This document shows, in pieces, positions 1-64,000 of a DNA stretch of 64,000 nt. The DNA is from Fimbriimonadaceae bacterium (GTDB lineage: Bacteria > Armatimonadota > Fimbriimonadia > Fimbriimonadales > Fimbriimonadaceae). Position 1 is the stretch's first letter. Each line of letters begins with the position of its first letter. The notes under the pieces were generated by a model that saw only the letters and a program-made list of their open reading frames with translations, made no database searches and was not told where the DNA came from. A program made the position numbers and the translations under genes. Where the stretch lies: assembly GCA_019638675.1 (NCBI GenBank), contig JAHBTE010000001.1:342605-406604 (forward strand). The letters run 5' to 3'.

Positions 1-233
1 ACATACAGGTTTCCGTCAGGCCCGAAAACAAGGCCTTGCGGTGCTCGCAATCCGCCCGAACCGGGGGCAATGAAGTCTCCTATATAAGCTCCCGTAAGCC
101 CGTCATAACGTTTAACTGAGTTAGTAGCTTGACTACTGACGTAAAAGTCCCTTGGCGCCGCTTCCGCGCTTAATGCCATTACAAAAGCAGTTGCTATAGC
201 TGCTTTCTTCAAAATTGAATGAATCTGAACCAT
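1..233 (-). CDS. Secreted NHL-like beta-propeller protein, N-terminal part only
   Basis: The reading frame opens with ATG at 233 and runs off the left edge, so only about 77 residues are seen. It begins with a clear signal peptide (two lysines, then a hydrophobic stretch ending in Ala-rich sequence). The mature part reads FYVSSQATNSVKRYDGLTG and later APQGLVFGPDGNLYV, the repeat style of NHL/SMP-30-like beta-propellers. These are usually extracytoplasmic. Neither the C terminus nor any sorting signal is visible, so the role is unknown. Confidence 0.75.
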   Translation of the reverse strand, partial: MVQIHSILKKAAIATAFVMALSAEAAPRDFYVSSQATNSVKRYDGLTGAYIGDFIAPGSGGLRAPQGLVFGPDGNLY

Positions 234-373
234 GAATTCCTCTCGCTAATCTTTCTATGCGTAAAGCACAACCTCAATTTCACTTGAAGCAACGTTAGCC
301 CAATGCGGACAATCTTCTAAATAGAATGGGACAATTCATTTCTAGTATATTTGCGGACTATTAGTCAGCAGAT

Positions 374-943
374 TTAGTCCCCTGACTTAGGCTCAAACCA
401 TAGTGCCGTTCTTGGCTCTGAGGGTTTATTTTTCTCTTTTTTTAAAACACTTACAGTTCCATCCGTTTCAAAATACGCCAACTCTATTTCATCTAAGAAC
501 CTGGCACCTGATTTTCGCAGTTCCATGTAAATCTCATCCATCGAAAGCATCGTTTTTTGAACCCCGTCATGGCAAAGTTCGCCATGCTCAACAATCTTGA
601 TGAGCTTGCCCTCAGTTAGTTTTTGAACCTTCCTAAAGCGACGGTTGATATGTGAAATGAGTTGGTGCATCAACACAACCAAAGTGATGACTAGCATGGC
701 GTGGAGTAGCGGCACGTCCGGCTGGAACATCGGGTCGCCCGCCGCTGACCCGAGTACGATGATCATCGCGAATTCAAAAAGCGTAAACTGCCCGGTTCCT
801 CTCTGCCCTACAACTCTCAGCAATCCAATAAAGAATACAAATAGGATCACCGTGCGGAATACTATTTCCAAAAGAAAAAGCGGCGGCTGGTCGCCCCAAA
901 ATATTCTGACTAAATCAAATTGATAATCCTGCATCGTTGACAT
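374..943 (-). CDS. DUF421 family membrane protein (YetF-like)
   Basis: Protein of 189 residues with about three hydrophobic segments in the first 100 residues, followed by a soluble C-terminal domain. The segment VGQRGTGQFTLFEFAMIIVL and the later KTMLSMDEIYMELRKSG match the layout of DUF421/YetF inner-membrane proteins: N-terminal helices, then a small cytoplasmic alpha/beta domain. The biochemical role of the family is unknown. A GGAG motif touches the ATG at 943 but lies about 9 nt before a second in-frame ATG at 934, which may be the real start. The gene stands alone, divergent from the yifB-like gene. Confidence 0.85.
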   Translation of the reverse strand: MSTMQDYQFDLVRIFWGDQPPLFLLEIVFRTVILFVFFIGLLRVVGQRGTGQFTLFEFAMIIVLGSAAGDPMFQPDVPLLHAMLVITLVVLMHQLISHINRRFRKVQKLTEGKLIKIVEHGELCHDGVQKTMLSMDEIYMELRKSGARFLDEIELAYFETDGTVSVLKKEKNKPSEPRTALWFEPKSGD

Positions 944-1065
944 TCTCCAAAATTTTTAGACGGCATCCATTTAAGGATTTCGAGAGAGCGACTGCTTCTT
1001 TATAAATTGTTTACTCGCTTGAATCAGAACCAAGAATCACTTGCCGCTGGGTAATCTTCCGGCAA

Positions 1066-2574
1066 ATGGTCGCGCAAGCCCACTCGGCAGCTTTGGTTGG
1101 TATCGACGCGCTGCCAATTATTGTTGAAGTTGATCTGCGCGGCGGAATGTTTAAGTTTATTCTCGTCGGTTTGCCCGATAAGGCAGTTCAAGAATCTCAA
1201 GAGCGGGTTCCCACCGCAATTCGTAATTCTGGATTGACCTTTCCGAACGGACTGATTGTCTGCAATCTTGCCCCGGGAGATGTTCGCAAGGAAGGCCCGT
1301 CACTCGACCTCCCGATAGCAGTCGCCGTTCTTGCGGTCAGCGGGCAGATCGCTAGTAATGCGTTAGCAGATACGATCATCGTCGGCGAACTTGCCCTGGA
1401 TGGTGCACTTCGCCGAGTTGATGGAGCAGTGAATATCGCGCTGATGGCCCACGCTCAAGGAGCAAAACGACTGATCTTGCCGAAGGTCAACGCGGCAGAG
1501 GCGGCGATCATCCCCGACCTTGAAGTGTACGGATTAAACACTTTGCTAGAAGTCGTTGAACTGCTCAACGGCAGTCTGGTGTACCAGCCACACAATATCG
1601 CTAGCGAACCGAGTCAGCAAGATGTCAAGTTCCCCGTCGACTATTCCGACGTGAAAGGGCAAGCGCAAGCGATTCGCGCACTCGAAATCGCGGCGGCGGG
1701 GGGCCATAACATCCTCATGACCGGCCCGCCGGGAAGTGGAAAAACCATGCTCGCAAGGCGACTGCCGACGATTCTGCCACCCCTCAGCCTGCAAGAATCC
1801 ATTGCGGTCACCCGGATTTATTCATCGGCTGGAGAACAAGGTGAAAACGCAGGATTGGTCTGGCGTCGTCCTTTTCGCTCGCCACACCATGCAACGAGCT
1901 ACGCGGCGATTGTCGGTGGCGGCAAAACCCCAAAACCCGGCGAAGTTTCCTTGGCTCACCACGGAGTTCTGTTTCTCGACGAAATGCCAGAATTTGGGCG
2001 GGATGTGTTAGAAGCCCTCCGCCAGCCGCTCGAAGATGGCGTCGTCACCGTCGCCCGTGTGCAGTCAACACTCACATTTCCCGCCGAAGCAATGTTGGTC
2101 GGGGCGATGAACCCATGTCCGTGCGGATTCAAGGGTTATCCAGAAGCAAACTGCGTTGGAGCCGCTCAATGCCTTAAATACGGGGCCAAAATTTCCGGCC
2201 CGCTTCTCGACCGGATCGACCTCCATGTTACAGTTCCGCGACTAAAGCCAGAAGAACTCACACAGATTCCCAATGGAACTCCCAGTGCAGAGATTCGGGA
2301 GCGGGTTATCGCGGCTCGTGCACTGCAAGAAGCCCGGCTAGGCTCTCATAACATCAATGCCAAGATGACTCCCCGTCAGCTCAAGGAACTGATCGTTATG
2401 GACGACGAGTGCAAAAGCTTTATGCAGATTGCGGCAAATAAATTGAGTTTGTCTGCCAGAGTTTTCGACCGGCTCTTGAAGGTCGCGCAAACAATCGCCG
2501 ATCTAAATGGAAGCGACCGAATTACCAAGCAGAATCTCGCCGAAGCGGTGCAATACCGTTCAACTAACGACTAA
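1066..2574 (+). CDS. YifB/ComM-family Mg-chelatase-like AAA+ ATPase
   Basis: Protein of 502 residues, the usual length of the family. An N-terminal Lon-S16-like (ChlI) domain spans about residues 1-170. An AAA+ module follows, with Walker A GPPGSGKT near 220-227, Walker B LFLDEMPEF near 305 and a Cys cluster beginning NPCPCGFKG. The C-terminal Mg-chelatase helical domain ends the protein. Relatives (ComM) act as branch-migration helicases that help integrate incoming DNA in natural transformation. Given the type IV pilus genes later in the window, a transformation role is plausible but inferred. Confidence 0.93.
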   Translation: MVAQAHSAALVGIDALPIIVEVDLRGGMFKFILVGLPDKAVQESQERVPTAIRNSGLTFPNGLIVCNLAPGDVRKEGPSLDLPIAVAVLAVSGQIASNALADTIIVGELALDGALRRVDGAVNIALMAHAQGAKRLILPKVNAAEAAIIPDLEVYGLNTLLEVVELLNGSLVYQPHNIASEPSQQDVKFPVDYSDVKGQAQAIRALEIAAAGGHNILMTGPPGSGKTMLARRLPTILPPLSLQESIAVTRIYSSAGEQGENAGLVWRRPFRSPHHATSYAAIVGGGKTPKPGEVSLAHHGVLFLDEMPEFGRDVLEALRQPLEDGVVTVARVQSTLTFPAEAMLVGAMNPCPCGFKGYPEANCVGAAQCLKYGAKISGPLLDRIDLHVTVPRLKPEELTQIPNGTPSAEIRERVIAARALQEARLGSHNINAKMTPRQLKELIVMDDECKSFMQIAANKLSLSARVFDRLLKVAQTIADLNGSDRITKQNLAEAVQYRSTND

Positions 2575-2636
2575 TCCACCGTTCCGGGAAAAGTAGGAAT
2601 CGAACCGCTCCAAAACACCGTAAAATAGGGCAGTCC

Positions 2637-2981
2637 ATGAAGCCCGACTTCAAAATCTCCCGCGACGTTGCCCTCGGCGTGCCGAACATTGAATCCGCTG
2701 AAAAATTCTACGTCGATGTCCTTGGCTTCACCATCAAAAACAAGAATTCCGATTGGACGCAGTTGGAATCGAAAGACGGCGCGATAACTTTCTATCTGTG
2801 CCAAGACGATGTTCAAGCCCCGGCATTTTGTTTAACCGTCCCCGACGTCGAAAAAGCCACCGATTACTTAATCGAAAACGGTTGCGAGCTAGAGCCTGAC
2901 CTCACGAACGAAACTGGCGAAGTATTTATCCGTGACCCACACGGTTATCTCTTCAATATATATCCAAGGAGCAAAGCGTGA
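2637..2981 (+). CDS. VOC family (glyoxalase/bleomycin resistance-like) protein
   Basis: Protein of 114 residues with one vicinal-oxygen-chelate fold: an N-terminal beta-alpha-beta start (ALGVPNIESAEKFYVDVLGF) and a C-terminal FIRDPHGYLFNIYP strand with the conserved Asp-Pro-x-Gly turn. VOC proteins are metal-dependent lyases, dioxygenases or drug-binding proteins; the substrate cannot be read here. Its stop overlaps the GTG start of the DUF4127 gene by 4 nt, so it heads a translationally coupled run. Confidence 0.85.
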   Translation: MKPDFKISRDVALGVPNIESAEKFYVDVLGFTIKNKNSDWTQLESKDGAITFYLCQDDVQAPAFCLTVPDVEKATDYLIENGCELEPDLTNETGEVFIRDPHGYLFNIYPRSKA

Positions 2982-4579
2982 GACCAATTCTTGTCGGCAT
3001 GGCGATCCTGTTTGGATGCTTGGCTCAGGCGCAAAACAAGCGAATTCTCCTCATCCCCGTGGATGACCGTCCGGCTGTGACCCACTTTGCTCAAATGATT
3101 GGCAACATTGCCGACGTTGAGGTCGTCACTCCGCCAACCCCTTTCCTCGGAAAGTTCAAACAACCTGGTTCGCCTGATTCGATTTTGTTGTGGTTGAAGG
3201 GGCAGGACTTATCGCAGTACGACGCCGTCGTTTTGAGTGCAGATATGATCGCCTACGGAGGATTGATCGCCTCCCGCACCGACCGATCTTCCCAAAACCT
3301 TGCGATGAACCGTTTGCGCGAACTTTGGCGCATCCGAAAAACTTCTTATGCAACTCCGTTTTACGTGTTTAGCACCCTCACGCGCATAGCTCCTACCGCT
3401 GTCGCAGAAAACCGAGCTTGGCGCAACGATCTCGCTAACTGGGCGATCAATCAAGAAAAATACGACCTGTACAAAGATCCGGAAGCAAAGCGCAAAGCCG
3501 CGGCGCTCGCCGCCCGAGTGCCAGCCGAAGAACTTGCCCGTTACAAATCAGTTCGGTCACGCAATGTGGCTATCCAAACCGAACTGCTGAAAATGACTTA
3601 CCACGGGGCGTTTAACCACCTCACTTTTGGTCAAGATGATGCCGCCGCAGTTGGCCCGCACATTCGGGAAATCGCTTCCCTCAACCGCGAGGTTGACCGG
3701 CTCAAGCTCGGTAATCGATCCCAGTTCTGCATGGGGATTGACCAGATTTCTAACTGCCTCATCAGCCGTGTGCTGTGCGACCAAGCCAAATGGAATCCCA
3801 CCGTCGCGATCCGATACGCGGATGCCAATGGGCCAAACAAAGTTGCCGCCTACGAAACTGAACCAATTCGTGAATCTCTGCGTGACCAAATCGAAACTTC
3901 CGGCGCGATTGTCACTACCGACCAAGATAAGGCCGATTACATTCTGTTCCTCAACACCCCCGAGCCGAACCAGTATTCGTTTGATGAGTTCGTTCGCGAA
4001 ATGTCGGCCGACATCACCGCCGGCAAACACATCGCCGTAGCCGATACCAATCTCGGCTGGAGCGGAACCGCTGATCCGGCGCTGTTTGCCGCGCTTACCA
4101 AATCTCGCCAAGGCCCTCAACTTGTGAGCTATGCAGGCTGGAACACCGCCGGGAACACGATGGGAACCACGATTCCTGCCGCTAACGCCTATCTACTCGC
4201 CCTTCACACTGGCGTGGATGGTTTGAACCGAGAAACCGCGGCTCGCAAGTTTGTTCTCCACCGTTTGGTTACAGATTATTTCTACAACCGCTACGTGCGA
4301 CCCGAAGCCTATCGCATGATTGAAAAAATGCAAGATGGCAACCGGGAAGAAATTTCGAAAACTGAGGATTACGACATCGTTGCCGAATACGTCAAGAAGG
4401 ATATGGAAGCGCGGCTACGGCAAACGTTCCTTGACCAAATGGTTGCCAATCCTTTCAAAGTAAAGGATCGGATTTATCATGTTGTCCAAGTCAAAGACAT
4501 CGTGGTAGAACTCCCTTGGCCGCGGGCGTACGAGGTTCATTTGGACTTTAACTTAGAGGTTCGGGAGGAGAAGCAGTGA
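2978..4579 (+). CDS. DUF4127 family secreted protein
   Basis: Protein of 533 residues. The GTG start at 2978 is supported by AAGGAG seven bases upstream and by the 4-nt overlap with the VOC gene. A short signal peptide (ILVGMAILFGCLAQAQ) precedes the family opening RILLIPVDDRPAV. Other family-like pieces include ADMIAYGGLIASR and VADTNLGWSGTADPAL, and the C terminus is Trp/Pro-rich (ELPWPRAYEVHLDFN). DUF4127 proteins have no assigned reaction; the layout suggests a periplasmic or secreted enzyme. The gene overlaps the next by 4 nt. Confidence 0.88.
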   Translation: MRPILVGMAILFGCLAQAQNKRILLIPVDDRPAVTHFAQMIGNIADVEVVTPPTPFLGKFKQPGSPDSILLWLKGQDLSQYDAVVLSADMIAYGGLIASRTDRSSQNLAMNRLRELWRIRKTSYATPFYVFSTLTRIAPTAVAENRAWRNDLANWAINQEKYDLYKDPEAKRKAAALAARVPAEELARYKSVRSRNVAIQTELLKMTYHGAFNHLTFGQDDAAAVGPHIREIASLNREVDRLKLGNRSQFCMGIDQISNCLISRVLCDQAKWNPTVAIRYADANGPNKVAAYETEPIRESLRDQIETSGAIVTTDQDKADYILFLNTPEPNQYSFDEFVREMSADITAGKHIAVADTNLGWSGTADPALFAALTKSRQGPQLVSYAGWNTAGNTMGTTIPAANAYLLALHTGVDGLNRETAARKFVLHRLVTDYFYNRYVRPEAYRMIEKMQDGNREEISKTEDYDIVAEYVKKDMEARLRQTFLDQMVANPFKVKDRIYHVVQVKDIVVELPWPRAYEVHLDFNLEVREEKQ

Positions 4580-5265
4580 TTCTTCCTCTGTTTACCTTTC
4601 TGCTCGCTCATCAGCAAAGTGAGCCGAGCTATCCGCCGCTCGTACCGCCAACCGAGGAAGAGCATGCTAAGGCAGTTGAGTTATGGAATCTAGCAAGAAA
4701 ATCTCACGGATTTGATCGTCAATATTCTAGTCGTAACCTTGGTTACTTTTTTCAAAGAACACCTGGCACTGACGGCGACGGATTATATGTAGTTGTGTTC
4801 AATGGCTCTTATGCGCGAGAACATTGCTTTCAACCAAAGAAGCCTACTGAAGGTGGCTATGATATCGGACCTGTTTCGTACAATGAATTCTTCAATTTGC
4901 CTCCTGAGACACGTGAAAAGGAAGAGCGTAGTCAGGCTATTCGCATTCTTTCTTATCCGGCATCGTTCCTACAGCTAAAGCCCGAAAACATTACCCGCCC
5001 AGTTGATGGCTATGGGTTTGAGATCCATCGCGAGGGAATTACGATTCGCGTATTCCTCAATAAGGGCACAAATGATGTGAACCGAGTTCAATATCAAGAA
5101 TATATTGCTGGTGACCTTAAATGGATTACTAAGAGGTACTTCTTGGCGGCTTTCACATATTTCAAATACTATTTGCCTCAAGCATGGATCACAGACGACG
5201 GCGACGGCAATTACGGCCCGGTGTTCAATGTGAGGGTTGCCGATGAGGGTGGTTTCCTCAGATAA
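4576..5265 (+). CDS. Hypothetical secreted protein
   Basis: Protein of 229 residues not recognised as a known family. The GTG start at 4576 has an excellent GGAGG seven bases upstream, inside the end of the DUF4127 gene. A short hydrophobic leader (ILPLFTFLLA) suggests export. The mature protein is rich in aromatic and charged residues and has an acidic Asp-Gly-rich patch near the end (ITDDGDGNYGPVFNVRV) that could bind a metal. The coupling suggests it works with the DUF4127 protein. Confidence 0.8.
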   Translation: MILPLFTFLLAHQQSEPSYPPLVPPTEEEHAKAVELWNLARKSHGFDRQYSSRNLGYFFQRTPGTDGDGLYVVVFNGSYAREHCFQPKKPTEGGYDIGPVSYNEFFNLPPETREKEERSQAIRILSYPASFLQLKPENITRPVDGYGFEIHREGITIRVFLNKGTNDVNRVQYQEYIAGDLKWITKRYFLAAFTYFKYYLPQAWITDDGDGNYGPVFNVRVADEGGFLR

Positions 5266-5267
5266 AA

Positions 5268-5903
5268 ATGACTGGATTCATCAATCATAAGGTCGAGAGT
5301 AATCAGTTCGTCATCTACGCCCCGCGTGAAATAGTGACGCCTGCGCCAGCGATCCTCTTTCTCCACGGGCGGGGAGAATCAGGAACTGACGGAATCAAAC
5401 AAACCGCAATCGGCCTCAGCCACGCCATCCGCATGAAAGCCGCCGATTGGCCTTTCATTGTGATCTGCCCGCAAAAGCCGGAGTTCGACACGCTCTGGCC
5501 CACTTACGTTGACCGAATCAACCAAGCCCTCACTTTTGCCGAGCAGAATTACAAAATCGACCCTCACCGACGGTACATCACAGGCCTTTCACAAGGCGGG
5601 CACGGAACTTTCCAATTAGCCACTTCGCTTGATTGGCAGTTCGCCGCCGCGGCTCCCGTTTGTGGATGGATCACCGATCCGGAGGCGCCAAAACGACTCA
5701 CTCAGATTCCGCTCTGGGCGTTTCATGGTGATGCCGATCCGGTCATCAAAGTCGAAGAATCCCGCAACGCGGTTGCGGCGATCAATGCGGCGGGCGGAAA
5801 CGCCAAGCTCACAGAGTTCAAAGGCGTCACCCACAATTCATGGGATGACGCCTATCAAAAATCAGGGCTCGCGGAATGGCTTCTTAGCCATTCGCTAGAT
5901 TAG
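5268..5903 (+). CDS. Alpha/beta hydrolase (esterase/dienelactone hydrolase-like)
   Basis: Protein of 211 residues with a full serine-hydrolase triad arrangement: oxyanion-hole segment LFLHGRGESG, nucleophile elbow GLSQGGHG, acid residue in AFHGDADPVI and His in GVTHNSWDDAY. It resembles small phospholipase/carboxylesterase-like or PHB-depolymerase-like esterases. No signal peptide is visible, so it is probably cytoplasmic. It starts 2 nt after the preceding gene and ends the coupled run. Its stop overlaps the stop of the convergent dps gene. Confidence 0.88.
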   Translation: MTGFINHKVESNQFVIYAPREIVTPAPAILFLHGRGESGTDGIKQTAIGLSHAIRMKAADWPFIVICPQKPEFDTLWPTYVDRINQALTFAEQNYKIDPHRRYITGLSQGGHGTFQLATSLDWQFAAAAPVCGWITDPEAPKRLTQIPLWAFHGDADPVIKVEESRNAVAAINAAGGNAKLTEFKGVTHNSWDDAYQKSGLAEWLLSHSLD

Positions 5904-6634
5904 CCGTTTGCCTTTACGTTGAACTGCCGTCGTCGACCGCCGCCAGTTGGTTCGGCTGGAGCCGCCGCTTTCACGGGTTTTGGTGCCGCCGCTTTTGGAG
6001 CAGATGCTTTCTTTTCCTTTTTCGGTTTAGATTCTTTCGCCTTTGGAACTTCCTTTACCTTTTCAGGTTTTGCCTTCTTTTCCGCGACTTTAGGAGCTTC
6101 CGCTTGCTTTTCTTTGACTTCTTCAAGCGCGGTCTTTTTGGCCCCCATCTGACCGAGCATGCTGTCCCACATCCAGGCGACTTTTTCGTGAACCTGTAAC
6201 CGGGCGATCAGCATATCCTCGCTACCGTAGTCGTCCAGATCGTCCATTGTGTCGATTTCTTTTCGGAGCAATTTGGCCATTTCTTGGTTGGCATCAACCA
6301 GCGCTTGAACCATAGCGGCATCATCGTTTCCGTTTAAGCCTTCTTTGATGCGGGCGAGTTTGAGGTATTCCGCCATGGAACCAGGAGCAGTTGCACCTAG
6401 CGCACGGATTCGTTCGGCGATTTCATCAACCGCCATAAAAAGCTCGTTGTACTGTTCTTCACTCAGCTTATGGATGCCGACAAAACTTGCGCCCACTACA
6501 TGCCAGTGCACGTTTTGGGTTTTCAACATCAATACATAAGTGTCTGCCAATACTTTGGAAAGGCTTTCTGCCGCGGCCCGGTTGTTCATATCAATTCTCG
6601 TTAGTCTATCATACGCCTTACCTGAATTCGCCAT
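5900..6634 (-). CDS. dps: Dps family ferritin-like protein with Lys/Ala/Pro-rich tail
   Basis: Protein of 244 residues. Residues about 16-160 form a Dps four-helix ferritin-like domain. His43, His55, Asp70 and Glu74 follow the spacing of the Dps ferroxidase ligands at the dimer interface. Dps cages oxidise and store iron using peroxide and can coat DNA in starvation. Residues 165-244 are a low-complexity tail packed with Lys, Ala and Pro (repeated PKA/KKEKK-like units) resembling histone H1 tails, ending in GGGRRRQFNVKANG. Such tails probably strengthen DNA binding; this is inference. Convergent with the hydrolase gene. Confidence 0.92.
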   Translation of the reverse strand: MANSGKAYDRLTRIDMNNRAAAESLSKVLADTYVLMLKTQNVHWHVVGASFVGIHKLSEEQYNELFMAVDEIAERIRALGATAPGSMAEYLKLARIKEGLNGNDDAAMVQALVDANQEMAKLLRKEIDTMDDLDDYGSEDMLIARLQVHEKVAWMWDSMLGQMGAKKTALEEVKEKQAEAPKVAEKKAKPEKVKEVPKAKESKPKKEKKASAPKAAAPKPVKAAAPAEPTGGGRRRQFNVKANG

Positions 6635-6683
6635 TCACGCGTCCTAAAACCAAAACCATGTAGACACATGGTAACATTGCCGA

Positions 6684-7283
6684 ATGATCGCCCGACTGCG
6701 GGGTGAGGTGATTGAAACCTCAAATCAACGGCTTGTTATCCTCTGCCACGGCGTGGGGTACGAGGTAAACGTGCCAGAAACAGTGGCGATTGAACTCGGC
6801 ATCATTGGCGAAACCGTTGACCTCTACACCAAGCAAGTTATCCGGGAAGATGAACACAACCTCTATGGGTTCGCCACCGCTCGACAAAAGCGGTTGTTTG
6901 AACTTTTGCGTGAAGTCAAAGGGTGCGGATCAAAAACTTCGCTCGGAGTGATCAGCACGTTGGGCGAATCGGGTGCCGTGCAATCCATCGCCGCTTCCGA
7001 TGCAAAATCTTTAGCACTGACTCCCGGGATTGGGCTTCGCCTCGCCGAGCGAATTATTCTTGAACTCAAAGACAAAATTCTAGAACTGCAAGTCGGAACA
7101 ATGCCCGGAAAGGCAATCGCAACTGTCATCCGACCAACACCGCAGGACGATCCGCTCGCCGAAGCACTCATTTCCCTTGGCTACAAACGGAATGAATTCG
7201 AAGATGCGGCGGCGGCGGCCCGTGAAGAATCTGATGACCTCGGCCAGCAAGTTCGCATCGCACTCAAGAGGCTGAGTAAATGA
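6684..7283 (+). CDS. ruvA: Holliday junction branch migration protein RuvA
   Basis: Protein of 199 residues, the normal RuvA length. It opens with the OB-fold signature [11 protein letters not shown] and has paired helix-hairpin-helix segments ([17 protein letters not shown] and [20 protein letters not shown]) plus a C-terminal three-helix domain that contacts RuvB ([15 protein letters not shown]). RuvA tetramers hold the four-way junction while RuvB pulls DNA. It overlaps ruvB by 4 nt. No RuvC is found here. Confidence 0.96.
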
Positions 7284-8305
7284 ACCGGAGCGATGAACTC
7301 AATCCCGAACCAATGATTGGGGATGAAGAACTTTCTATCCGCCCACGGTTGCTCAAAGAGTTCATCGGGCAAGATGATATCAAATCCAACCTCAACGTAT
7401 TCTTGACCGCCGCCAAACAACGGGAAGAATCGCTCGATCACTTGTTGCTTTACGGCCCACCGGGGCTAGGCAAAACCACCCTCGCCCACATTGTCGCCAC
7501 CGAAATGGGGGCGACGTTGCACGTCACTTCTGGCCCTGCTATCGTCCGCCCCGGCGATTTGGTGGGAATCCTCACCAACCTCGATCCTGGTTCGGTTTTA
7601 TTCATTGACGAAATCCATCGGCTCTCCCGCCAGGTGGAAGAAATCCTTTACCCCGCGATGGAAGACCGCAAGGTGGATATCATGATCGGGCAAGGGCCAG
7701 CCGCTCGATCCATTCGCTTGGATGTGCCTTCGTTTACTGTTGTTGGAGCCACCACTCGCCAAGGATTGCTCACTGGGCCACTACGCGACCGGTTTGGCAT
7801 TGTTATGAACTTTGGGTTCTACGACGACACTGCGCTAGATCATATCGTGCGCCGATCTTCGACCATTTTAGGAATCGAAGTCGATGCCAGCGGCTCGGCG
7901 ATGATCGCGGCAAAATCGCGCGGCACTCCACGCATTGCCAACCGACTTCTCCGCCGGATCCGCGACTTCGCCCAAGTTGATGGCCATACAATCATCACCG
8001 CTCCAGTTGCGGAAAAAGCACTCAAAGCACTCGGAATCGATGAACTCGGGCTGGATCGCCTTGACCGCCTGGTGCTTGAAGCGATCATCAAAAAATATAA
8101 AGGCGGGCCAGTTGGATTAGAAACGATCGCGGCTTCAACGGGCGAAGATTCCGGAACGATCGAAGACGTTTGTGAACCATTTCTTTTGCAGTGCGGATTA
8201 CTGGCAAGGACTCCACGCGGACGAGTTGCCACGCACCACGCGTTTCAGCATTTAGGTCTGCCGATGCCAAAGAATTCTGCTAATCCGACGCTGGATTTGG
8301 AGTAA
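7280..8305 (+). CDS. ruvB: Holliday junction DNA helicase RuvB
   Basis: Protein of 341 residues with the AAA+ core of RuvB: Walker [10 protein letters not shown] at 59-67, Walker B LFIDE at 107-111 and sensor-1 region [11 protein letters not shown], then the C-terminal winged-helix domain ending in [16 protein letters not shown]. RuvB forms the hexameric motors that drive branch migration with RuvA. It starts inside the ruvA stop (ATGA), so the pair is translationally coupled. Confidence 0.97.
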
Positions 8306-8307
8306 AG

Positions 8308-8763
8308 ATGCCTCCACAGCCCACTGTGCGTTGGCTTAAACGGAACCATGCGCTCAAGCCAGTTGAAGCCGCCCGCCAGTGGATTGCCCTCAACTACGAT
8401 CAGCCGATTACGATTCAAAGAGCCGCACAGATCGCGGGTTATTCCACAAGCCACTTTACAAAGCTATTCATTGATTTTTATGGTGAATCCCCACGAGATT
8501 TCCTTGCCAATCTTCGTATCAAAAAGGCTTTGAGGCTACTCGCCACTCAGAGCGTGTCTGTTCAGGAAATTGCGATGGAAGTGGGCTACTCATCCTTCCC
8601 GACTTTTTCAAACCGGTTCAAGGAACTCACTGGTTCCACTCCCGCTGAGTTCAAGAAGTCTGCAAAAAGCCACCTTTCGCAAACTGGTCAGCCAGTCAAC
8701 CCGGTCATTCCCGGTTGCCTTTCTCAATCCTTCCAGCTACCAAAAAATCACAAACCAGAATAA
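8308..8763 (+). CDS. AraC family transcriptional regulator (DNA-binding domain only)
   Basis: Protein of 151 residues made almost entirely of an AraC/XylS two-HTH domain: first helix-turn-helix around AAQIAGYSTSHFTKLF, second around VQEIAMEVGYSSFPTFSNRF, ending in FKELTGSTPAEFKK. No effector-binding domain is present. GGAG lies five bases before the ATG, and the gene starts 2 nt after ruvB. The VOC gene follows after 37 nt; AraC-VOC pairs are common and the regulator may control that neighbour, which is inference. Confidence 0.88.
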   Translation: MPPQPTVRWLKRNHALKPVEAARQWIALNYDQPITIQRAAQIAGYSTSHFTKLFIDFYGESPRDFLANLRIKKALRLLATQSVSVQEIAMEVGYSSFPTFSNRFKELTGSTPAEFKKSAKSHLSQTGQPVNPVIPGCLSQSFQLPKNHKPE

Positions 8764-8800
8764 CTTTTATCTGTTGAGCTTCTGGCATTCTGTAACCGAA

Positions 8801-9208
8801 ATGGTTACCAAACTCTCACACGCTACGATCTTGGTTCTTGACCAAGATATTGCTTATGACTTTTATGTCAACAAGCTTGGATTTGAAGTCCGGACAGATG
8901 CCACGATGGATAACGGTTTTCGATGGCTGACGGTTGGCCCTAAAACCCAGCCCGACCTTGAAATTGTATTGATGAAGGTCATGGCAAGCCCCATGCTCAG
9001 CGAAGAGCATGCGAAGATGATTCAAGAGCTTGTTTCCGCCGGAGCACTTGGGGCTGGAGTTTTCGAATGCGACGACTGCGACGCCACCTACGCCGAGCTC
9101 GTTGCGAAAGGAGTCGAGTTCAAAACCGAACCCACTCAACAGTTTTATGGCAAAGAAGCGATCATGAAAGATCCTTTCGGCAACTGGTTCAGCATGACTT
9201 CGCACTAA
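8801..9208 (+). CDS. VOC family protein
   Basis: Protein of 135 residues from the ATG at 8801. The open frame extends further upstream to 8570, but that part is the out-of-frame shadow of the AraC gene. The fold signature is plain: TILVLDQDIAYDFYVNKLGF at the start and AIMKDPFGNWFSM at the end. Members with this ending resemble glyoxalase-like proteins of the PhnB/YaeR group. The substrate is unknown. Confidence 0.85.
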   Translation: MVTKLSHATILVLDQDIAYDFYVNKLGFEVRTDATMDNGFRWLTVGPKTQPDLEIVLMKVMASPMLSEEHAKMIQELVSAGALGAGVFECDDCDATYAELVAKGVEFKTEPTQQFYGKEAIMKDPFGNWFSMTSH

Positions 9209-9214
9209 AAGAGA

Positions 9215-9246
9215 AGCCCCCTCTCCGTTTTAATGGAGAGGGGGCT
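9215..9246. terminator. 12-bp perfect inverted repeat between convergent genes
   Basis: A perfect 12-bp stem (AGCCCCCTCTCC with GGAGAGGGGGCT) closes an 8-nt loop between the convergent VOC gene and sufD. No U-run follows on either strand, so it is not a canonical intrinsic terminator. The stem is followed by GGGGGTGAGG. Hairpins of this CCCTCTCC/GGAGAGGG form with a trailing GGGTGAGG recur in unrelated bacterial genomes as repeated intergenic palindromes, so it may be a dispersed repeat. Confidence 0.6.
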
Positions 9247-9256
9247 GGGGGTGAGG

Positions 9257-10555
9257 TCAAACCGTGAAATCGATACCGAGCTTTTTGTAGAGCCGCTTTT
9301 CTAATCGCTCACGAACCACGTCGTCGGAAATCAATTCCAAGACTTCAGCGGCAAATGCATAGACCAAAATCGCATCGGCTTCTGCCTTGGGAATGCCGCG
9401 GGAACGCATGTAGAACCGGAAGGTGTCTTCGATCTGCCCTACAGTCGCCCCGTGGGTGCACTTCACGTCGTCGGCAAAAATTTCAAGCTGAGGCTTGCTG
9501 TTGATCGTCGCATCCGGCGAGAGTAGCAATGCTTGATTGGTTTGCTTAGCGTCAGTTTTTTGAGCGTCTTGGTGGACAAATATCTTGCCGTTGAACACGA
9601 CCGTTGCTTTGTCATCAATGATCTGCTTGTAGATTTCAAAGCTATTGCAATCAGGCATCGCATGATCTAGCTTTGTGTGATTATCGAGGATTTGCTCTCC
9701 CCGAGCCACGACTACGCCGTCCAACCGCGTGACGATATTTCGACCGTTGAGATAGATGTTCTGATCGAGCCTTCCTAGCCCAGCACCAAACGCAACGTTA
9801 TAGGCGCGGTATTCGCTGGATTCATCTTGAAGGGTTTCCCAGAGTGATACGTTGTACGAAGCCTCCGATTCATCCTGCAACCGAACGTGCTCGACATTTG
9901 CGTGCCTTCGCAGAATAACTTCGGTCACCGGAATCGTGAGGTTTTTGCTTTCGCCATCGCTCACATATTGCTCAACAATCTTCGCAGATGAGTTTTCTTC
10001 TGCTACCACCAAAATCCGTGGTGCGATCACCATTTCATCGCCACTGGTGACGTGAATCACTTCGATGACTGGCTGGATCATCGCGCCAGCTTTGAGGTGT
10101 ATGAACAAACCATCTACAAAACAAGCCGAGTTAAGAGCAGCAAAAGTGTGGTCTTCGATCTTGGCGACACTGCCGAGGTAGTCAGCAACTTCCGACCTTT
10201 CGAAAATGGCGTCGCGCAGGCTCATGCAGGTGAGGCCGCTGGTTGCCGGAACCTCACTTAAATTGCGATCAAATCGACCATTCACCAAAAACACGCGAAT
10301 TGCGGTTTCGGCGTAGTGGGTTGGATCTTGCGAGAAGACGGCTGGGCCAGGTTCGCCGGTTTGCCAATTCACACTTGCCAAACTTCGAAGCGGAGTGTAT
10401 TTCCACTCTTCATTACGCGGGGTTGGCACTCCCATTTTTTTGTGGAGTTCGTTGCCCTTAGCACGCAGATCAGCCAGCCACTGAGGTTCTTTTTCAAAGC
10501 TCAAACCCGCCAATAGCGAGCCTAAACCAGATTCGTAAACAAGACTTTTGCTCAT
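9257..10555 (-). CDS. sufD: Fe-S cluster assembly protein SufD
   Basis: Protein of 432 residues with the SufB/SufD beta-helix core and the C-terminal family signature CTHGATVGQIEDTFRFYMRS, which includes the conserved His of SufD. SufD partners SufB and the ATPase SufC in the scaffold that builds Fe-S clusters. It starts 3 nt after the sufC stop. No sufB is found beside it or anywhere in the window, which is unusual because sufBCD normally cluster. Confidence 0.94.
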   Translation of the reverse strand: MSKSLVYESGLGSLLAGLSFEKEPQWLADLRAKGNELHKKMGVPTPRNEEWKYTPLRSLASVNWQTGEPGPAVFSQDPTHYAETAIRVFLVNGRFDRNLSEVPATSGLTCMSLRDAIFERSEVADYLGSVAKIEDHTFAALNSACFVDGLFIHLKAGAMIQPVIEVIHVTSGDEMVIAPRILVVAEENSSAKIVEQYVSDGESKNLTIPVTEVILRRHANVEHVRLQDESEASYNVSLWETLQDESSEYRAYNVAFGAGLGRLDQNIYLNGRNIVTRLDGVVVARGEQILDNHTKLDHAMPDCNSFEIYKQIIDDKATVVFNGKIFVHQDAQKTDAKQTNQALLLSPDATINSKPQLEIFADDVKCTHGATVGQIEDTFRFYMRSRGIPKAEADAILVYAFAAEVLELISDDVVRERLEKRLYKKLGIDFTV

Positions 10556-10558
10556 GCT

Positions 10559-11320
10559 TTATTTGCTCGCCGCCAGATTATCCAGCCAGCCGTAACCTTT
10601 CTCTTCGAGTTCCAGGGCCAGGTTTTTGTCGCCACTCTTGACGATGCGGCCATCCATCAAAATGTGAACGAAGTCGGGCACGATGTAGTTGAGCAACCGT
10701 TGGTAGTGGGTGACGATCACAAACGAGCGACCTTCTGCTCGAAGTGCATTCACACCCGCCGCAACCGTTTGCAAAGCATCAATATCAAGACCGGAATCGG
10801 TTTCATCCAATACGCAAAGTGTTGGTTCTAAAACCGCCATTTGGAAAATTTCGTTACGCTTTTTCTCCCCGCCCGAAAAGCCTTCGTTTACGCTTCTGGT
10901 CAACAAATCTTCCTTTAGCCCAAGGAGTTTTACTTTTTCGCGAATGAACTTCATGAACTCCATTGAGCTCATTTCGGATTCACCGTTTGCAGTGCGCTTT
11001 GCGTTTACCGCGGCGCGGAGGAAGTAGGTGTTGCTCACGCCTGGGATTTCAACTGGATACTGGAACGCCAAAAATACTCCTTTGTGGGCTCGTTCTTCTG
11101 GCTCCAATTCCGCCAGATCTTCATCAAGATAAGTTATTGAGCCTTGAGTGATTTCGTAGTCCTCGCGACCAGCTAAGATATTCGCCAGAGTGGACTTCCC
11201 GCTACCGTTCGGGCCCATGATCGCATGAACTTCGCCTGGCATTACGCTCAGGTTAATCCCGCGCAGAATTTCTTTGTCATCTTCGGCAACAATGGCGTGC
11301 AGATTTTTAATTTCAAGCAT
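10559..11320 (-). CDS. sufC: Fe-S cluster assembly ATPase SufC
   Basis: ABC-type ATPase of 253 residues from the ATG at 11320, which has GGGGAG six bases upstream. A longer frame reaching 11350 lacks family sequence. Walker A GPNGSGKST is at about 36-44. The ABC signature region is SGGEKKRNEIFQMA and Walker B/E-loop is CVLDETDSGLD, both typical of SufC. SufC energises the SufBCD scaffold. It is the first gene of a sufC-sufD pair. Confidence 0.95.
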   Translation of the reverse strand: MLEIKNLHAIVAEDDKEILRGINLSVMPGEVHAIMGPNGSGKSTLANILAGREDYEITQGSITYLDEDLAELEPEERAHKGVFLAFQYPVEIPGVSNTYFLRAAVNAKRTANGESEMSSMEFMKFIREKVKLLGLKEDLLTRSVNEGFSGGEKKRNEIFQMAVLEPTLCVLDETDSGLDIDALQTVAAGVNALRAEGRSFVIVTHYQRLLNYIVPDFVHILMDGRIVKSGDKNLALELEEKGYGWLDNLAASK

Positions 11321-11501
11321 AACGTCTCCCCATTCTACGGCCCCCAGCAATGTGAGTGAAGGGAGGCCCCATAGAATCTATACTTTACAGTGAAGAATGG
11401 CCTATTTAGTTTCTTATATCGGCTGGAACCTGAAGTAAAAATTTCATGCAGTTTGCCGGAATAACCCAACCCTCAGCAATATCCACCGGTAACCTTAGGC
11501 G

Positions 11502-14201
11502 GTGGCAAACGCACTGCTTGGCATTCAACCTAGTCTTTACAGTCTTTCGGCCCCGCTCAGCCAAGACTTGAACCTGATTGATCAACTGCTCGGTGAGATC
11601 GTGGCGGAGCAGGAAGGCCCGGAAGTCGTTGCCGTTGCCCAAAAGCTGTTTCAATTTGGGGTCAATTCCCCGGGCGATGATGTTGTAAAGGCGATTCCAG
11701 AACTAAAGGATTCAAAAATTATTGGCCACGTGGCCCGTGCGTACACGATCCTCTTCCAACTCATCAATATCGCCGAACAAAAAGAAATCGTACGAGTAAA
11801 CCGGTCACGCAAGTCAAGACCGGAGTCAATAAGTCGCACCCTGATGTATCTTAAGCCAGATCATACGGAATCTGAACTCCGAGAACTCATCGAATCACTT
11901 CACGTCATTCCGACTCTCACCGCCCACCCCACAGAGGCGCGCCGGCGTGTCGTCCTCGACAAGCTGGAAGCAATCGCCAGAAATCTAGTCGCCCTCTCAG
12001 ATTCTCACAATGACGTTGACTTATCGAGGCCTCTTAATTCTGACCAAATGGTCGAGAATGACCTTCGCCGCAATATTACGACGCTTTGGCAAACCGCCGA
12101 ACAAGAGCCCGGCGGCATGACAGTGCTTGATGAGGTTGACAACGCGCTTTACTACTTTGAGCGAACGATTTTACGGGTCGTTTCTTGGATTCAGCGGGAT
12201 TTTGAACACGCATGGCAAGCACTTTTTGATTCTGAGGTGCCCGAACTAGACAACCTGATCACCTATCGGTCATGGGTTGGCGGTGATCGGGACGGCAACC
12301 CCGCCGTGACTCCTGCGGTAACTCTCAAGGTACTCGAAAAGCACAGAGGGCTGTTTTGGAAGGTGACCCAACGGATTCTCTATCGTCTTGCTGACGAAGC
12401 GACTCAAGCTGTTACTCCTCCGGATTCCGACCAGGAATTTTTAGCAATTCTCGAAAAGTGGCCGGATAATTTCTCGCCTAAGCATGCAGGAATGCCGTTT
12501 GCACGTGCCTTCCAATACCTTGGAAATTACGGCTCGGACTTCCCATATGCTGAGTTAACACAGAAATTGATCCAAATTGAAAATGCACTAATTCAAACAA
12601 ATAACGCACCATTCGCGAAAACCGGACTCTTCCCGCGCCTCATGCGCATTCTCCGCGCGTTTCCGGCCGGCATCATCCCGCTCGACGTTCGGCAACACTC
12701 CGATGAACACCTCGCGCCAATCGGCGAACTTTTCCATGCATCCGGAGAGTTAACCAATCCGGACGACTACAAGGCCCTTTCAGAAGACAAAAAGATCGCT
12801 CTCCTCTTCAAAGAAATCGCCAATCCCCGCCCCATGGTGGATTCGGCTTGGCGTGGAAGTGAAAAGTGCGAAGCCACACGGGAAATTTTCCGCACGATAC
12901 GAACCGCGCACGAAACTTACGGGCCAAAATCCATTCCTTGCTATATCATCTCAATGACCCACGGATTGAGCGATTTGCTGGAAGCCGTGGTGCTGGCCAA
13001 GGATGCTGGACTGATCCGCTATCAAAACGGAATGCCGCAATCAGCGATAGACACTGTTCCATTGCTCGAAACAATTGATGACCTGCACTTTGGCATTTCG
13101 CTTCTTGAGCAACTATTCACGAATCCGCTCTATCTGTCAATCCTGGAGAGTCGGGGCAGAACCCAGGAAGTCATGCTCGGATACAGTGATTCCAGCAAGG
13201 ACGGCGGTTACTTTACGGCGAATTGGGCGCTACACAAAGCTCAGGCTGATCTTAGCCGAGTCGCACATGAGCACAACGTACACCTGCGGTATTTCCACGG
13301 TCGCGGCGGCACAGTCGGACGAGGTGGAGGACGGGCCAACAAAGCCATTCTCAGCCAACCATCACACTCATTCTCCGGCGATATCCGATTCACGGAGCAA
13401 GGCGAAGTGATTTCGTTCCGCTACTCACTTCGACCGATCGCCCATCGCCACTTAGAGCAAATCCTCAGTGCGTCGCTCAGTTCCTCAGCGCGAAGAACTG
13501 AACCAGGAACCGATAATTCGGAGTGGCGGGCGGCGGCAGAAACGATCGCGACCGCTTCACAAAAGGCGTACAAGGATTTGATTTACAAAGATCCGCAGTT
13601 TCTGGACTTTTATCTTGCGGCATCACCAATCGAATATATTTCCAAGCTCAGCATTGCGTCTCGCCCCGTCATGCGCCCGGGCAAAAAATTAGATTCGCTT
13701 GACGGGTTGCGGGCAATCCCTTGGAACTTTGCCTGGGTGCAATCGCGCTACGTGGTTCCTGGCTGGTACGGGCTTGGTACAGGTCTGCAAGCCACACCTA
13801 TCGAACTCCTGCGCGAAATGTATCAAAGCTGGCCATTCTTCGCTACCGTGATCGAAAACGCAGAACTGGAAATGATCCGCACTCACCTACCCACGGCAGA
13901 ACTCTACGTCAAGCTCGTTAAAGATAAAGCCCTTGCTGAGTCGTTCCACGGGCGGATTTCCGCGGAATATGAACTGACTAAGCGGCTCATTTTAGAAATT
14001 AAACAGAAAGATGAACTCATGGAGTCTTCACCGGTTGTCCGCCAAACGGTGGAATTCCGGAACCCAATCACTCTCCCGCTCAATATTTTGCAAACACACT
14101 TGATTGAGCAAGTCAGAAACGGCAAAGAAGACGCGGACACTGAACAAGCTTTGTTGCAGACTATCGCCGGGCTCGCGGCGGGAATGCAGTCAACTGGCTA
14201 A
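11502..14201 (+). CDS. ppc: Phosphoenolpyruvate carboxylase
   Basis: Protein of 899 residues, full length for bacterial PEPC, with a GTG start. Catalytic signatures are intact: TAHPTEARRR (His142), the YRSWVGGDRDGNP segment, YSDSSKDGGYF and the glycine loop FHGRGGTVGRGGG. PEPC adds bicarbonate to PEP to make oxaloacetate, refilling the TCA cycle. The C terminus ends QSTG, close to the usual NTG ending needed for the active site. Single gene, diverging from sufCD. Confidence 0.97.
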   Translation: MANALLGIQPSLYSLSAPLSQDLNLIDQLLGEIVAEQEGPEVVAVAQKLFQFGVNSPGDDVVKAIPELKDSKIIGHVARAYTILFQLINIAEQKEIVRVNRSRKSRPESISRTLMYLKPDHTESELRELIESLHVIPTLTAHPTEARRRVVLDKLEAIARNLVALSDSHNDVDLSRPLNSDQMVENDLRRNITTLWQTAEQEPGGMTVLDEVDNALYYFERTILRVVSWIQRDFEHAWQALFDSEVPELDNLITYRSWVGGDRDGNPAVTPAVTLKVLEKHRGLFWKVTQRILYRLADEATQAVTPPDSDQEFLAILEKWPDNFSPKHAGMPFARAFQYLGNYGSDFPYAELTQKLIQIENALIQTNNAPFAKTGLFPRLMRILRAFPAGIIPLDVRQHSDEHLAPIGELFHASGELTNPDDYKALSEDKKIALLFKEIANPRPMVDSAWRGSEKCEATREIFRTIRTAHETYGPKSIPCYIISMTHGLSDLLEAVVLAKDAGLIRYQNGMPQSAIDTVPLLETIDDLHFGISLLEQLFTNPLYLSILESRGRTQEVMLGYSDSSKDGGYFTANWALHKAQADLSRVAHEHNVHLRYFHGRGGTVGRGGGRANKAILSQPSHSFSGDIRFTEQGEVISFRYSLRPIAHRHLEQILSASLSSSARRTEPGTDNSEWRAAAETIATASQKAYKDLIYKDPQFLDFYLAASPIEYISKLSIASRPVMRPGKKLDSLDGLRAIPWNFAWVQSRYVVPGWYGLGTGLQATPIELLREMYQSWPFFATVIENAELEMIRTHLPTAELYVKLVKDKALAESFHGRISAEYELTKRLILEIKQKDELMESSPVVRQTVEFRNPITLPLNILQTHLIEQVRNGKEDADTEQALLQTIAGLAAGMQSTG

Positions 14202-14260
14202 AGCACCTCGCAGTCCTAAGAAATTTGGTCGTAAAGCGTGTCCCTTGTATATTTACAGTA

Positions 14261-14722
14261 ATGGGCATTACTGAAATAGCGTCTCGGTCAACTACGCCAA
14301 TCCGAGCATCTATTAATGATTTTTCGTGGCTGAGTGGCACTTGGCGAGGCATCTGCCGAGGACGTTCCGCCGAAGAAATTTGGTCGGAAAGCAACCACAA
14401 AGCGATGATCGCAGTTTTTCGTACTTTTCAAGATGGTCAACTCCTTTTTTCGGCAATTTATTGGTTAACCGAGTTCGAAGATCGAGTCGAATTAGCAATC
14501 AAGTGTTTTTCTCCGGACTACGTTGGTTGGGATGAAAGAACCGACGCAGGGATTTTCAAACTCGTACACCTCGATGGTCAAAGGGCACTTTTTTACTGCG
14601 ATGAAGTTCCAGAAGGACACTGGATTCACTGCGAACGGATTGGCGACAGCATTCAAGGATATTTCCAAATGGGAGTCACGCCTCCATTGCCGGAGGAAAC
14701 CTTCCACCTTAACTTAGTCTGA
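14261..14722 (+). CDS. DUF6265-like protein, first of a tandem pair
   Basis: Protein of 153 residues from the ATG at 14261; an upstream in-frame start at 14225 adds unconvincing sequence. It carries FSWLSGTWRGICRG, AEEIWSESNHKAMIAVFRTF and IKCFSPDYVGWDER, matching block by block its downstream neighbour and the DUF6265 lipocalin-like fold. No signal peptide is visible from this start, unlike its paralogue. Function is unknown. The two copies have diverged strongly. Confidence 0.75.
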   Translation: MGITEIASRSTTPIRASINDFSWLSGTWRGICRGRSAEEIWSESNHKAMIAVFRTFQDGQLLFSAIYWLTEFEDRVELAIKCFSPDYVGWDERTDAGIFKLVHLDGQRALFYCDEVPEGHWIHCERIGDSIQGYFQMGVTPPLPEETFHLNLV

Positions 14723-14772
14723 TTCAGATTAGTGTTGTCGGCATTTGAGTTTCTGAGCCGTCGCCGCAGTAG

Positions 14773-15255
14773 ATGATCACATTTCTACTGGCGACTATGA
14801 TTGGACAAGACCAGCTCCCGACTACTCCGATTTCCGCCGAGATTGACCAGCTTGCCTTTTTCGCTGGACATTGGCAAGGCACACGGGGAGACGCCTGGGT
14901 GGAAGAATGGTGGAGTGCACCCAAAGACAACATCATGATGGGGTCTTTTCGGATGCATTCCAAAGGCAAACTTGCTTTCTCGGAATCCATCCGCCTGAGC
15001 ATCACAGAAAACTCCGTAGAAATGGGACTAAAACATTTTTCGACCGATTTCACTGGCTGGGAAGAAAAGAACGAAACGACAACCTTTGTGCTGACGGCGG
15101 TCAAACCTAATCAAGCCATCTTCTACCACCCCGACGAAAAAGCGAATTCTTGGATTATCTACACCCGCAAGGGTGATGAAATGACCGCTTCGCTTCAACG
15201 TTCGGCGGATACACCGCCCGAGAGTCAGTTGTTCAAATTCCGGCTCGTGAAATAA
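14773..15255 (+). CDS. DUF6265 family protein, second of a tandem pair
   Basis: Protein of 160 residues with a weak hydrophobic N terminus (ITFLLATMIG) that may be a short signal peptide. The family core is clear: LAFFAGHWQGTRGDAWVEEW, SAPKDNIMMGSFRM and ALKHFSTDFTGWEEK-like sequence. It is probably a small beta-barrel binding protein of unknown ligand. It lies 50 nt after its paralogue and just before the candidate structured RNA. Confidence 0.82.
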   Translation: MITFLLATMIGQDQLPTTPISAEIDQLAFFAGHWQGTRGDAWVEEWWSAPKDNIMMGSFRMHSKGKLAFSESIRLSITENSVEMGLKHFSTDFTGWEEKNETTTFVLTAVKPNQAIFYHPDEKANSWIIYTRKGDEMTASLQRSADTPPESQLFKFRLVK

Positions 15256-15283
15256 ATCCTGCAAAAAATACTAAAGAGCACTT

Positions 15284-15420
15284 GCCCATACCCCGAACAT
15301 AAATCTTGAGCGAAGCACCGGATGCAGCGACATCCAACACACACTAGCTTCGTACTCAGCATCCAGGGAAAAGAAGCTGAAAGAGGGTATGGGCGCTCCA
15401 GAACGGGGCGCCATTTTTTT
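15284..15420 (+). ncRNA. Candidate structured RNA or 5' leader with intrinsic terminator
   Basis: A 10-bp perfect long-range stem pairs 15284-15293 (GCCCATACCC) with 15385-15394 (GGGTATGGGC). Inside, 15307-15316 pairs with 15347-15358 (4+6 bp with a two-base bulge), and 15320-15324 pairs with 15331-15335. An intrinsic terminator follows at 15392-15412, with T7 at 15414-15420. The outer stem and the terminator share bases 15392-15394, so the two compete at their edge. It could be a free small RNA or an attenuator for the methyltransferase starting 18 nt later. It lacks the SRP tetraloop motif and matches no riboswitch consensus I know. Confidence 0.5.
15392..15420 (+). terminator. Intrinsic terminator in front of methyltransferase gene
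   Basis: Eight-pair stem GGCGCTCC / GGGGCGCC (one G-U pair) with loop AGAAC, followed by A and seven T. This is a canonical Rho-independent terminator. It ends either the candidate structured RNA or read-through from the DUF6265 genes. Confidence 0.85.
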
Positions 15421-15437
15421 GTCGGTAATATTTCTTA

Positions 15438-16187
15438 ATGGTCGAGCCAATTCAGAGATTCACCGGGAAGGCGGCGGCTTATTCCAACGGGAGGCCGACT
15501 TATCCTCAAGAATGTCTTAACCAAATCGTTCAAAGAACTGGTCTTGATTCGAGCGCGGTGGTTTTCGATACTGGTGCAGGAACTGGACTGTTCACTCAGC
15601 TTTTACTTGAACACTTTCATCGTGTGAATATTGTCGAACCAAACGACGATATGAGAACCACCGCCGCGCAACGACTCCCAGCAGGCAAAGTAACTTTTAT
15701 AAGAGCCACGGCAGAAAGTTTCCCTGCCCCTGAGAACTCAGTTGACCTCATCACAGCGGCGCAGGCCTTCCATTGGTTTGATCGAGACGCCGTCAAAGCC
15801 CACTGGCGCTCGGTACTTAAACCCACTGGCTATGTTGCCCTTGTTTGGAATGAACGAACCGAATCAACCCCATTTGCTCGAGAATTCACGGCGTTTCTTA
15901 ACCATCTGGCTAATTTGGATCCGAATAATAAGCCACCTACAGAAAGCTCAGATGAAGATATTTTGAACTTCTTTTCCAAAGCTAGAATTGAAACTGCTAC
16001 TCATTCAACCCCTCTCACCGAAGAAGAGCTTATTAACTTAGCGGTTTCTCGCAGTTATTTCCCTTCGCCCAGTCACCCAGAATTTGAGCAATTGAAGCAG
16101 GAAGTCCGAATAATTTTTGAACGCAATGCAGTTAATCAGCATGTGATGTTGCCACACCTCTGCAAATCATTTATTGGTCAGATTTAG
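15438..16187 (+). CDS. Class I SAM-dependent methyltransferase
   Basis: Protein of 249 residues with a UbiE/Methyltransf_11-type Rossmann fold: SAM motif I FDTGAGTGLFTQLL near residue 40, motif II region TAESFPAPENSVDLI and the AQAFHWFDRDA segment typical of trans-aconitate-methyltransferase-like enzymes. The substrate is unknown. The start codon is 18 nt after an intrinsic terminator and no strong Shine-Dalgarno is seen, so expression may depend on read-through or a promoter in the leader. Confidence 0.88.
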   Translation: MVEPIQRFTGKAAAYSNGRPTYPQECLNQIVQRTGLDSSAVVFDTGAGTGLFTQLLLEHFHRVNIVEPNDDMRTTAAQRLPAGKVTFIRATAESFPAPENSVDLITAAQAFHWFDRDAVKAHWRSVLKPTGYVALVWNERTESTPFAREFTAFLNHLANLDPNNKPPTESSDEDILNFFSKARIETATHSTPLTEEELINLAVSRSYFPSPSHPEFEQLKQEVRIIFERNAVNQHVMLPHLCKSFIGQI

Positions 16188-16223
16188 GAACTCCAATAGG
16201 GCCGAAATTAGTAAGATTTCGGT

Positions 16224-16820
16224 ATGAATAAACCTACCTTCGCCGCAATCACGGCTCTGGTTGGACTTTTGATGACGGGCATTTCGCAGAGCAGTGCTCC
16301 GCCCGCGCAAGGCCAGGAAAACAATTCTGAAATCGCTCAAATGTTCAAAGAAGATCAAGCAGATCGTTCGGGAGATATGTCTGCAACAAATTGGCATGAA
16401 GTTGCAGAAAGAGATGAAAAGCGCCGAACTCGGGCACTTGAATTAGTTAAAGACGGTTCGTTGAAAACAGGAACAGACTTTTTTCATGCGGCGATGATTT
16501 TCCAGCATGCCGAAGAACCTGATGGATACAAAATGGCGCACGAACTCTCGGTCATTGCTGTTTCGCTGGGCCACCCAACGGCAAAATGGCTAGCCGCTGC
16601 CAGTTGGGATCGCTTCTTACTCTCAATCGAACATAAACAACGATTTGGAACCCAGTTCTGGATTAAGGATAAGAAAGCTAGCCTTCAGCCAGTTGACGAA
16701 AAAATCACAGACAGCATGAGAAAGCTCATGAACTGCCCAACTTTGGAACAAGCGAAACAGCGAGCGGTTGAGATGCAAAAGCAAATTGATGGTGGTGGAC
16801 ACTCTCATTTAACGAACTGA
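16224..16820 (+). CDS. DUF6624-like secreted protein
   Basis: Protein of 198 residues with an N-terminal signal peptide ending near residue 25 (MTGISQSSAPPAQG). The core has KEDQADRSGD, VAERDEKRR, LKTGTDFFHAAMIFQHAEE and WLAAASWDRFLLSI, a pattern I associate with DUF6624 proteins. It is all-helical, perhaps with a TPR-like fold. The function is unknown. It is a single gene between the methyltransferase and fabI. Confidence 0.75.
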   Translation: MNKPTFAAITALVGLLMTGISQSSAPPAQGQENNSEIAQMFKEDQADRSGDMSATNWHEVAERDEKRRTRALELVKDGSLKTGTDFFHAAMIFQHAEEPDGYKMAHELSVIAVSLGHPTAKWLAAASWDRFLLSIEHKQRFGTQFWIKDKKASLQPVDEKITDSMRKLMNCPTLEQAKQRAVEMQKQIDGGGHSHLTN

Positions 16821-16861
16821 ATCCTGAACGAACCTGTTTTTGCGAGGGTAACCTTCCACCC

Positions 16862-17626
16862 ATGCTTCTGCAAGGCAAAAAAGGTGTCGTTCTCAATGTT
16901 ACAAATAGCAATAGCATCGGCTGGGGCGTAGCGGAAGCACTGCATGCGCAAGGAGCCACCGTCGGGATCGGCGCACAAAACGAACGTATGCTTGAAAAAG
17001 TCCTCAAGCTCATAGATGGACGCGAGCGGTTTGAAACCTTCACCTGCGACTTTTCGATGGACGAGGATCTGCAACGTCTTCACGATGACGTTAAGGCAAA
17101 GTTCGGCAAAATTGACTACTTCGTCCACTCCGCCGCATACGCAAAGAAAGAAGACCTTCACGGACGATTCATCGAAACGTCACGCGACGGTTTTTCGCTG
17201 GCAATGGATATTTCAGCTTTTTCACTGATTGCTGCCTGCAAGGCACTCGATCCTCTTTTTAACGATGATGCAAGCGTTGTCACTATGTCGTATTTGGGCT
17301 CGACCCGCACAACCAGTAATTACAACATCATGGGGGTTGCCAAGGCCGCTCTCGAAGCTTCAGTTCGTTATCTTGCGGTTGATCTCGGCGAACGCGGAAT
17401 TCGGGTTAATACTCTTTCTCCTGGGCCGATCAATACTATTTCCGCGCGCGGCGTCCGAGACCTTACCGGAATGCTGAATTTGGTTGAGGAACGCGCTCCA
17501 CTCAAACGCCCATACGGTCAAGAAGAGTGCGGTCTGAGCACCGTTTACCTTGTGAGCGACCTTAGCAAAGGCGTGACTGGGCAAATCCTTTTCGTGGATA
17601 GTGGTTTCAATATCACCGGGTTCTAA
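16862..17626 (+). CDS. fabI: Enoyl-[acyl-carrier-protein] reductase (NADH) FabI
   Basis: Short-chain dehydrogenase of 254 residues with FabI features: the modified nucleotide loop NVTNSNSIGWG, Tyr144 in SYLG, and Tyr154-x6-Lys161 in YNIMGVAK, which match the E. coli FabI Tyr146/Tyr156/Lys163 arrangement. It catalyses the last reduction in each round of fatty acid elongation and is the classic triclosan target. Its stop overlaps the next start codon by one base, an odd coupling to folate/purine genes. Confidence 0.94.
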   Translation: MLLQGKKGVVLNVTNSNSIGWGVAEALHAQGATVGIGAQNERMLEKVLKLIDGRERFETFTCDFSMDEDLQRLHDDVKAKFGKIDYFVHSAAYAKKEDLHGRFIETSRDGFSLAMDISAFSLIAACKALDPLFNDDASVVTMSYLGSTRTTSNYNIMGVAKAALEASVRYLAVDLGERGIRVNTLSPGPINTISARGVRDLTGMLNLVEERAPLKRPYGQEECGLSTVYLVSDLSKGVTGQILFVDSGFNITGF

Positions 17627-18558
17627 TGCCGCTCCTCACGGTGCCCAATTGGTCAATCGGTAGAGAACGCACTGTTCTCCGTCAGGTATTTGATTACTTG
17701 GAAGAAGCACCGGTCACCGTGCATTATGCGGAGGCAGATATTGACCACAACCGCACGGTCACCGCATTTTCTGGCACCCCCGAAAATGTCAAATCCACCC
17801 TATTTGAAGTTGCACGGCTTATTCTGCCCGCTGTGAACCTCAACCGCCATCAAGGTGTGCATCCTCGGATTGGCGGCTTAGACGTCTGCCCTTTTATTCC
17901 TTTGCCGGAACCTAATGACTTTTCAGATATCAATTCTTTTGTGAACTCAGTTGCGGCAGAGTTTGCAAAGGAGTTTGAAGTGCCGGTTTTTCTGTACGAG
18001 AAATCGGCAAAGTCTGGCAAAACAAACTCACTGCCCGCTCTTCGCAAAGGTGGGTTCGGAGGATTGCAAAACCGAACTCTTTCACCGGATTACGGGCCAA
18101 ACCAGGTTCACCCCTACATCGGAGCAACTGTGATGGGACATCGCGACTTTTTGCTCGCGATGAATATGAACTTCCCAACTGGCGAACCAAACCCAACGGC
18201 CACTGCACAAGTCAAAGCGATTGCCGAAATGATTCGAAATAAACGCAACGCGGGCGAAGCGAATTTCGCGAGTGTTCGCGCGTTGGGATTTGAGCTCACC
18301 GCTCAAGCAATCGCGCAAGTGAGTTTGAACATCACTGATCCAGACCTCATTGATCTGGATCAACTCATCGACTTTATTACCGATGAGGCAATGTCCAAAG
18401 GGCTGGGCGAAGGTTATCCCCAACTGATCGGCGTCATCCGCGACACAGATCTTGAAAGGTCTGTAAAAGTCGCCGCAAAGCAATCGCAAATTGTGCCGAC
18501 ACGAATCGCTACTGACTGGAAATCTGACTGGAGCTTAGAAAATGAATCAGCAATTTGA
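17626..18558 (+). CDS. Glutamate formimidoyltransferase
   Basis: Protein of 310 residues covering the N- and C-terminal formiminotransferase subdomains, starting TVPNWSIGRERTV. It contains HQGVHPRIGGLDVCPFIPL with the catalytic His at 79. It moves the formimino group between formiminoglutamate and tetrahydrofolate, the last step of histidine breakdown via FIGLU. The cyclodeaminase domain is absent and no other hut gene is near. The start overlaps fabI by one base, and the 3' end overlaps purK by 17 nt. Confidence 0.9.
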   Translation: MPLLTVPNWSIGRERTVLRQVFDYLEEAPVTVHYAEADIDHNRTVTAFSGTPENVKSTLFEVARLILPAVNLNRHQGVHPRIGGLDVCPFIPLPEPNDFSDINSFVNSVAAEFAKEFEVPVFLYEKSAKSGKTNSLPALRKGGFGGLQNRTLSPDYGPNQVHPYIGATVMGHRDFLLAMNMNFPTGEPNPTATAQVKAIAEMIRNKRNAGEANFASVRALGFELTAQAIAQVSLNITDPDLIDLDQLIDFITDEAMSKGLGEGYPQLIGVIRDTDLERSVKVAAKQSQIVPTRIATDWKSDWSLENESAI

Positions 18559-19654
18559 CCTTGGGTTTCTTGGCGGCGGGCAGTTAGCGCGAATGTCTAT
18601 CATGGCGGCGCAAAGGCTGGATTTCCATTGCCTTTCCCTTGATCCCGGCAAGGTAACGCCAAGTAGTTTGGTTGCCCCTAGTTTGCAGGGCGAACTCACG
18701 GACCCAGAAAAAGTCGCTCATCTCATCCACCAGTGCAAATACATCACGCTGGAAAATGAATTCATCCCGGCGCAAGTTATCCGCCAGGCACTTATCATCG
18801 CTGACCGTGATCCGAGTTGCATCATCCCCGGCTTAGGAACGCTTGCCACTGTTCAAGATAAGTTGCTTCAACGTCAGGCTTATCAATCGTTTGGCGCACC
18901 CAGCCCTCTCGCTGTGCCAATCGAGGAGGCAAGCGAAAGTATTGGTTTCCCTATGGTGCTCAAAGCTCGGTTTGGCGGATACGATGGCAAAGGCACCCGC
19001 TATGCCAAAACCGCAGAAGAATTTGAATCTCACCGCCCACTTTTCGAGCAAGGCGGGTGGATGGCGGAGCAGTTTGTACCCTTCAAACGAGAACTCGCCG
19101 TGATGGTTTATCGGTCGCAAACCCACACGGGATGCTTCCCAACGATGGAAACAGTTCAGGTTAATCATGTGTGCGATCTGGTTTTCCCCGCAAACACCGA
19201 CGCGAGCCAAGTTGCTATTTCCGCAGTCGAGGCGGTTCAAGGATTCGGCTTGTTCGGAGTCGAGCTTTTTGAACTGGAAAACGGCGAATTCCTGATTAAC
19301 GAAATCGCTCCCCGACCCCACAACACAGGGCACTATACGCTCGACTGGGGCGGCATTTCGCAGTTTGAGCAACACGTTCGCCTCGCAACTCATCTCACAC
19401 CAGCTACCCCAACTGGACAAGGAACCTGCATGGCAAACGTTCTCGGAATTGAAAACGCTGGTTCATTCGATTACGCCCGTTCTGAACTGCTAAAAAACCA
19501 TCCGCAAGCTAATCTCCACTGGTATGGAAAAGCGGAAGCACGACCCGGCCGAAAGATGGGACACATCAACGGCACTGGGCCGAATTGCCGGGAAAAAGCA
19601 GTTGCGGCGCGGCAAACGTTCTTGGATGCTTGGAAAACCGGGTCCAAGGCCTGA
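18542..19654 (+). CDS. purK: 5-(carboxyamino)imidazole ribonucleotide synthase PurK
   Basis: ATP-grasp enzyme of 370 residues. It opens with LGFLGGGQLARMSIMAA, has the lysine-bearing ATP site FPMVLKARFGGYDGKGT and ends the metal site with NEIAPRPHNTGHYT. PurK makes N5-CAIR from AIR, ATP and bicarbonate in purine synthesis. No purE follows, so its partner lies elsewhere. It overlaps the formimidoyltransferase gene by 17 nt. Confidence 0.95.
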   Translation: MNQQFDLGFLGGGQLARMSIMAAQRLDFHCLSLDPGKVTPSSLVAPSLQGELTDPEKVAHLIHQCKYITLENEFIPAQVIRQALIIADRDPSCIIPGLGTLATVQDKLLQRQAYQSFGAPSPLAVPIEEASESIGFPMVLKARFGGYDGKGTRYAKTAEEFESHRPLFEQGGWMAEQFVPFKRELAVMVYRSQTHTGCFPTMETVQVNHVCDLVFPANTDASQVAISAVEAVQGFGLFGVELFELENGEFLINEIAPRPHNTGHYTLDWGGISQFEQHVRLATHLTPATPTGQGTCMANVLGIENAGSFDYARSELLKNHPQANLHWYGKAEARPGRKMGHINGTGPNCREKAVAARQTFLDAWKTGSKA

Positions 19655-19750
19655 ACTAGATTCAGTTCGCGGGTATCTTTTACAGCTTGTCAAATTTAGA
19701 CTCGTTTTCGGTTCAACTTCAACCAGCGAGTCAAGGAAGGTTTTCGTTTA

Positions 19751-20410
19751 ATGGCTACGTTGCAACTCAAAACTCGCGAAGATATGTCGTCCGCTGGTAC
19801 TCGGCGGCTCCGACGAAGTGGTGTTCTGCCAATGGCATTGATTGCCAAGGGTGGCATCACTCAAAAGGTTCAAGCTGATCGAACTGAAATCCGATCTTTG
19901 TTCAGCGATATCACCGGGGTTGCAATTTTTGAAGTCAAAGTTGACGATGCAAAAGCCACCCGCGTGATCATGAAAGATGTTCAGCGCGACCCAGTTTCAC
20001 GCCAAGTCACTCACATGACGGTTATGGAAATCACCGACGAAGACGTTGTAAAGGTTTTTGTCCCGGTTGTAGTTTCTGGAACTCCAGTTGCCGTTACCAA
20101 GCGCATGGCGACTCTCATGATTCCTATGAATCAGCTCGAAATCAAAGCGAAAGTCAAAGATTTGCCCGACGTTATCGCAGTTGACGCTTCCGACATGGGC
20201 CAAAACGACAAGATTGTCGTCGGTGATTTGAGCATGGGCGATAAGATCGAATTCCTAAATTCAGAAGCGACTGTACTTGCTTCTACCAAGCAACTTCGCG
20301 GGATGTCCTCTCTCGATGGTGGCGAAGCCGCTGAGGGTGAAGAAGGCGAAGGTGAGGCAACCGCTGAAGGCGGCGAAGAAGCGGAAGCAGAAGCCGCTAC
20401 CGCTGAATAA
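19751..20410 (+). CDS. rplY: 50S ribosomal protein L25 (CTC family)
   Basis: Protein of 219 residues. An N-terminal 5S-rRNA-binding domain starts TLQLKTREDMSSAGTRRLRR, and the C-terminal TL5/CTC beta domain follows (VPVVVSGTPVA). The last about 30 residues are an acidic Glu/Ala/Gly tail, common in the long CTC-type L25. AAGG lies just upstream. A strong terminator follows immediately. Confidence 0.95.
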   Translation: MATLQLKTREDMSSAGTRRLRRSGVLPMALIAKGGITQKVQADRTEIRSLFSDITGVAIFEVKVDDAKATRVIMKDVQRDPVSRQVTHMTVMEITDEDVVKVFVPVVVSGTPVAVTKRMATLMIPMNQLEIKAKVKDLPDVIAVDASDMGQNDKIVVGDLSMGDKIEFLNSEATVLASTKQLRGMSSLDGGEAAEGEEGEGEATAEGGEEAEAEAATAE

Positions 20411-20431
20411 TCACCTCAGTCAGCGAAAACT

Positions 20432-20465
20432 AAAATCCCCGCTCCAGATGGAGCGGGGATTTTTT
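20432..20465. terminator. Bidirectional intrinsic terminator
   Basis: A 14-bp stem (AAAATCCCCGCTCC with GGAGCGGGGATTTT) and a four-base AGAT loop. T-rich flanks on both strands let it serve both rplY and the convergent methyltransferase gene, whose stop codon lies in the stem's 3' flank. Confidence 0.9.
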
Positions 20466-21642
20466 AGTTCAGCCTTCTCAGCCACAAACACTTGAGATAG
20501 AGAGCTTCCGGAAAGTTAAGCGGGGCCGGATGATCTTTGTCTTGTAGAGTCACGTCGTCCAACGTCAGCCTCATTCCTTGGTCAGCCGCCGCGATACGGC
20601 ATACGTCCGCGATATCGGCAATGGACATCTGGTTGGCGCAGGCGCATACAACCACAGTTCCCCCAACTTTGAGATGCGGCAAGGCGTGGTGAACCAGTTT
20701 CCAAATCGCCCACTTCAGCGAATCCCTGGTATCTCGGGTTTTTCCAATGGCTGGCGGATCAAGAATGATCCAGTCAAACGGAGCAAAACTCCCTGCGCCA
20801 TCTTCTAGGAACTCAAATGCGTTGGCTTCAATAAACGGAACTTCTACGTTATTGAGTTCTGCATTCCGCTTAGCAATGTCAATTGCTACCGGGTGGATAT
20901 CCACCCCCAAACTCGTCGCTCCCGATAATGCCGCGGCGATGCTAAATCCACCTGTGTAGCAAAAACAATCCAGAACATTATCACCTGGCTTCACTTGATC
21001 CGCAAAGAGCTGACGCGAATTTCGCTGATCCAGAAAATGTCCGGTTTTTAGCCCCTCTTTAGCAGAAACTGCGAATTTTTGTCGCCCTTCGTAGACTTCA
21101 ATCACCGCCGGTGTTTCTCCAAATATCGGTTGAGTGATTTCCGCCAGTCCTTCATCGCGGCGACCAGGGATGTCACTGCGTTCGTAAGCAGACTGGAGGC
21201 CGTCAAAGTCGCGCAACGCGCCCGCCCAGGCGTCGCGCAATCGCTCCATTCCCAGAGTTCGTACTTGAACAATCGCATGTTCGGCAAACCGATCTACGAT
21301 TAAACCTGGGAGGCAATCAGCTTCCGAATAAACCCACCGAAACGCGTTAGAATCGAATCCCAGTGCCATCCGCTGATCCCAGAGAGCCTGGAACCGCTTG
21401 GCAAAAAATTCTTGGCCTATCGCTTCGTCGTTTAGAGTCAGCATCCGCACAGGAAAGCGATTCTTTTGGTTCAAAGTGCCAATGCCAACAAATTCGCCTG
21501 AATCGGTCAGCACTTCTACCAAGGAGCCTGGTTCAATTCCTGCATCCCAAAAACCCTCGCCCTTATGAATAACGGGGTAGTGGTTTCTGAGTTTTTTCTC
21601 CTTGCCTGGTTTTAACTTGACTGAACCAACGGGTGCGCTCAT
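20464..21642 (-). CDS. RlmI-like class I rRNA (cytosine) methyltransferase
   Basis: Protein of 392 residues from the ATG at 21642. The open frame continues to 21858, but that extension runs antisense through the tRNA-Ser gene and has no family sequence. An N-terminal PUA domain begins KLKPGKEKKLRNHYPVIHKG. A Rossmann methyltransferase domain has DCFCYTGGFSIAAALSG as SAM motif and WIILDPPAIGKTR as the catalytic DPP motif. RlmI relatives methylate C5 of a 23S rRNA cytosine; the exact target here is inferred. Confidence 0.9.
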   Translation of the reverse strand: MSAPVGSVKLKPGKEKKLRNHYPVIHKGEGFWDAGIEPGSLVEVLTDSGEFVGIGTLNQKNRFPVRMLTLNDEAIGQEFFAKRFQALWDQRMALGFDSNAFRWVYSEADCLPGLIVDRFAEHAIVQVRTLGMERLRDAWAGALRDFDGLQSAYERSDIPGRRDEGLAEITQPIFGETPAVIEVYEGRQKFAVSAKEGLKTGHFLDQRNSRQLFADQVKPGDNVLDCFCYTGGFSIAAALSGATSLGVDIHPVAIDIAKRNAELNNVEVPFIEANAFEFLEDGAGSFAPFDWIILDPPAIGKTRDTRDSLKWAIWKLVHHALPHLKVGGTVVVCACANQMSIADIADVCRIAAADQGMRLTLDDVTLQDKDHPAPLNFPEALYLKCLWLRRLN

Positions 21643-21746
21643 TGCCCGACCATTAGACCCCAATCGGAACAAGACCAAACCCCAATTCCCTAGATTTCTA
21701 CTGAACGAACGAACGAGAAATTCCGACATGGTAATATGGGAATAAC

Positions 21747-21835
21747 GGACAGGTGGCTGAGTGGACGAAAGCGCCCGCCTGCTAAGTGGGTAAGGGTTAT
21801 GCCCTTCCCGGGTTCGAATCCCGGCCTGTCCGCCA
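21747..21835 (+). tRNA. tRNA-Ser (anticodon GCU)
   Basis: A 89-nt cloverleaf. Acceptor GGACAGG pairs with CCTGTCC, the discriminator is G, and CCA is encoded at 21833-21835. The anticodon GCT at 21781-21783 sits in the seven-base loop CTGCTAA. A long variable arm (class II) and the T-loop GGTTCGAATCC are visible, as expected for serine. It reads AGC/AGU codons. Confidence 0.97.
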
Positions 21836-21863
21836 GAAAGTTGTCCATTTGGGGTCAAAGGAA

Positions 21864-22910
21864 ATGAAACGAGCCCTCACTCTGTTACTCGCTTTTTCTA
21901 CTTTTGCGATTTCTCACGCCCAAACGTTTAACGAGTACCTTGCTTCGCGCAAGCAGTACGGAGTCTCGCAAGCCACTTCGCCCGCCGCCCTTGAGAGTTT
22001 TGTTGGTGAGCGAGTGATTGAAGTCAAGGGCATCATCCGTGGATTTCTAGAATCTTCTCGCGGACAAACCTTAGTTTTGGATAATCCGGATACCAAGCGA
22101 GAATTGTACATCTCCGCTAAATCCGCTCCTGATTGGCTAAAAACCAGCAATACCACCGCTCGGCTATTGATAAAAGCAAATCGATCTTCCGAATACGCAC
22201 CAGTTGAAGCTGAGCTCATCATGGCGACGAGCGAAGCTCAGATTGCGGCCCACGAAGAAATTGAAACTAAAAAGGCTCGCGCAAAGGCAGAAGCCGATGC
22301 GAAGAAAGCCGCGGCCGCCGCTCAGAAGAATTCAAATCCATCCAGCCGTTCTGGCTCTACCCGGTTACCCGGCAATATTCCAAAACTAAACCAATCTCCG
22401 CTGAACAATACACCTCAGCTCGCGGCAGATTATGTTGCAATGGTTGTGCCGTACACCCAGTTTATTCAGAAGCAGAACAAGAAGCTTTCCTATCCGCAGG
22501 CTCAGCACATTGCTGAGACGATTCTTGCTTACAGCGCGCACTACGGCGTAGACCCTCGACTGATCGTCGCACTGGTTCTTTGTGAATCTGGATTCGATCC
22601 CGATGCCCGTAGTCATGTAGGTGCCCAAGGGTTGGGACAACTCATGCCAGGAACGGCAAAAGGTCTTGGAGTCAGCAACAGCTACGACACAGAGCAAAAC
22701 CTTTACGGCACAGTGAAATTGCTCCGAGGGCACCTTGACAAGTACACCGAAAAAACTGGTGACTCATTCGAGGGGCTGGTTCTCGCTTTAGCCGCCTACA
22801 ATGCAGGCGGAGGAGCCGTCCGCAAATACAACGGCGTGCCTCCTTACAAAGAAACCCAGAACTACGTCCGCAAGGTCATCGCGACGTATAAAAAGCTTTG
22901 CGGCGAATAG
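21864..22910 (+). CDS. Lytic transglycosylase (SLT domain) with N-terminal OB-like region
   Basis: Protein of 348 residues from the ATG at 21864, preceded by AAAGGA; an upstream in-frame start lies inside the tRNA and is rejected. It has a signal peptide (ALTLLLAFSTFAISHAQ). A small beta domain follows (VGERVIEVKGIIRGF), then an Ala/Lys-rich linker. The SLT goose-lysozyme-type domain has catalytic Glu in LCESGFDPDARS, then GAQGLGQLMPGTA and ALAAYNAGGGAV. It cleaves peptidoglycan glycan strands in the periplasm. Confidence 0.93.
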   Translation: MKRALTLLLAFSTFAISHAQTFNEYLASRKQYGVSQATSPAALESFVGERVIEVKGIIRGFLESSRGQTLVLDNPDTKRELYISAKSAPDWLKTSNTTARLLIKANRSSEYAPVEAELIMATSEAQIAAHEEIETKKARAKAEADAKKAAAAAQKNSNPSSRSGSTRLPGNIPKLNQSPLNNTPQLAADYVAMVVPYTQFIQKQNKKLSYPQAQHIAETILAYSAHYGVDPRLIVALVLCESGFDPDARSHVGAQGLGQLMPGTAKGLGVSNSYDTEQNLYGTVKLLRGHLDKYTEKTGDSFEGLVLALAAYNAGGGAVRKYNGVPPYKETQNYVRKVIATYKKLCGE

Positions 22911-23020
22911 CCTTTTGTGGTAGCAACTCTGAGCTACGAGAAAGCTACAGAACGTTGTCTCAATTGAGTTGATTGGCTGATAGATGCTGCCACACCGGTT
23001 TAATTTGACTTCTTAGGTCT

Positions 23021-23488
23021 TCAATTTCTCAACAGATCAAAGTACCTTTCTTTAAGAATTAGATTTTTCATGCGCTTTGCATCTTGGCTTACAGTGAGTT
23101 CCTCAACCGATGGCAAGTCTACGGGCAAAACATCTAGTGAAGCGCACGCTTCGAGGAATGATCTAATAGTTCGAGATTGACTGATCTTCTTTGAGCAATT
23201 CATCCACGCCAAAACAGACTCTTTTCCTCTGCGATCAAGCGCACAAACTAATATTCCAATACGAATCCAGCCATCAGTCAGCTTATCACTGGGAACAGGC
23301 AAACGAATTGAGTGAAAATCACCGATTGCAAATTGCATTTGGGCAATTCGTAGCTCAGTGATTTCATGGGGGTCACATTCAAACGACTCTACAAACAGGT
23401 CCAGAGCTTTATCGTATTTCTTTAGCTCCACAAATTCGGATGCATCAAAATACAATTTTGAACCTCTATCAGTTTGATCTAGCTCCAG
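23021..23488 (-). CDS. Hypothetical TPR-like protein with probable CTG start
   Basis: Unrecognised protein of about 155 residues. The segment KLYFDASEFVELKKYDKALD and the following pair of helices look like a tetratricopeptide repeat, so it may be a binding scaffold. No ATG or GTG fits. A perfect AAGGAGG at 23495-23501 stands six bases before a CTG at 23488, which gives MELDQTDRGSKLYFD. A TTG at 23455 is the nearest standard alternative but has no Shine-Dalgarno. It follows the LURP-one-like gene by about 47 nt on the same strand. Confidence 0.65.
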   Translation of the reverse strand: MELDQTDRGSKLYFDASEFVELKKYDKALDLFVESFECDPHEITELRIAQMQFAIGDFHSIRLPVPSDKLTDGWIRIGILVCALDRRGKESVLAWMNCSKKISQSRTIRSFLEACASLDVLPVDLPSVEELTVSQDAKRMKNLILKERYFDLLRN

Positions 23489-23535
23489 ATTAATCCTCCT
23501 TACACATAGATCAATATCATCTGATTTAGGATTAT

Positions 23536-24135
23536 TTAGCCGCTCTGCCGACCTTCGATTGCCGCGAGTAGAACCGCTCCGGCCAAACCCATGCGTCGGT
23601 CAAAAGTTTGCGGAGGCGCAAAGAAGTCAATATTCAAGTGGTAGCTGAACGGATTGAAGTTCTGCTTAAGATCCACCATGCGCTGGTCGCCGACAAACAG
23701 ATCGTAGTTTTGCGGAATCAGGTTCACTAGAAAGCGGCGAACCAGCGCCATCGCCATGCTGTCTTCAAGCATAGAGCCGATCACAACGTCGTTCGCGTTA
23801 AGAACTTCCCACTCATCACGCAGAATTGACTTCATCCCCTTGCGGCGGAATACTCCAATCTTGGTACCGCTTGTTAAATCTACTACGTCGTATGCGGCGG
23901 AGAAATCAAGGATTTGGCGAGCGAAAATGCCGATCATTTCTTGATCGAGGTTTGGCCCGCCCAGCAAGCGGATGTCTTCTTTGAGCTTAAATCCCTTTTG
24001 GTTTGCTTTTAACACCTGGTGACCAAAGGCATCGTAAATATGAAAAGTTGAGCCGATAAGCTTGAGTAGCTGTCGCTTGAGCAGATATTTATCCCCGGTG
24101 AACGGGTTGGCATTAGGATTGATCGCAGTTTCCAC
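23536..24135 (-). CDS. LURP-one-related / scramblase-like protein
   Basis: Protein of 199 residues with the Tubby-C-like beta-barrel style of LURP-one-related proteins: KYLLKRQLLKLIGSTFHIYD, then FGHQVLKANQKGFKLKEDI, and repeated beta strands with VDLTSGTKIGVFRRKG. Family members bind membranes or lipids and no reaction is known. No signal peptide is present. It lies downstream of the tmRNA gene on the same strand. Confidence 0.82.
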   Translation of the reverse strand: METAINPNANPFTGDKYLLKRQLLKLIGSTFHIYDAFGHQVLKANQKGFKLKEDIRLLGGPNLDQEMIGIFARQILDFSAAYDVVDLTSGTKIGVFRRKGMKSILRDEWEVLNANDVVIGSMLEDSMAMALVRRFLVNLIPQNYDLFVGDQRMVDLKQNFNPFSYHLNIDFFAPPQTFDRRMGLAGAVLLAAIEGRQSG

Positions 24136-24188
24136 GCGCCTATTCTAGCGGCAACCAATTGATAAATTGCAACAAATTAATCAGTTCT

Positions 24189-24544
24189 TGGTGGAGGCGC
24201 CGGGAATTGAACCCGGTTCCAAAACTGTCGCACCTAAAGCGTCCACGAGCGTCTCCTTCATTTTTAATCTCAGTGCTCAACAATCCCGAAGGCTAGGCTG
24301 TTAAACACCCAGTTCGATTAATCTCGCTCTTACGGTCCGAACAGAACCTTGGGAGCCATCCTCCATTTGCGACGTTAAACTAAACGAGGAAGGAACCCTG
24401 TTAGCCAACGAGCTGCGCTAAATTAGGCAGCGTATGCGAAGTTGTTATCTTCTGCAGTTATTTTTTTGCCGCTTTTTAAGAGGCCAACGGCACCTCTGCT
24501 CGCAACTAAAAGTCGATCCAGCTCTGTCGAAGCCTGACGCCCCC
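24189..24544 (-). ncRNA. ssrA: Transfer-messenger RNA (tmRNA)
   Basis: A 356-nt RNA. The 5' GGGGGCG pairs with CGCCTCC next to the 3' CCA, forming the tRNA-like acceptor stem, and the T-arm GGGTTCAATTCCC lies at the 3' end. The tag frame runs from 24455 to 24423 and reads GCA GAA GAT AAC AAC TTC GCA TAC GCT GCC TAA, tag AEDNNFAYAA, with the usual -AA C terminus. The resume codon follows ATAACT. tmRNA with SmpB rescues stalled ribosomes and marks the product for proteolysis. Confidence 0.95.
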
Positions 24545-24688
24545 AAGTTGTTTCAATAGTATAAACGATGGCAGTTCAAGCTGCGTTCCATAGCCCCACG
24601 CAGTAATTCATAGCATCTTTTCCACCTAATATTAAGGATTCGCAAAAATTACGGCACAAATCCGCATTCAATCGTTATATTGATAATT

Positions 24689-25225
24689 ATGGTGACGAAG
24701 ATTTACGAAACCCGTATTCAGTGTCCCGTACAAAAACTGTGGGACTTCCACTCAAATGCCGACGCGCTGAAGATTCTGACGCCCGCCGACACAGAGATCA
24801 AGGTGATCAGCACCAACAACACAGTTCGTGAAGGGGCGGTTCACACAATTAAAGCGAAGCAGTTTGGACTTTGGATGACTTGGAAAGTCCAAATCAAAAA
24901 CGTACAAGCTCCGTATGGTTTTACGGACGTAGCATTAAAATGCCCAATGAAATCTTGGACTCACAAGCATGAGTTCATTGATGACGAAGGCGACAGCATT
25001 CTGCGCGACACAATCACCTATGAACCACCTGGTGGGTTGATCAGAAAAATGATCAACGCGATGATGGTAGAAGACCGTGTTGATGCGTTGTTCAAATACC
25101 GGCACCATACAGCCAGGACGATGTTGGAGACCACCGCCGCACACCTCAATAGTGCTTTGATTGACGTGAAGCATGGCTACGTCAGTGATTTTGAACTTGA
25201 TACCGAAACTGAACCAGTTCAGTGA
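24689..25225 (+). CDS. SRPBCC family (START-like) protein
   Basis: Protein of 178 residues from ATG at 24689; a TTG three codons earlier is less likely. The sequence TKIYETRIQCPVQKLWDFHS opens a polyketide-cyclase/START-like helix-grip fold. The middle KSWTHKHEFIDDEGDSILRD and the end GGLIRKMINAMMVEDRVDALFKYR (quoted in parts) match YndB/ligand-binding SRPBCC proteins. It probably binds a hydrophobic ligand. Its 3' end overlaps the convergent dehydrogenase by 7 nt. Confidence 0.82.
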   Translation: MVTKIYETRIQCPVQKLWDFHSNADALKILTPADTEIKVISTNNTVREGAVHTIKAKQFGLWMTWKVQIKNVQAPYGFTDVALKCPMKSWTHKHEFIDDEGDSILRDTITYEPPGGLIRKMINAMMVEDRVDALFKYRHHTARTMLETTAAHLNSALIDVKHGYVSDFELDTETEPVQ

Positions 25226-26223
25226 GTGATCGGCAAAGTCAAATCAATGATTGCGTTACCACGTTTGTGCCCGCTATCTATAAATTGATTGGCTTCCCGA
25301 ATTTGGGATAGCGAATAAACGTGGTTGACTTCAAATTGAAATTTTTTGGAATTAATCAGGCTGATCACGTCTTTCATCCATTTTCGCTGTATTTTCGCTT
25401 CGGCTAAGCCAGTTGCCGCGAACTTCGCCTTCTGTTTGCCAAACATTCCACTGAACAAAACTGAACCCAGAAGTGGCCAGCTGATTACAGGCGAGACATA
25501 AATGCCAGATTCAGTCAGAATCGGTCGCACTCTTTTTAGCGAGTAATTTGCGACGGTATCAAAGAACACATCGAATTTTCGACTATGGTTCATCACGTTT
25601 TGAGTGCGGTAATCAATCACCTCATCTGCACCCAGGTTTTTGACGTACTCGACATTATTTGATCCACAAACCGCCGTTACATGTGCACCCAGAGACTTCG
25701 CCACCTGCAAAGCACTTGAACCAACCGAGCCCGAAGCACCATTGATCAGCACCCTTTGCCCAACTTCCACCTGAGCAATCACCTTAATAAAATTAAGCCC
25801 AGTTATCCCGCCATCACAAATCACGGCGCCTATCGAATCAGAAATATGTTCTGGGAGCGGAACGATCACACCATCCGCGGAAGTGACCAGGAACTGAGCT
25901 TGACTCCCGCCTTTTTCAGCCGCGTTTCCCGCAACCCGATCTCCCACCTTGAATTCAGTAACTTGCGGCCCTACCGCAGCGATCTCGCCGGCAAATGTGG
26001 AACCAGGCACCGGATGCTTTGGACGGAATAACCCGAGCATCAATCGGCCAAAAAGAGGACGCCCGGTTCGCATCATGCAGCCAGCACGGGTAACTCCCGC
26101 CGCATTGACTTTTACTAATACTTCCTTTTCAGATGGAGTTGGAATCGGAAGCTCACGTACTTCCAAAACATCCGGCGACCCATACCCAACCGCATAAGCC
26201 GCAAGCATCCGCTGCCCTGACAT
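25219..26223 (-). CDS. Zinc-independent MDR-family NAD(P) oxidoreductase (quinone reductase-like)
   Basis: Protein of 334 residues with the medium-chain dehydrogenase/reductase layout: N-terminal GroES-like domain (VNAAGVTRAGCMMRTG, FAGEIAAVG) and a Rossmann domain with NGASGSVGSSALQVAKSLGA. The structural zinc Cys cluster and catalytic Cys/His pairs of true alcohol dehydrogenases are missing, so a quinone- or enone-reducing role is more likely. The substrate is unknown. Confidence 0.87.
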   Translation of the reverse strand: MSGQRMLAAYAVGYGSPDVLEVRELPIPTPSEKEVLVKVNAAGVTRAGCMMRTGRPLFGRLMLGLFRPKHPVPGSTFAGEIAAVGPQVTEFKVGDRVAGNAAEKGGSQAQFLVTSADGVIVPLPEHISDSIGAVICDGGITGLNFIKVIAQVEVGQRVLINGASGSVGSSALQVAKSLGAHVTAVCGSNNVEYVKNLGADEVIDYRTQNVMNHSRKFDVFFDTVANYSLKRVRPILTESGIYVSPVISWPLLGSVLFSGMFGKQKAKFAATGLAEAKIQRKWMKDVISLINSKKFQFEVNHVYSLSQIREANQFIDSGHKRGNAIIDLTLPITH

Positions 26224-26287
26224 AAACGGAATCTTCCCTAAATTCCGGTTGATATGCGGAATTTTCGGACTAACCGCCTATAAACGT

Positions 26288-27085
26288 TTAAAAATCCATC
26301 AATTTATCGAGCCCAACATGAAAACCGTTAAGTTCTTTGACTCTTCGTACAGCCAGCAAGACTCCCGCCATAAAGCTGGCTCGATCCATGGAATCGTGGC
26401 GAATACTCAGCCGTTCTCCCGGCCCGCCGAATAAGACTTCTTGAGAGGCAACGAATCCTGGAAGGCGTACGGAATGAACTTGAACCCCTTTCACATCTCC
26501 ACCCCGTGCACCTTTTGCTTTTTCAACCGCGCCTATCGCTCGATAACCAGATCTTTCCCGAGCAGCGGCAATATGCTCGGCGGTGTGCCATGCGGTTCCA
26601 CTAGGCGCATCAAGCTTCTGCTCGTGGTGCATTTCGATCACTTCGGCATCAGGGAAATACTTAGCCGCTATTGCCGCAAACCGCATCATCATCACAGCTC
26701 CAAGCGCAAAATTCGGCACGAGAAGCACAGGAGCGCCATATTCATCCGCAGCAAGCTTGATTGTTCTTTGGTCTTCGCCGCTGATTCCGCTTGTGCCGAT
26801 GACTACGGCGACACCGCGTTTGAGCGCACTTAGCGTATGGTCAGTTGCCGAGGCATGGTGGGTGAATTCCACAAGAACATCTGGCGTGCTGGATTCCAGC
26901 ATTGCACCAAGTTTGTTGCCAATATCGAGAGGCGTAACTGATCCACCCAACAGCGATTGGGTTGTTGCTCCCTCACTCGTTCGGTCACAAGCACCGACCA
27001 ACTCCATATCCTGCGCTCCGGAAACTGCCCGAACAACTTCCTGCCCCATTCGCCCGCAGGCTCCCACTACCGCAACTTTCAACAT
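26288..27085 (-). CDS. dapB: 4-hydroxy-tetrahydrodipicolinate reductase DapB
   Basis: Protein of 265 residues. It opens with the NAD(P) loop VAVVGACGRMGQEVV, contains IEMHHEQKLDAPSGTA with the paired catalytic residues of DapB, and continues VQVHSVRLPGFVASQEVLFG. It makes tetrahydrodipicolinate for lysine and diaminopimelate (cell wall) synthesis. It follows the secreted hypothetical gene by 4 nt on the same strand. DapA is not in the window. Confidence 0.95.
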   Translation of the reverse strand: MLKVAVVGACGRMGQEVVRAVSGAQDMELVGACDRTSEGATTQSLLGGSVTPLDIGNKLGAMLESSTPDVLVEFTHHASATDHTLSALKRGVAVVIGTSGISGEDQRTIKLAADEYGAPVLLVPNFALGAVMMMRFAAIAAKYFPDAEVIEMHHEQKLDAPSGTAWHTAEHIAAARERSGYRAIGAVEKAKGARGGDVKGVQVHSVRLPGFVASQEVLFGGPGERLSIRHDSMDRASFMAGVLLAVRRVKELNGFHVGLDKLMDF

Positions 27086-27089
27086 ATCG

Positions 27090-27737
27090 TTATTTCTCCG
27101 CTCTTCTTGTCATCGAACCGCCTGGCGTTTCGATTAAATATGGATCGCCAACGTCATCAAGCCAAGCCTTAGCCGAACCGATTGTGACGTAGTTAGCCGA
27201 AACCGTTTTGCCCGCCCATTTTAGATTTCGTTTGCCGTGATAGGTGCAAACCGTTTCTTGCCAAGATCGGGTTCCGAGGTCAAACCGTTGATAGGTGGTC
27301 TTCCCTCCCGCCGCAACTCGGTCACGAATAAACCAAAATTCTGGAGATGCCGTCACCTTCATCGCGCTTGGAAACGCCAGAGCATCGTTGACTGCTTTTC
27401 CGTCTTGCTCGACTTTGATATTTGCTCCAGCCGAATCAAAAGTAACGACAACTGATTGCTTGGCTTCGCCTCCCTGAAGATTGGTGACCTGCAGATGGCG
27501 AATCGGCAATCCGGTTGCATCGTAGGTCGATTCTTGAAGAACGGAAACAGATTTCTTAGCCTCATCTTCGAGCACCATTCCCAGCCGAACATATTTGGAG
27601 CCATTAGGCAAAAGTTTGTTGACTAGCGTAGCCTTGCCTTTTAATCCACCAGCGACCACATCCAGAGTGACCTCGCCCGCCAACGCCATTGCGCTTACAA
27701 AAACCAATCCTAAAACTGCCATCCATCTCATAATCAT
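27090..27737 (-). CDS. Hypothetical secreted protein (LolA-like beta fold possible)
   Basis: Protein of 215 residues with a strong signal peptide (WMAVLGLVFVSAMALAGE). The mature part is beta-rich: LPNGSKYVRLGMVLEDE, YQRFDLGTRSWQETVCTYH and a final DVGDPYLIETPGGSMTRR. The alternating strands resemble outer-membrane lipoprotein-sorting or DUF-type beta proteins, but no family is certain. It overlaps the upstream FAD oxidoreductase by 4 nt and precedes dapB by 4 nt, so the three appear co-transcribed. Confidence 0.75.
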   Translation of the reverse strand: MIMRWMAVLGLVFVSAMALAGEVTLDVVAGGLKGKATLVNKLLPNGSKYVRLGMVLEDEAKKSVSVLQESTYDATGLPIRHLQVTNLQGGEAKQSVVVTFDSAGANIKVEQDGKAVNDALAFPSAMKVTASPEFWFIRDRVAAGGKTTYQRFDLGTRSWQETVCTYHGKRNLKWAGKTVSANYVTIGSAKAWLDDVGDPYLIETPGGSMTRRAEK

Positions 27738-28714
27738 TCGCTCAATAAGAATTCCGCCGCCTGAACACCACTCAAATACGCTTGGTGAGTTCGTGCCCCG
27801 GCAATTCCATCTCCAGCAATGAGGAGCCGCTCCCCGCGCTTGTTCACTGATTCAAATGATACAGTGTTCGCCGCGTGGCTGTATTTCCAACGCTTCACCT
27901 CTTTGATCATAGGAACCGCGTTGGCAATACCAAGCAAACGCTTCACATCAAACCAGGTTTCCGATATCACGTCTTCATCGGATCGTTCAAAACTGTATCG
28001 GCTGTAGCGTGCGCTCATTTGTGCCACGATCGCCGTGCATCCTTCTGGCGCTCGGGCAGTGCCAGGAACTTTAATATTTTCTATGCTCAGCCAAGTCAAT
28101 GGTTGAGACTGGTTGGGGTCAAGCAGGGCATGATAAGGCTTATCTATTGACTCCTCCACACCAAACATCACACTCAAGCACTTGCGATATTGCGCACCAG
28201 CAAATTGGCGGCGATCTTTAATCGTTTCAAGTAGCACTTGGCTCTGCGGGAGCGGGGCGGTTAAGATCACATGGCTATAACTTTCGCCGTTGACAACATA
28301 GTGAGGGCCATCATGAGACAGTTTTTCGACGGGGGTTTCAAATCTAACGTCTAAATCTGCTCCGAGTAATTTGCCCAATGTATTTACGCCCTTTTGGTAG
28401 GCGTAGCGGTGGAGAGTATTGCTTTCTGGGTCAACCGGAGAAACTCGTCCATCCGCATGTAGGAAGATCGGCTTTTCAATCAGTACGAGTTCTTCTTGCG
28501 GAAGCTCTTCCAAAATCACTCTTTCTAATTCCGAACCGCGCGGCGAAATAATTGTCGCCCCGTGATCAAATGTGTAGTCGCCGATTCTTCTTGTGGCGAC
28601 CCGGCCCCCGTAAGCGCGGGATTTTTCAAAAACGACAACGGAAACACCCGCTTTCTGCAAGGTTCTAGCGGCCCCGAGTCCGGCCATGCCGGCACCGATG
28701 ACCGCAACTCTCAC
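27734..28714 (-). CDS. FAD/NAD(P)-dependent oxidoreductase (renalase-like)
   Basis: Protein of 326 residues with a GTG start. The N-terminal dinucleotide fold AVIGAGMAGLGAARTL is followed by VVVFEKSRAYGGRVATRR, where the GGR(V/M)ATRR motif is typical of renalase-like FAD enzymes. The C terminus has the second FAD contact LLIAGDGIAGARTHQAYLSG. The substrate is unknown. It overlaps the upstream FAD enzyme by 4 nt, so both are translated together. Confidence 0.88.
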   Translation of the reverse strand: MRVAVIGAGMAGLGAARTLQKAGVSVVVFEKSRAYGGRVATRRIGDYTFDHGATIISPRGSELERVILEELPQEELVLIEKPIFLHADGRVSPVDPESNTLHRYAYQKGVNTLGKLLGADLDVRFETPVEKLSHDGPHYVVNGESYSHVILTAPLPQSQVLLETIKDRRQFAGAQYRKCLSVMFGVEESIDKPYHALLDPNQSQPLTWLSIENIKVPGTARAPEGCTAIVAQMSARYSRYSFERSDEDVISETWFDVKRLLGIANAVPMIKEVKRWKYSHAANTVSFESVNKRGERLLIAGDGIAGARTHQAYLSGVQAAEFLLSE

Positions 28715-29970
28715 GCGGTAATAAGCTCCTGCTTTTCGCTCAGTACTTTGATTGCGGCTTGCTGACCACTCAGAACCGCACCATCAATTCCCGCATAGGT
28801 CGTGTGTTCGCCCGCCAAGATCAAACCTGGTTCAGGGTTAGTATTGGGGAGATGGCTACGGAATCCAACTGGCTGCGGCATTTGTGCGTAAGGAATTCTA
28901 TCCACACGCAAAGGTCGCCATGCTTCCACCTTATGGTTAGGGAACCACGAACGCAATTCGTATCGAACGCTGTCGGCAAGTAGCTGATCTGCTTCGTTCG
29001 GACATCCCAAAATGGTAGCCGAGATCAATTGCTGTCCATGCGGAGCAAGGCTCTTGGAAACTGCACTCATACAAGCAACATGGTTTACGCGACCACCTTC
29101 TGCTCCATTCACGACTAGGATTGCCTCTTCTGTAATCTTGTCGTTTGCGGCAAAGTGCACGGTTGTACATGACTTTCCGGATTGCGGTGTACCGACGCCG
29201 GTTAATCTTGAGCAAGAGGGTTGATCGGTGGCAATAATGACCGACTCGGCGTCAATGTTTTCACCGGATTCGAGCTTTACGCCGCAAACCCGACCATCCT
29301 TACGCATAAGTGAATCAACTTTCACTCCAAATCGCATAGATTCTGGTCGGATACCCGCCGCAATTTGATCAGGAATAGCTTGCATTCCACTTGCCGGAAT
29401 GGTTGCTGGGCCACGATCAAGCATCTGCCAGTAAAAGGCGAAAGGCAAACAGCTCACATCTAGGCTACGGTCAAGAAACACGCCACCAAAAAATGGACGG
29501 ACAAATCGGTTAATCGCATTCTTGCTCAAATTCCGCGATGAGAGATATTCTTCAACCGATTGGTCAGGCAAGTCCCAAACTTGCTCTGGAGTTAGTTGGT
29601 CGAGTTCATCACCTATTTGATGGAGGCGCATTAAATCTGAAATCGGCAACCAGCGGCTCATCACGGTTTGGATTAAGTTTTCGCGGTGGACTTCCCGCAT
29701 CCGTTTGCCGTCAAAAACTAAGCACCCAGGCTCAAAAGTACGCAAATCGAGTGCGGATTCATTCAGTTCTAATCGTGCGTTAGGGTAGTTCTCAAAATAC
29801 ACCTGAAACCCGAGATCTAAGCGGAACCCATCCACATCGTCGGTGCGCATCCTGCCACCGGGTGCATCGCTGGCATCAAGCAAAAGAATATCCACTCCCG
29901 CTTGTTCAAGCCTTCTGGCACAAACGAGACCGGCCATTCCGGCTCCGACGATAACGACTGGCTTTTGCAT
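28711..29970 (-). CDS. FAD-dependent amine oxidase / phytoene-desaturase-like oxidoreductase
   Basis: Protein of 419 residues from the ATG at 29970; 13 further in-frame codons upstream have no family sequence. It opens VVIVGAGMAGLVCARRL and LLLDASDAPGGRMRTDD, the flavin-binding signature of the amine-oxidase/protoporphyrinogen-oxidase superfamily. RFVRPFFGGVFLDRSLD and LAGEHTTYAGIDGAVLSG complete the FAD site. Relatives include carotenoid desaturases and plant SLL1 homologues. The substrate is unknown. It is the first gene of the minus-strand run ending at dapB. Confidence 0.88.
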   Translation of the reverse strand: MQKPVVIVGAGMAGLVCARRLEQAGVDILLLDASDAPGGRMRTDDVDGFRLDLGFQVYFENYPNARLELNESALDLRTFEPGCLVFDGKRMREVHRENLIQTVMSRWLPISDLMRLHQIGDELDQLTPEQVWDLPDQSVEEYLSSRNLSKNAINRFVRPFFGGVFLDRSLDVSCLPFAFYWQMLDRGPATIPASGMQAIPDQIAAGIRPESMRFGVKVDSLMRKDGRVCGVKLESGENIDAESVIIATDQPSCSRLTGVGTPQSGKSCTTVHFAANDKITEEAILVVNGAEGGRVNHVACMSAVSKSLAPHGQQLISATILGCPNEADQLLADSVRYELRSWFPNHKVEAWRPLRVDRIPYAQMPQPVGFRSHLPNTNPEPGLILAGEHTTYAGIDGAVLSGQQAAIKVLSEKQELITA

Positions 29971-30076
29971 GCTTTTCAGTTTTACCAGGTTGAACTTAAA
30001 ACCAGCCAAGACAACCTATTTCAATAAATTGATTTTTTGCTGTAGAGTTACGCGAAGTCAGGCGTCAATACTCCGT

Positions 30077-31165
30077 ATGAATCGGTTCCTCTTCCTTGTT
30101 GCTCTGCTCGCTACTGCTCCTTTTGTTCAAGCAGACTGGGTTATCGGATCGGGAAGATCATCTGGGATGGGCCGCGCAGGTTTAGCGTTACCTGGTGACT
30201 TTGTTTATTCAGGGCGCACAAATCCGGCGATGTACGGTTTGGCACCAGCAGATTTCCGGTTCCTTGTGCCTAGATTCTCATTCCGTTTCGATGGTGTTGG
30301 TTTAGGTGATTTGCAGGATTTCCGAAGCAGTATTAACCAAGGCGGTTTGGATTCGGGTGATATGGCTGAACTTGCCAAAAAATTTGGCGACAATAACTTT
30401 CAGTTTGGTGGTGGCGTTGGTTTAGGAATCTTCTTCCAAGGTCTAGCCATTGATTTCGGAGGTGACGCTTTGGTTGCTGGCTTGCCAAACGCGGAACTTC
30501 AGAGTTGGGTTCAGGGAGGCAGTCAAGGTGCTGTACCCATGGATGCTCAATTGGATGCTTACGGACTTGGCGGCTACGAATTTGGAATCGGCTACGGTCG
30601 TAGGCTTAATACTCCGGGAATCATGGACATCTCGTTAGGCGTTCGAGCAAAAATTGTCCGAAGCTATTACACCCATCGGTACGTTGATTCCGCCGCAATT
30701 CAGTCGAATTCCGAGGGATCGCTCGGTTCGGAAATGGGTGGCAAGAACGTGCTCAACGAATCAGGTCTAGGGCTTGACCTTGGTATGGTCGCCAGTGCTA
30801 ACAAGGATCGTGGTTACTTCCTCGGTGCGACGATCGAAAACTTCTTAATTCCGACCACTACATTTGATGCAACTACACCCATGCTCGCAAATTCTATTGT
30901 TCGCCCTTATGCCAGGACGGTCAATTTCGGATTCGGCTACATTACTCCCGGCAAGTTTGTTTTTGCCGCTGACTTTATCGACGCACTTAACGGCGGGGAT
31001 CGAAAGGAATTGCGGGTTGGAAGTGAGTACTTGATGGGCAATCTTGCTTTTAGAGGTGGCTACGAGTCTCGATCTGGCTTTACAGTTGGGTTCGGCATCG
31101 GTGGCTTCAATATGGCGTTCGGAGGAAACTCAAGCGGTCAATTTAGTTACGCATTACGCTTTTGA
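30077..31165 (+). CDS. Outer-membrane beta-barrel protein (TraF_2/FadL-like)
   Basis: Protein of 362 residues from the ATG at 30077; the frame is open upstream but antisense to the FAD oxidoreductase. The signal peptide ends near VQA-DW. The mature start GSGRSSGMGRAGLALPGDFV resembles the conjugal-transfer TraF-like/FadL-like barrel family. The body is glycine- and aromatic-rich with alternating strands, and the protein ends SYALRF, a C-terminal aromatic residue as needed for barrel insertion. This supports a two-membrane envelope. Confidence 0.85.
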   Translation: MNRFLFLVALLATAPFVQADWVIGSGRSSGMGRAGLALPGDFVYSGRTNPAMYGLAPADFRFLVPRFSFRFDGVGLGDLQDFRSSINQGGLDSGDMAELAKKFGDNNFQFGGGVGLGIFFQGLAIDFGGDALVAGLPNAELQSWVQGGSQGAVPMDAQLDAYGLGGYEFGIGYGRRLNTPGIMDISLGVRAKIVRSYYTHRYVDSAAIQSNSEGSLGSEMGGKNVLNESGLGLDLGMVASANKDRGYFLGATIENFLIPTTTFDATTPMLANSIVRPYARTVNFGFGYITPGKFVFAADFIDALNGGDRKELRVGSEYLMGNLAFRGGYESRSGFTVGFGIGGFNMAFGGNSSGQFSYALRF

Positions 31166-31189
31166 CCCTATTTTTAACTGGTTGGGCAC

Positions 31190-31324
31190 TTATCTGCCGA
31201 AGATATTGTTGAATGCGGCGAGGATTGGGCGAATCGGGCTTTTATGGGCAACATAGTAGTTCGTTTTCCCTGGTTCTGCATCGGAACCATCCGTTGAACC
31301 GTCCTCAATTGCTGCAGGGTTCAC
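31190..31324 (-). CDS. Candidate small ORF (44 aa), antisense of the gap
   Basis: A 44-codon frame with GTG start at 31324 and TAA at 31190. The second half reads GKTNYYVAHKSPIRPILAA then FNNIFGR, with amino-acid and codon choice like neighbouring genes. The frame stays open upstream into the antisense of the lipoprotein gene, and no Shine-Dalgarno is visible, so it could also be chance or a remnant. It fills most of the gap between the barrel protein and the lipoprotein. Confidence 0.3.
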   Translation of the reverse strand: MNPAAIEDGSTDGSDAEPGKTNYYVAHKSPIRPILAAFNNIFGR

Positions 31325-31370
31325 TGTAACAGGCGGCCCAAAATGCAAACACACTGGAGATAAAAAGAAA

Positions 31371-31685
31371 ATGAAGAGTTCAAAACTGTTCTTGATGGCC
31401 ATCGCGGTCGTAGCACTTGGTGCATTCGCGCTTGTTGGATGCGAACCAGCTGCAGAACCAGCACCTGAAACCGGAACCACCGGTTCAAACACCGCAACCC
31501 CTGAAACCGCAACCACAACCCCAGAGGGTGGCGAAACCAAAACCACCGAAGGCGGCGATATGACTGGCGGAGAAGCTAAAACCACTGAAGGTACTGAAGG
31601 CACCGAGCCTGCAGCAACTCCGGAAGGTGGCGATGCAAAGCCAGCTGACGATGGTCATGGTCACGCTGCCGGCGAAGGTCACTAA
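31371..31685 (+). CDS. Low-complexity lipoprotein with His-rich C terminus
   Basis: Protein of 104 residues. It has a lipoprotein signal peptide with lipobox LVGC (Cys at about 24), then a Thr/Glu/Gly/Pro-rich repetitive body (units like TTPEGGETK, TTEGGD, GGEAKTTEG) and the end DDGHGHAAGEGH with three His. GGAGAT lies upstream of the ATG. His-rich ends often bind Zn or other divalent metals, and the TroABCD-like importer begins 119 nt downstream, so a metal-handling role is plausible. The terminator between them suggests separate transcripts. Confidence 0.8.
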   Translation: MKSSKLFLMAIAVVALGAFALVGCEPAAEPAPETGTTGSNTATPETATTTPEGGETKTTEGGDMTGGEAKTTEGTEGTEPAATPEGGDAKPADDGHGHAAGEGH

Positions 31686-31694
31686 TCAAAAACC

Positions 31695-31752
31695 GCTGAT
31701 TTAGAAAATCAGCATTGTCGCCTCCCATCTTTTTTAAGCTGGGAGGTTTTTT
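31695..31752 (+). terminator. Two hairpins, second an intrinsic terminator
   Basis: The first hairpin pairs GCTGATTT (31695-31702) with AAATCAGC (31706-31713). The second pairs CCTCCCA (31721-31727) with TGGGAGG (31740-31746) and is followed by T6 at 31747-31752, a canonical Rho-independent terminator. They end the lipoprotein transcript before the metal-transport operon. Confidence 0.85.
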
Positions 31753-31779
31753 AGTCCCAAAAGCAAAGTAATTCTCAAA

Positions 31780-31799
31780 TATAATTTAACCTTGGTTAA
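31780..31799 (+). promoter_or_regulatory. Promoter -10 box with overlapping 14-bp operator palindrome
   Basis: A perfect TATAAT lies at 31780-31785. Touching it, 31786-31799 is the perfect palindrome TTAACC-TT-GGTTAA. Its position on the expected transcription start is classic for a repressor site, and the sequence resembles DtxR/MntR/SirR-type metal-repressor boxes. The genes it precedes encode a Mn/Zn/Fe importer, which supports metal-dependent repression. No good -35 box is seen and the repressor gene is not in this window. Confidence 0.6.
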
Positions 31800-31803
31800 C
31801 TTA

Positions 31804-32724
31804 TTGAACCGTGGTGAACTTTTCAGATTAGGTTGGGCACTCTGCATGTGCGCCCTACTTGCGTTTGCCGGTTGCCGGTCAACCAAAAATTTTCACTCCA
31901 CCGACAAGGTCAAAGTTGTTGCGACGACTGGAATGCTTGCCGATCTTGTGACAAATATCGGTGGAAATCAGGTTGAAGTCATCGCCTTGATGGGCTCTGG
32001 AGTAGATCCGCACTTATATAGGCCAACGGCTGGAGACGTAAACCGAATATCTCAAGCGGACTTAGTTGTCTTTGGCGGATTGCATTTAGAAGGGCGGATG
32101 GGCCACGTGTTTGAAACGCTGGCGGCAAAGTCGCTTGACGTTGGGAGCTATTTGCCGCACGAAGAAATCATTTACCATTCGGGCCAACCAGACCCCCACG
32201 TTTGGCATGATCCAATACTATGGCAATCGGCGGTTACTTCTGTTGTCGCAAGACTTTCGGAGTACAGACCAAACAATAAAGAGCAGTTCGAAGAAGCTGG
32301 AAAAACCTACATAGCAAAACTCCAAGCGGTTCACGAAGAGAACCAGAAGATGTTTGAACAAATCCCCGAGCAATCGCGGATTATCGTTACCGCCCACGAT
32401 GCTTTTACTTACTTTGGTCGCCGCTACGGATTGGAAGTTCTAGGGATTCAAGGCACTAATACAACGACCGAAGCCTCCGCCCAGCACATGGTCTCCCTCG
32501 CTAATACAATAGCGAAATACAAGATCAAGGCGATTTTTGTCGAATCTAGCGTCAGTCACGCCACGATTGAAGCACTCCAGCAAGCGGTTAAGAAAAGAGG
32601 CTGGGATGTGAAAATTGGCGGTCAGCTTTATAGCGATGCCATGGGGGCATCCGGCACTGATGAAGGCACTTATCTTGGAATGATTCGCGCCAATGTCCGA
32701 ACTATCACAGAAGCACTCAAATGA
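31804..32724 (+). CDS. troA: Metal ABC transporter substrate-binding lipoprotein (TroA/MntA-like)
   Basis: About 306 residues from TTG at 31804. The start is uncertain: a TTG at 31792 lies inside the operator and an ATG at 31846 would leave too short a signal. The lipobox is LAFAGC. It is a cluster-9 metal-binding protein with the His of GVDPHLYRP, the His of PDPHVWHDP, Glu of IFVESSVSHATIEAL and Asp of LYSDAMGASGTDEGTY; the last blocks closely follow Treponema TroA. It binds Mn, Zn or Fe in the periplasm for import. First gene of the importer operon. Confidence 0.9.
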   Translation: MNRGELFRLGWALCMCALLAFAGCRSTKNFHSTDKVKVVATTGMLADLVTNIGGNQVEVIALMGSGVDPHLYRPTAGDVNRISQADLVVFGGLHLEGRMGHVFETLAAKSLDVGSYLPHEEIIYHSGQPDPHVWHDPILWQSAVTSVVARLSEYRPNNKEQFEEAGKTYIAKLQAVHEENQKMFEQIPEQSRIIVTAHDAFTYFGRRYGLEVLGIQGTNTTTEASAQHMVSLANTIAKYKIKAIFVESSVSHATIEALQQAVKKRGWDVKIGGQLYSDAMGASGTDEGTYLGMIRANVRTITEALK

Positions 32725-33440
32725 ACGCACTCACTATTCGCGACCTCACAGTTAGCTACCAAAAGGAGCCGGTTCTTTTTGACATTGACCTCGATTTACC
32801 CGCTGGTCAACTCTGCGCTATTGTTGGCCCCAACGGTGCGGGGAAATCTACCCTGTTGCGGAGCATTCTGGGATTGCAGTCAATTTCGGCCGGAACCATC
32901 TCCATCTGCGACGTTCCAACCCCTGCTGGCACTAAGAATCTTGGTTACGTTCCTCAGCGGTCTTCAGTAGATTGGGATTTTCCCACCAACGTATTTGAAG
33001 TCGTGCTGATGGGCACGTACCGTTCTCTCGGCTGGTTTAAGCGACCAGGAAAAATCGAAAAAGATCGAGCAACTCACGCCCTCGAATCAGTCGGAATGAT
33101 GGATTTAGCTCATCGGCAAATTTCAGAACTCAGCGGCGGGCAACAGCAACGAGTGTTCCTCGCAAGAGCACTTGCTCAAGATGCCCCCGTCACGTTGATG
33201 GATGAACCGTTCGCCGGTATTGATGCGGCGAGCGAAAAGCAGATTTTCGCCGTGTTGCGTTTGCTCAAGGAGCAACAAAAGACCGCAATCGTTGTTCACC
33301 ACGATCTGGAGACCGTTGCCGAATATTTTGACCACGTCACATTGCTCAACCGCCGGATCATTGCATCTGGTTCAACAACTGATATTTTCACGCCTACTTT
33401 AGTCGCTCAAACATACGGATTTGCGGGAGTCATGGGTTAG
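32721..33440 (+). CDS. troB: Metal ABC transporter ATP-binding protein (TroB-like)
   Basis: ABC ATPase of 239 residues with Walker A GPNGAGKST, the RSSVDWDFP segment characteristic of Mn/Zn transporter ATPases, signature LSGGQQQRV, Walker B VTLMDEPFAGID and the switch His in VVHHD. It powers uptake of the metal delivered by the binding protein. It overlaps the preceding gene by 4 nt (ATGA). Confidence 0.93.
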   Translation: MNALTIRDLTVSYQKEPVLFDIDLDLPAGQLCAIVGPNGAGKSTLLRSILGLQSISAGTISICDVPTPAGTKNLGYVPQRSSVDWDFPTNVFEVVLMGTYRSLGWFKRPGKIEKDRATHALESVGMMDLAHRQISELSGGQQQRVFLARALAQDAPVTLMDEPFAGIDAASEKQIFAVLRLLKEQQKTAIVVHHDLETVAEYFDHVTLLNRRIIASGSTTDIFTPTLVAQTYGFAGVMG

Positions 33441-33443
33441 CAG

Positions 33444-34295
33444 ATGTTAGATATTCTTTCCGATTACACGCTCAGAACCATCCTTCTCGGCACGATGTCG
33501 CTAGGATTGTTTTGCGCTGTTCTCGGTACCTTCGCGGTTCTCCGCAAACAGTCGCTCGTCGGCGACACATTGGCGCATGCGGCTCTCCCAGGAGTCTGTT
33601 TGGGCTATCTCGCAACGCATACCAAGTCTCCCGCCGCAGTTTTGATCGGAGCGACGGTTACCTGCGCTTTCGCTATGTTTTGGGTTCATTGGAGCACCAA
33701 ATACGCGCGCAACGATTGGAACACGAGCCTCGGTATTGTTCTCACCTCAATGTTTGGGTTGGGTGTGGTTTTTCTCAGCTATATCCAACGTGGCCCATCG
33801 GGCGGTCAGGCTGGACTAGACACTTTTTTGTTCGGACAAGCGGCGTCACTAGTGGAACAGACTGTCCTGATCATCACGGTGATTGGGGTGCTGGCTACCA
33901 TCGTTTTGATCAGAATTCAGCAACCGTACCAACTGCTTGCCTTTGATCCTACGTTTGCTCGTGCGAGCGGGCTCAACATTGAACGGATCGAAACGATCCA
34001 AACAATGTTGTTAATCGCGGGCGTGATCATTGGCCTCAATACGGTCGGAGTTGTATTGCTAAGCGCGATGCTTGTGGCGCCAGCACTAGCGGCTCGACCA
34101 TGGATCAAAAATAGCACTCAACTGCTGATTCTAGCGGCGGTTGTTGGTTTAGTCAGTTCCGGGTTAGGCGCGATCGTTTCTTCGCGTAGTGAAGGTCTGC
34201 CCACTGGACCTGTTGTAGTCGTCACGCTTGCCATCCTAGTGTCACTGTCGCTCTTCGGTCATCAAGTATTGAAATCGGCAAGGAGGGTTGCATGA
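33444..34295 (+). CDS. troC: Metal ABC transporter permease (TroC-like)
   Basis: Protein of 283 residues with about eight hydrophobic segments, and the family motifs FAVLRKQSLVGDTLAHAALP and GLNIERIETIQTMLL. It belongs to the cluster-9 ABC-3 permeases for Mn, Zn or Fe. It starts 3 nt after the ATPase gene and overlaps the second permease by 4 nt, so it probably pairs with it as a heterodimeric channel. Confidence 0.92.
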   Translation: MLDILSDYTLRTILLGTMSLGLFCAVLGTFAVLRKQSLVGDTLAHAALPGVCLGYLATHTKSPAAVLIGATVTCAFAMFWVHWSTKYARNDWNTSLGIVLTSMFGLGVVFLSYIQRGPSGGQAGLDTFLFGQAASLVEQTVLIITVIGVLATIVLIRIQQPYQLLAFDPTFARASGLNIERIETIQTMLLIAGVIIGLNTVGVVLLSAMLVAPALAARPWIKNSTQLLILAAVVGLVSSGLGAIVSSRSEGLPTGPVVVVTLAILVSLSLFGHQVLKSARRVA

Positions 34296-35389
34296 ATCCC
34301 CTCATTTGGCTCTACATCGTTGCCGGACTCGCTGGTCTCACTTGCGCGTTGGCCGGAAGTTATCTGGTCATCCGAAAATCTTCGATGATTGCAGATGCGA
34401 TCAGCCACAGCATTCTTCCGGGATTGGTCGCTGGATTCTGGATCGCAAAAGGGCCAAATTTGTTGACCGGAATGATCGGTGCCGTCGTAAGCGGAATGGT
34501 TACGGTTTGGTTGGTGGAATACCTGACAACCAAGCGCAAACTCAAACAGGATGCCGCTATTGGACTTGTGTTCCCTACTCTGTTTGCGCTAGGGGTTCTG
34601 TGGATTTCTGTCGACTTTCAAAACGTTCACTTAGATACCGATAGTGTTCTATTTGGAGAAGTCACGCTCGCGCCATTTGATCAACTGCAAATCGGTAATT
34701 GGAATCTCGGCCCTCAGTCACTTTGGATTCTGCTTTTTGCTCTCCTAGTCACTACCGTTTTCCTAAAACTGTTCCGCAAAGAACTGCAAATTTCGACATT
34801 CGATCCAACGCTCGCTACCATTTCCGGTTTTGCGCCGTTTGGCTTGCACTACGGTTTGATGGGAATCGTCTCTATTTCTACCGTTTCAGCATTCGCCGCC
34901 GTCGGAGCGATTCTTGCCGTGGCTCTGATTATTGTCCCCACCGCAACCGCTCGGCTCCTCGCTCACACTGTGGAGCGAGTGATTCAACTTGCCGCGGTGA
35001 TCGGGGTCGGAACTGCGCTCGCGGGAACAAGCCTAGCAATCTTATTCGACCTCAGCATCAGCGGCATGATCGCTGTCTTGTTGGGTCTTGTGTTTACAAT
35101 CACGATCATCGTTTCTCCAGAGAGAGGAATCCTTGCTCAAAAACGAATCAAAAGGCGAGACAAGGTCAACCAATCGATTCAAGCTCTGCTCATTCATCTT
35201 GAGAGCCACGCTGGAACTGATGAAGAAATGTCAGAAAATACTATCGCGCATTTGAACTCTGAACTCGGCTGGCACCCCGATTGGACACAGCTCGTGATCG
35301 AGATCGCTACGGAAAAGCAGGCTGTGATCGCCGATGGAAATAAGCTCACCGTCGGGCCAAACGCGGAAAATTATTGGCGCACCGTGTAG
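34292..35389 (+). CDS. troD: Metal ABC transporter permease (TroD-like) with C-terminal wHTH-like extension
   Basis: Protein of 365 residues. Residues 1-280 are an ABC-3 permease with SYLVIRKSSMIADAISHSIL and multiple membrane helices. Residues about 285-365 are an extra charged cytoplasmic domain (helices, then AVIADGNKLTVGPNAENYWR resembling a wing strand pair). Some relatives carry a DtxR-like winged-helix at this place, so it may be a metal sensor or degenerate regulator; this is inference. Last gene of the operon. Confidence 0.9.
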   Translation: MNPLIWLYIVAGLAGLTCALAGSYLVIRKSSMIADAISHSILPGLVAGFWIAKGPNLLTGMIGAVVSGMVTVWLVEYLTTKRKLKQDAAIGLVFPTLFALGVLWISVDFQNVHLDTDSVLFGEVTLAPFDQLQIGNWNLGPQSLWILLFALLVTTVFLKLFRKELQISTFDPTLATISGFAPFGLHYGLMGIVSISTVSAFAAVGAILAVALIIVPTATARLLAHTVERVIQLAAVIGVGTALAGTSLAILFDLSISGMIAVLLGLVFTITIIVSPERGILAQKRIKRRDKVNQSIQALLIHLESHAGTDEEMSENTIAHLNSELGWHPDWTQLVIEIATEKQAVIADGNKLTVGPNAENYWRTV

Positions 35390-35399
35390 ACTCATCTGA

Positions 35400-35879
35400 A
35401 TGAAGCGCAGGGCCATCTATCCAGGCTCATTTGACCCGCCTACTTTTGGTCACCTCGACATCATTGAGCGAGGGGCTGGCCTTTACGATGAACTCATCGT
35501 CGCCATCGGCTCAAATTCAGAGAAGGCTCCGTATCTTCCCGTAGAACAGCGCAAATCAGCGCTCGCGGAGTGCGTTAAAAAGTGGCCGAATGTTCGCGTG
35601 GAAACATTTGATGGCTTGCTCGTTGATTTTGCCGCCCAGCAAGAGGCAATGGTTCTTTTACGGGGTTTGCGGGCGATCTCAGATTACGACTACGAATTCC
35701 GAATTGCGCTTGCCAATCGGCGATTGAATCCTCAAATTGAAACGGTTTTCCTCATCGCAACCGAGGAATTTAGCTTCCTTGCTTCCTCGGTTGTTCGTGA
35801 AGTCGCCCGCCTTGGTGGAAATTATCAGCAGTTCGTGCCGGAACCAGTTGCGAAATTAATTGCAAATAGACAGGTATAA
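35400..35879 (+). CDS. coaD: Pantetheine-phosphate adenylyltransferase CoaD
   Basis: Protein of 159 residues, standard for CoaD. The nucleotidyltransferase motif is YPGSFDPPTFGHLDII, followed by the pantetheine-site LLRGLRAISDYDYEF and the C-terminal FLASSVVREVARLGGN (ISSTxxR-like). It makes dephospho-CoA from phosphopantetheine and ATP, the fourth step of CoA synthesis. It begins 10 nt after the permease gene. Confidence 0.95.
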   Translation: MKRRAIYPGSFDPPTFGHLDIIERGAGLYDELIVAIGSNSEKAPYLPVEQRKSALAECVKKWPNVRVETFDGLLVDFAAQQEAMVLLRGLRAISDYDYEFRIALANRRLNPQIETVFLIATEEFSFLASSVVREVARLGGNYQQFVPEPVAKLIANRQV

Positions 35880-35955
35880 AACCCTGGGTCATGAACCTTT
35901 CTACACCGTTATAGCGTGTTAAACTATAGAAGCTGTTTGGCGGTCAATAACCACA

Positions 35956-36537
35956 ATGTCAATTCGCAAAGATTATTCCATTGATGTGCTCCGACTCCTT
36001 GAAAACCTCAAGAATGAAATCGGTAGCAAAAAGAACCTGGGCAAATTGGTGTTCGGACTCGACAAGGATGCCTGTTGCTTCCAAATCGACCAGATTCGGG
36101 CTTCTATGCCGCGAGAAATGAAGGATGCCGCCAGCCTCACTCGCGAAACTGAGCGAATCATGACCGACGCTGAGGAAGAAGTCAAGGTCATGTTGACCAG
36201 CGCCGAAACTCAAGCTGATCAAATTGTGCGCGAAGCAGAAGAAAAAGCTTCTCTCATCCTTCAACAAGCTGAGCTCAAACAAGTTCAAATGGTCAGCGAA
36301 GACGAAGTTCTGCGAATTGCAAAAGCACAAGCTGAGGAGCTCCGCAAGTCAGCCGAAAAAGATGCCCGCGAAATGCGACGCGGTGCAGATCACTACGCGG
36401 CAGACGTGCTCGAAAATCTTGAGAACGTGGTTGGCAAAGTCCTCTCATCCGTCGAGCGCGGAAAACGGGAAATCCAGTCGCAAATTCAACCTACTACCGC
36501 AGTAGTGGAAGTTGACCGCGAAAAAGTCAACGTCTAA
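35956..36537 (+). CDS. Coiled-coil protein, DivIVA/ATP-synthase-b-like
   Basis: Protein of 193 residues, mostly one long charged coiled coil (about 65-150: MTDAEEEVKVMLTSAETQAD, IVREAEEKASLILQQAE and similar heptads), with a short N-terminal domain including SIDVLRLLENLKNEI. It resembles DivIVA-like or ATP-synthase b-like coiled-coil proteins often found beside coaD in other bacteria, but no catalytic residues are visible. A structural or division role is possible. The gene lies 76 nt after coaD. Confidence 0.75.
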   Translation: MSIRKDYSIDVLRLLENLKNEIGSKKNLGKLVFGLDKDACCFQIDQIRASMPREMKDAASLTRETERIMTDAEEEVKVMLTSAETQADQIVREAEEKASLILQQAELKQVQMVSEDEVLRIAKAQAEELRKSAEKDAREMRRGADHYAADVLENLENVVGKVLSSVERGKREIQSQIQPTTAVVEVDREKVNV

Positions 36538-36549
36538 AACTTCAGTTTT

Positions 36550-36942
36550 ATGCCCCCCAACAGCTTTAGCTCGTTCCTTTTAGTTGGAGCTGGGGGTGCA
36601 GTTGGTTCAATGGCCCGCTATGGAATGGCGGTTTGGCTTGCAAAAATTCGTCCCGATCATCCGTTCTTGCCAGTCATGCTGGTCAACATTTTTGGGAGCT
36701 TGGCAATCGGGTGCTTAGCGGGCTGGATTAATCAAAAATCTGACCCGATTTATTTGTTCGCGGCAATCGGAATTCTCGGTGGATTCACTACTTTCTCAAG
36801 TTACTCGCTGGATTTACTCACAATGCTAAAACAGCAACTTTACTTTCAGGCGGCAGTTTTTGCATTGTCGCAGGTGTTACTTGGGCTCGCTGGAGCAGCA
36901 TTTGGATTCTGGCTCACAAACCAGCCTGCGCCGGTTAATTAG
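36550..36942 (+). CDS. crcB: Fluoride ion channel CrcB/FluC
   Basis: Protein of 130 residues with four hydrophobic helices. Family signatures GAGGAVGSMARYGMAVW, VNIFGSLAIGCLAGW and the pore motif GGFTTFSSYSLDLL are present. FluC dimers export fluoride through the inner membrane. The gap to the preceding gene is 12 nt, so there is no room for a fluoride riboswitch and it is probably co-transcribed with the coiled-coil gene. Its 3' end overlaps the convergent 2TM gene by 4 nt. Confidence 0.94.
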   Translation: MPPNSFSSFLLVGAGGAVGSMARYGMAVWLAKIRPDHPFLPVMLVNIFGSLAIGCLAGWINQKSDPIYLFAAIGILGGFTTFSSYSLDLLTMLKQQLYFQAAVFALSQVLLGLAGAAFGFWLTNQPAPVN

Positions 36943-37439
36943 TCGTCTGAATCTGATGAAGATGCTTTCTTTTGCTTTTTCTTGTATTTACGCTTCCATC
37001 TCTCAAATTCGTCCAAGTTGTCGGTTCGTTGGCTGGCGAGGAGATTAAACGCTTGAACCGCTACATATATTCCCCAGATACCTAGTGGCCATAATGACCA
37101 CCCGAGTCTTCCGTCGTTACTCCAGTTTAGCCAGACAAGAAAAGTATTGACCGCGGCATAGGTGCCAAGACCGCTGATAAAGTCACTCACCTGAGTTTTG
37201 CGAAACTGCTTCCACAACTGAGTGTCTTCTTGCTCTGTCAGCCTCTGAACGGCCTGTGATGCCTTCTCCGCTCGGTAAGCCGCCTCCGCCGCTTCGATTT
37301 GCTCAGGAGTTAAACCAAGTTCATCGGCGGCCGATAGTAAACGCGCCCTCAAATCCTCTGAACCAGAAGAATTCTGCTGCACTGCCAGGTGCAGAATCGC
37401 TTCTATATCATCATCCGATCTTAAATGTTCTTCGGGCAT
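36939..37439 (-). CDS. 2TM-domain membrane protein
   Basis: Protein of 166 residues from the ATG at 37439; 15 further codons upstream look non-coding. The N-terminal half is soluble and acidic (RSDDDIEAILHLAVQQN, LTPEQIEAAEAAYRAEK), resembling a SHOCT-like or regulator helix pair. Two membrane helices follow (YAAVNTFLVWLNW and WSLWPLGIWGIYVAVQAF), then a Lys-rich, Ser/Asp-ending tail. The layout matches the bacterial 2TM-domain family (PF13239), often tied to sensor kinases. The function is unknown. Confidence 0.78.
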   Translation of the reverse strand: MPEEHLRSDDDIEAILHLAVQQNSSGSEDLRARLLSAADELGLTPEQIEAAEAAYRAEKASQAVQRLTEQEDTQLWKQFRKTQVSDFISGLGTYAAVNTFLVWLNWSNDGRLGWSLWPLGIWGIYVAVQAFNLLASQRTDNLDEFERWKRKYKKKQKKASSSDSDD

Positions 37440-37494
37440 CGTTCTCACCCACAGAATACGCGATTTAAAAAACTTACGATGCATTAAAGAGAAG

Positions 37495-37526
37495 AAGGAG
37501 GCTGATTCCGCCGAATCAGCCTCCTT
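37495..37526. terminator. 14-bp perfect hairpin between pilQ and the 2TM gene
   Basis: AAGGAGGCTGATTC pairs fully with GAATCAGCCTCCTT around a CGCC loop, directly after the secretin stop codon on the minus strand. There is no strict U-run, only a pyrimidine-rich flank, so it is a likely but non-canonical terminator or 3'-end stabiliser for the pilus operon. Confidence 0.65.
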
Positions 37527-37548
37527 GAGAGTGCACGCTCAGACTTGA

Positions 37549-40236
37549 TTAGCGAAGAGTTCGCTGATCTTTGCCTTTGCCGCTACCCTTGATCGGTTGG
37601 GTTCGACCGTAGTCGCCCATCGGATCTGGAGTTTTGGTTGAGCTAGTTGCTGGCGATGCAGCGTTAGCTCGGTTGCCTTGATTCACTTCAACTGCGGTCA
37701 AGAAGAATACGATTTCTGTCTTGATCTTGCTGTTGTCAGTTCGCTTGAACAGATGACCGATGATCGGAAGATCTTTCAGCAACGGAATACCGTTGACTTT
37801 CTTTCGGTCTTGTTCGAGAATCAATCCACCCAATGCCAAGGTTTCGCCACTGTGCATGTTCACGAACATGTTGGTCAGTCGGTCGCTTGTTTGAGGCAAG
37901 TTACCGCCGCCTGGTACAGGGGTGAATCCGGTGAGGATGCTGAAGTTTTGGTCAAGGCTGAGCGCAATTTGACCGTCGCCGCCGATTCGAGCGTGGATGT
38001 TGAAGTCCACACCGACTTGCACTTCAGCCGTTTCAACGGTTGTTCCGTTTTGAGTTGACTGAATTGTCTTGATGTAGCGAACCGTGTCACCAACGAACAA
38101 GTTCGTAGATCGTCCGTCGCTCACCAGAGCGTTTGGCCGAGCAATCAGGTTGCGTCCGCCATTGAGTTGGTCGAGACTTGCTAAGAAGTTAGCACTGTCA
38201 GTTGAGTTGAATTGATAGGAACCGTTGATTGTTCCCGGGGTTGCGGCCGTATCACCAACACCTTGGTTGATTCGGATTGGAGTCAGTCGTCCGCCGGTGA
38301 TGACGTTCCAGTCAATACCGATTCGGAGAGCTTCTTCCTTCGTCATTTCCAGAACCCGGAGTTCTAGCGCGATTTGGCGAGGTGCCAAGTCAATCATGGC
38401 GATGTAGTTTTTCGCTTCGTCGATTTGTGCTCGGGTTCCGCGAAGAACGAGTCGCATAGGCTCTCGCCCGGTGATTTTGTGCTCTTCTGATGAAGAACTT
38501 GCTGTGCTTTCTTTTCCGCCGTCGCCTGATGCGCCTTGTCCGCCGCTACCCATTCCGGTTGAACCTGAATTGGTTTCTGAAGAGCTAGTTGAACCTTTCA
38601 CTCCAGGAGTGACAGGATCAGGCAACAAGCTGATTTGAAGTCCCTTGAACCGAGTTTTAAGATCCAGTTCGATCATAGTTGGTTCAACGTAGTTGAGATC
38701 AACGACTTCCCAAACCTTTTCAAGTCCAGCAAGGTCGTTTTCGTAGCTTCGACCCATTACGGCACAGAGTTCGCGATCAAACGATTTTGCAAAAGTTTCG
38801 AGTCGTTGCACGTCGGCTTTAGGGCCAACCATCAACAAGGTCATCGTAGCCGATTCGCCTTTAGTTGCACCTTCAAGAATGCTTTCTTGGATGGTGAATT
38901 CGCCTGCTCGTGGATGTTCCGCGATCAAGCCGTCAATCATGGTCTTGATTCGACCAGTTTCGCCGCTTTGAATTGGGATGACCACGGTGGTCATATCAGC
39001 TTTGCGGCTGAATGAACTCGAATCCGTGATCTTCATGTCGAGGTCGCGGATATAAGTTTCCACTTCTTCAACACGGGTGGGATCGCCAACTACCATCAGG
39101 TAATAGACTCGTGCTTGTCCACCGCCGGCTTGAGTTGGGGCTTTGCCGCCATCTTTTCCGTCAGTTGCTGGAGCCGTTGCTACGCCAGGAAGATCGTTGC
39201 CAGTTGGAACGATAACTTCATAGAAGCCGCTCTTACCTGCCGGAGGAATCGCCTTTTCGGTTGCTTCCTTAATTTTTTGTGCTTGACCGCTGATAAGGTT
39301 AACGACACGGGTTTCGTATCGGCTGCCCATTCGTTCCATCACCTGTCGCATCGCAGAACTGAAGTTTTCAGACTGTGTAACGATATAGGTGTTGCTGACT
39401 CGTGCGTATCGCAGACCAGAAATAGCCGTGATATAGCTGAGTGCGTCGTCAAGCGAGACTTTGTTCAATGAAACGGTGAGCTTTACTGGCTTATCTGCCG
39501 GACTCACGTCTGGAGATGCCACGATGTTCACGTTCGATTGAATCGAAAGTGCCTTGAGAATCTGAATAATGTCCGTGCCCACAAAGTCGAGGCTGACCAT
39601 TTGGGCCATATCAACTGGGATCACGTTAGCAACGGTTCGCGGAGCCGCGGTTTGATTGCTCTTGGTTTCTGTCACTTGAGTGTTCAAAGACTCAGTGTCA
39701 TTTTTTTGATCAGCAATCGATCCTGCAACTGGCTTTGGTGCGCCCGGTTCGCCTGGCATCGGAAGATAATCCTTTGCATAAGGCAACTTAGGAGCAGCAT
39801 TGTCGCTTTCCTTTGCTTTTGGTTCGTTGGTTTTTGCCGGAGCGGTTGCTGCAGGCTTGCCACCAAAAGAAATCGTCCAACCTTCTTTGGTTTCGGTGAG
39901 AGTCGGAGAGAATCCACCGTTTAACCGGAAAGCAAAACGAACCTTAGGAGGCTTTGCCGAGAACCAGCCGTACTGCACCGAACTAACACCGGCATCTTGA
40001 ACTTTAATGGTTCCCCGATTGGTTCGGAGATTCGCATTGAACTCATAGATGGTTGTGTTTTTTGCCGGAACCGTGATGATGGTTGGCTTAGCCAATCCTT
40101 CACCCTTGATGACAATAGAGTGTGTTCCGCTTGCCGACTTCGTGTGGCTAACAGAACTGATGTCGGATTTCGCTTGGGCAATCGCGGCCATGCCGATCAA
40201 GCCCAATGCCAAACCCCACGTGAGTGTTTTAGTCAT
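37549..40236 (-). CDS. pilQ: Type IV pilus secretin PilQ
   Basis: Secretin of 895 residues. A signal peptide comes first, then an AMIN-like domain about 27-125 (septum/peptidoglycan targeting), a linker, an STN/N0 domain about 212-290, N1-type repeats to about 615 and the secretin pore about 615-852, with VGDTVRYIKTIQ, GLILEQDRKKVNGIPLLKDL and the ending TEIVFFLTAVEV. A Ser/Gly-rich insertion at about 549-585 breaks the N domains. It forms the outer-membrane gate for the pilus. Overlaps the pilP-like gene by 8 nt; last gene of the operon. Confidence 0.94.
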   Translation of the reverse strand: MTKTLTWGLALGLIGMAAIAQAKSDISSVSHTKSASGTHSIVIKGEGLAKPTIITVPAKNTTIYEFNANLRTNRGTIKVQDAGVSSVQYGWFSAKPPKVRFAFRLNGGFSPTLTETKEGWTISFGGKPAATAPAKTNEPKAKESDNAAPKLPYAKDYLPMPGEPGAPKPVAGSIADQKNDTESLNTQVTETKSNQTAAPRTVANVIPVDMAQMVSLDFVGTDIIQILKALSIQSNVNIVASPDVSPADKPVKLTVSLNKVSLDDALSYITAISGLRYARVSNTYIVTQSENFSSAMRQVMERMGSRYETRVVNLISGQAQKIKEATEKAIPPAGKSGFYEVIVPTGNDLPGVATAPATDGKDGGKAPTQAGGGQARVYYLMVVGDPTRVEEVETYIRDLDMKITDSSSFSRKADMTTVVIPIQSGETGRIKTMIDGLIAEHPRAGEFTIQESILEGATKGESATMTLLMVGPKADVQRLETFAKSFDRELCAVMGRSYENDLAGLEKVWEVVDLNYVEPTMIELDLKTRFKGLQISLLPDPVTPGVKGSTSSSETNSGSTGMGSGGQGASGDGGKESTASSSSEEHKITGREPMRLVLRGTRAQIDEAKNYIAMIDLAPRQIALELRVLEMTKEEALRIGIDWNVITGGRLTPIRINQGVGDTAATPGTINGSYQFNSTDSANFLASLDQLNGGRNLIARPNALVSDGRSTNLFVGDTVRYIKTIQSTQNGTTVETAEVQVGVDFNIHARIGGDGQIALSLDQNFSILTGFTPVPGGGNLPQTSDRLTNMFVNMHSGETLALGGLILEQDRKKVNGIPLLKDLPIIGHLFKRTDNSKIKTEIVFFLTAVEVNQGNRANAASPATSSTKTPDPMGDYGRTQPIKGSGKGKDQRTLR

Positions 40237-40897
40237 TGCGTGCTACCTCTTGTAATGCAAGCGAATACCGCTTACCCTTGTGAACCACCGTGACCTTGCC
40301 TTGTTCTATGGCAACGACTTTGGTGTCTCCATCAACCGAACCGCCAAGTGCGACCAATCGTTGGTTTCCTTGACCGTCCTCAAAAACTGCCATGGGCTTT
40401 GCGCCCAAAATGATTCCCTTTACGATAAACGTAGGGGCAACTACCACTGGCGGGAGGTTTTGACCACCGCCGATTCCGCCGCCGAACGTGTTAGGATCAA
40501 ACGGTTGGTTGCCTGAGTTTTGTCGCGGAGGATTTCCTTGAATAGGAGCAACATGAGTTGCTGTTGGCGTAACCGCAGGAGGAGGTGTGATCTCATTTGC
40601 TTTCGGAACGCTGCTTGGCGTCTCGAATGGATCACGTGGATCAAACGGAGCTAAAGCAAGAACGCCGCTTTCCGGTCGATCTTCTTCAGATATTCCGTCA
40701 GTTGGGTTTTCTTCGCCCGTACCTTCGTCTCCGTTAGCTTGAGGATCAGTTCCTTCTCCGTATGCTCCGGTTGCCTTGGTTGTCAAAACCTCTGGGCTCG
40801 CTGAAGAACCGCCACCCATAAAGGTGAACGCGCCTACCGCGACCATGAGCAGGGCAAGAACGCCCAAAATCATGAGCTTTTTCTTATCGTTGTTCAT
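40229..40897 (-). CDS. pilP: PilP-like inner-membrane pilus protein
   Basis: Protein of 222 residues: short cytoplasmic start, one membrane helix (LMILGVLALLMVAVGAFTF), a long acidic, Pro- and Gly-rich linker, then a C-terminal beta domain (IVKGIILGAKPMAVFEDG, KVTVVHKGKRYSLALQEV) like the PilP/GspC homology region that docks to the secretin. True PilP is a lipoprotein; here it is a membrane-anchored GspC-like form. The position between pilO and pilQ supports the call. Confidence 0.8.
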   Translation of the reverse strand: MNNDKKKLMILGVLALLMVAVGAFTFMGGGSSASPEVLTTKATGAYGEGTDPQANGDEGTGEENPTDGISEEDRPESGVLALAPFDPRDPFETPSSVPKANEITPPPAVTPTATHVAPIQGNPPRQNSGNQPFDPNTFGGGIGGGQNLPPVVVAPTFIVKGIILGAKPMAVFEDGQGNQRLVALGGSVDGDTKVVAIEQGKVTVVHKGKRYSLALQEVARND

Positions 40898-41577
40898 AGT
40901 ACAGCTCCTGCGCGATTCACGCGCTGATCAGAATTCGTTGTGACCTTGGTTTCCCCGGTTTCAACTTCGCCGTTGTTTGCTTTGTCTTCCGAACTGCCAG
41001 GAATCGGCGCCAGTGTTTCTTTGAAAATGTAAGCACGGAGTCGAATCGTGGCATCCAGTTCGTTGGACTTGCTTTGCATATCGCGTCGAGGCTGAATTGC
41101 AATGGTTGTCACCGAGAGAATCTTGGGGAAACTCTTCAAGCTCGCAATCATTTCCAAAACGGCGCGATAGGTTCCTTGACCAGTGATGTCGATGTCCAGT
41201 TTTTGGTAACCAGAATCATCTTCAGCCACGGGTGAGCCCACGGTATTTGGTTGCAAGATCGGTCGGATACCTGTTACAGTGAGATTGCGTTCCTTACCGA
41301 CCATTTCCAGTTCCTTAAGCAAGGTTGGAATGTAGGCTTCTTTCGGAAGACTCTTTTCAAGGTGCTCTAACCGAATCCGGTGATCTTCGAGCTCTTGCTG
41401 AGATGTCGCCAAGTCAGCTTGAACCTGCTCGATATCGGGCAGTTCTGCTTCGAGCGAAGCAACTCGTGATTGAGCCGCCGACCGGTTATTGTATTGCCAA
41501 TAAATCAGGCCGCCTCCAACCAGCAGCGTTGCTAACGCTAACAGGGCAACGGATTTCATTGCTTCATTTGATTTCAT
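40894..41577 (-). CDS. pilO: Type IV pilus inner-membrane protein PilO
   Basis: Protein of 227 residues with an N-terminal membrane helix (SVALLALATLLVGGGLIYW), a coiled coil about 35-85 and a ferredoxin-like C-terminal domain (AYIPTLLKELEMVGKERN, LTVTGIRPILQP). It has the architecture of PilO, which pairs with PilN to align the motor with the secretin. It overlaps pilN and pilP-like genes by 4 nt each. Confidence 0.85.
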   Translation of the reverse strand: MKSNEAMKSVALLALATLLVGGGLIYWQYNNRSAAQSRVASLEAELPDIEQVQADLATSQQELEDHRIRLEHLEKSLPKEAYIPTLLKELEMVGKERNLTVTGIRPILQPNTVGSPVAEDDSGYQKLDIDITGQGTYRAVLEMIASLKSFPKILSVTTIAIQPRRDMQSKSNELDATIRLRAYIFKETLAPIPGSSEDKANNGEVETGETKVTTNSDQRVNRAGAVL

Positions 41578-42170
41578 GGCTTAGTCACCTCTTTCGCAGC
41601 GGAATCTTCTTCCTTAGTTCCTTTCATGTCGGCAGAAAGCTCGAACTCGAACTGTCGGAATTTGTCGCTGAATCGCGGTTGCGTGTACTTGAGCTGCGGG
41701 TTTTCCAACTCAGAGCAAACACCCAGGCGATATTGGAAATCGCCGACTGCTTCTTGAGTTAAGCTCACACCGTTAAAGGTGAGAACCATTGGAGTCGCCG
41801 CATCTTGCTTAAATGCTTTTACGTTGGTTAACCAAACGGTTGGAGGTGTGTTTTGCGTGAGATACGCAAGCACTTCTTCCCACTTCGTTGAATCTTTTTG
41901 TGCAGTTTCGAGGGTTTGAACTCTCGGTCGCATTTGATCCAAAGCTTCTTGGTTCGCCGTCAATTCGTCGAGGGTTGGTTGGATTTCGATCTTCTTTTGC
42001 TCAAGTGCGCCGGCATATAGATTAAGCCGAGTTGCATCGAACATTAAGGCGAGCGTGCCTAAGACCGAAAGCGCCCCGATTCCCATCGTTCCAAACAAAG
42101 CGATTTGAATCTGCTTTTGTTTAGATCGCGCTTCTATACGCTGTTCTTGAATTAAGTTGATGAGTGGCAT
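41574..42170 (-). CDS. pilN: Type IV pilus inner-membrane protein PilN
   Basis: Protein of 198 residues opening MPLINLIQEQRIEARSKQKQ, the PilN-type tail that binds PilM, followed by one membrane helix (LFGTMGIGALSVLGTLALMF), a coiled-coil stretch and a C-terminal alpha/beta domain. PilN links cytoplasmic PilM to periplasmic PilO. It starts 11 nt after pilM. Confidence 0.87.
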   Translation of the reverse strand: MPLINLIQEQRIEARSKQKQIQIALFGTMGIGALSVLGTLALMFDATRLNLYAGALEQKKIEIQPTLDELTANQEALDQMRPRVQTLETAQKDSTKWEEVLAYLTQNTPPTVWLTNVKAFKQDAATPMVLTFNGVSLTQEAVGDFQYRLGVCSELENPQLKYTQPRFSDKFRQFEFELSADMKGTKEEDSAAKEVTKP

Positions 42171-42181
42171 TGTCTTTCCTC

Positions 42182-43264
42182 TTAAGCCGCCTTAGCAAAG
42201 GCCCGCATTGCCAAACCAGCGGCAACCGACCATTCCATACCGGCACCCAGCTCCTCGTCGCTGGAATTAAGAAATCTCGGGTTTTCAAACACGCCGGAAG
42301 TAATCACTTCCACCCCAAGCTTGTTGCTGAGGTACGTGCCCAAACCTTTCAGCTTTGCGCCACCACCAGTCAGAACCACGTGCGTAACGGGGTTATTCTT
42401 GGTTGTGTCGGTTTGCTGAGCAAAGTATCCGAGTGATCGTCGAATTTCTCGGCTGAGATCATCAACGTGCGGTTGAATGACCCGCAGAGGCTGATTTTCA
42501 ATCACCGATTCGGTAACGAGCGGAGTGAAATCGAGCTGAGACTTGCCCGTTTCCGCTTGTTCATCAGAAAGTTGGAAGTAAGTCTTGAGAGCATCAGTCA
42601 GCACTTGTCCGGCAAGAACAATGGTTCTTGTCATTACAAATGCGCCTTCCGAAACAACGCTGACCGTGGTTGCCGTTGCTCCGATGTCAACCAAAGCGAC
42701 TGTCATCTGATGCAGAATTGAACTCTCATCTGATTCGATGAGTGATCGGTACATTGCGAATGCTTCTACGTCGACAATGTCAACATCTAGGTCAGCTTTT
42801 TCAACTGCCTTGACTTTGCTTTCAACAACTTCGCGTGGTGCGGCAACTATCAAGACTTCCATCTGATCTTCGCCCACATCGCCTAAGATTTCGAATTCGA
42901 TGTAGCTGTCATCAATTGAGCTCGGTACGTATCGTCCTGCTTCGTATTTGATTGACTTACGGAGCATGACCGGAGTCATCTTGTTAACGGTCAGAGTTCG
43001 AACGATAACCGATGCGCCTGAAACACCAACAACCGCGGAAGTCGCGGAGATTTTGTGTTCGCGTAAGGCAGATCGGATCGCGATCCCCATCACGTCGATG
43101 TCGGTGACGACGCCGTCTTTCATCGTATCGGATGGAGTTGGAACTTTCACCGTTTTGGTGACTTTCCAAATCCCTCCGTTCCGCTCAAGCTGAACCAGCT
43201 TGATGTATTTGTGGCCGATATCTACGCCAACATAAGTTGATTTCTTAAATGGATTAAGCGACAT
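42182..43264 (-). CDS. pilM: Type IV pilus assembly protein PilM
   Basis: Protein of 360 residues with an FtsA/actin-like ATPase fold: phosphate-1 VGVDIGHKYIKLVQLER, ALVDIGATATTVSVV and HVVLTGGGAKLKGLGTYLS. PilM is the cytoplasmic ring component that binds PilN's N terminus. Its start overlaps the HTH gene by 11 nt, tying the regulator-like protein to the pilus operon. Confidence 0.93.
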   Translation of the reverse strand: MSLNPFKKSTYVGVDIGHKYIKLVQLERNGGIWKVTKTVKVPTPSDTMKDGVVTDIDVMGIAIRSALREHKISATSAVVGVSGASVIVRTLTVNKMTPVMLRKSIKYEAGRYVPSSIDDSYIEFEILGDVGEDQMEVLIVAAPREVVESKVKAVEKADLDVDIVDVEAFAMYRSLIESDESSILHQMTVALVDIGATATTVSVVSEGAFVMTRTIVLAGQVLTDALKTYFQLSDEQAETGKSQLDFTPLVTESVIENQPLRVIQPHVDDLSREIRRSLGYFAQQTDTTKNNPVTHVVLTGGGAKLKGLGTYLSNKLGVEVITSGVFENPRFLNSSDEELGAGMEWSVAAGLAMRAFAKAA

Positions 43265-43736
43265 CTTCGTTCTCCTCTGGATGCACGGAGTGCATGGTCA
43301 ACCATTCGTCCAAATTCGGTTTCGGGAATCTCCAGCGACCTTCGATCAGAAGGCCAGGGATTTCTCCATCTTCGGCTAGCTTGGTCAGTGTTTCTTTTCC
43401 GATTCGCAGATAAGCCGCGGCTTCTCGTGCTGTCATAACCGTGTGTTGACCAGCCATGATCGCTCGGAACAAACCAGACATCTGCTCAGCCGAAAGGAAC
43501 AGCTCAAGCCGAACCACGTTGCCACTTGTCACATGAGGACTTGGCGCGTGTGGTTCAGTTCCGGAAGCAGGCATCGCTGCAAACGAAGCTTCCACTGGGG
43601 CAGGTGCCTCGGAAACAGCTTTGGCTTTGGGAGCCGCAGGTTTCGGGGCGATGTTGTGCTCCACGGGAGGATTCCCCGCAATGCCGCCCGAATGCGGATC
43701 GGCAGAAGCTTTTCTAATTGCGTCAGCGAAGTTCAT
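43254..43736 (-). CDS. Excisionase-type helix-turn-helix protein in the pil operon
   Basis: Protein of 160 residues. The first about 75 residues are Ala/Pro-rich and disordered. The C-terminal part is a MerR/excisionase-like HTH (VMTAREAAAYLRIGKETLTK, then IPGLLIEGRWRFPKPNLDEW). Such domains bind DNA or act as fold adaptors in pilus operons. It overlaps both the ATPase gene (4 nt) and pilM (11 nt), so it is made together with them. Its target is unknown. Confidence 0.82.
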   Translation of the reverse strand: MNFADAIRKASADPHSGGIAGNPPVEHNIAPKPAAPKAKAVSEAPAPVEASFAAMPASGTEPHAPSPHVTSGNVVRLELFLSAEQMSGLFRAIMAGQHTVMTAREAAAYLRIGKETLTKLAEDGEIPGLLIEGRWRFPKPNLDEWLTMHSVHPEENEDVA

Positions 43737-44548
43737 GCTGCTACTCCTGAAAACTCTTGAGCAATTTCTTGAATCAAGAAGCCGTCGACAAACTTTTCTT
43801 TTCGCGCCATGGCCATCAGCATTGCGTTGTCAGCAAGTTGGATAGCGACGCGAGGGGCACCATTTGAGATTTGGTGGATTTGGTGGATCGCATCTGGCGT
43901 GAACGGACTGCGTTCTTCTTGCCAGCCTGCAACCTTCAGCCGGAACAAAATCAGTTCGCCGGTATCAAGCACGTCAAGTGGCTTGATTTGGTACCGAACT
44001 GCCAATCGTTGTTCCAGTGCCGGAACCTTGTGAAGTTTTGGCAACAGTTCTTTTTGACCAAGCAAAACTAAGCTGATCAAAAACTGATCATTCATCTGGC
44101 AGTTCAGAAGTAGCCGCAATTCTTCAAAACTGTTTGCCGACCGGATGAGATGGGCTTCGTCAATCATCAACACCACTCGGCGACCGCGATCGTAGTTTTC
44201 GATCAGGGCAAGGTGGAGTTGCTGAACCAGAACCTGACGATTCCGTGACGCCGTTTCCACTTCCAACTGCGCAAGGATTTCCTGCAGCATTTGGGTCGGG
44301 GTCAAGATAGGGTTGACGATAAGCACGATTCGGTAATGAACCGGATCGAGCATTTCTAGCAGCTTCCGGCTGATCGTCGTCTTTCCAAGGCCAATTTCGC
44401 CGCAAAGCATGGCTGCACCTTTGTTGCGCGCTATCGCGTAATGCAACATCATCAAGGCGTCCTCATGCGCACGGCTCATATAGAGAAACCGTGGATCAGG
44501 TGTAAGCGTGAACGGCGGCTCGTTCAATCCCCAGTACTGTTCGTACAT
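43733..44548 (-). CDS. ExeA/GspA-like AAA ATPase, first gene of the pilus operon
   Basis: Protein of 271 residues opening YEQYWGLNEPPFTLTPDPRF, the signature of ExeA/GspA-family ATPases. Walker A is CGEIGLGKTTISR and Walker B region VVLMIDEAHLI. Only the ATPase domain is present: the peptidoglycan-binding domain and membrane helix of true ExeA are missing. In type II secretion ExeAB help place the secretin in the cell wall. Here it may do this for PilQ, by inference. AGAAGGA lies eight bases upstream of the ATG. Confidence 0.87.
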   Translation of the reverse strand: MYEQYWGLNEPPFTLTPDPRFLYMSRAHEDALMMLHYAIARNKGAAMLCGEIGLGKTTISRKLLEMLDPVHYRIVLIVNPILTPTQMLQEILAQLEVETASRNRQVLVQQLHLALIENYDRGRRVVLMIDEAHLIRSANSFEELRLLLNCQMNDQFLISLVLLGQKELLPKLHKVPALEQRLAVRYQIKPLDVLDTGELILFRLKVAGWQEERSPFTPDAIHQIHQISNGAPRVAIQLADNAMLMAMARKEKFVDGFLIQEIAQEFSGVAA

Positions 44549-44564
44549 TGATAAATTCCTTCTC

Positions 44565-44707
44565 CGGTCAAATTGACCCGGTATTTATGTCGGGAATCTC
44601 GACGCGGAAACTTAGGGGCTTTGTGAGGTTTTCCACCCAATAACTTAAAAACACCTATGAAATGCGCTGGGAAAGAGTATTTCCCAGCACAATATTCGGT
44701 CAAATTG
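44565..44707 (-). promoter_or_regulatory. Two copies of CGGTCAAATTG upstream of the pilus operon
   Basis: The 11-mer CGGTCAAATTG occurs at 44565-44575 and 44697-44707, 132 nt apart, in the 177-nt gap before the ExeA-like gene. The first copy extends to the 13-nt palindrome GGTCAA-A-TTGACC about 17-30 nt upstream of the start codon. A 9-bp hairpin (44666-44674 / 44680-44688) lies between them. These could be regulator sites; no -10/-35 pair is convincing. Confidence 0.4.
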
Positions 44708-44725
44708 TCTAGGTTTCCAAGACTT

Positions 44726-46867
44726 TTATGGCTTTATGGTTTTGCCACGAGGGCCACCGAACTGAATATCGCCGTACTCTTTTCTCATTTTTGCGACCTT
44801 TTCATCCAGTATTTTGCGTTGATCTTCTGGTAGCTCTGAAACACTTCCCATTTTGCCCGGCCGTTCCGCTAAAAATTTGAGCACAGCCTCATGGGCAGGA
44901 AACTGTCCGAAGCCGAGAGTCAGTTTGACTGTGGATTCTTTGCAAACAGCAACACTTGCGATATTTTCATAATTGCTGACCCCTTGCTTTTGGGCAGCTT
45001 CGCTGAAAACGATTGTTGATGCTAGCTGATCTATGCCCGACGTCCTGGTATATGACCAATCAGAGTATTTCGACTCTATCAAGAAGCGTTGATCCGTACC
45101 GGCCGAAAGTTTAATCGTGATAGGTTGGGATTGGCCCATAGAAAGAAATACAGTTTGCTCCCTCATCCACGAGTTATTCGGAACGTTAGGCGGCCAGTCC
45201 TGCTTTCGTTCCCGCGAAGTTCCTGGATCATACATCTCGTAGTATTCATCTGCACGTGAACCAATGCGCACTTCACACTTAAGAATCGTCTCGGCATACA
45301 GTCGCTGAATAGCCTGCGGTGCTCCATTTAGATAAAGATTTAATCCCGTATCAGTCCAAACGGCTTTCCGTTGTTGCGGGCTGAGATGAGCATACGACTG
45401 GATAATAAAAGACTCCCAACTATAGGGCGCGATATACATATTGCTTGCACCTTGTCCCGAAAGATTAACAATGCCCGTTACAAACTGCGGAATCTGCTCC
45501 GGGTGGGTTAGAAATTTAACACCGTCGGCAACTGCATCCAGTGTCAAAATTCCATCTGCTAATATGCGTCGGGCAGAAGCTGCGACTGCACGCCGTGACG
45601 GTACATATTGATCTGCTAACGAAATATTTGGCGGCTGATCCACTACTAATTCATTCACGGGAAACTTTAAGTTATTAAAGTCGAAGGATACGAATAGATT
45701 TATCGCCGCTTCAGATGCCTTTATTGATTTTTTCTTTTGCCCTGCGTACATTGGATAAAAAACTTGGCGGACTACTTCATTCCCCGTCTTTTCACAAGCG
45801 TAATCGAATATTCTTGAAGCTACGCCACTCATTGGTTCAACTTGGTCAACAGTTGCGCACCACTCTAAGTCTGACTTGTCAAATTCAGTTCGCTGACCAT
45901 AACCAAATGAAAGCTTGCCAATTCTTTCAAGCTCTTTTATGTCCGCTTCGCTTAGCTGGAACTCGCCCTCAAGGCCTTTGTATCCGGCAGCATACTTTTC
46001 GTAAGCCTGTTCGTTATCTTCTGGATATGTTCCTGAAACGTAGTCCTGAGTTGTGTTGACCTGATGGCCATCTTTTGTAAAAAGTTCAATGGAAATGAGA
46101 ATAGAGTCTTCGTTTCTGGTGATGATCCCTTGTAAGCCCGCTACCGGGTGCTGCACGCCTCCATAAGGCATTGAGACTTGACTGTAATAAGAATATTCAT
46201 CTTGTTCTGTTTGAAGCTTCTGAATCACCTCGTTTTTTACTATTAGCCTATCGTTAAGCTTTTGCATTTGTACAGCGGCTTGCCCGGGCCAAGCACGCTG
46301 CAGTCTGGTTGGAGAAGTGGACCAAACGACACGCTCATTAATGGGAAGCTGCAGAATTGTGTTTATCCCTACTGAGTTCACAAATTCAGCCAGCAGCATT
46401 TGACCTGGGTCGTAACTGCTCAACTTTTCAATTTCCTGCCAGTTTCGACCGTTATCGTCATTTCCCATATTTGCGGATAGTTCTTTCACCCGCTTGATCA
46501 CTTCCTCTATCTTCTGTTCACTAAAATCGGTTTGCAGCTTTGCTTTCAAGTTCTTTTCTAAATACTTGTAGGCGGCCGCATTATCTTTTGGTTTTGCTGC
46601 ATCTGCCAAGGTCAAGACACCATTACTATCAATGGTGCCCACCGAAACTGCGGTCTTTAAAAATCCAAGTAGCTCTCGTATTGTCCGCTTTTTGACATTT
46701 ATATAAACCAACCGGTCGGCTACCTCTGGCAAAACTACTACCTGCCGACCAGTTTCTTCACTGAGCCAAGTGCCGAACTGGCTAATTGGCATCACAGGCA
46801 AGCGGATATCGCGCGGCGTTTCTTCCGCCTGCAAGAAAACAATGGATGCAACTAAAGCGGTAAACAT
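44726..46867 (-). CDS. Large hypothetical secreted protein with STN-like N terminus
   Basis: Protein of 713 residues with a short signal peptide (FTALVASIVFLQA). Residues about 20-75 (LPVMPISQFGTWLSEETGRQ, then VNVKKRTIRELLGFLKTAV-like sequence) resemble the secretin/TonB short N-terminal domain. The rest is not recognised: mixed helices and strands, several Trp/Tyr-rich parts, ending KTIKP. STN domains bind partner proteins at the outer membrane. It lies just upstream of the pilus operon on the same strand, so it may act with it, but this is unproven. Confidence 0.7.
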   Translation of the reverse strand: MFTALVASIVFLQAEETPRDIRLPVMPISQFGTWLSEETGRQVVVLPEVADRLVYINVKKRTIRELLGFLKTAVSVGTIDSNGVLTLADAAKPKDNAAAYKYLEKNLKAKLQTDFSEQKIEEVIKRVKELSANMGNDDNGRNWQEIEKLSSYDPGQMLLAEFVNSVGINTILQLPINERVVWSTSPTRLQRAWPGQAAVQMQKLNDRLIVKNEVIQKLQTEQDEYSYYSQVSMPYGGVQHPVAGLQGIITRNEDSILISIELFTKDGHQVNTTQDYVSGTYPEDNEQAYEKYAAGYKGLEGEFQLSEADIKELERIGKLSFGYGQRTEFDKSDLEWCATVDQVEPMSGVASRIFDYACEKTGNEVVRQVFYPMYAGQKKKSIKASEAAINLFVSFDFNNLKFPVNELVVDQPPNISLADQYVPSRRAVAASARRILADGILTLDAVADGVKFLTHPEQIPQFVTGIVNLSGQGASNMYIAPYSWESFIIQSYAHLSPQQRKAVWTDTGLNLYLNGAPQAIQRLYAETILKCEVRIGSRADEYYEMYDPGTSRERKQDWPPNVPNNSWMREQTVFLSMGQSQPITIKLSAGTDQRFLIESKYSDWSYTRTSGIDQLASTIVFSEAAQKQGVSNYENIASVAVCKESTVKLTLGFGQFPAHEAVLKFLAERPGKMGSVSELPEDQRKILDEKVAKMRKEYGDIQFGGPRGKTIKP

Positions 46868-46910
46868 GAGTTCTCCCTACCGCGTGTAGTTTACAGTGAA
46901 ACTACTGGAT

Positions 46911-48686
46911 TCAGTTGCTTAGGTTTTTTAATTCTTCAGTCGTTAATCGATAAATTGGACATATTCGATACCGCTGGTCAAACCACTTGCTTCGTTCAAA
47001 AAAGAAATTCAATCTTGCGCCTGGGTTGTTAGCAAACGCAGGATCTTTCAGTTTTTCTTCAAACTCAGCCTTTAGCTTTGGATCATCTGCCAACATTTGT
47101 TTTGCGATCGGTTCCATCGCATAAGCTTCTGCGTATTCCTTGCTCTCAAAATAGCCATTGAAGAATCCCCAACTTGCGAATCCATCGGGAGCATTCGTTT
47201 CCAAAAGATTCGCGGCTAACCTTGCTAGCGGCTGCCCTATAGGCACAACCACGCTGCCTGCAGAAATCGGAATATCACGCTCTACTTCAATCAATTGGAA
47301 CTGCGGCATCAAACGCCCTTCAAAAGTGCTCGCTCCAAGCTTGATTTCAGTGAACATTTGCACCTTCATCCGAACAGTTTTGCTAACCATCTGCTCGCTC
47401 ACTGGATCGCATTGGATACCGTGCCACTTTAACCGTTGAATAACTGGCCACAAATAGCCAGGAACTAGGTAACCCGCAGGGAGTTTTACAACCATCGCCG
47501 CTTCTAATTCGTCGCGAATCACCGTTTGATGTTCAACCTTCTCCGTTGTCCAATGGGGAATTTCGTTTCCGCTGATCTCGCTTTTGTATGGTTCAAATTT
47601 GAATCCTTTGAACACAAATGGGCGGCTTTTTCCCGTATTCCGAGCCGTCAACGCCAGCTCATCGCCTTCTTTCATCGCGGATGCATCTGCATCTGCTTCC
47701 GCGTTTGCTGTCAGAAGTGCCTCGGCGTTTTGGCCCATCCATTCAATCGTTCTCAAGTTTGCTGAATAGGTGCCCCAAACTCTGGGAGCGTAAGGTTTTA
47801 AGACATGCGTTTCGACAAGCAAGCTTGGGCGGTTTCGAACCGCTTGATAACCCGTCGAATACCGCGGCCCGAAAGAATTGAGCGTGATTCCACGATCAGG
47901 ACGACGGTCATCAAAGCCGCCAAAATAAGGCGCGCATAGAAATCCGTCTTTCTCTACTTTTGGAATAACAGAATCAACGTATTGCTTGGAAATCGCTGCG
48001 GTCTGCCCAGCCATAGTCGGATAAATCGGCACATCGTACTGAACCGTGTATTGCCAGTCGCCTCCATCGGTGGTGTGGTTATCAATGAAAAAGTCTGGTT
48101 TGACCTTGCTGAGGAACGGCAAGAGGTTTTGCATTTCCACTGCATCAGCTTTCGTGAAATCACGGTTGAGGTTGAAATTCTCGCTGGTTGCCCGCCAACC
48201 CATTTCAATTGGCCCGTTCTGATTTGCCCGATTATATGGGCTCATCCGTTCGTGCGCATCCACACTGAATACAGGAATGAAGGCGATATTCACTTTATCC
48301 AAAAGCGAACTCAAATTCGGTTCTTGAGGGGCTCCTGCGGGGCGGATGATTCGTCTCGCTAGAATCAAAGTGGCGTCCTTTCCTTCAATCTCACCGCTGT
48401 GAATTCCGTTTTCAATAAAGAGGAGGGGCTTGGTTCGCCCATTGGGATTAAGGGCATCAGTATCGTTTGAAAGCACGACAATAACCATCGGGCGGTTTTC
48501 GGGAGAAACTCCGATCTCATAAACCGTGCATTTATCACTAGCTCGCGCTAGTTGGCGGCAGAAATTAAGGGATTCCTCGTATCTTCCAGTACGCAAGAAG
48601 TTTGATTTTTCAAAAGTAAGTCTCCAGTCGAACTGCGCTCCTTGATTCACCGAACTTATCGCGGCCGCCAACACCATTCCCAACAT
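46911..48686 (-). CDS. M14 family zinc carboxypeptidase, secreted
   Basis: Protein of 591 residues with an N-terminal signal peptide. Zn ligands His and Glu are in IENGIHSGEIEGKDA, the third His in FIDNHTTDGGDWQY, and the likely catalytic Glu in LLVETHVLKPY. These fit M14 metallocarboxypeptidases, which remove C-terminal residues from peptides. The C-terminal about 200 residues have no clear domain. A periplasmic or extracellular scavenging role is likely. Confidence 0.87.
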   Translation of the reverse strand: MLGMVLAAAISSVNQGAQFDWRLTFEKSNFLRTGRYEESLNFCRQLARASDKCTVYEIGVSPENRPMVIVVLSNDTDALNPNGRTKPLLFIENGIHSGEIEGKDATLILARRIIRPAGAPQEPNLSSLLDKVNIAFIPVFSVDAHERMSPYNRANQNGPIEMGWRATSENFNLNRDFTKADAVEMQNLLPFLSKVKPDFFIDNHTTDGGDWQYTVQYDVPIYPTMAGQTAAISKQYVDSVIPKVEKDGFLCAPYFGGFDDRRPDRGITLNSFGPRYSTGYQAVRNRPSLLVETHVLKPYAPRVWGTYSANLRTIEWMGQNAEALLTANAEADADASAMKEGDELALTARNTGKSRPFVFKGFKFEPYKSEISGNEIPHWTTEKVEHQTVIRDELEAAMVVKLPAGYLVPGYLWPVIQRLKWHGIQCDPVSEQMVSKTVRMKVQMFTEIKLGASTFEGRLMPQFQLIEVERDIPISAGSVVVPIGQPLARLAANLLETNAPDGFASWGFFNGYFESKEYAEAYAMEPIAKQMLADDPKLKAEFEEKLKDPAFANNPGARLNFFFERSKWFDQRYRICPIYRLTTEELKNLSN

Positions 48687-48739
48687 AAATTCGATTATCC
48701 CAGAAAACTTACGAGCAAATAACCGTCAAAAGAAACCTG

Positions 48740-48868
48740 ATGCGATACCAAACGTATATTGTCGAACAAACAAAAGCCGCTATGGGCGAGGCGTTCCTCC
48801 ATGAAAACCGCTATTGCGGAAAAGACAAGATGGGTGTTGAGCCGCGCTCGTTCGATCTAAAGTCGTGA
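48740..48868 (+). CDS. Candidate small protein (42 aa)
   Basis: An ATG-TGA frame of 42 codons in the otherwise empty 224-nt gap between the M14 peptidase and the DinB gene. It reads MRYQTYIVEQTKAAMGEAFL then HENRYCGKDKMGVEPRSFDL, with codon choice like neighbouring genes and no low complexity. There is only a weak AAGAA upstream. It may be a true small cytoplasmic protein; conservation would decide. Confidence 0.45.
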   Translation: MRYQTYIVEQTKAAMGEAFLHENRYCGKDKMGVEPRSFDLKS

Positions 48869-48910
48869 TAACGAAGAATTTCCAGTTAGCTGTATAGTGA
48901 GTTGATTAAC

Positions 48911-49372
48911 ATGACTGATATCCCAACGATCATTCACCTTACTAAATCAGCGGGCGACGCCCTTGCGATTGCCGTAGAAGAAATGCCAGAAGATCGGCTC
49001 ACTTGGAGTCCAACTGAAGACACGCGCAATGCTCTAGACTTACTGCACGAAGTGTCTGAATCCGCCCTCTGGTTTGCCGAGGCGCTTCGTACTAAATCGT
49101 CAGCGAGACTGACCTGGGATATCTGGCAGCCAAAACTCCGTGAAAAAGCACCCAGTCATGACGTAGGAGAAATAGTCACTACTCTTCAAAAAAGTATCGC
49201 TGAATTCAACGATGCTTTGGGCAATTTCTCGCCATCCGAGCTCGATGAGCCACTTCCTGGATCTGATTGGCAACCGTCGCCGCGAGAAATCAGTTTCTTC
49301 CCTTTGCGGAATGCTTGGTACCATCTCGGACAAATCCGCTACATCCAAACTTGCTACGGAGATTTCAACTAG
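48911..49372 (+). CDS. DinB family protein
   Basis: Protein of 153 residues from the ATG at 48911 (a TTG three codons earlier is weaker). The four-helix DinB layout is seen: TKSAGDALAIAVEEMPEDRL, LLHEVSESALWFAEAL with the first metal-type His, and LRNAWYHLGQIRYIQ with the C-terminal His. Such proteins include metal-dependent thiol transferases (bacillithiol or mycothiol users). The substrate is unknown. Confidence 0.8.
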   Translation: MTDIPTIIHLTKSAGDALAIAVEEMPEDRLTWSPTEDTRNALDLLHEVSESALWFAEALRTKSSARLTWDIWQPKLREKAPSHDVGEIVTTLQKSIAEFNDALGNFSPSELDEPLPGSDWQPSPREISFFPLRNAWYHLGQIRYIQTCYGDFN

Positions 49373-49399
49373 ACTTACTCAGTAAGGGATATTCAACTC

Positions 49400-51505
49400 A
49401 TGATTCCAGCCCTCATCGCCTCCACCATGATCGGACAAAATTTCAAATACCCAGCTTCCAAAACTGTAGACCATACGGATTCTTATCACGGAATAACAGT
49501 CAAAGATCCGTATCGATGGCTGGAACAGCCGATCTCCACTCCCGAAGTCAAAAAGTGGGCCGACGCGCAGAACAAACTCACGTTTGACTATCTGCATAAA
49601 ATTCCGAATGCCGAACCTTTGCTTAAAGAGTTATTGAGACGAGTCAATTACGAGCGCTATACCGTGCCGACCCAGCGTGGAGAACGTACTTTCTATTCTC
49701 ACAACACAGGCTTGCAGGCTCAAGATGTTTTATTTGTGATCGATAAGCCAGGCGCAAAACCACGAGTTTTACTTGACCCCAATAAGCTCAGCAAAGATGG
49801 CACCGTTGCTTTGAGTGCTACCGATTTCAGCAACGATGGCAATCGTATGCTCTATGGAGTTTCCGCATCTGGTTCGGACTGGATTGAGTGGAAGGTGATG
49901 GACGTCGCAACTGGCAAAGATTTGGATGCCGGAGCGAAATGGTCAAAATTTGGCGGAGGCACCATCAACGCTGACGGCACAGGATTTTATTACCTGCGCT
50001 ACCCAGAACCAAAAGCCGGTTCCGGATTTGTTGATGCCAATGTAGATGCCTCCATCTACTTCCACAAAGTTGGAACCCAGCAGTCTTCAGACCTCTTGAT
50101 TTACAAAGATTCAGATAATCCGAGTCGGTTCCTCTTCCCGGTAGTTACCGACGATAAAAGCGAAGTTCTGATCTACGTTTCCGACCCTGGTTCGATCAAC
50201 AACCGGCTGTATTGGATCAAGATGAACGGAGTTGGTCAACCGCAAATCGTCAAGCTTCATGACAAAGATGATGCGGGATATTCGTTCCTTGGCAAACGCA
50301 ATGGAATGTTCTATTTCCAAACTGACCTCAATGCTCCCAACGGCCGCGTTATCCGCATGAAGCCAGAAGTTGGGGCAAAGTTGGAGGACGTCGTGAGTTC
50401 TCGCGTAGAGGCGATTGAATCGGTTTCTCTACTCAATTCCCAGATCGTCGTCAACTACATGAAGGATGCCCACGCGGTTCCGGAAGTGTTTGATCTGAGC
50501 GGCAAATCTCTCCACAAAGTCAAGTTGCCCGGGCTCGGAACCGTTTCTGGATTTGGCTCTAATCTCAAAGACAACAAAACCTATTACAGCTATGTTGACC
50601 TCACGACTCCGGCAACGATTTACAGCTACGATGCCGCGAGCAACCAAGCCGCAGAATTCCGTAAGCCAGAAGTTCCGCTTGATCCAAGTAAGTACGTGAG
50701 CAAGCAAGTGTTTGTGCGTTCCAGCGATGGCACAACCCGCGTGCCGATGTATATCGTCCACCGCAAAGACCTCAAAATCAAAGGCGACGAGCCTACTCTC
50801 ATCTACGCTTACGGAGGATTTGGTGCGAGCCAAAATCCGTGGTTTAGCACTAGCCGAACCGTTTGGATGGATATGGGCGGAATTTGGTGCCTCGCCAATA
50901 TTCGAGGTGGATCGGAATACGGCAAAGAATGGCACGAAGCGGCGACAAAAGTACGCCGTCAAAACGCGTACGATGACTTCATCGCGTGCGCTGAGTGGCT
51001 CGTCAGGAACAACTACACCAAACCTAAACGAATCACCGTTCAAGGTGGATCAAACGGTGGACTGCTCATCGGCGCAGTGATGAATCAACGTCCAGATCTG
51101 TTCGGAGTTTGCCTACCCGCAGTTGGCGTGATGGACATGCTTCGGTTCAATAAATTCACCATTGGGTCGGCTTGGGAAGGCGACTACGGCTCACCCGAAA
51201 ACCAAGATGAGTTCTTCGCGCTTTACCGAATCTCGCCTTACCACAACCTAAAACCGAACACCATTTACCCGGCAACCCTGGTAACAACCGCAGACACGGA
51301 TGATCGGGTCGTTCCGGCTCATTCGTTCAAATACGCTGCGCGGCTACAGGCCTGCCAAGCTGGCCCAGCTCCGGTGATGATCCGTATTGAAACATCGGCT
51401 GGTCATGGCGGCGGTAAACCGATCCAAAAAGTGATGGAAGAAATTCGCGACGAGTACGCGTTCGCCATGCACAACATGGGCGTGAAAATTCCCGCGAAGT
51501 TCTAA
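49400..51505 (+). CDS. Prolyl oligopeptidase family serine peptidase (S9A)
   Basis: Protein of 701 residues. The N terminus (VKDPYRWLEQPISTPEVKKW) and a seven-bladed propeller precede a C-terminal alpha/beta hydrolase domain. Nucleophile Ser at about 550 is in VQGGSNGGLLIG, Asp at about 636 in TADTDDRVVPAHS and His at about 670 in SAGHGGGKP. Prolyl oligopeptidases cut short peptides after proline. The hydrophobic start is short and a signal peptide is doubtful, so it may be cytoplasmic or periplasmic. The gene is followed by a strong hairpin. Confidence 0.93.
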   Translation: MIPALIASTMIGQNFKYPASKTVDHTDSYHGITVKDPYRWLEQPISTPEVKKWADAQNKLTFDYLHKIPNAEPLLKELLRRVNYERYTVPTQRGERTFYSHNTGLQAQDVLFVIDKPGAKPRVLLDPNKLSKDGTVALSATDFSNDGNRMLYGVSASGSDWIEWKVMDVATGKDLDAGAKWSKFGGGTINADGTGFYYLRYPEPKAGSGFVDANVDASIYFHKVGTQQSSDLLIYKDSDNPSRFLFPVVTDDKSEVLIYVSDPGSINNRLYWIKMNGVGQPQIVKLHDKDDAGYSFLGKRNGMFYFQTDLNAPNGRVIRMKPEVGAKLEDVVSSRVEAIESVSLLNSQIVVNYMKDAHAVPEVFDLSGKSLHKVKLPGLGTVSGFGSNLKDNKTYYSYVDLTTPATIYSYDAASNQAAEFRKPEVPLDPSKYVSKQVFVRSSDGTTRVPMYIVHRKDLKIKGDEPTLIYAYGGFGASQNPWFSTSRTVWMDMGGIWCLANIRGGSEYGKEWHEAATKVRRQNAYDDFIACAEWLVRNNYTKPKRITVQGGSNGGLLIGAVMNQRPDLFGVCLPAVGVMDMLRFNKFTIGSAWEGDYGSPENQDEFFALYRISPYHNLKPNTIYPATLVTTADTDDRVVPAHSFKYAARLQACQAGPAPVMIRIETSAGHGGGKPIQKVMEEIRDEYAFAMHNMGVKIPAKF

Positions 51506-51511
51506 TCTCAA

Positions 51512-51555
51512 AAAATTGCAAAAGGTTGAGAATCATCTCAACCTTTTGCAATTTT
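51512..51555. terminator. Long 19-bp hairpin between peptidase and sigma-factor genes
   Basis: AAAATTGCAAAAGGTTGAG (51512-51530) pairs perfectly with 51537-51555 around a six-base loop. The A/T-rich outer pairs make it terminator-like on both strands. It ends 31 nt before the sigma-factor start, so it could also act as a leader structure. Confidence 0.75.
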
Positions 51556-51586
51556 GCGGCATCAGTATCTTGTTAGAGCCATTCAA

Positions 51587-52117
51587 ATGGAATCTCTGCT
51601 CGTCGAAAAGCTCAAGATAAAGGATGCTGATGCCATCAATCAATGGGTCGCTGAACACCAAAGCGACCTGTATCGCTTTTTGCGCCAACTCACTCGGCAT
51701 ACCGAAACCGCCGAAGACCTCACCCAGCAGACTTTCATCAAAGCCATTCGAAGTGTAAATACATTTGAAGGGCGGTGTAGCATGCGAACCTGGCTCCACC
51801 GAATCGCGTTCAACGAATACGCAGCCTGGCGCCGAAGGCATAAAATTCTTGCGCCTCTCAACCCAAGCTGGGGCAAAGCCGATTCAAACATCGGTGATGT
51901 GGACGCAACCGAAGGGTTGCTTCAGGCACTCCACCGATTGCATCCTGCCCAACGTGAAGCGTTTCTCCTCTTTGAAATTCAAGAAATGAGCCTCGAGGAG
52001 ATTTCGGAAGTGACCGGCGACCCGGTAGGAACCATCAAGTCACGTTTGCATCACGCTCGCGAAAAGCTCAAGCGCGAACTCTCCCATTCCTTTCGACAGG
52101 TGATCCATGAACATTAA
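51587..52117 (+). CDS. ECF-type RNA polymerase sigma factor
   Basis: Protein of 176 residues from the ATG at 51587; an in-frame TTG at 51554 lies inside the hairpin and is rejected. Region 2 is seen in DLYRFLRQLTRHTETAEDL with the Tyr/Phe-rich promoter-melting part, and region 4 in SLEEISEVTGDPVGTIKSRL then HHAREKLKREL. It overlaps the following membrane gene by 11 nt, the usual sigma/anti-sigma arrangement. The target regulon is unknown. Confidence 0.92.
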   Translation: MESLLVEKLKIKDADAINQWVAEHQSDLYRFLRQLTRHTETAEDLTQQTFIKAIRSVNTFEGRCSMRTWLHRIAFNEYAAWRRRHKILAPLNPSWGKADSNIGDVDATEGLLQALHRLHPAQREAFLLFEIQEMSLEEISEVTGDPVGTIKSRLHHAREKLKRELSHSFRQVIHEH

Positions 52118-53009
52118 CGATAAGCAATTCAAACAAGAGATCGAAGCTCTTAAAGAAGAGTCGTCTCCGAGTTCATTGGAGACTCGCATTGTCAGTGCGA
52201 TTCTTGATCCAAAAAAGAATAAGGGTATGTACACAGGGCGCATTTTAGGTGTCGGGCTCTCAACCCTCATTGTGGCAGGAATTATTTTTGGGACGATGAT
52301 GGCACCGCGAGTTGCCACCGCCGCCGCCGTTCAACAGGTCAGAGAGGCATTTGGCGAGATCACCCGTTATCACACACGAACCTACAATGTGGTTGAGGGT
52401 CGTCGAAGAAAAGTATCAGATTCCTTTTTCGAAGGCAATCGGAGAGAAACCTACATTACGAACTCGAGCGGAACAATTATCAAGTTGCCCGCAGAATTAG
52501 CCGAATACCAAGCAGATTTTGCCGGCCAGGTTACTGACCTGAGCCCATCGCAGTTGCTGGATAACGGCAAGATGATCAATGTTATGGTTATGGTTGCTCC
52601 TGACTCCCTTTCGGATGTCATCCTTTTCGACCACGACAGTAGCTCCCAAAAAGAGAACTCCCATATTCAATCGAAAGCCTCCTCGGAGAAAGCCAATGAA
52701 ATTCAGATCATGCCTGCATTCATCGGCGGCGAGTACGGCATTGAATCCCTCCGCATTCTCCTAAAAAATGAAGAGTTGTGGAAGATAGAGCACGGGATTA
52801 TCCTCAATGGTCATTACACCGACTGTTACGAACTCAAGCAGGGCACGATCAAGTTTGCGGTTTATGTTGATGCCACCTCAAAACTGCCTCTGCTTACTCG
52901 CCAAATCCTAGAACTAGATGGGGAGCCGCTGATCACTGAAGTCGAATACGACTACGGTGGAACGCTCCCCCCAAAAGATGTTTCCGTTCAATCAATTATC
53001 GAAGAATAA
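52107..53009 (+). CDS. Membrane-anchored putative anti-sigma / LolA-like sensor protein
   Basis: Protein of 300 residues. The first about 40 residues are cytoplasmic and charged (DKQFKQEIEALKEESSPSSL), followed by one membrane helix at about 45-65, then a large periplasmic beta domain. That domain looks like LolA/outer-membrane-sorting folds (ITRYHTRTYNVVEGRRRK, FAVYVDATSKLPLLTRQILE). There is no zinc anti-sigma motif. Overlap with the sigma gene by 11 nt suggests it holds the sigma factor until an envelope signal; this is inference from layout. Confidence 0.75.
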   Translation: MNINDKQFKQEIEALKEESSPSSLETRIVSAILDPKKNKGMYTGRILGVGLSTLIVAGIIFGTMMAPRVATAAAVQQVREAFGEITRYHTRTYNVVEGRRRKVSDSFFEGNRRETYITNSSGTIIKLPAELAEYQADFAGQVTDLSPSQLLDNGKMINVMVMVAPDSLSDVILFDHDSSSQKENSHIQSKASSEKANEIQIMPAFIGGEYGIESLRILLKNEELWKIEHGIILNGHYTDCYELKQGTIKFAVYVDATSKLPLLTRQILELDGEPLITEVEYDYGGTLPPKDVSVQSIIEE

Positions 53010-53026
53010 TCCTCTCGAAAATGCTG

Positions 53027-53062
53027 GCCCGGTTTCTGTGAATGGGAGCCGGGCATTTTTTT
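53027..53062 (+). terminator. Intrinsic terminator
   Basis: GCCCGG (53027-53032) pairs with CCGGGC (53049-53054) and a run of T follows (53056-53062). It ends the sigma/anti-sigma transcript. Reading the other way, the flank is A-rich, and the convergent M32 gene ends at 53061. Confidence 0.8.
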
Positions 53063-54551
53063 ACAGTGAATAAATCTCCGCGTACTTGCTACGGATTCGG
53101 CGCAGGTACGGCTCGGCATTTAAGCCACCACCCGTGACCATCTGCAAAAGTTCTTGCGGCGGATACTTTGATCCTTGCCGATAGACTTTGTTTTGCAGCC
53201 AGGTCAAGATCGGTGCGAAATCGCCTTTTTCCATAAGTGCTTCTGTGTCGCCGACTTCCTTTTCGAGCAGTTCCCAAAGCTGGTAGCTCAGGATATTCCC
53301 CATCGAATAAGTCGGGAAGTAACCCATTAAGCCGCCGCTCCAGTGAACGTCTTGCAGGCACCCACGACGGTCGTCTGGCGGAGTAATTCCTAAATATTGT
53401 TCGTACTTCGCATTCCAGGCATCAGGAACATCTTTGACTTTGATCGAACCGTCCATCATTCCGGTTTCCATCTCGAACCGAACCATGATATGAAGGTTGT
53501 AAGTCACCTCGTCAGCTTCTACTCGGATAAAAGTGGGTTCGCTCTTATTCACGCTTCGGTAGAACGTGTCCAGATCGTATGCCTTGAGTTGAGGGAATGT
53601 ACTTTGCAGATCAGCATAGTAGTGTCGCCAGAAGGCTTTACTCCGACCAACAATGTTCTCCCAAGTGCGGGATTGGCTTTCGTGCCAGCCCAAACTCACG
53701 CCACCTGCGAGCGGAGTGCGATCCCATTCATTTGGTGAACCTTGCTCATAAAGACCGTGGCCTGCTTCATGAAGGGAGCCAAAAATCGCGCTCGGCAGAT
53801 ACTCCAAGAATCTGGTGGTCAACCGCACGTCGCCGACGGCAAAGTTTGTGCAGAACGGATGCGGAGCTGTGTCTAACCGCCCGCGATCCATGCGGAATCC
53901 AATTCCTTCAATCAGTTTGAGTGAGAATTTGCGCTGGTCTGCTTCATCCCAATCCCCAGTGAGATAGGCATCATCCGGTTGGTTTGGGCTTGCCTTGATT
54001 TCGGCGACAAGTTGCGAAATCGGCTCTCTAATCGAGTCGAACATCTCGTCCCAAAACTTCTTGGTCGCCCCTTCTTCGTACTGGTCGGTAAGGGCATCGT
54101 AAGGGTGATCGGTGTAGCCCAAGCAGTCGGCAACCTTTTGGCTGAGTTCGACCGTTTGGTTGAGAATGGGTTCAAATGATTTAAAATCACTGTTTTTTCG
54201 AGCTACCGTCCAGACCTCGTGACCGATAGCGGCCAATCGTGCCTGCTCGGCAACCAGGTCGCCAGGAATCTTGGTCTGGATATCCATATCCCGTTGGGTG
54301 ACCCGAACCATCGCCGCGTCGTCGGTGCCTGGTTCAACTTCTTTCGCTGCATCTTCTAAAGCACGTTTTGTTTCGTCGGCGACGAAAACTTCGTGCGCCA
54401 TCTTACTCAGAATGCCAACGTGTTCGGCCCGTGCTGCGCCGCCCCCGTGCGGCATTAAGCACTGCTGATCCCAATCCATAATCGCCACCGCGGAGCCTAG
54501 TGCGTTCCGCTGGGCTAAACGCTCTTTCAGCGTCTCAAGAGAACTACCCAT
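53061..54551 (-). CDS. M32 family metallocarboxypeptidase
   Basis: Protein of 496 residues from the ATG at 54551; the frame is open a further 120 nt but that part is antisense to the csaA leader. The zinc HEXXH is HEAGH at 261-265, preceded by AIFGSL. The M32 blocks AIMDWDQQCLMPHGG, TRFLEYLPSAIFGSLHEAGH and FIRVEADEVTYNLHIMVRFE are present. It removes C-terminal residues from peptides in the cytoplasm. Divergent from csaA with only 39 nt between starts. Confidence 0.94.
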   Translation of the reverse strand: MGSSLETLKERLAQRNALGSAVAIMDWDQQCLMPHGGGAARAEHVGILSKMAHEVFVADETKRALEDAAKEVEPGTDDAAMVRVTQRDMDIQTKIPGDLVAEQARLAAIGHEVWTVARKNSDFKSFEPILNQTVELSQKVADCLGYTDHPYDALTDQYEEGATKKFWDEMFDSIREPISQLVAEIKASPNQPDDAYLTGDWDEADQRKFSLKLIEGIGFRMDRGRLDTAPHPFCTNFAVGDVRLTTRFLEYLPSAIFGSLHEAGHGLYEQGSPNEWDRTPLAGGVSLGWHESQSRTWENIVGRSKAFWRHYYADLQSTFPQLKAYDLDTFYRSVNKSEPTFIRVEADEVTYNLHIMVRFEMETGMMDGSIKVKDVPDAWNAKYEQYLGITPPDDRRGCLQDVHWSGGLMGYFPTYSMGNILSYQLWELLEKEVGDTEALMEKGDFAPILTWLQNKVYRQGSKYPPQELLQMVTGGGLNAEPYLRRIRSKYAEIYSL

Positions 54552-54590
54552 ACCGTGCAGAATACCAATCTGCCCCGCCACAATGGTTCC

Positions 54591-54929
54591 ATGAAAATAA
54601 TCAGTTGGGACGAATTTGAGCAAGTGGAACTGCGGGTCGGCACAATCACCCACGCTGAAGAATTCCCCCAAGCGCGGAAACCAGCCTATAAGCTCACTGT
54701 CGATTTCGGGTCAGAATTCGGAGTCAAGCGATCATCTGCCCAAATCACCCAGCACTATTCGATTGAAGAACTTCCAGGCACTCAAGTCATCGCCGTTGTG
54801 AACTTTCCACCGAAGCAAATCGGGCCATTTATTTCTGAATGTTTAGTCACTGGGTTTGCCGATGAAAACGGTCATGTGATCTTAGCTAGGCCTTCAAAAC
54901 CTACCCCAAACGGAGCCAAGCTGTTTTAG
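54591..54929 (+). CDS. csaA: CsaA-like tRNA-binding domain protein
   Basis: Protein of 112 residues from the ATG at 54591. The EMAP-II/Trbp111-like OB fold is clear: WDEFEQVELRVGTITHAEEF, ARKPAYKLTVDFGSEFGVKR, SSAQITQHY and VVNFPPKQIGPFISECLVTG. CsaA binds tRNA and was reported as a secretion chaperone in Bacillus. Its 3' end overlaps the A-type carrier gene by 4 nt (convergent). Confidence 0.92.
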   Translation: MKIISWDEFEQVELRVGTITHAEEFPQARKPAYKLTVDFGSEFGVKRSSAQITQHYSIEELPGTQVIAVVNFPPKQIGPFISECLVTGFADENGHVILARPSKPTPNGAKLF

Positions 54930-55282
54930 CTTTCGCGAGGTTTGGGAGTGAAGCTAGTTCCACAGCCGCACGAGCGGACTGCATTGGGGTTTTCAAATTG
55001 AAATCCGCCACCCATCAAATTCCCCGTATAAATCAACTTGGCTCCTGCCAAAAACTTTGCCGATTTGGAATCACAGTGAACTCGGACGCCATCGCCTTCC
55101 CAAACTAGATCAATATCCTTCGGTTGATCATCTAGCTTAAACAGATACTCTAAACCAGAGCAACCTCCACCCTTCACACCAATGCGGAGAAAACTTCCCT
55201 CGCTCCCTTTGCGGGCCAGTAGCTTTGCGATTTGGGCCACTGCTTCTGGGGTGATTTCAACCGGGAATGATTCGCTCATCAC
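54926..55282 (-). CDS. sufA: A-type Fe-S carrier (SufA/ErpA/HesB-like)
   Basis: Protein of 118 residues with the three conserved cysteines: GGGCSGLEY near residue 40 and SCGCGTSF near the C terminus. A-type carriers pass Fe-S clusters from the SUF scaffold to target enzymes. It is the last gene of sufS-sufU-sufT-rrf2-sufA and overlaps the regulator gene by 4 nt. SufA, ErpA and IscA cannot be told apart from sequence alone; sufA is chosen for context. Confidence 0.92.
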   Translation of the reverse strand: MMSESFPVEITPEAVAQIAKLLARKGSEGSFLRIGVKGGGCSGLEYLFKLDDQPKDIDLVWEGDGVRVHCDSKSAKFLAGAKLIYTGNLMGGGFQFENPNAVRSCGCGTSFTPKPRES

Positions 55283-55776
55283 TTTTTCGACGTAGCCAAA
55301 TTATCTTCTGTTGCTTCCACCGCCATGCGGTTGTGGGTCAAGCGGATAGTTGGAGTTTCGATTCGGCTATCAATTAAATCTTGGATGGTGTAACGACCAA
55401 CCACGTCATCCACCGCCTGCTGGATGCTTCCCCAGAGAGGGCGAAGCGAGCAGTCCGTTTCATGTACACAAGTATTGAGAATACCCGTGTGGCGCTCACA
55501 GAAAGCATCACTGAACATCCGCCCGCCTAGCGGCTCAAGAACATCTCGAATGACCATTGATTTAGGGTCTTGAGCCAACGCGTATCCGCCCGATTGACCC
55601 CGGGTGCTGGCAACAAATCCACTTTTGCGCAAGATCGCAAGGATTTTAGCTACGTGCGAAGAAGTCAACCCCTCTTGTTCACTGATCTCAGGAATGGTCA
55701 TCGATTCGCCCATTCCTTTGCGAGCCAGTGCAATCAAGCACCTGAGTCCGTATTCTTCTTGCGCGCTAAATTTCAT
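55279..55776 (-). CDS. Rrf2 family Fe-S cluster-sensing regulator
   Basis: Protein of 165 residues. The winged-helix N terminus is FSAQEEYGLRCLIALARKGM, then ISEQEGLTSSHVAKILAILR. A cluster-binding loop has Cys93, Cys103 and Cys109 (spacing C-x9-C-x5-C) ending DCSLRPLW. Rrf2 proteins such as IscR and SufR sense Fe-S status and tune assembly genes; the position between sufT and sufA strongly suggests that role. The C-terminal tail is long and variable. Confidence 0.92.
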   Translation of the reverse strand: MKFSAQEEYGLRCLIALARKGMGESMTIPEISEQEGLTSSHVAKILAILRKSGFVASTRGQSGGYALAQDPKSMVIRDVLEPLGGRMFSDAFCERHTGILNTCVHETDCSLRPLWGSIQQAVDDVVGRYTIQDLIDSRIETPTIRLTHNRMAVEATEDNLATSKK

Positions 55777-55788
55777 AATGTGTTTGTT

Positions 55789-56154
55789 TTAAAAGAGCCC
55801 GAGTTCGAGCCGGATATGTTCAGGCATCCGCTCTAAAGTATACGGGGGATCCCATACCAATTCGACCTTAGCATCTTTTACGCCCGGAACATTTTTCGCC
55901 GCGGTTTCGACCTCTCCGGGCAGGGTTCCCGCGACCGGACAAGCGGGGGAAGTCAGAGTCATCGTGATATCAACAAATCCTTGGTGGTCAACGTTGAGGC
56001 CGTAGATCAAACCGAGGTCGTAAACATTGATCGGTAGTTCCGGATCATAGACCTGCCGAATCGCCTCAATTACTTCGCCTTCTAGCAAAGCCCGCGTAAT
56101 GCTGTTTAATTCTTGGGGCTGATTAAGGGGAGCATCGTCAATCTTTTCTGGCAT
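55789..56154 (-). CDS. sufT: SufT / MIP18-like (DUF59) Fe-S maturation protein
   Basis: Protein of 121 residues with the DUF59 core EVIEAIRQVYDPELPINVYD and the motif TLTSPACPVAGTLPGEVETA, including the conserved Cys, and ending in VELVWDPPYTLERMPEHIR. SufT-like proteins help mature Fe-S enzymes. It is 3 nt downstream of sufU. Confidence 0.9.
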   Translation of the reverse strand: MPEKIDDAPLNQPQELNSITRALLEGEVIEAIRQVYDPELPINVYDLGLIYGLNVDHQGFVDITMTLTSPACPVAGTLPGEVETAAKNVPGVKDAKVELVWDPPYTLERMPEHIRLELGLF

Positions 56155-56157
56155 TGG

Positions 56158-56589
56158 TTATTTCTCCTCCTGAATTGGTGATTTGAACGCAGAACTCAAG
56201 GCGTGCCAGCCGAGGGTCGCGCATTTGATCCGGTTGGGATACTGTTTCACGCCAACCAGAGCTTCTAAGTCACCTAATGGTTCCATGTCGGCTTCTCCGC
56301 CCGTTACCGCCGAGTGAAATACTTCAAAAACGCCTTCAATTTCGTTGATTGACTTTCCTTTAACGAAGGAAGTCATCATGCTTGTGCTCGCCATGCAAAT
56401 GGCACAACCTGCGCCGACAAATTGGATGTTGCGTACGGTTTCTCCGTCCATTTCGACTTGCACAATCACGCGATCACCGCAAAGAGTGTTGTAACCCTCG
56501 GCTTGGTGAGTTGCGGAAGCAAGTTGGCCAAAGTTGCGTGGCTTCTTGCCGTGATCTAAGATCACTTCTTGGTACAGTTCGCTTAGCAT
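56158..56589 (-). CDS. sufU: SufU, IscU-like sulfur relay protein
   Basis: Protein of 143 residues opening SELYQEVILDHGKKPRNFG. The three cysteines are in YNTLCGDRV, GAGCAICMAS and RIKCATLGWHA. SufU takes sulfur from SufS (in Gram-positive-type SUF systems it is a zinc-bound transferase). It overlaps the sufS stop by 7 nt. Confidence 0.94.
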   Translation of the reverse strand: MLSELYQEVILDHGKKPRNFGQLASATHQAEGYNTLCGDRVIVQVEMDGETVRNIQFVGAGCAICMASTSMMTSFVKGKSINEIEGVFEVFHSAVTGGEADMEPLGDLEALVGVKQYPNRIKCATLGWHALSSAFKSPIQEEK

Positions 56590-57806
56590 TTGCTAAAAAT
56601 GTCCACCACGTTTTTCAACGCCTCAATCAGGACATTTATTTCCTGATTGGTATTGTACACCGCAAAGCTGGCCCGCGACGTTCCAGGGATGCCGAGCCGC
56701 TCCATGAGGGGCATACAACAGTGATGCCCGGTTCTGATCGCCACGCCGTGAGAATCCAGGATCGTTCCCACATCGTGCGGATGAGCATCATCCATGACAA
56801 ACGAAACAACTGGAGCTTGGTTTTCGCATTTACCGATAGTTCTCACGCCAGGGATTTGGTCGAGCGTATTTCTTAAGGTTTGGGCTAATTGGTTTTCATG
56901 CGCCCAGATTTGTTCCTTGCCAACCGATTCGTACCAATCCAATGCAGCGGCAAAGCCGATCACTCCGCTCACATTGGGTGTGCCCGGTTCAAATTTATTT
57001 GGGATTTCATTAAATGTCGTTTTGGCGAAACTCACACTCCGAATCATGTCGCCGCCGCCCATAAACGGAGGCATGGCTTCTAACAACTCACGACGACCGT
57101 AGAGAGCCCCAACACCCATCGGGCCATAAACTTTGTGCGAACTCATTGCGTAAAAGTCCACGCCGAGTTCTTTTACGTTGACTGGTACATGGGCAAGAGC
57201 CTGCGCTCCATCTGCGACTACGATTGCACCCACCGATTTGGCGATCTCTGCCATTTCGCGAACGGGGTTCACGACGCCAGTCGCGTTGCAGACGTGCTTG
57301 ATCCCAACTACTTTGGTGCGACTGGTCACCATCTCGCGGAAAGTCTGCAAATCAACCACGCAATCGTCTGAAATCGGAATTGGCCGTACGACCGCGCCTG
57401 TTTTTTCAGCGATGAGTTGCCAAGGAACTATGTTGGCGTGATGCTCCATGTTTGTGAGCAAAATCTCGTCACCAGGTTTTAAATTCGCTCCGCCCCAACT
57501 CGCCGCTACGAGGTTTAGGCTCTCCGTGCAACCCTTCGTCCAAATAATTTCCGCCGAATCATCCGCGCCAACAAAATTCTGAACCGTGACTCGGGCGGAT
57601 TCAAATTCATCGGTTGCCCGCTGACTCAGCGTATGCACTCCACGGTGAACATTTGCATTCGACGTTTTGGAAAATCGATCCATCGCCGCCAAAACAGAAT
57701 TCGGTCGTTGGGTAGAAGCGGCACTATCCAAATATACTAATGGTTTGCCGTTGATTGACTGATTCAGAATCGGAAATTCTGCTCGGACATCTAGCTCAGA
57801 ACCCAT
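56583..57806 (-). CDS. sufS: Cysteine desulfurase SufS
   Basis: PLP enzyme of 407 residues of the group II desulfurases. PLP lysine is in AMSSHKVYGPMG, the phosphate/His region in TNMEHHANIVPWQ, and the catalytic Cys in RTGHHCCMPLMERLG. It removes sulfur from cysteine to make alanine and passes it to SufU. It is the first gene of the minus-strand SUF operon; a TTGACA -35 with 17-nt spacer lies upstream. Confidence 0.96.
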   Translation of the reverse strand: MGSELDVRAEFPILNQSINGKPLVYLDSAASTQRPNSVLAAMDRFSKTSNANVHRGVHTLSQRATDEFESARVTVQNFVGADDSAEIIWTKGCTESLNLVAASWGGANLKPGDEILLTNMEHHANIVPWQLIAEKTGAVVRPIPISDDCVVDLQTFREMVTSRTKVVGIKHVCNATGVVNPVREMAEIAKSVGAIVVADGAQALAHVPVNVKELGVDFYAMSSHKVYGPMGVGALYGRRELLEAMPPFMGGGDMIRSVSFAKTTFNEIPNKFEPGTPNVSGVIGFAAALDWYESVGKEQIWAHENQLAQTLRNTLDQIPGVRTIGKCENQAPVVSFVMDDAHPHDVGTILDSHGVAIRTGHHCCMPLMERLGIPGTSRASFAVYNTNQEINVLIEALKNVVDIFSKC

Positions 57807-57851
57807 AGCTCTCCATAGGTTTTACTCCCCCTCCATTCAATACCTATCGCC

Positions 57852-57880
57852 ATTACCGCAAGAAAATGCAACTTTGTCAA
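57852..57880 (-). promoter_or_regulatory. Probable sigma70-type promoter of the sufS operon
   Basis: On the minus strand a perfect TTGACA (57880-57875) is followed by 17 nt and a -10-like GGTAAT (57857-57852), about 46 nt upstream of the sufS start. The -10 is weak, as often at regulated promoters. Two TTCACAAAA direct repeats lie further upstream at 57888-57896 and 57920-57928. Confidence 0.5.
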
Positions 57881-58012
57881 GGATATCTTCACAAAAGTAA
57901 TAAAAACTTGCGCTCTTTATTCACAAAATGTGGATAACCCCAAATCGTTAGGTATATTTCTAATGTCAGATTTACTGGGATTGGCGTTTGTCTCTATCCC
58001 AGGAGGATGCAA

Positions 58013-59077
58013 TTGTCACTGCGCGACCTTATCAATAGCGCGCGAGATCGGAGCGAAAAGGAAAAGCTGGGAGCCGGGGTTGCCATTTGGAGCAAAACCC
58101 CGCACGTCGTCACAAAAGGATTGGATCTGGGCCAACCCGATGCGATGCACGCCAATGTATTCCATTTCACCGGCCGCGGATGGAAAAACGAACTCGATGA
58201 GTTCGTGAGCGGCCTGACCCTTGACGATCTGAAAAGCTGTGTGGCAGTTCAGTACAGCAACAGTGACGAACTCCACCCTTGGCAATCAGCCCCACTTAAC
58301 GAAATTCATCGCCAGATCATTGGTCACTGGTTCCAACAAATGCTGGACGAGGAGCGGCTGATTTCTCACTACCAACCGATCTACTGTTTGCGCACATGTC
58401 GGGTCACTGGATTTGAAGCTCTAGCGCGTGGTGTAGAAACCACCGGCGTAAAAAGCGGTTACGAACTCGTCAAAGCCGCTCAAGAAATTGATCAGATTGA
58501 AGCATTTGACCAGCATGCTCGGATCGCGGCACTCAGGAGCCTATCCCGACCGCTTGAAGACCACGAGAGCCTTTTCATCAACTTGACACCGGCTTGCTTC
58601 CAAGATGGATGCGCTTCGCTAGAATCCACAATCTTTGCCGCTCGAGCCCTTGGCATTAGCCCGAAGAAGATCGTTTTTGAATTTGTTGAAGCAGAACGGT
58701 TCCCCGGCGAGCAAGCTGTACTTAAGCTTGTCGAATGCATCCGGGACTGCGGGGCGAGAATCGCACTCGATGACTTTGGTTCTGGGCACAGCACCATTGA
58801 AATGGCTGAACTGATCATGCCGGACATTATCAAATTTGATCGGTCGCTCCTCAAACTCCACGCTGATACGGTCAAAGAAAATATTCTTCGTACTTTAGTT
58901 GAATTTGCTCATTCTATTGGAACCACAACGATTGCCGAAGGAATTGAGTCTTTGCCGCAAGTCGCGCTGGCCCAGCGGTGCGGATTTGATGCGATTCAGG
59001 GCTGGTTAATCGGCAAACCTCACGCCCGACTTCAAGAAGTTAATCTGAATCTGCAGATGAGTTTGACGGAAGGTTAA
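58013..59077 (+). CDS. EAL-domain cyclic-di-GMP phosphodiesterase
   Basis: Protein of about 354 residues. The catalytic set is complete: FEALAR, FINLTP, FEFVE, LDDFGSG, IIKFDRSLL, AEGIE and QGWLIGKP. It should hydrolyse c-di-GMP to pGpG. The first about 100 residues form a separate, unrecognised sensor-like domain with no membrane helix. AGGAGG is at 58001-58006, touching the ATG at 58007 but six bases from the in-frame TTG at 58013, which is therefore the better start. The 3' end overlaps the lipid kinase by 38 nt. Confidence 0.9.
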   Translation: MSLRDLINSARDRSEKEKLGAGVAIWSKTPHVVTKGLDLGQPDAMHANVFHFTGRGWKNELDEFVSGLTLDDLKSCVAVQYSNSDELHPWQSAPLNEIHRQIIGHWFQQMLDEERLISHYQPIYCLRTCRVTGFEALARGVETTGVKSGYELVKAAQEIDQIEAFDQHARIAALRSLSRPLEDHESLFINLTPACFQDGCASLESTIFAARALGISPKKIVFEFVEAERFPGEQAVLKLVECIRDCGARIALDDFGSGHSTIEMAELIMPDIIKFDRSLLKLHADTVKENILRTLVEFAHSIGTTTIAEGIESLPQVALAQRCGFDAIQGWLIGKPHARLQEVNLNLQMSLTEG

Positions 59078-59978
59078 GCTTTCCTAAAAGATTCTGTGGC
59101 GCACGGAAAGTGTCTCCCACCACCACATTGATTGCCGCCGGAATAAGCTCAAATTCCATTTCGTCGAACCAGTATTCCTCCCCGTCCAGCACAACTGGCA
59201 GTTTGGGAGAAGTGGTTAGCTTTGCCCGGTTTGTCTTCATCGCGTCTATTTCCTCAAATTCGACGTGTTGACCAACCAACGCCATACCGCCTGCAGATAC
59301 CATTGTCGCGAAATCCATTTTCGGCAAAGCGTAAATGTCGAACATTCCATCGGTTATTGAGGCATCTGGGCTCGCTAAAAAGGGCCCAGCATGAGTTCTT
59401 CCGTTGCAAACCACGACTTGTATGGATTGTTGTGTGATGGTCTCGCTTTCACCAACGATTTCAACCTGAAAAGTATCCATTGAATGCAAAGCTTTTGCTA
59501 AAGCTGGTAGGTAACTGACTTTGCCAAGAACCTGCTTTGATTGCAGGTTTCTCGCGATTTCGGTTGTCATCCCAAGGGTCGCGACTGTGAGAAAACCTTG
59601 ACCATTCACCGTTCCTAAATCAAGTTTTGCGGTACGTCCGGCTCTCAGAACCCCGACTGCACCAACTAAGTCGTTCGGAATACCGATTTCGCGTGCAAAT
59701 TGATTACCAGTTCCTAGCGGCAAAACTCCAAATACTGAATTCTTTCTTAAAAAATGTTCAGAAACTCCACCCAGCGTTCCGTCTCCACCACCCACGATCA
59801 CGAGTTCTGCATTATCTGCGATGGCATCTTGCACCGCTTGATCGAGGGCTTCATGGCTTTCGCAAAGTTCAGCTAGTTTGAGTTCAAACCCTGCATCTAT
59901 CAGGAGTTGCTTAGCACCTTCATATTCCGACGAAGAGCGCCTTGAACCCTCATTAGCAAAAAAGAAAACTCCGCTCAT
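59040..59978 (-). CDS. YegS/DAGK-like lipid kinase
   Basis: Protein of 312 residues from the ATG at 59978, with GGAG upstream; a start at 60047 would add non-family sequence. The kinase motif is [18 protein letters not shown], with [17 protein letters not shown] as the lipid-kinase lead. The C terminus has the beta-sandwich [19 protein letters not shown]. It phosphorylates diacylglycerol or a related lipid at the membrane. Convergent overlap with the EAL gene. Confidence 0.9.
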
Positions 59979-60046
59979 CGATCTCCTATACCAAGTCCCG
60001 CTGTAACCAACTCTTATCGAACGAAAATCAACTAACTTGCGTTTCA

Positions 60047-60595
60047 ATGAGTATGAAACTCGGACTCTTGACCTTTGCTGTTGGCATCGCCGCAGTGGCT
60101 ATGGCTCTAGTATTACCCACGCTCAACAATCAGCCTCAGCAGACTCAGAAAAAGACGATCGGCGGGCTTACTATTGAGGATCAGAGCCCAAAGCGTGACG
60201 ACAAGGTCATCAAAACCGAAGCCGAATGGAAGAGAATTCTCACACCAGAGCAATACAAAATCTCGCGTGGCAAAGGTACGGAAGCCGCCTTCTGCGGCGG
60301 TTACCTCAACAATAAGGAAACCGGGGTTTACCACTGCGTGGCTTGCGACCTGCCTTTGTTCAAATCAGATACCAAATTTGAATCGGGAACTGGCTGGCCC
60401 AGTTTCTTCCAACCCTATTCCCGAGAAAACGTTTGGCTAAAAACCGATAACAGCTACGGCATGCAACGAGTCGAAGTTCTCTGCGCTAGGTGCGACGGTC
60501 ATCTTGGACACGTATTTGATGACGGCCCGAAGGATAAAACCGGAATTCGTTATTGCATCAACTCAGAAATTCTGAAGTTCAGGAAAGCCAAATAA
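60047..60595 (+). CDS. msrB: Membrane-anchored methionine-(R)-sulfoxide reductase MsrB
   Basis: Protein of 182 residues. An N-terminal hydrophobic anchor ([18 protein letters not shown]) precedes the MsrB domain. Zn cysteines are Cys97/Cys100 and Cys146/Cys149, and the catalytic Cys170 is in GIRYCINSE. It repairs methionine-R-sulfoxide in oxidised proteins and the anchor places it in the periplasm. A second ATG two codons later is possible. Confidence 0.94.
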
Positions 60596-60642
60596 CGAAA
60601 TTTTGTTCGGAAAAGCCTCGGCTTTAGGGCAAACTCGGAGTT

Positions 60643-62487
60643 ATGCGATATTCATGCCTTGTCGCGTTGCTTGTCCTGCCTTTATCGTCGTTTGCTCAAA
60701 ATGAGATCAAAGACTTGTACCAGAAGTACGAGTACATGATTCCCATGCGGGATGGAACGAAGCTCTACACCGCCGTCTATGTTCCAAAGAAAGCCCCAAA
60801 TGGTAGCTCACCCATTCTCTTAGAACGAACCCCGTACTCGGCTGGTCCCTACGGGCCGAACTCCTATAAAGGCAATTTCCGAGGTTCGCAAAAAATGAAG
60901 GATGCGAACTACATTTTTGCTTATCAAGACGTCCGGGGCAAATACATGTCCGAAGGCACTTTTGAGAACCTTCGCCCTCAACTGCAGAACACCTATCAAC
61001 AGTCCGGATTGACTCCCATGCCGGGCGATATTGATGAAAGCACCGACACCTACGACGCGGTTGAGTTCCTGATCAATAACGTGCCGAAGAACAACAAACG
61101 AGTTGGACTTTACGGAATCAGTTATCCGGGAGGATACGCCGCCCTTGGAGCGATGTCACGGCACCCAGCCCTTAAAGCTGTTTCACCCCAAGCTCCGACC
61201 GCAGATTGGTTTTTAGGAGACGATATGCACCACAACGGTGCGTTCTTTCTCCAAGACTACATTTCGTTCTTTTCCGGATTTGGTGTACCTCGGGCAACCC
61301 CTGGGCCAACCAATCCAACAGGAATTCGAATTGACCTCGCCAACGATGCGTACAAGTATTTTCTCGACTTAGGCGGTCTTGCCAACGTAGACGAAAAACT
61401 GTACAAAGGGGCGATCCCTTATTGGCAAGACGTTGTGCGGAACGATACGTACAACGATTTTTGGCAAGCTCGCTCCGTGCCTTCTGGGCTCAAAAATATC
61501 AAAGCGGCCATGCTCTGGGTAGGTGGGTTCTTTGACGCTGAGGACTGCTGGGGGCCGCTGGCTTGTTATAAATCAGCAGAAAAACAAGCAAACCAGCTGA
61601 ATAACTGGATCATCATGGGGCCGTGGTATCACGGCAACTGGGCGAGCCCGGCAGCGGGCGAAAAATTCCATGTTCACGAGTGGGGCTCAAATACGGCAAC
61701 CTTTTTCCAAGAAGAAATTGAGTTCCCATTTTTCGATTCATTCCTCAGAGGCGATGGGAAACTCATTCTGCCTAAAGCAACGATGTTTGATAGTGGCGCG
61801 AAAACGTGGCGACGCTTTAATGAATGGCCACCAAAATCCGCAAAGACTCAAACGCTGAACTTTCAACCCAATGGAAAATTGACGATTGGCTCGGCCCCTC
61901 AATCAGGGACGGCCAACTATGTCAGTGATCCGACTAACCCCGTGCCATACCAAGGTGGAGTGTTAGGTAGAAGATCTCGAACCTATATGCTAGATGACCA
62001 GCGGTTTGCCCAAAGTCGCAACGATGTCGTTTCATTCCAAACAGAGCCTCTTCAAGCTGATTTCTCAGTTGCCGGAGAACTCAAAGCTGACATCTACGCG
62101 AAGGTCAGCGGAACGGACTGCGACTTCATCGTCAAGCTCATTGACGTCAATCCCCCTGGAACTGGCCCGCTGGGCGATTTCCAAATGCTCGTGCGTGGAG
62201 AGGTAATGCGCGCTAAGTTCCGGAATAGCTTCAGTAACCCTTCGCCACTTGACCCTAATAAAGTTGAGCATGTACCCTTTACGCTGCCGGATACGTGCCA
62301 CACGTTCAAAAAAGGGCATAGAATCATGATTCAGGTGCAGTCTTCCTGGTTCCCGCTCGTGGATCGGAACCCGCACAAGTTCATGAACATATTTACGGCG
62401 CATGATGCTGATTTTTCATCTGCATCGATTTCCTTACAATTGGGCGGCTCAACCGCCAGCCGATTGAACGTGCAGACAATCAACTAG
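60643..62487 (+). CDS. CocE/NonD family hydrolase (S15-like)
   Basis: Protein of 614 residues with a signal peptide (CLVALLVLPLSSFAQ). The N-terminal alpha/beta hydrolase domain has oxyanion part LLERTPYSAGPYG, nucleophile VGLYGISYPGGYAALG, Asp in GGFFDAEDCWGP and His in PWYHGNWAS. A C-terminal jelly-roll domain (RLNVQTIN end) completes the X-Pro dipeptidyl-peptidase/cocaine-esterase-like layout. Likely an exported peptidase or acyl-ester hydrolase; the substrate is unknown. Confidence 0.92.
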   Translation: MRYSCLVALLVLPLSSFAQNEIKDLYQKYEYMIPMRDGTKLYTAVYVPKKAPNGSSPILLERTPYSAGPYGPNSYKGNFRGSQKMKDANYIFAYQDVRGKYMSEGTFENLRPQLQNTYQQSGLTPMPGDIDESTDTYDAVEFLINNVPKNNKRVGLYGISYPGGYAALGAMSRHPALKAVSPQAPTADWFLGDDMHHNGAFFLQDYISFFSGFGVPRATPGPTNPTGIRIDLANDAYKYFLDLGGLANVDEKLYKGAIPYWQDVVRNDTYNDFWQARSVPSGLKNIKAAMLWVGGFFDAEDCWGPLACYKSAEKQANQLNNWIIMGPWYHGNWASPAAGEKFHVHEWGSNTATFFQEEIEFPFFDSFLRGDGKLILPKATMFDSGAKTWRRFNEWPPKSAKTQTLNFQPNGKLTIGSAPQSGTANYVSDPTNPVPYQGGVLGRRSRTYMLDDQRFAQSRNDVVSFQTEPLQADFSVAGELKADIYAKVSGTDCDFIVKLIDVNPPGTGPLGDFQMLVRGEVMRAKFRNSFSNPSPLDPNKVEHVPFTLPDTCHTFKKGHRIMIQVQSSWFPLVDRNPHKFMNIFTAHDADFSSASISLQLGGSTASRLNVQTIN

Positions 62488-62503
62488 CTGGTGAGCCGGG
62501 TCG

Positions 62504-62953
62504 CTATTTTGCGGCCCGACTCGCTACTTTATCTAAAATCTGGGAGAGAACGGTTGATTCGTGATCGCTGAGCACGGATGACCAGATTTTTTCTAAGTGG
62601 GAATCGTGTACAACTTTTGCTGATTTATGGGCCGCGATGCCTTCCTCGGTTATCACAGCAAACCACCCGCGCCGATCATCGGGGCTGGGTTCTCGCTTTA
62701 CGACTCCAGACTTTTCGAGTCGGTCAATTTTTCTAGATAACCCGCTTCGGCTGAACACAATTTTGTCGGCCAGCTCGCTCATGCGCAAACGGTTATGAGG
62801 TGATTCGGATAATGCACTCAGTATCTCGTAAGTGTCTAAAGGAATCTTTCCGGCGGCCTTTAACGACGAGTCTAAAGAAAATGTTGCCGTCGAATGAGAT
62901 GAATTGAAAAGTCGCCAAGCCTGAAACTGTTTGCCCAAAAGATTGTTCTGCAT
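62504..62953 (-). CDS. MarR family regulator, first of two paralogues
   Basis: Protein of 149 residues. The winged-helix core is RMSELADKIVFSRSGLSRKI then EKSGVVKREPSPDDRRGWF, with the Asp-Arg-Arg wing typical of MarR. MarR dimers usually repress nearby genes and release DNA on binding a small ligand or oxidant. Its paralogue is 222 nt away on the same strand. No obvious target gene is adjacent apart from the CocE-like hydrolase. Confidence 0.87.
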   Translation of the reverse strand: MQNNLLGKQFQAWRLFNSSHSTATFSLDSSLKAAGKIPLDTYEILSALSESPHNRLRMSELADKIVFSRSGLSRKIDRLEKSGVVKREPSPDDRRGWFAVITEEGIAAHKSAKVVHDSHLEKIWSSVLSDHESTVLSQILDKVASRAAK

Positions 62954-63078
62954 TGCATTAACCGAGTGGTTTAGAAAAATTCCTGACGAGTGTGTTCCAA
63001 CGAACCTGAACGAATCGGACCTTAGTCAAGTCAATTCTTAAAAATAGAAATCAAATTTTGCACTTAGCTAAAATAAGC

Positions 63079-63117
63079 GTCGCTGCATGAATAAAATTAT
63101 TTGATTCATGCAACGAC
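63079..63117. promoter_or_regulatory. 14-bp imperfect inverted repeat between the MarR genes
   Basis: GTCGCTGCATGAAT (63079-63092) pairs with ATTCATGCAACGAC (63104-63117), one mismatch, loop of 11. It sits just downstream of the second MarR gene and upstream of the first. It could be a MarR operator or a terminator-like hairpin; no U-run follows. Confidence 0.45.
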
Positions 63118-63174
63118 TTGAAGACGTTTTTGGCGAATTCTTTTACTTATTCGCGGAAAATAACCTGGTACCTG

Positions 63175-63609
63175 CTATGAATTCGATTCGACTTGCTCTA
63201 ATATCTTTGAAAGTGACTGAGAAAGTGTAGTTGCCTCTTGCTCGCTGAGTGCAGAAGTCCACACTTTTGCTAAGGCAGGCTCATACACTGATTGTGCGGT
63301 TTTCAACGCTGCTCGGCCCTGATCGGTGATTGCAGCAAACCATCCTCGGCGGTCATCTGGGCATGGAACTCGGCTTACCAAGCCCTCTTCTTCTAAGCGG
63401 TCAATCATTCGAGTTAGACCGCTCCGGCTGAACATAATCAAATTCGCCAAATCACTCATACGGATTTGCCCACCCGGAGCTTCGGCAAGTGCAATAAGCA
63501 CGTTAAGCACTTCCAGAGATACTTGGTTGTTGATACGAAGCTGCTGATCGAGAAATTGAGTCGTTACCGCGTGAGCGGTGACGAACGAACGCCATGCCTG
63601 AGATTGCAC
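63175..63609 (-). CDS. MarR family regulator, second of two paralogues
   Basis: Protein of 144 residues with a GTG start at 63609 and GGGGG upstream. The core matches its neighbour: QIRMSDLANLIMFSRSGLTR, EEEGLVSRVPCPDDRRGWFA. The copies share the N-terminal QAWR-F and the C-terminal layout but differ at about half of the positions, so the duplication is not recent. The ligand is unknown. A single Cys in the wing-proximal PCPDDRR could be redox-sensitive, which is speculation. Confidence 0.87.
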   Translation of the reverse strand: MQSQAWRSFVTAHAVTTQFLDQQLRINNQVSLEVLNVLIALAEAPGGQIRMSDLANLIMFSRSGLTRMIDRLEEEGLVSRVPCPDDRRGWFAAITDQGRAALKTAQSVYEPALAKVWTSALSEQEATTLSQSLSKILEQVESNS

Positions 63610-63780
63610 TGATTGAGTCCCCCTTTAATCAGCTCGTTAACATTCGTGAATCCAAAATATTAACTAACTGATAACGATATGGTTGCACACTTCAAAGGGT
63701 CGACAAACATGAAATTTGCGTGAAGTATCTTGTTTTGAACCTACGCGGGAAGTCGCTGCGATTATTTCAGCAAGAATCCA

Positions 63781-64000
63781 TTACCAAGGCTTCGGAGGAA
63801 ACTGGATTGAGTAGTCATCTTGGCCCGCGTCGTTGTCTCTCATGCCTCCATCATCAACCGAATTTGCCCCGAGAGAATAAATTTTAAACAGTCCTCCGGA
63901 ATTAAGGGAAGTGATCTTTTCACCCGATATCTGATCAACATAATCCACCCCGACCTCGGAAAGTGATTTGGGAAATCGCTTCTTAGAATTCCTAAACTCT
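63781..64000 (-). CDS. C-terminal part of a protein cut by the right edge
   Basis: About 72 residues ending in stop at 63781. The end reads SGGLFKIYSLGANSVDDGGM then DDYSIQFPPKPW. The 'YSLG-NS-DDGG...DD' ending is a style seen at the C termini of exported or pilin-like proteins in Planctomycetes and Armatimonadota-type genomes, often calcium-binding-like. The N terminus lies outside the window, so no function can be given. Confidence 0.65.
   Translation of the reverse strand, partial: EFRNSKKRFPKSLSEVGVDYVDQISGEKITSLNSGGLFKIYSLGANSVDDGGMRDNDAGQDDYSIQFPPKPW

Follow-up and report, generated by a model that had tools for sequence, protein, structure and literature searches.

In Escherichia coli, the small RNAs (sRNAs) UhpU, MotR, FliX and FlgO depend on sigma-28 and have Hfq as their partner (PMC10578931). 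In Campylobacter jejuni, the FliA-dependent sRNA CJnc170 (FlmR) and the CjNC1/CjNC4 pair are tied to flagellar genes (PMC11187230, PMC4626219). The sRNAs of this regulon in the two species act, or are predicted to act, on flagellar or related genes (PMC10578931, PMC11187230, PMC4626219). Our literature searches found no sRNA paper for Armatimonadota. Here, we analyzed a stretch of 64,000 nucleotides from a Fimbriimonadaceae bacterium of this phylum (hereafter the window), in which positions 15272-15420 quite likely hold a stand-alone sigma-28-dependent sRNA gene, for which we infer transcription, a start site at about 15308 and a role, probably that of a trans-acting regulator of motility-related mRNAs, from the sequence. 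When compared by description, this gene resembles UhpU, MotR, FliX and FlgO in its predicted dependence on the flagellar sigma factor and in the presence of an encoded Hfq. Whereas the E. coli set derives from mRNA untranslated regions and is reported to be conserved in some Enterobacteriaceae only, the RNA described here has its own gene and promoter and belongs to another phylum. With CJnc170 and CjNC1/CjNC4 it shares, again by description, the nature of a flagellar-sigma sRNA (here predicted), and the phylum differs there too.

The gap that contains the RNA is flanked by a DUF6265 gene (14773-15255) and by a class I methyltransferase gene, whose ATG lies at 15438. The DUF6265 gene adjoins a second one (14225-14722), and in two relatives (G005 and G006) a DUF6265-like small gene stands 3′ of the RNA (1655-2098 in L023/L024). 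As a whole, the stretch folds better than its shuffles (-46.2 kcal/mol, z -4.1). Coordinates of the features are collected in Table 1. The genome of the window is referred to as G000 and its closest, near-identical relative as G003.

Table 1. Features of the predicted sRNA locus and its neighbor, in window positions.
Feature	Position	Strand	Remarks
Sigma-28 (FliA/WhiG) type promoter, predicted	15272..15299	+	-35 TAAAGAGC at 15272-15279, 12-nt spacer, -10 CCCGAACA at 15292-15299
5′ arm of the 10-bp stem of the initial annotation	15284..15293	+	GCCCATACCC, complementary to GGGTATGGGC at 15385-15394; part of the promoter spacer and -10; predicted to be untranscribed
Small RNA gene, predicted ~113 nt	15308..15420	+	Start from promoter spacing, end from terminator
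Hairpin P1	15310..15353	+	Extended here: 15310-15316/15347-15353 plus inner 15320-15324/15331-15335
Hairpin P2	15356..15380	+	Stem TCAGC/GCTGA, loop ATCCAGGGAAAAGAA with conserved AGGGAAA
Purine-rich conserved linker, possible seed	15381..15391	+	AAGAGGGTATG; near-invariant alignment columns
Intrinsic terminator	15392..15420	+	Stem GGCGCTCC (15392-15399)/GGGGCGCC (15405-15412), 7-T run (15414-15420); in all homologues
Class I SAM-dependent methyltransferase (Methyltransf_11)	15438..16187	+	Neighbor, not a conserved partner

Homologues were sought by DNA search and with two covariance models built on the 3′ core. Each of the eight genomes in the genus had a single strong copy, and genera g2, g8, g11, g16, g17, g39 and g42 of the same family had clear ones. 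Altogether, clear homologues occurred in about 18-20 of the 85 genomes of this little-studied family (Fimbriimonadaceae-like, Armatimonadota), one per genome. Further candidates, from genus g5 and a few more, are tentative. The covariance models found nothing convincing outside the family, where one match fell in another family (G197). The sequence pattern turned up in named records of Fimbriimonadaceae and Armatimonadetes, ACE_ARM8 and Uphvl-Ar1 among them; three pattern matches of Clostridia type or in Anaerolineae were without the terminator and the flanking motifs and look like chance. No Rfam 15 family matched the gap or its homologues at the gathering score, and nothing credible appeared at E values up to 10. 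The SRP RNA and tmRNA of this genome are located elsewhere.

Upstream regions were anchored on the start of hairpin P1 and compared. Two conserved blocks, cTAAAga and CCGA, were found in six lineages of the genus at fixed spacing and with no insertions or deletions relative to P1. The consensus score summed over these six lineages was 67 of 96 at the promoter offset, compared with a maximum of 39 over 1999 other offsets. The blocks match the sigma-28 consensus TAAAGTTT-n11-GCCGATAA (PMC2859248), but with a 12-nt spacer. As positive controls in the same genome, motA is preceded by TAAGTATT-N12-GCCGATGA (L199, ~17120-17170, minus strand) and a flagellin gene by TAAAGTTT-N12-GCCAAAGA (L276, ~3940-3975). 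The spacer ahead of flagellin and motA in this genome is one nucleotide longer than the 11-nt spacer of E. coli. A flagellin gene of a relative (G077) has TAAGGCCA-N11-GCCGATAA, with 11 nt, and no good sigma-28 site was found upstream of the second flagellin gene of G000.

The motif was also enriched upstream of the RNA at 16 loci from several genera (Fisher p 6e-12, which is no strict probability since the loci are related). Among the better-scoring loci, most have the -10 octamer ~8 nt before P1, and other genera carry promoter variants. Because good-looking single sites are not rare in the genome (~0.05 sites scoring at least 12/16 per kb and strand), we placed the evidential weight on the fixed position across species. 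Against the assignment, three of the eight positions in the window's own -10 differ from the consensus, and scores are near background at four of the 16 loci (L032, L116, L119 and L038); with a slightly extended upstream region, L032 shows TCAA-N16-GCCAATAG. In terms of its sequence motif, the predicted 5′ end of the RNA thus appears to carry the promoter type of a sigma-28-dependent sRNA. The genome encodes the corresponding FliA/WhiG sigma factor (TIGR02479, 232.8 bits versus a cut-off of 189.6), and its flagellar genes lie in one cluster that ends at csrA.

The part of the locus predicted to be transcribed was conserved in structure as well as in sequence. Between G000 and G003, positions 15280-15395 are 97% identical, compared with 73-82% for the neighboring genes. 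Across homologues the conserved sequence is CCAGGGAAA..AGAAGC..GAAAGAGGGTAT, followed by the GC-rich terminator with its T-run. Most homologues have hairpin P1 at this position, and its arms come in many different sequences. For five lineages with a CG-N-AGA loop, whose arms were defined by the loop and not by pairing, 30 of 30 pairs were standard, whereas re-dealt arms averaged 10.5 and reached at most 24. P1 is longer in this species, and its inner helix has one compensated change relative to G002. For P2, g1 and g2 have the stem TCAGC/GCTGA, and g8, g11 and g17 have CTTGC/GCAAG, which amounts to three compensated pairs in two states only. Five pairs of the terminator stem are changed on both sides. 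The conserved terminator would give the RNA the defined 3′ end of a sigma-28-dependent sRNA, and the lack of a conserved reading frame points to a non-coding product.

The initial annotation had proposed an attenuator or riboswitch, or else a free small RNA, in which a 10-bp outer stem competes with the terminator ahead of the methyltransferase gene. The two inner helices and the terminator that it listed are indeed present, the 3′ strand of the stem and the terminator do share three bases (15392-15394), and the terminator does lie 17-18 nt ahead of the methyltransferase start, a geometry that favors a cis-acting leader steering this gene by terminator versus anti-terminator pairing. We nevertheless consider such a leader improbable. 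The complementarity of the two arms is perfect, but only in G000 and the near-identical G003, and the stem did not hold up as a conserved element. When the upstream region was tested against shuffles for pairing with the 3′ strand, complementarity was significant in G000 (p 0.004) but no better than the shuffles across 17 homologous loci (Fisher p = 0.14), so that no conserved, mutually exclusive anti-terminator stem was found. A three-way junction with the outer stem as its closing helix seemed persuasive on visual inspection of some genus members but failed the same shuffle test. With the start predicted at ~15308, the 5′ arm of the stem would be promoter DNA. Nor is the downstream gene of one class. 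G000, G003 and G001 have a methyltransferase gene at this position, G005 and G006 a small lipocalin/DUF-like gene, G002 the gene for ribosomal protein L25 and G004 that for a 194-aa protein; fabI follows in G008, G014, G022, G068, G071 and G079, and elsewhere there is no shared gene. This variation argues against an attenuator or riboswitch, as do the lack of a long conserved ligand-type core and of any Rfam match. An attenuator of fabI was rejected as well. Although several genera have the RNA immediately before fabI, there is a separate CATAAT-type -10 for fabI past the terminator, and most of the family's fabI loci that were inspected lack the RNA. In many family members, CATAAT or TATAAT lies only ~8-12 nt before the fabI start codon (for example in L035, L038, L069 and L093), which suggests that fabI mRNAs are leaderless or have a very short leader. 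The other option of the initial annotation, a free small RNA, agrees with a conserved promoter and terminator of its own, one copy per genome and differing downstream genes.

Three other explanations were weighed against the stand-alone sRNA gene. The P2 loop carries a CsrA-type site, AGGGA, and the RNA could be a sponge that frees flagellar mRNAs from CsrA. In favor of this reading, g1, g2 and g16 have A(N)GGA within a hairpin loop, and the flagellar cluster ends with csrA. Known CsrB-type RNAs have many CsrA sites. The RNA shares with CsrB/RsmZ an AGGGA hairpin loop and the presence of CsrA, but it has a single such loop rather than several GGA hairpin loops, and the site is lost in g8, g11 and g17, where the loop is AGGGCAAG or AAGGCAAG; we regard a sponge as unlikely, though the least improbable of the alternatives. 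A diverged 6S RNA would account for the fact that 6S was otherwise unfound in this family: 6S (RF00013) was detected in the sister families f2, f3 and f5 and in none of the 85 genomes of f1. Like 6S, the RNA is stand-alone, ~100-200 nt long and present in one copy. It differs in layout, sequence and promoter type, having no long rod and central bubble, while the sister-family 6S RNAs have another sequence and layout, being closed by a long stem and preceded by a promoter of TATAAT type. Moreover, it occurs in only about a quarter of f1, and the RF00013 covariance model did not match it. A 6S identity is therefore very improbable. A 6S model trained on the sister families gave weak matches only when run on f1, and 6S has been either lost or strongly diverged in the window's family (sister-family 6S loci, L143-L151). 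A 19-bit 6S match elsewhere in the genome (L021) had no 6S hallmarks and looks like coding DNA. Finally, a 38-codon frame (MQRHPTHTSF...) runs through the RNA, open in the window from 15322 to just before the methyltransferase start (15322-15437), so that a short mRNA could be imagined. The frame is broken in G005, G006 and G007 by changes in core length that are not multiples of three, its start codon falls within an arm of P1 that is poorly conserved, and sequence changes track the helices and not the codons, which leaves a short mRNA with next to no likelihood. In G003 the frame stays open into the methyltransferase gene.

Taken together, the real conserved features, as judged by sequence comparison, are the predicted sigma-28-type promoter, P1, P2, the AGGGAAA loop, the AGAGGGTAT linker and the terminator. 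In the favored model of a stand-alone sRNA gene, RNA polymerase with FliA/WhiG (sigma-28) would start at ~15308, just before P1, and would stop at the intrinsic terminator ending at 15420, yielding an RNA of ~110 nt. This RNA would consist of two hairpins, the AGGGAAA loop and the AGAGGGUAU linker, and would act in trans on motility-related mRNAs, probably with Hfq, through base pairing, or possibly with CsrA. Hfq was encoded in 23 and CsrA in all of the 25 genomes searched, and both were found in the genome of the window. An Hfq-dependent sRNA could show such features as the U-tail and the two purine-rich stretches conserved in the P2 loop and the linker, and the AGGGA loop would suit CsrA too, in part of the family; together with the U-tail, these unpaired stretches point to regulation of motility-related mRNAs in trans. 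In a weak test, the genus was searched for perfect 11-mer complements of the linker (pattern ATACCCTCTTT), which returned the RNA itself and a few scattered matches with no conserved target. Because of this result, we infer the class of target from the promoter alone. The flagellin 5′ leader (L276) contains TTTTCCTG, which could pair with CAGGGAAAA of the P2 loop with one bulge, a match at chance level by a rough estimate and so no more than a lead.

Judged from its sequence, the RNA is a new family that appears to represent a known kind of system, the sigma-28-dependent sRNA, in a new phylum. The locus also illustrates a general trap, in that one arm of a strong predicted long-range stem can be promoter DNA. 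For genome mining it offers a rule: a sigma-28 promoter a few nucleotides before a hairpin and a terminator within a gap. We lean towards the view that flagellar control in Armatimonadota has an additional, post-transcriptional layer, provided by a so far undescribed family of stand-alone sRNAs that depend on sigma-28. If this is true, such regulation would be widespread well beyond Proteobacteria and Campylobacterota, and a conserved case with its own gene in Armatimonadota suggests that flagellar regulons recruited sRNAs more than once.
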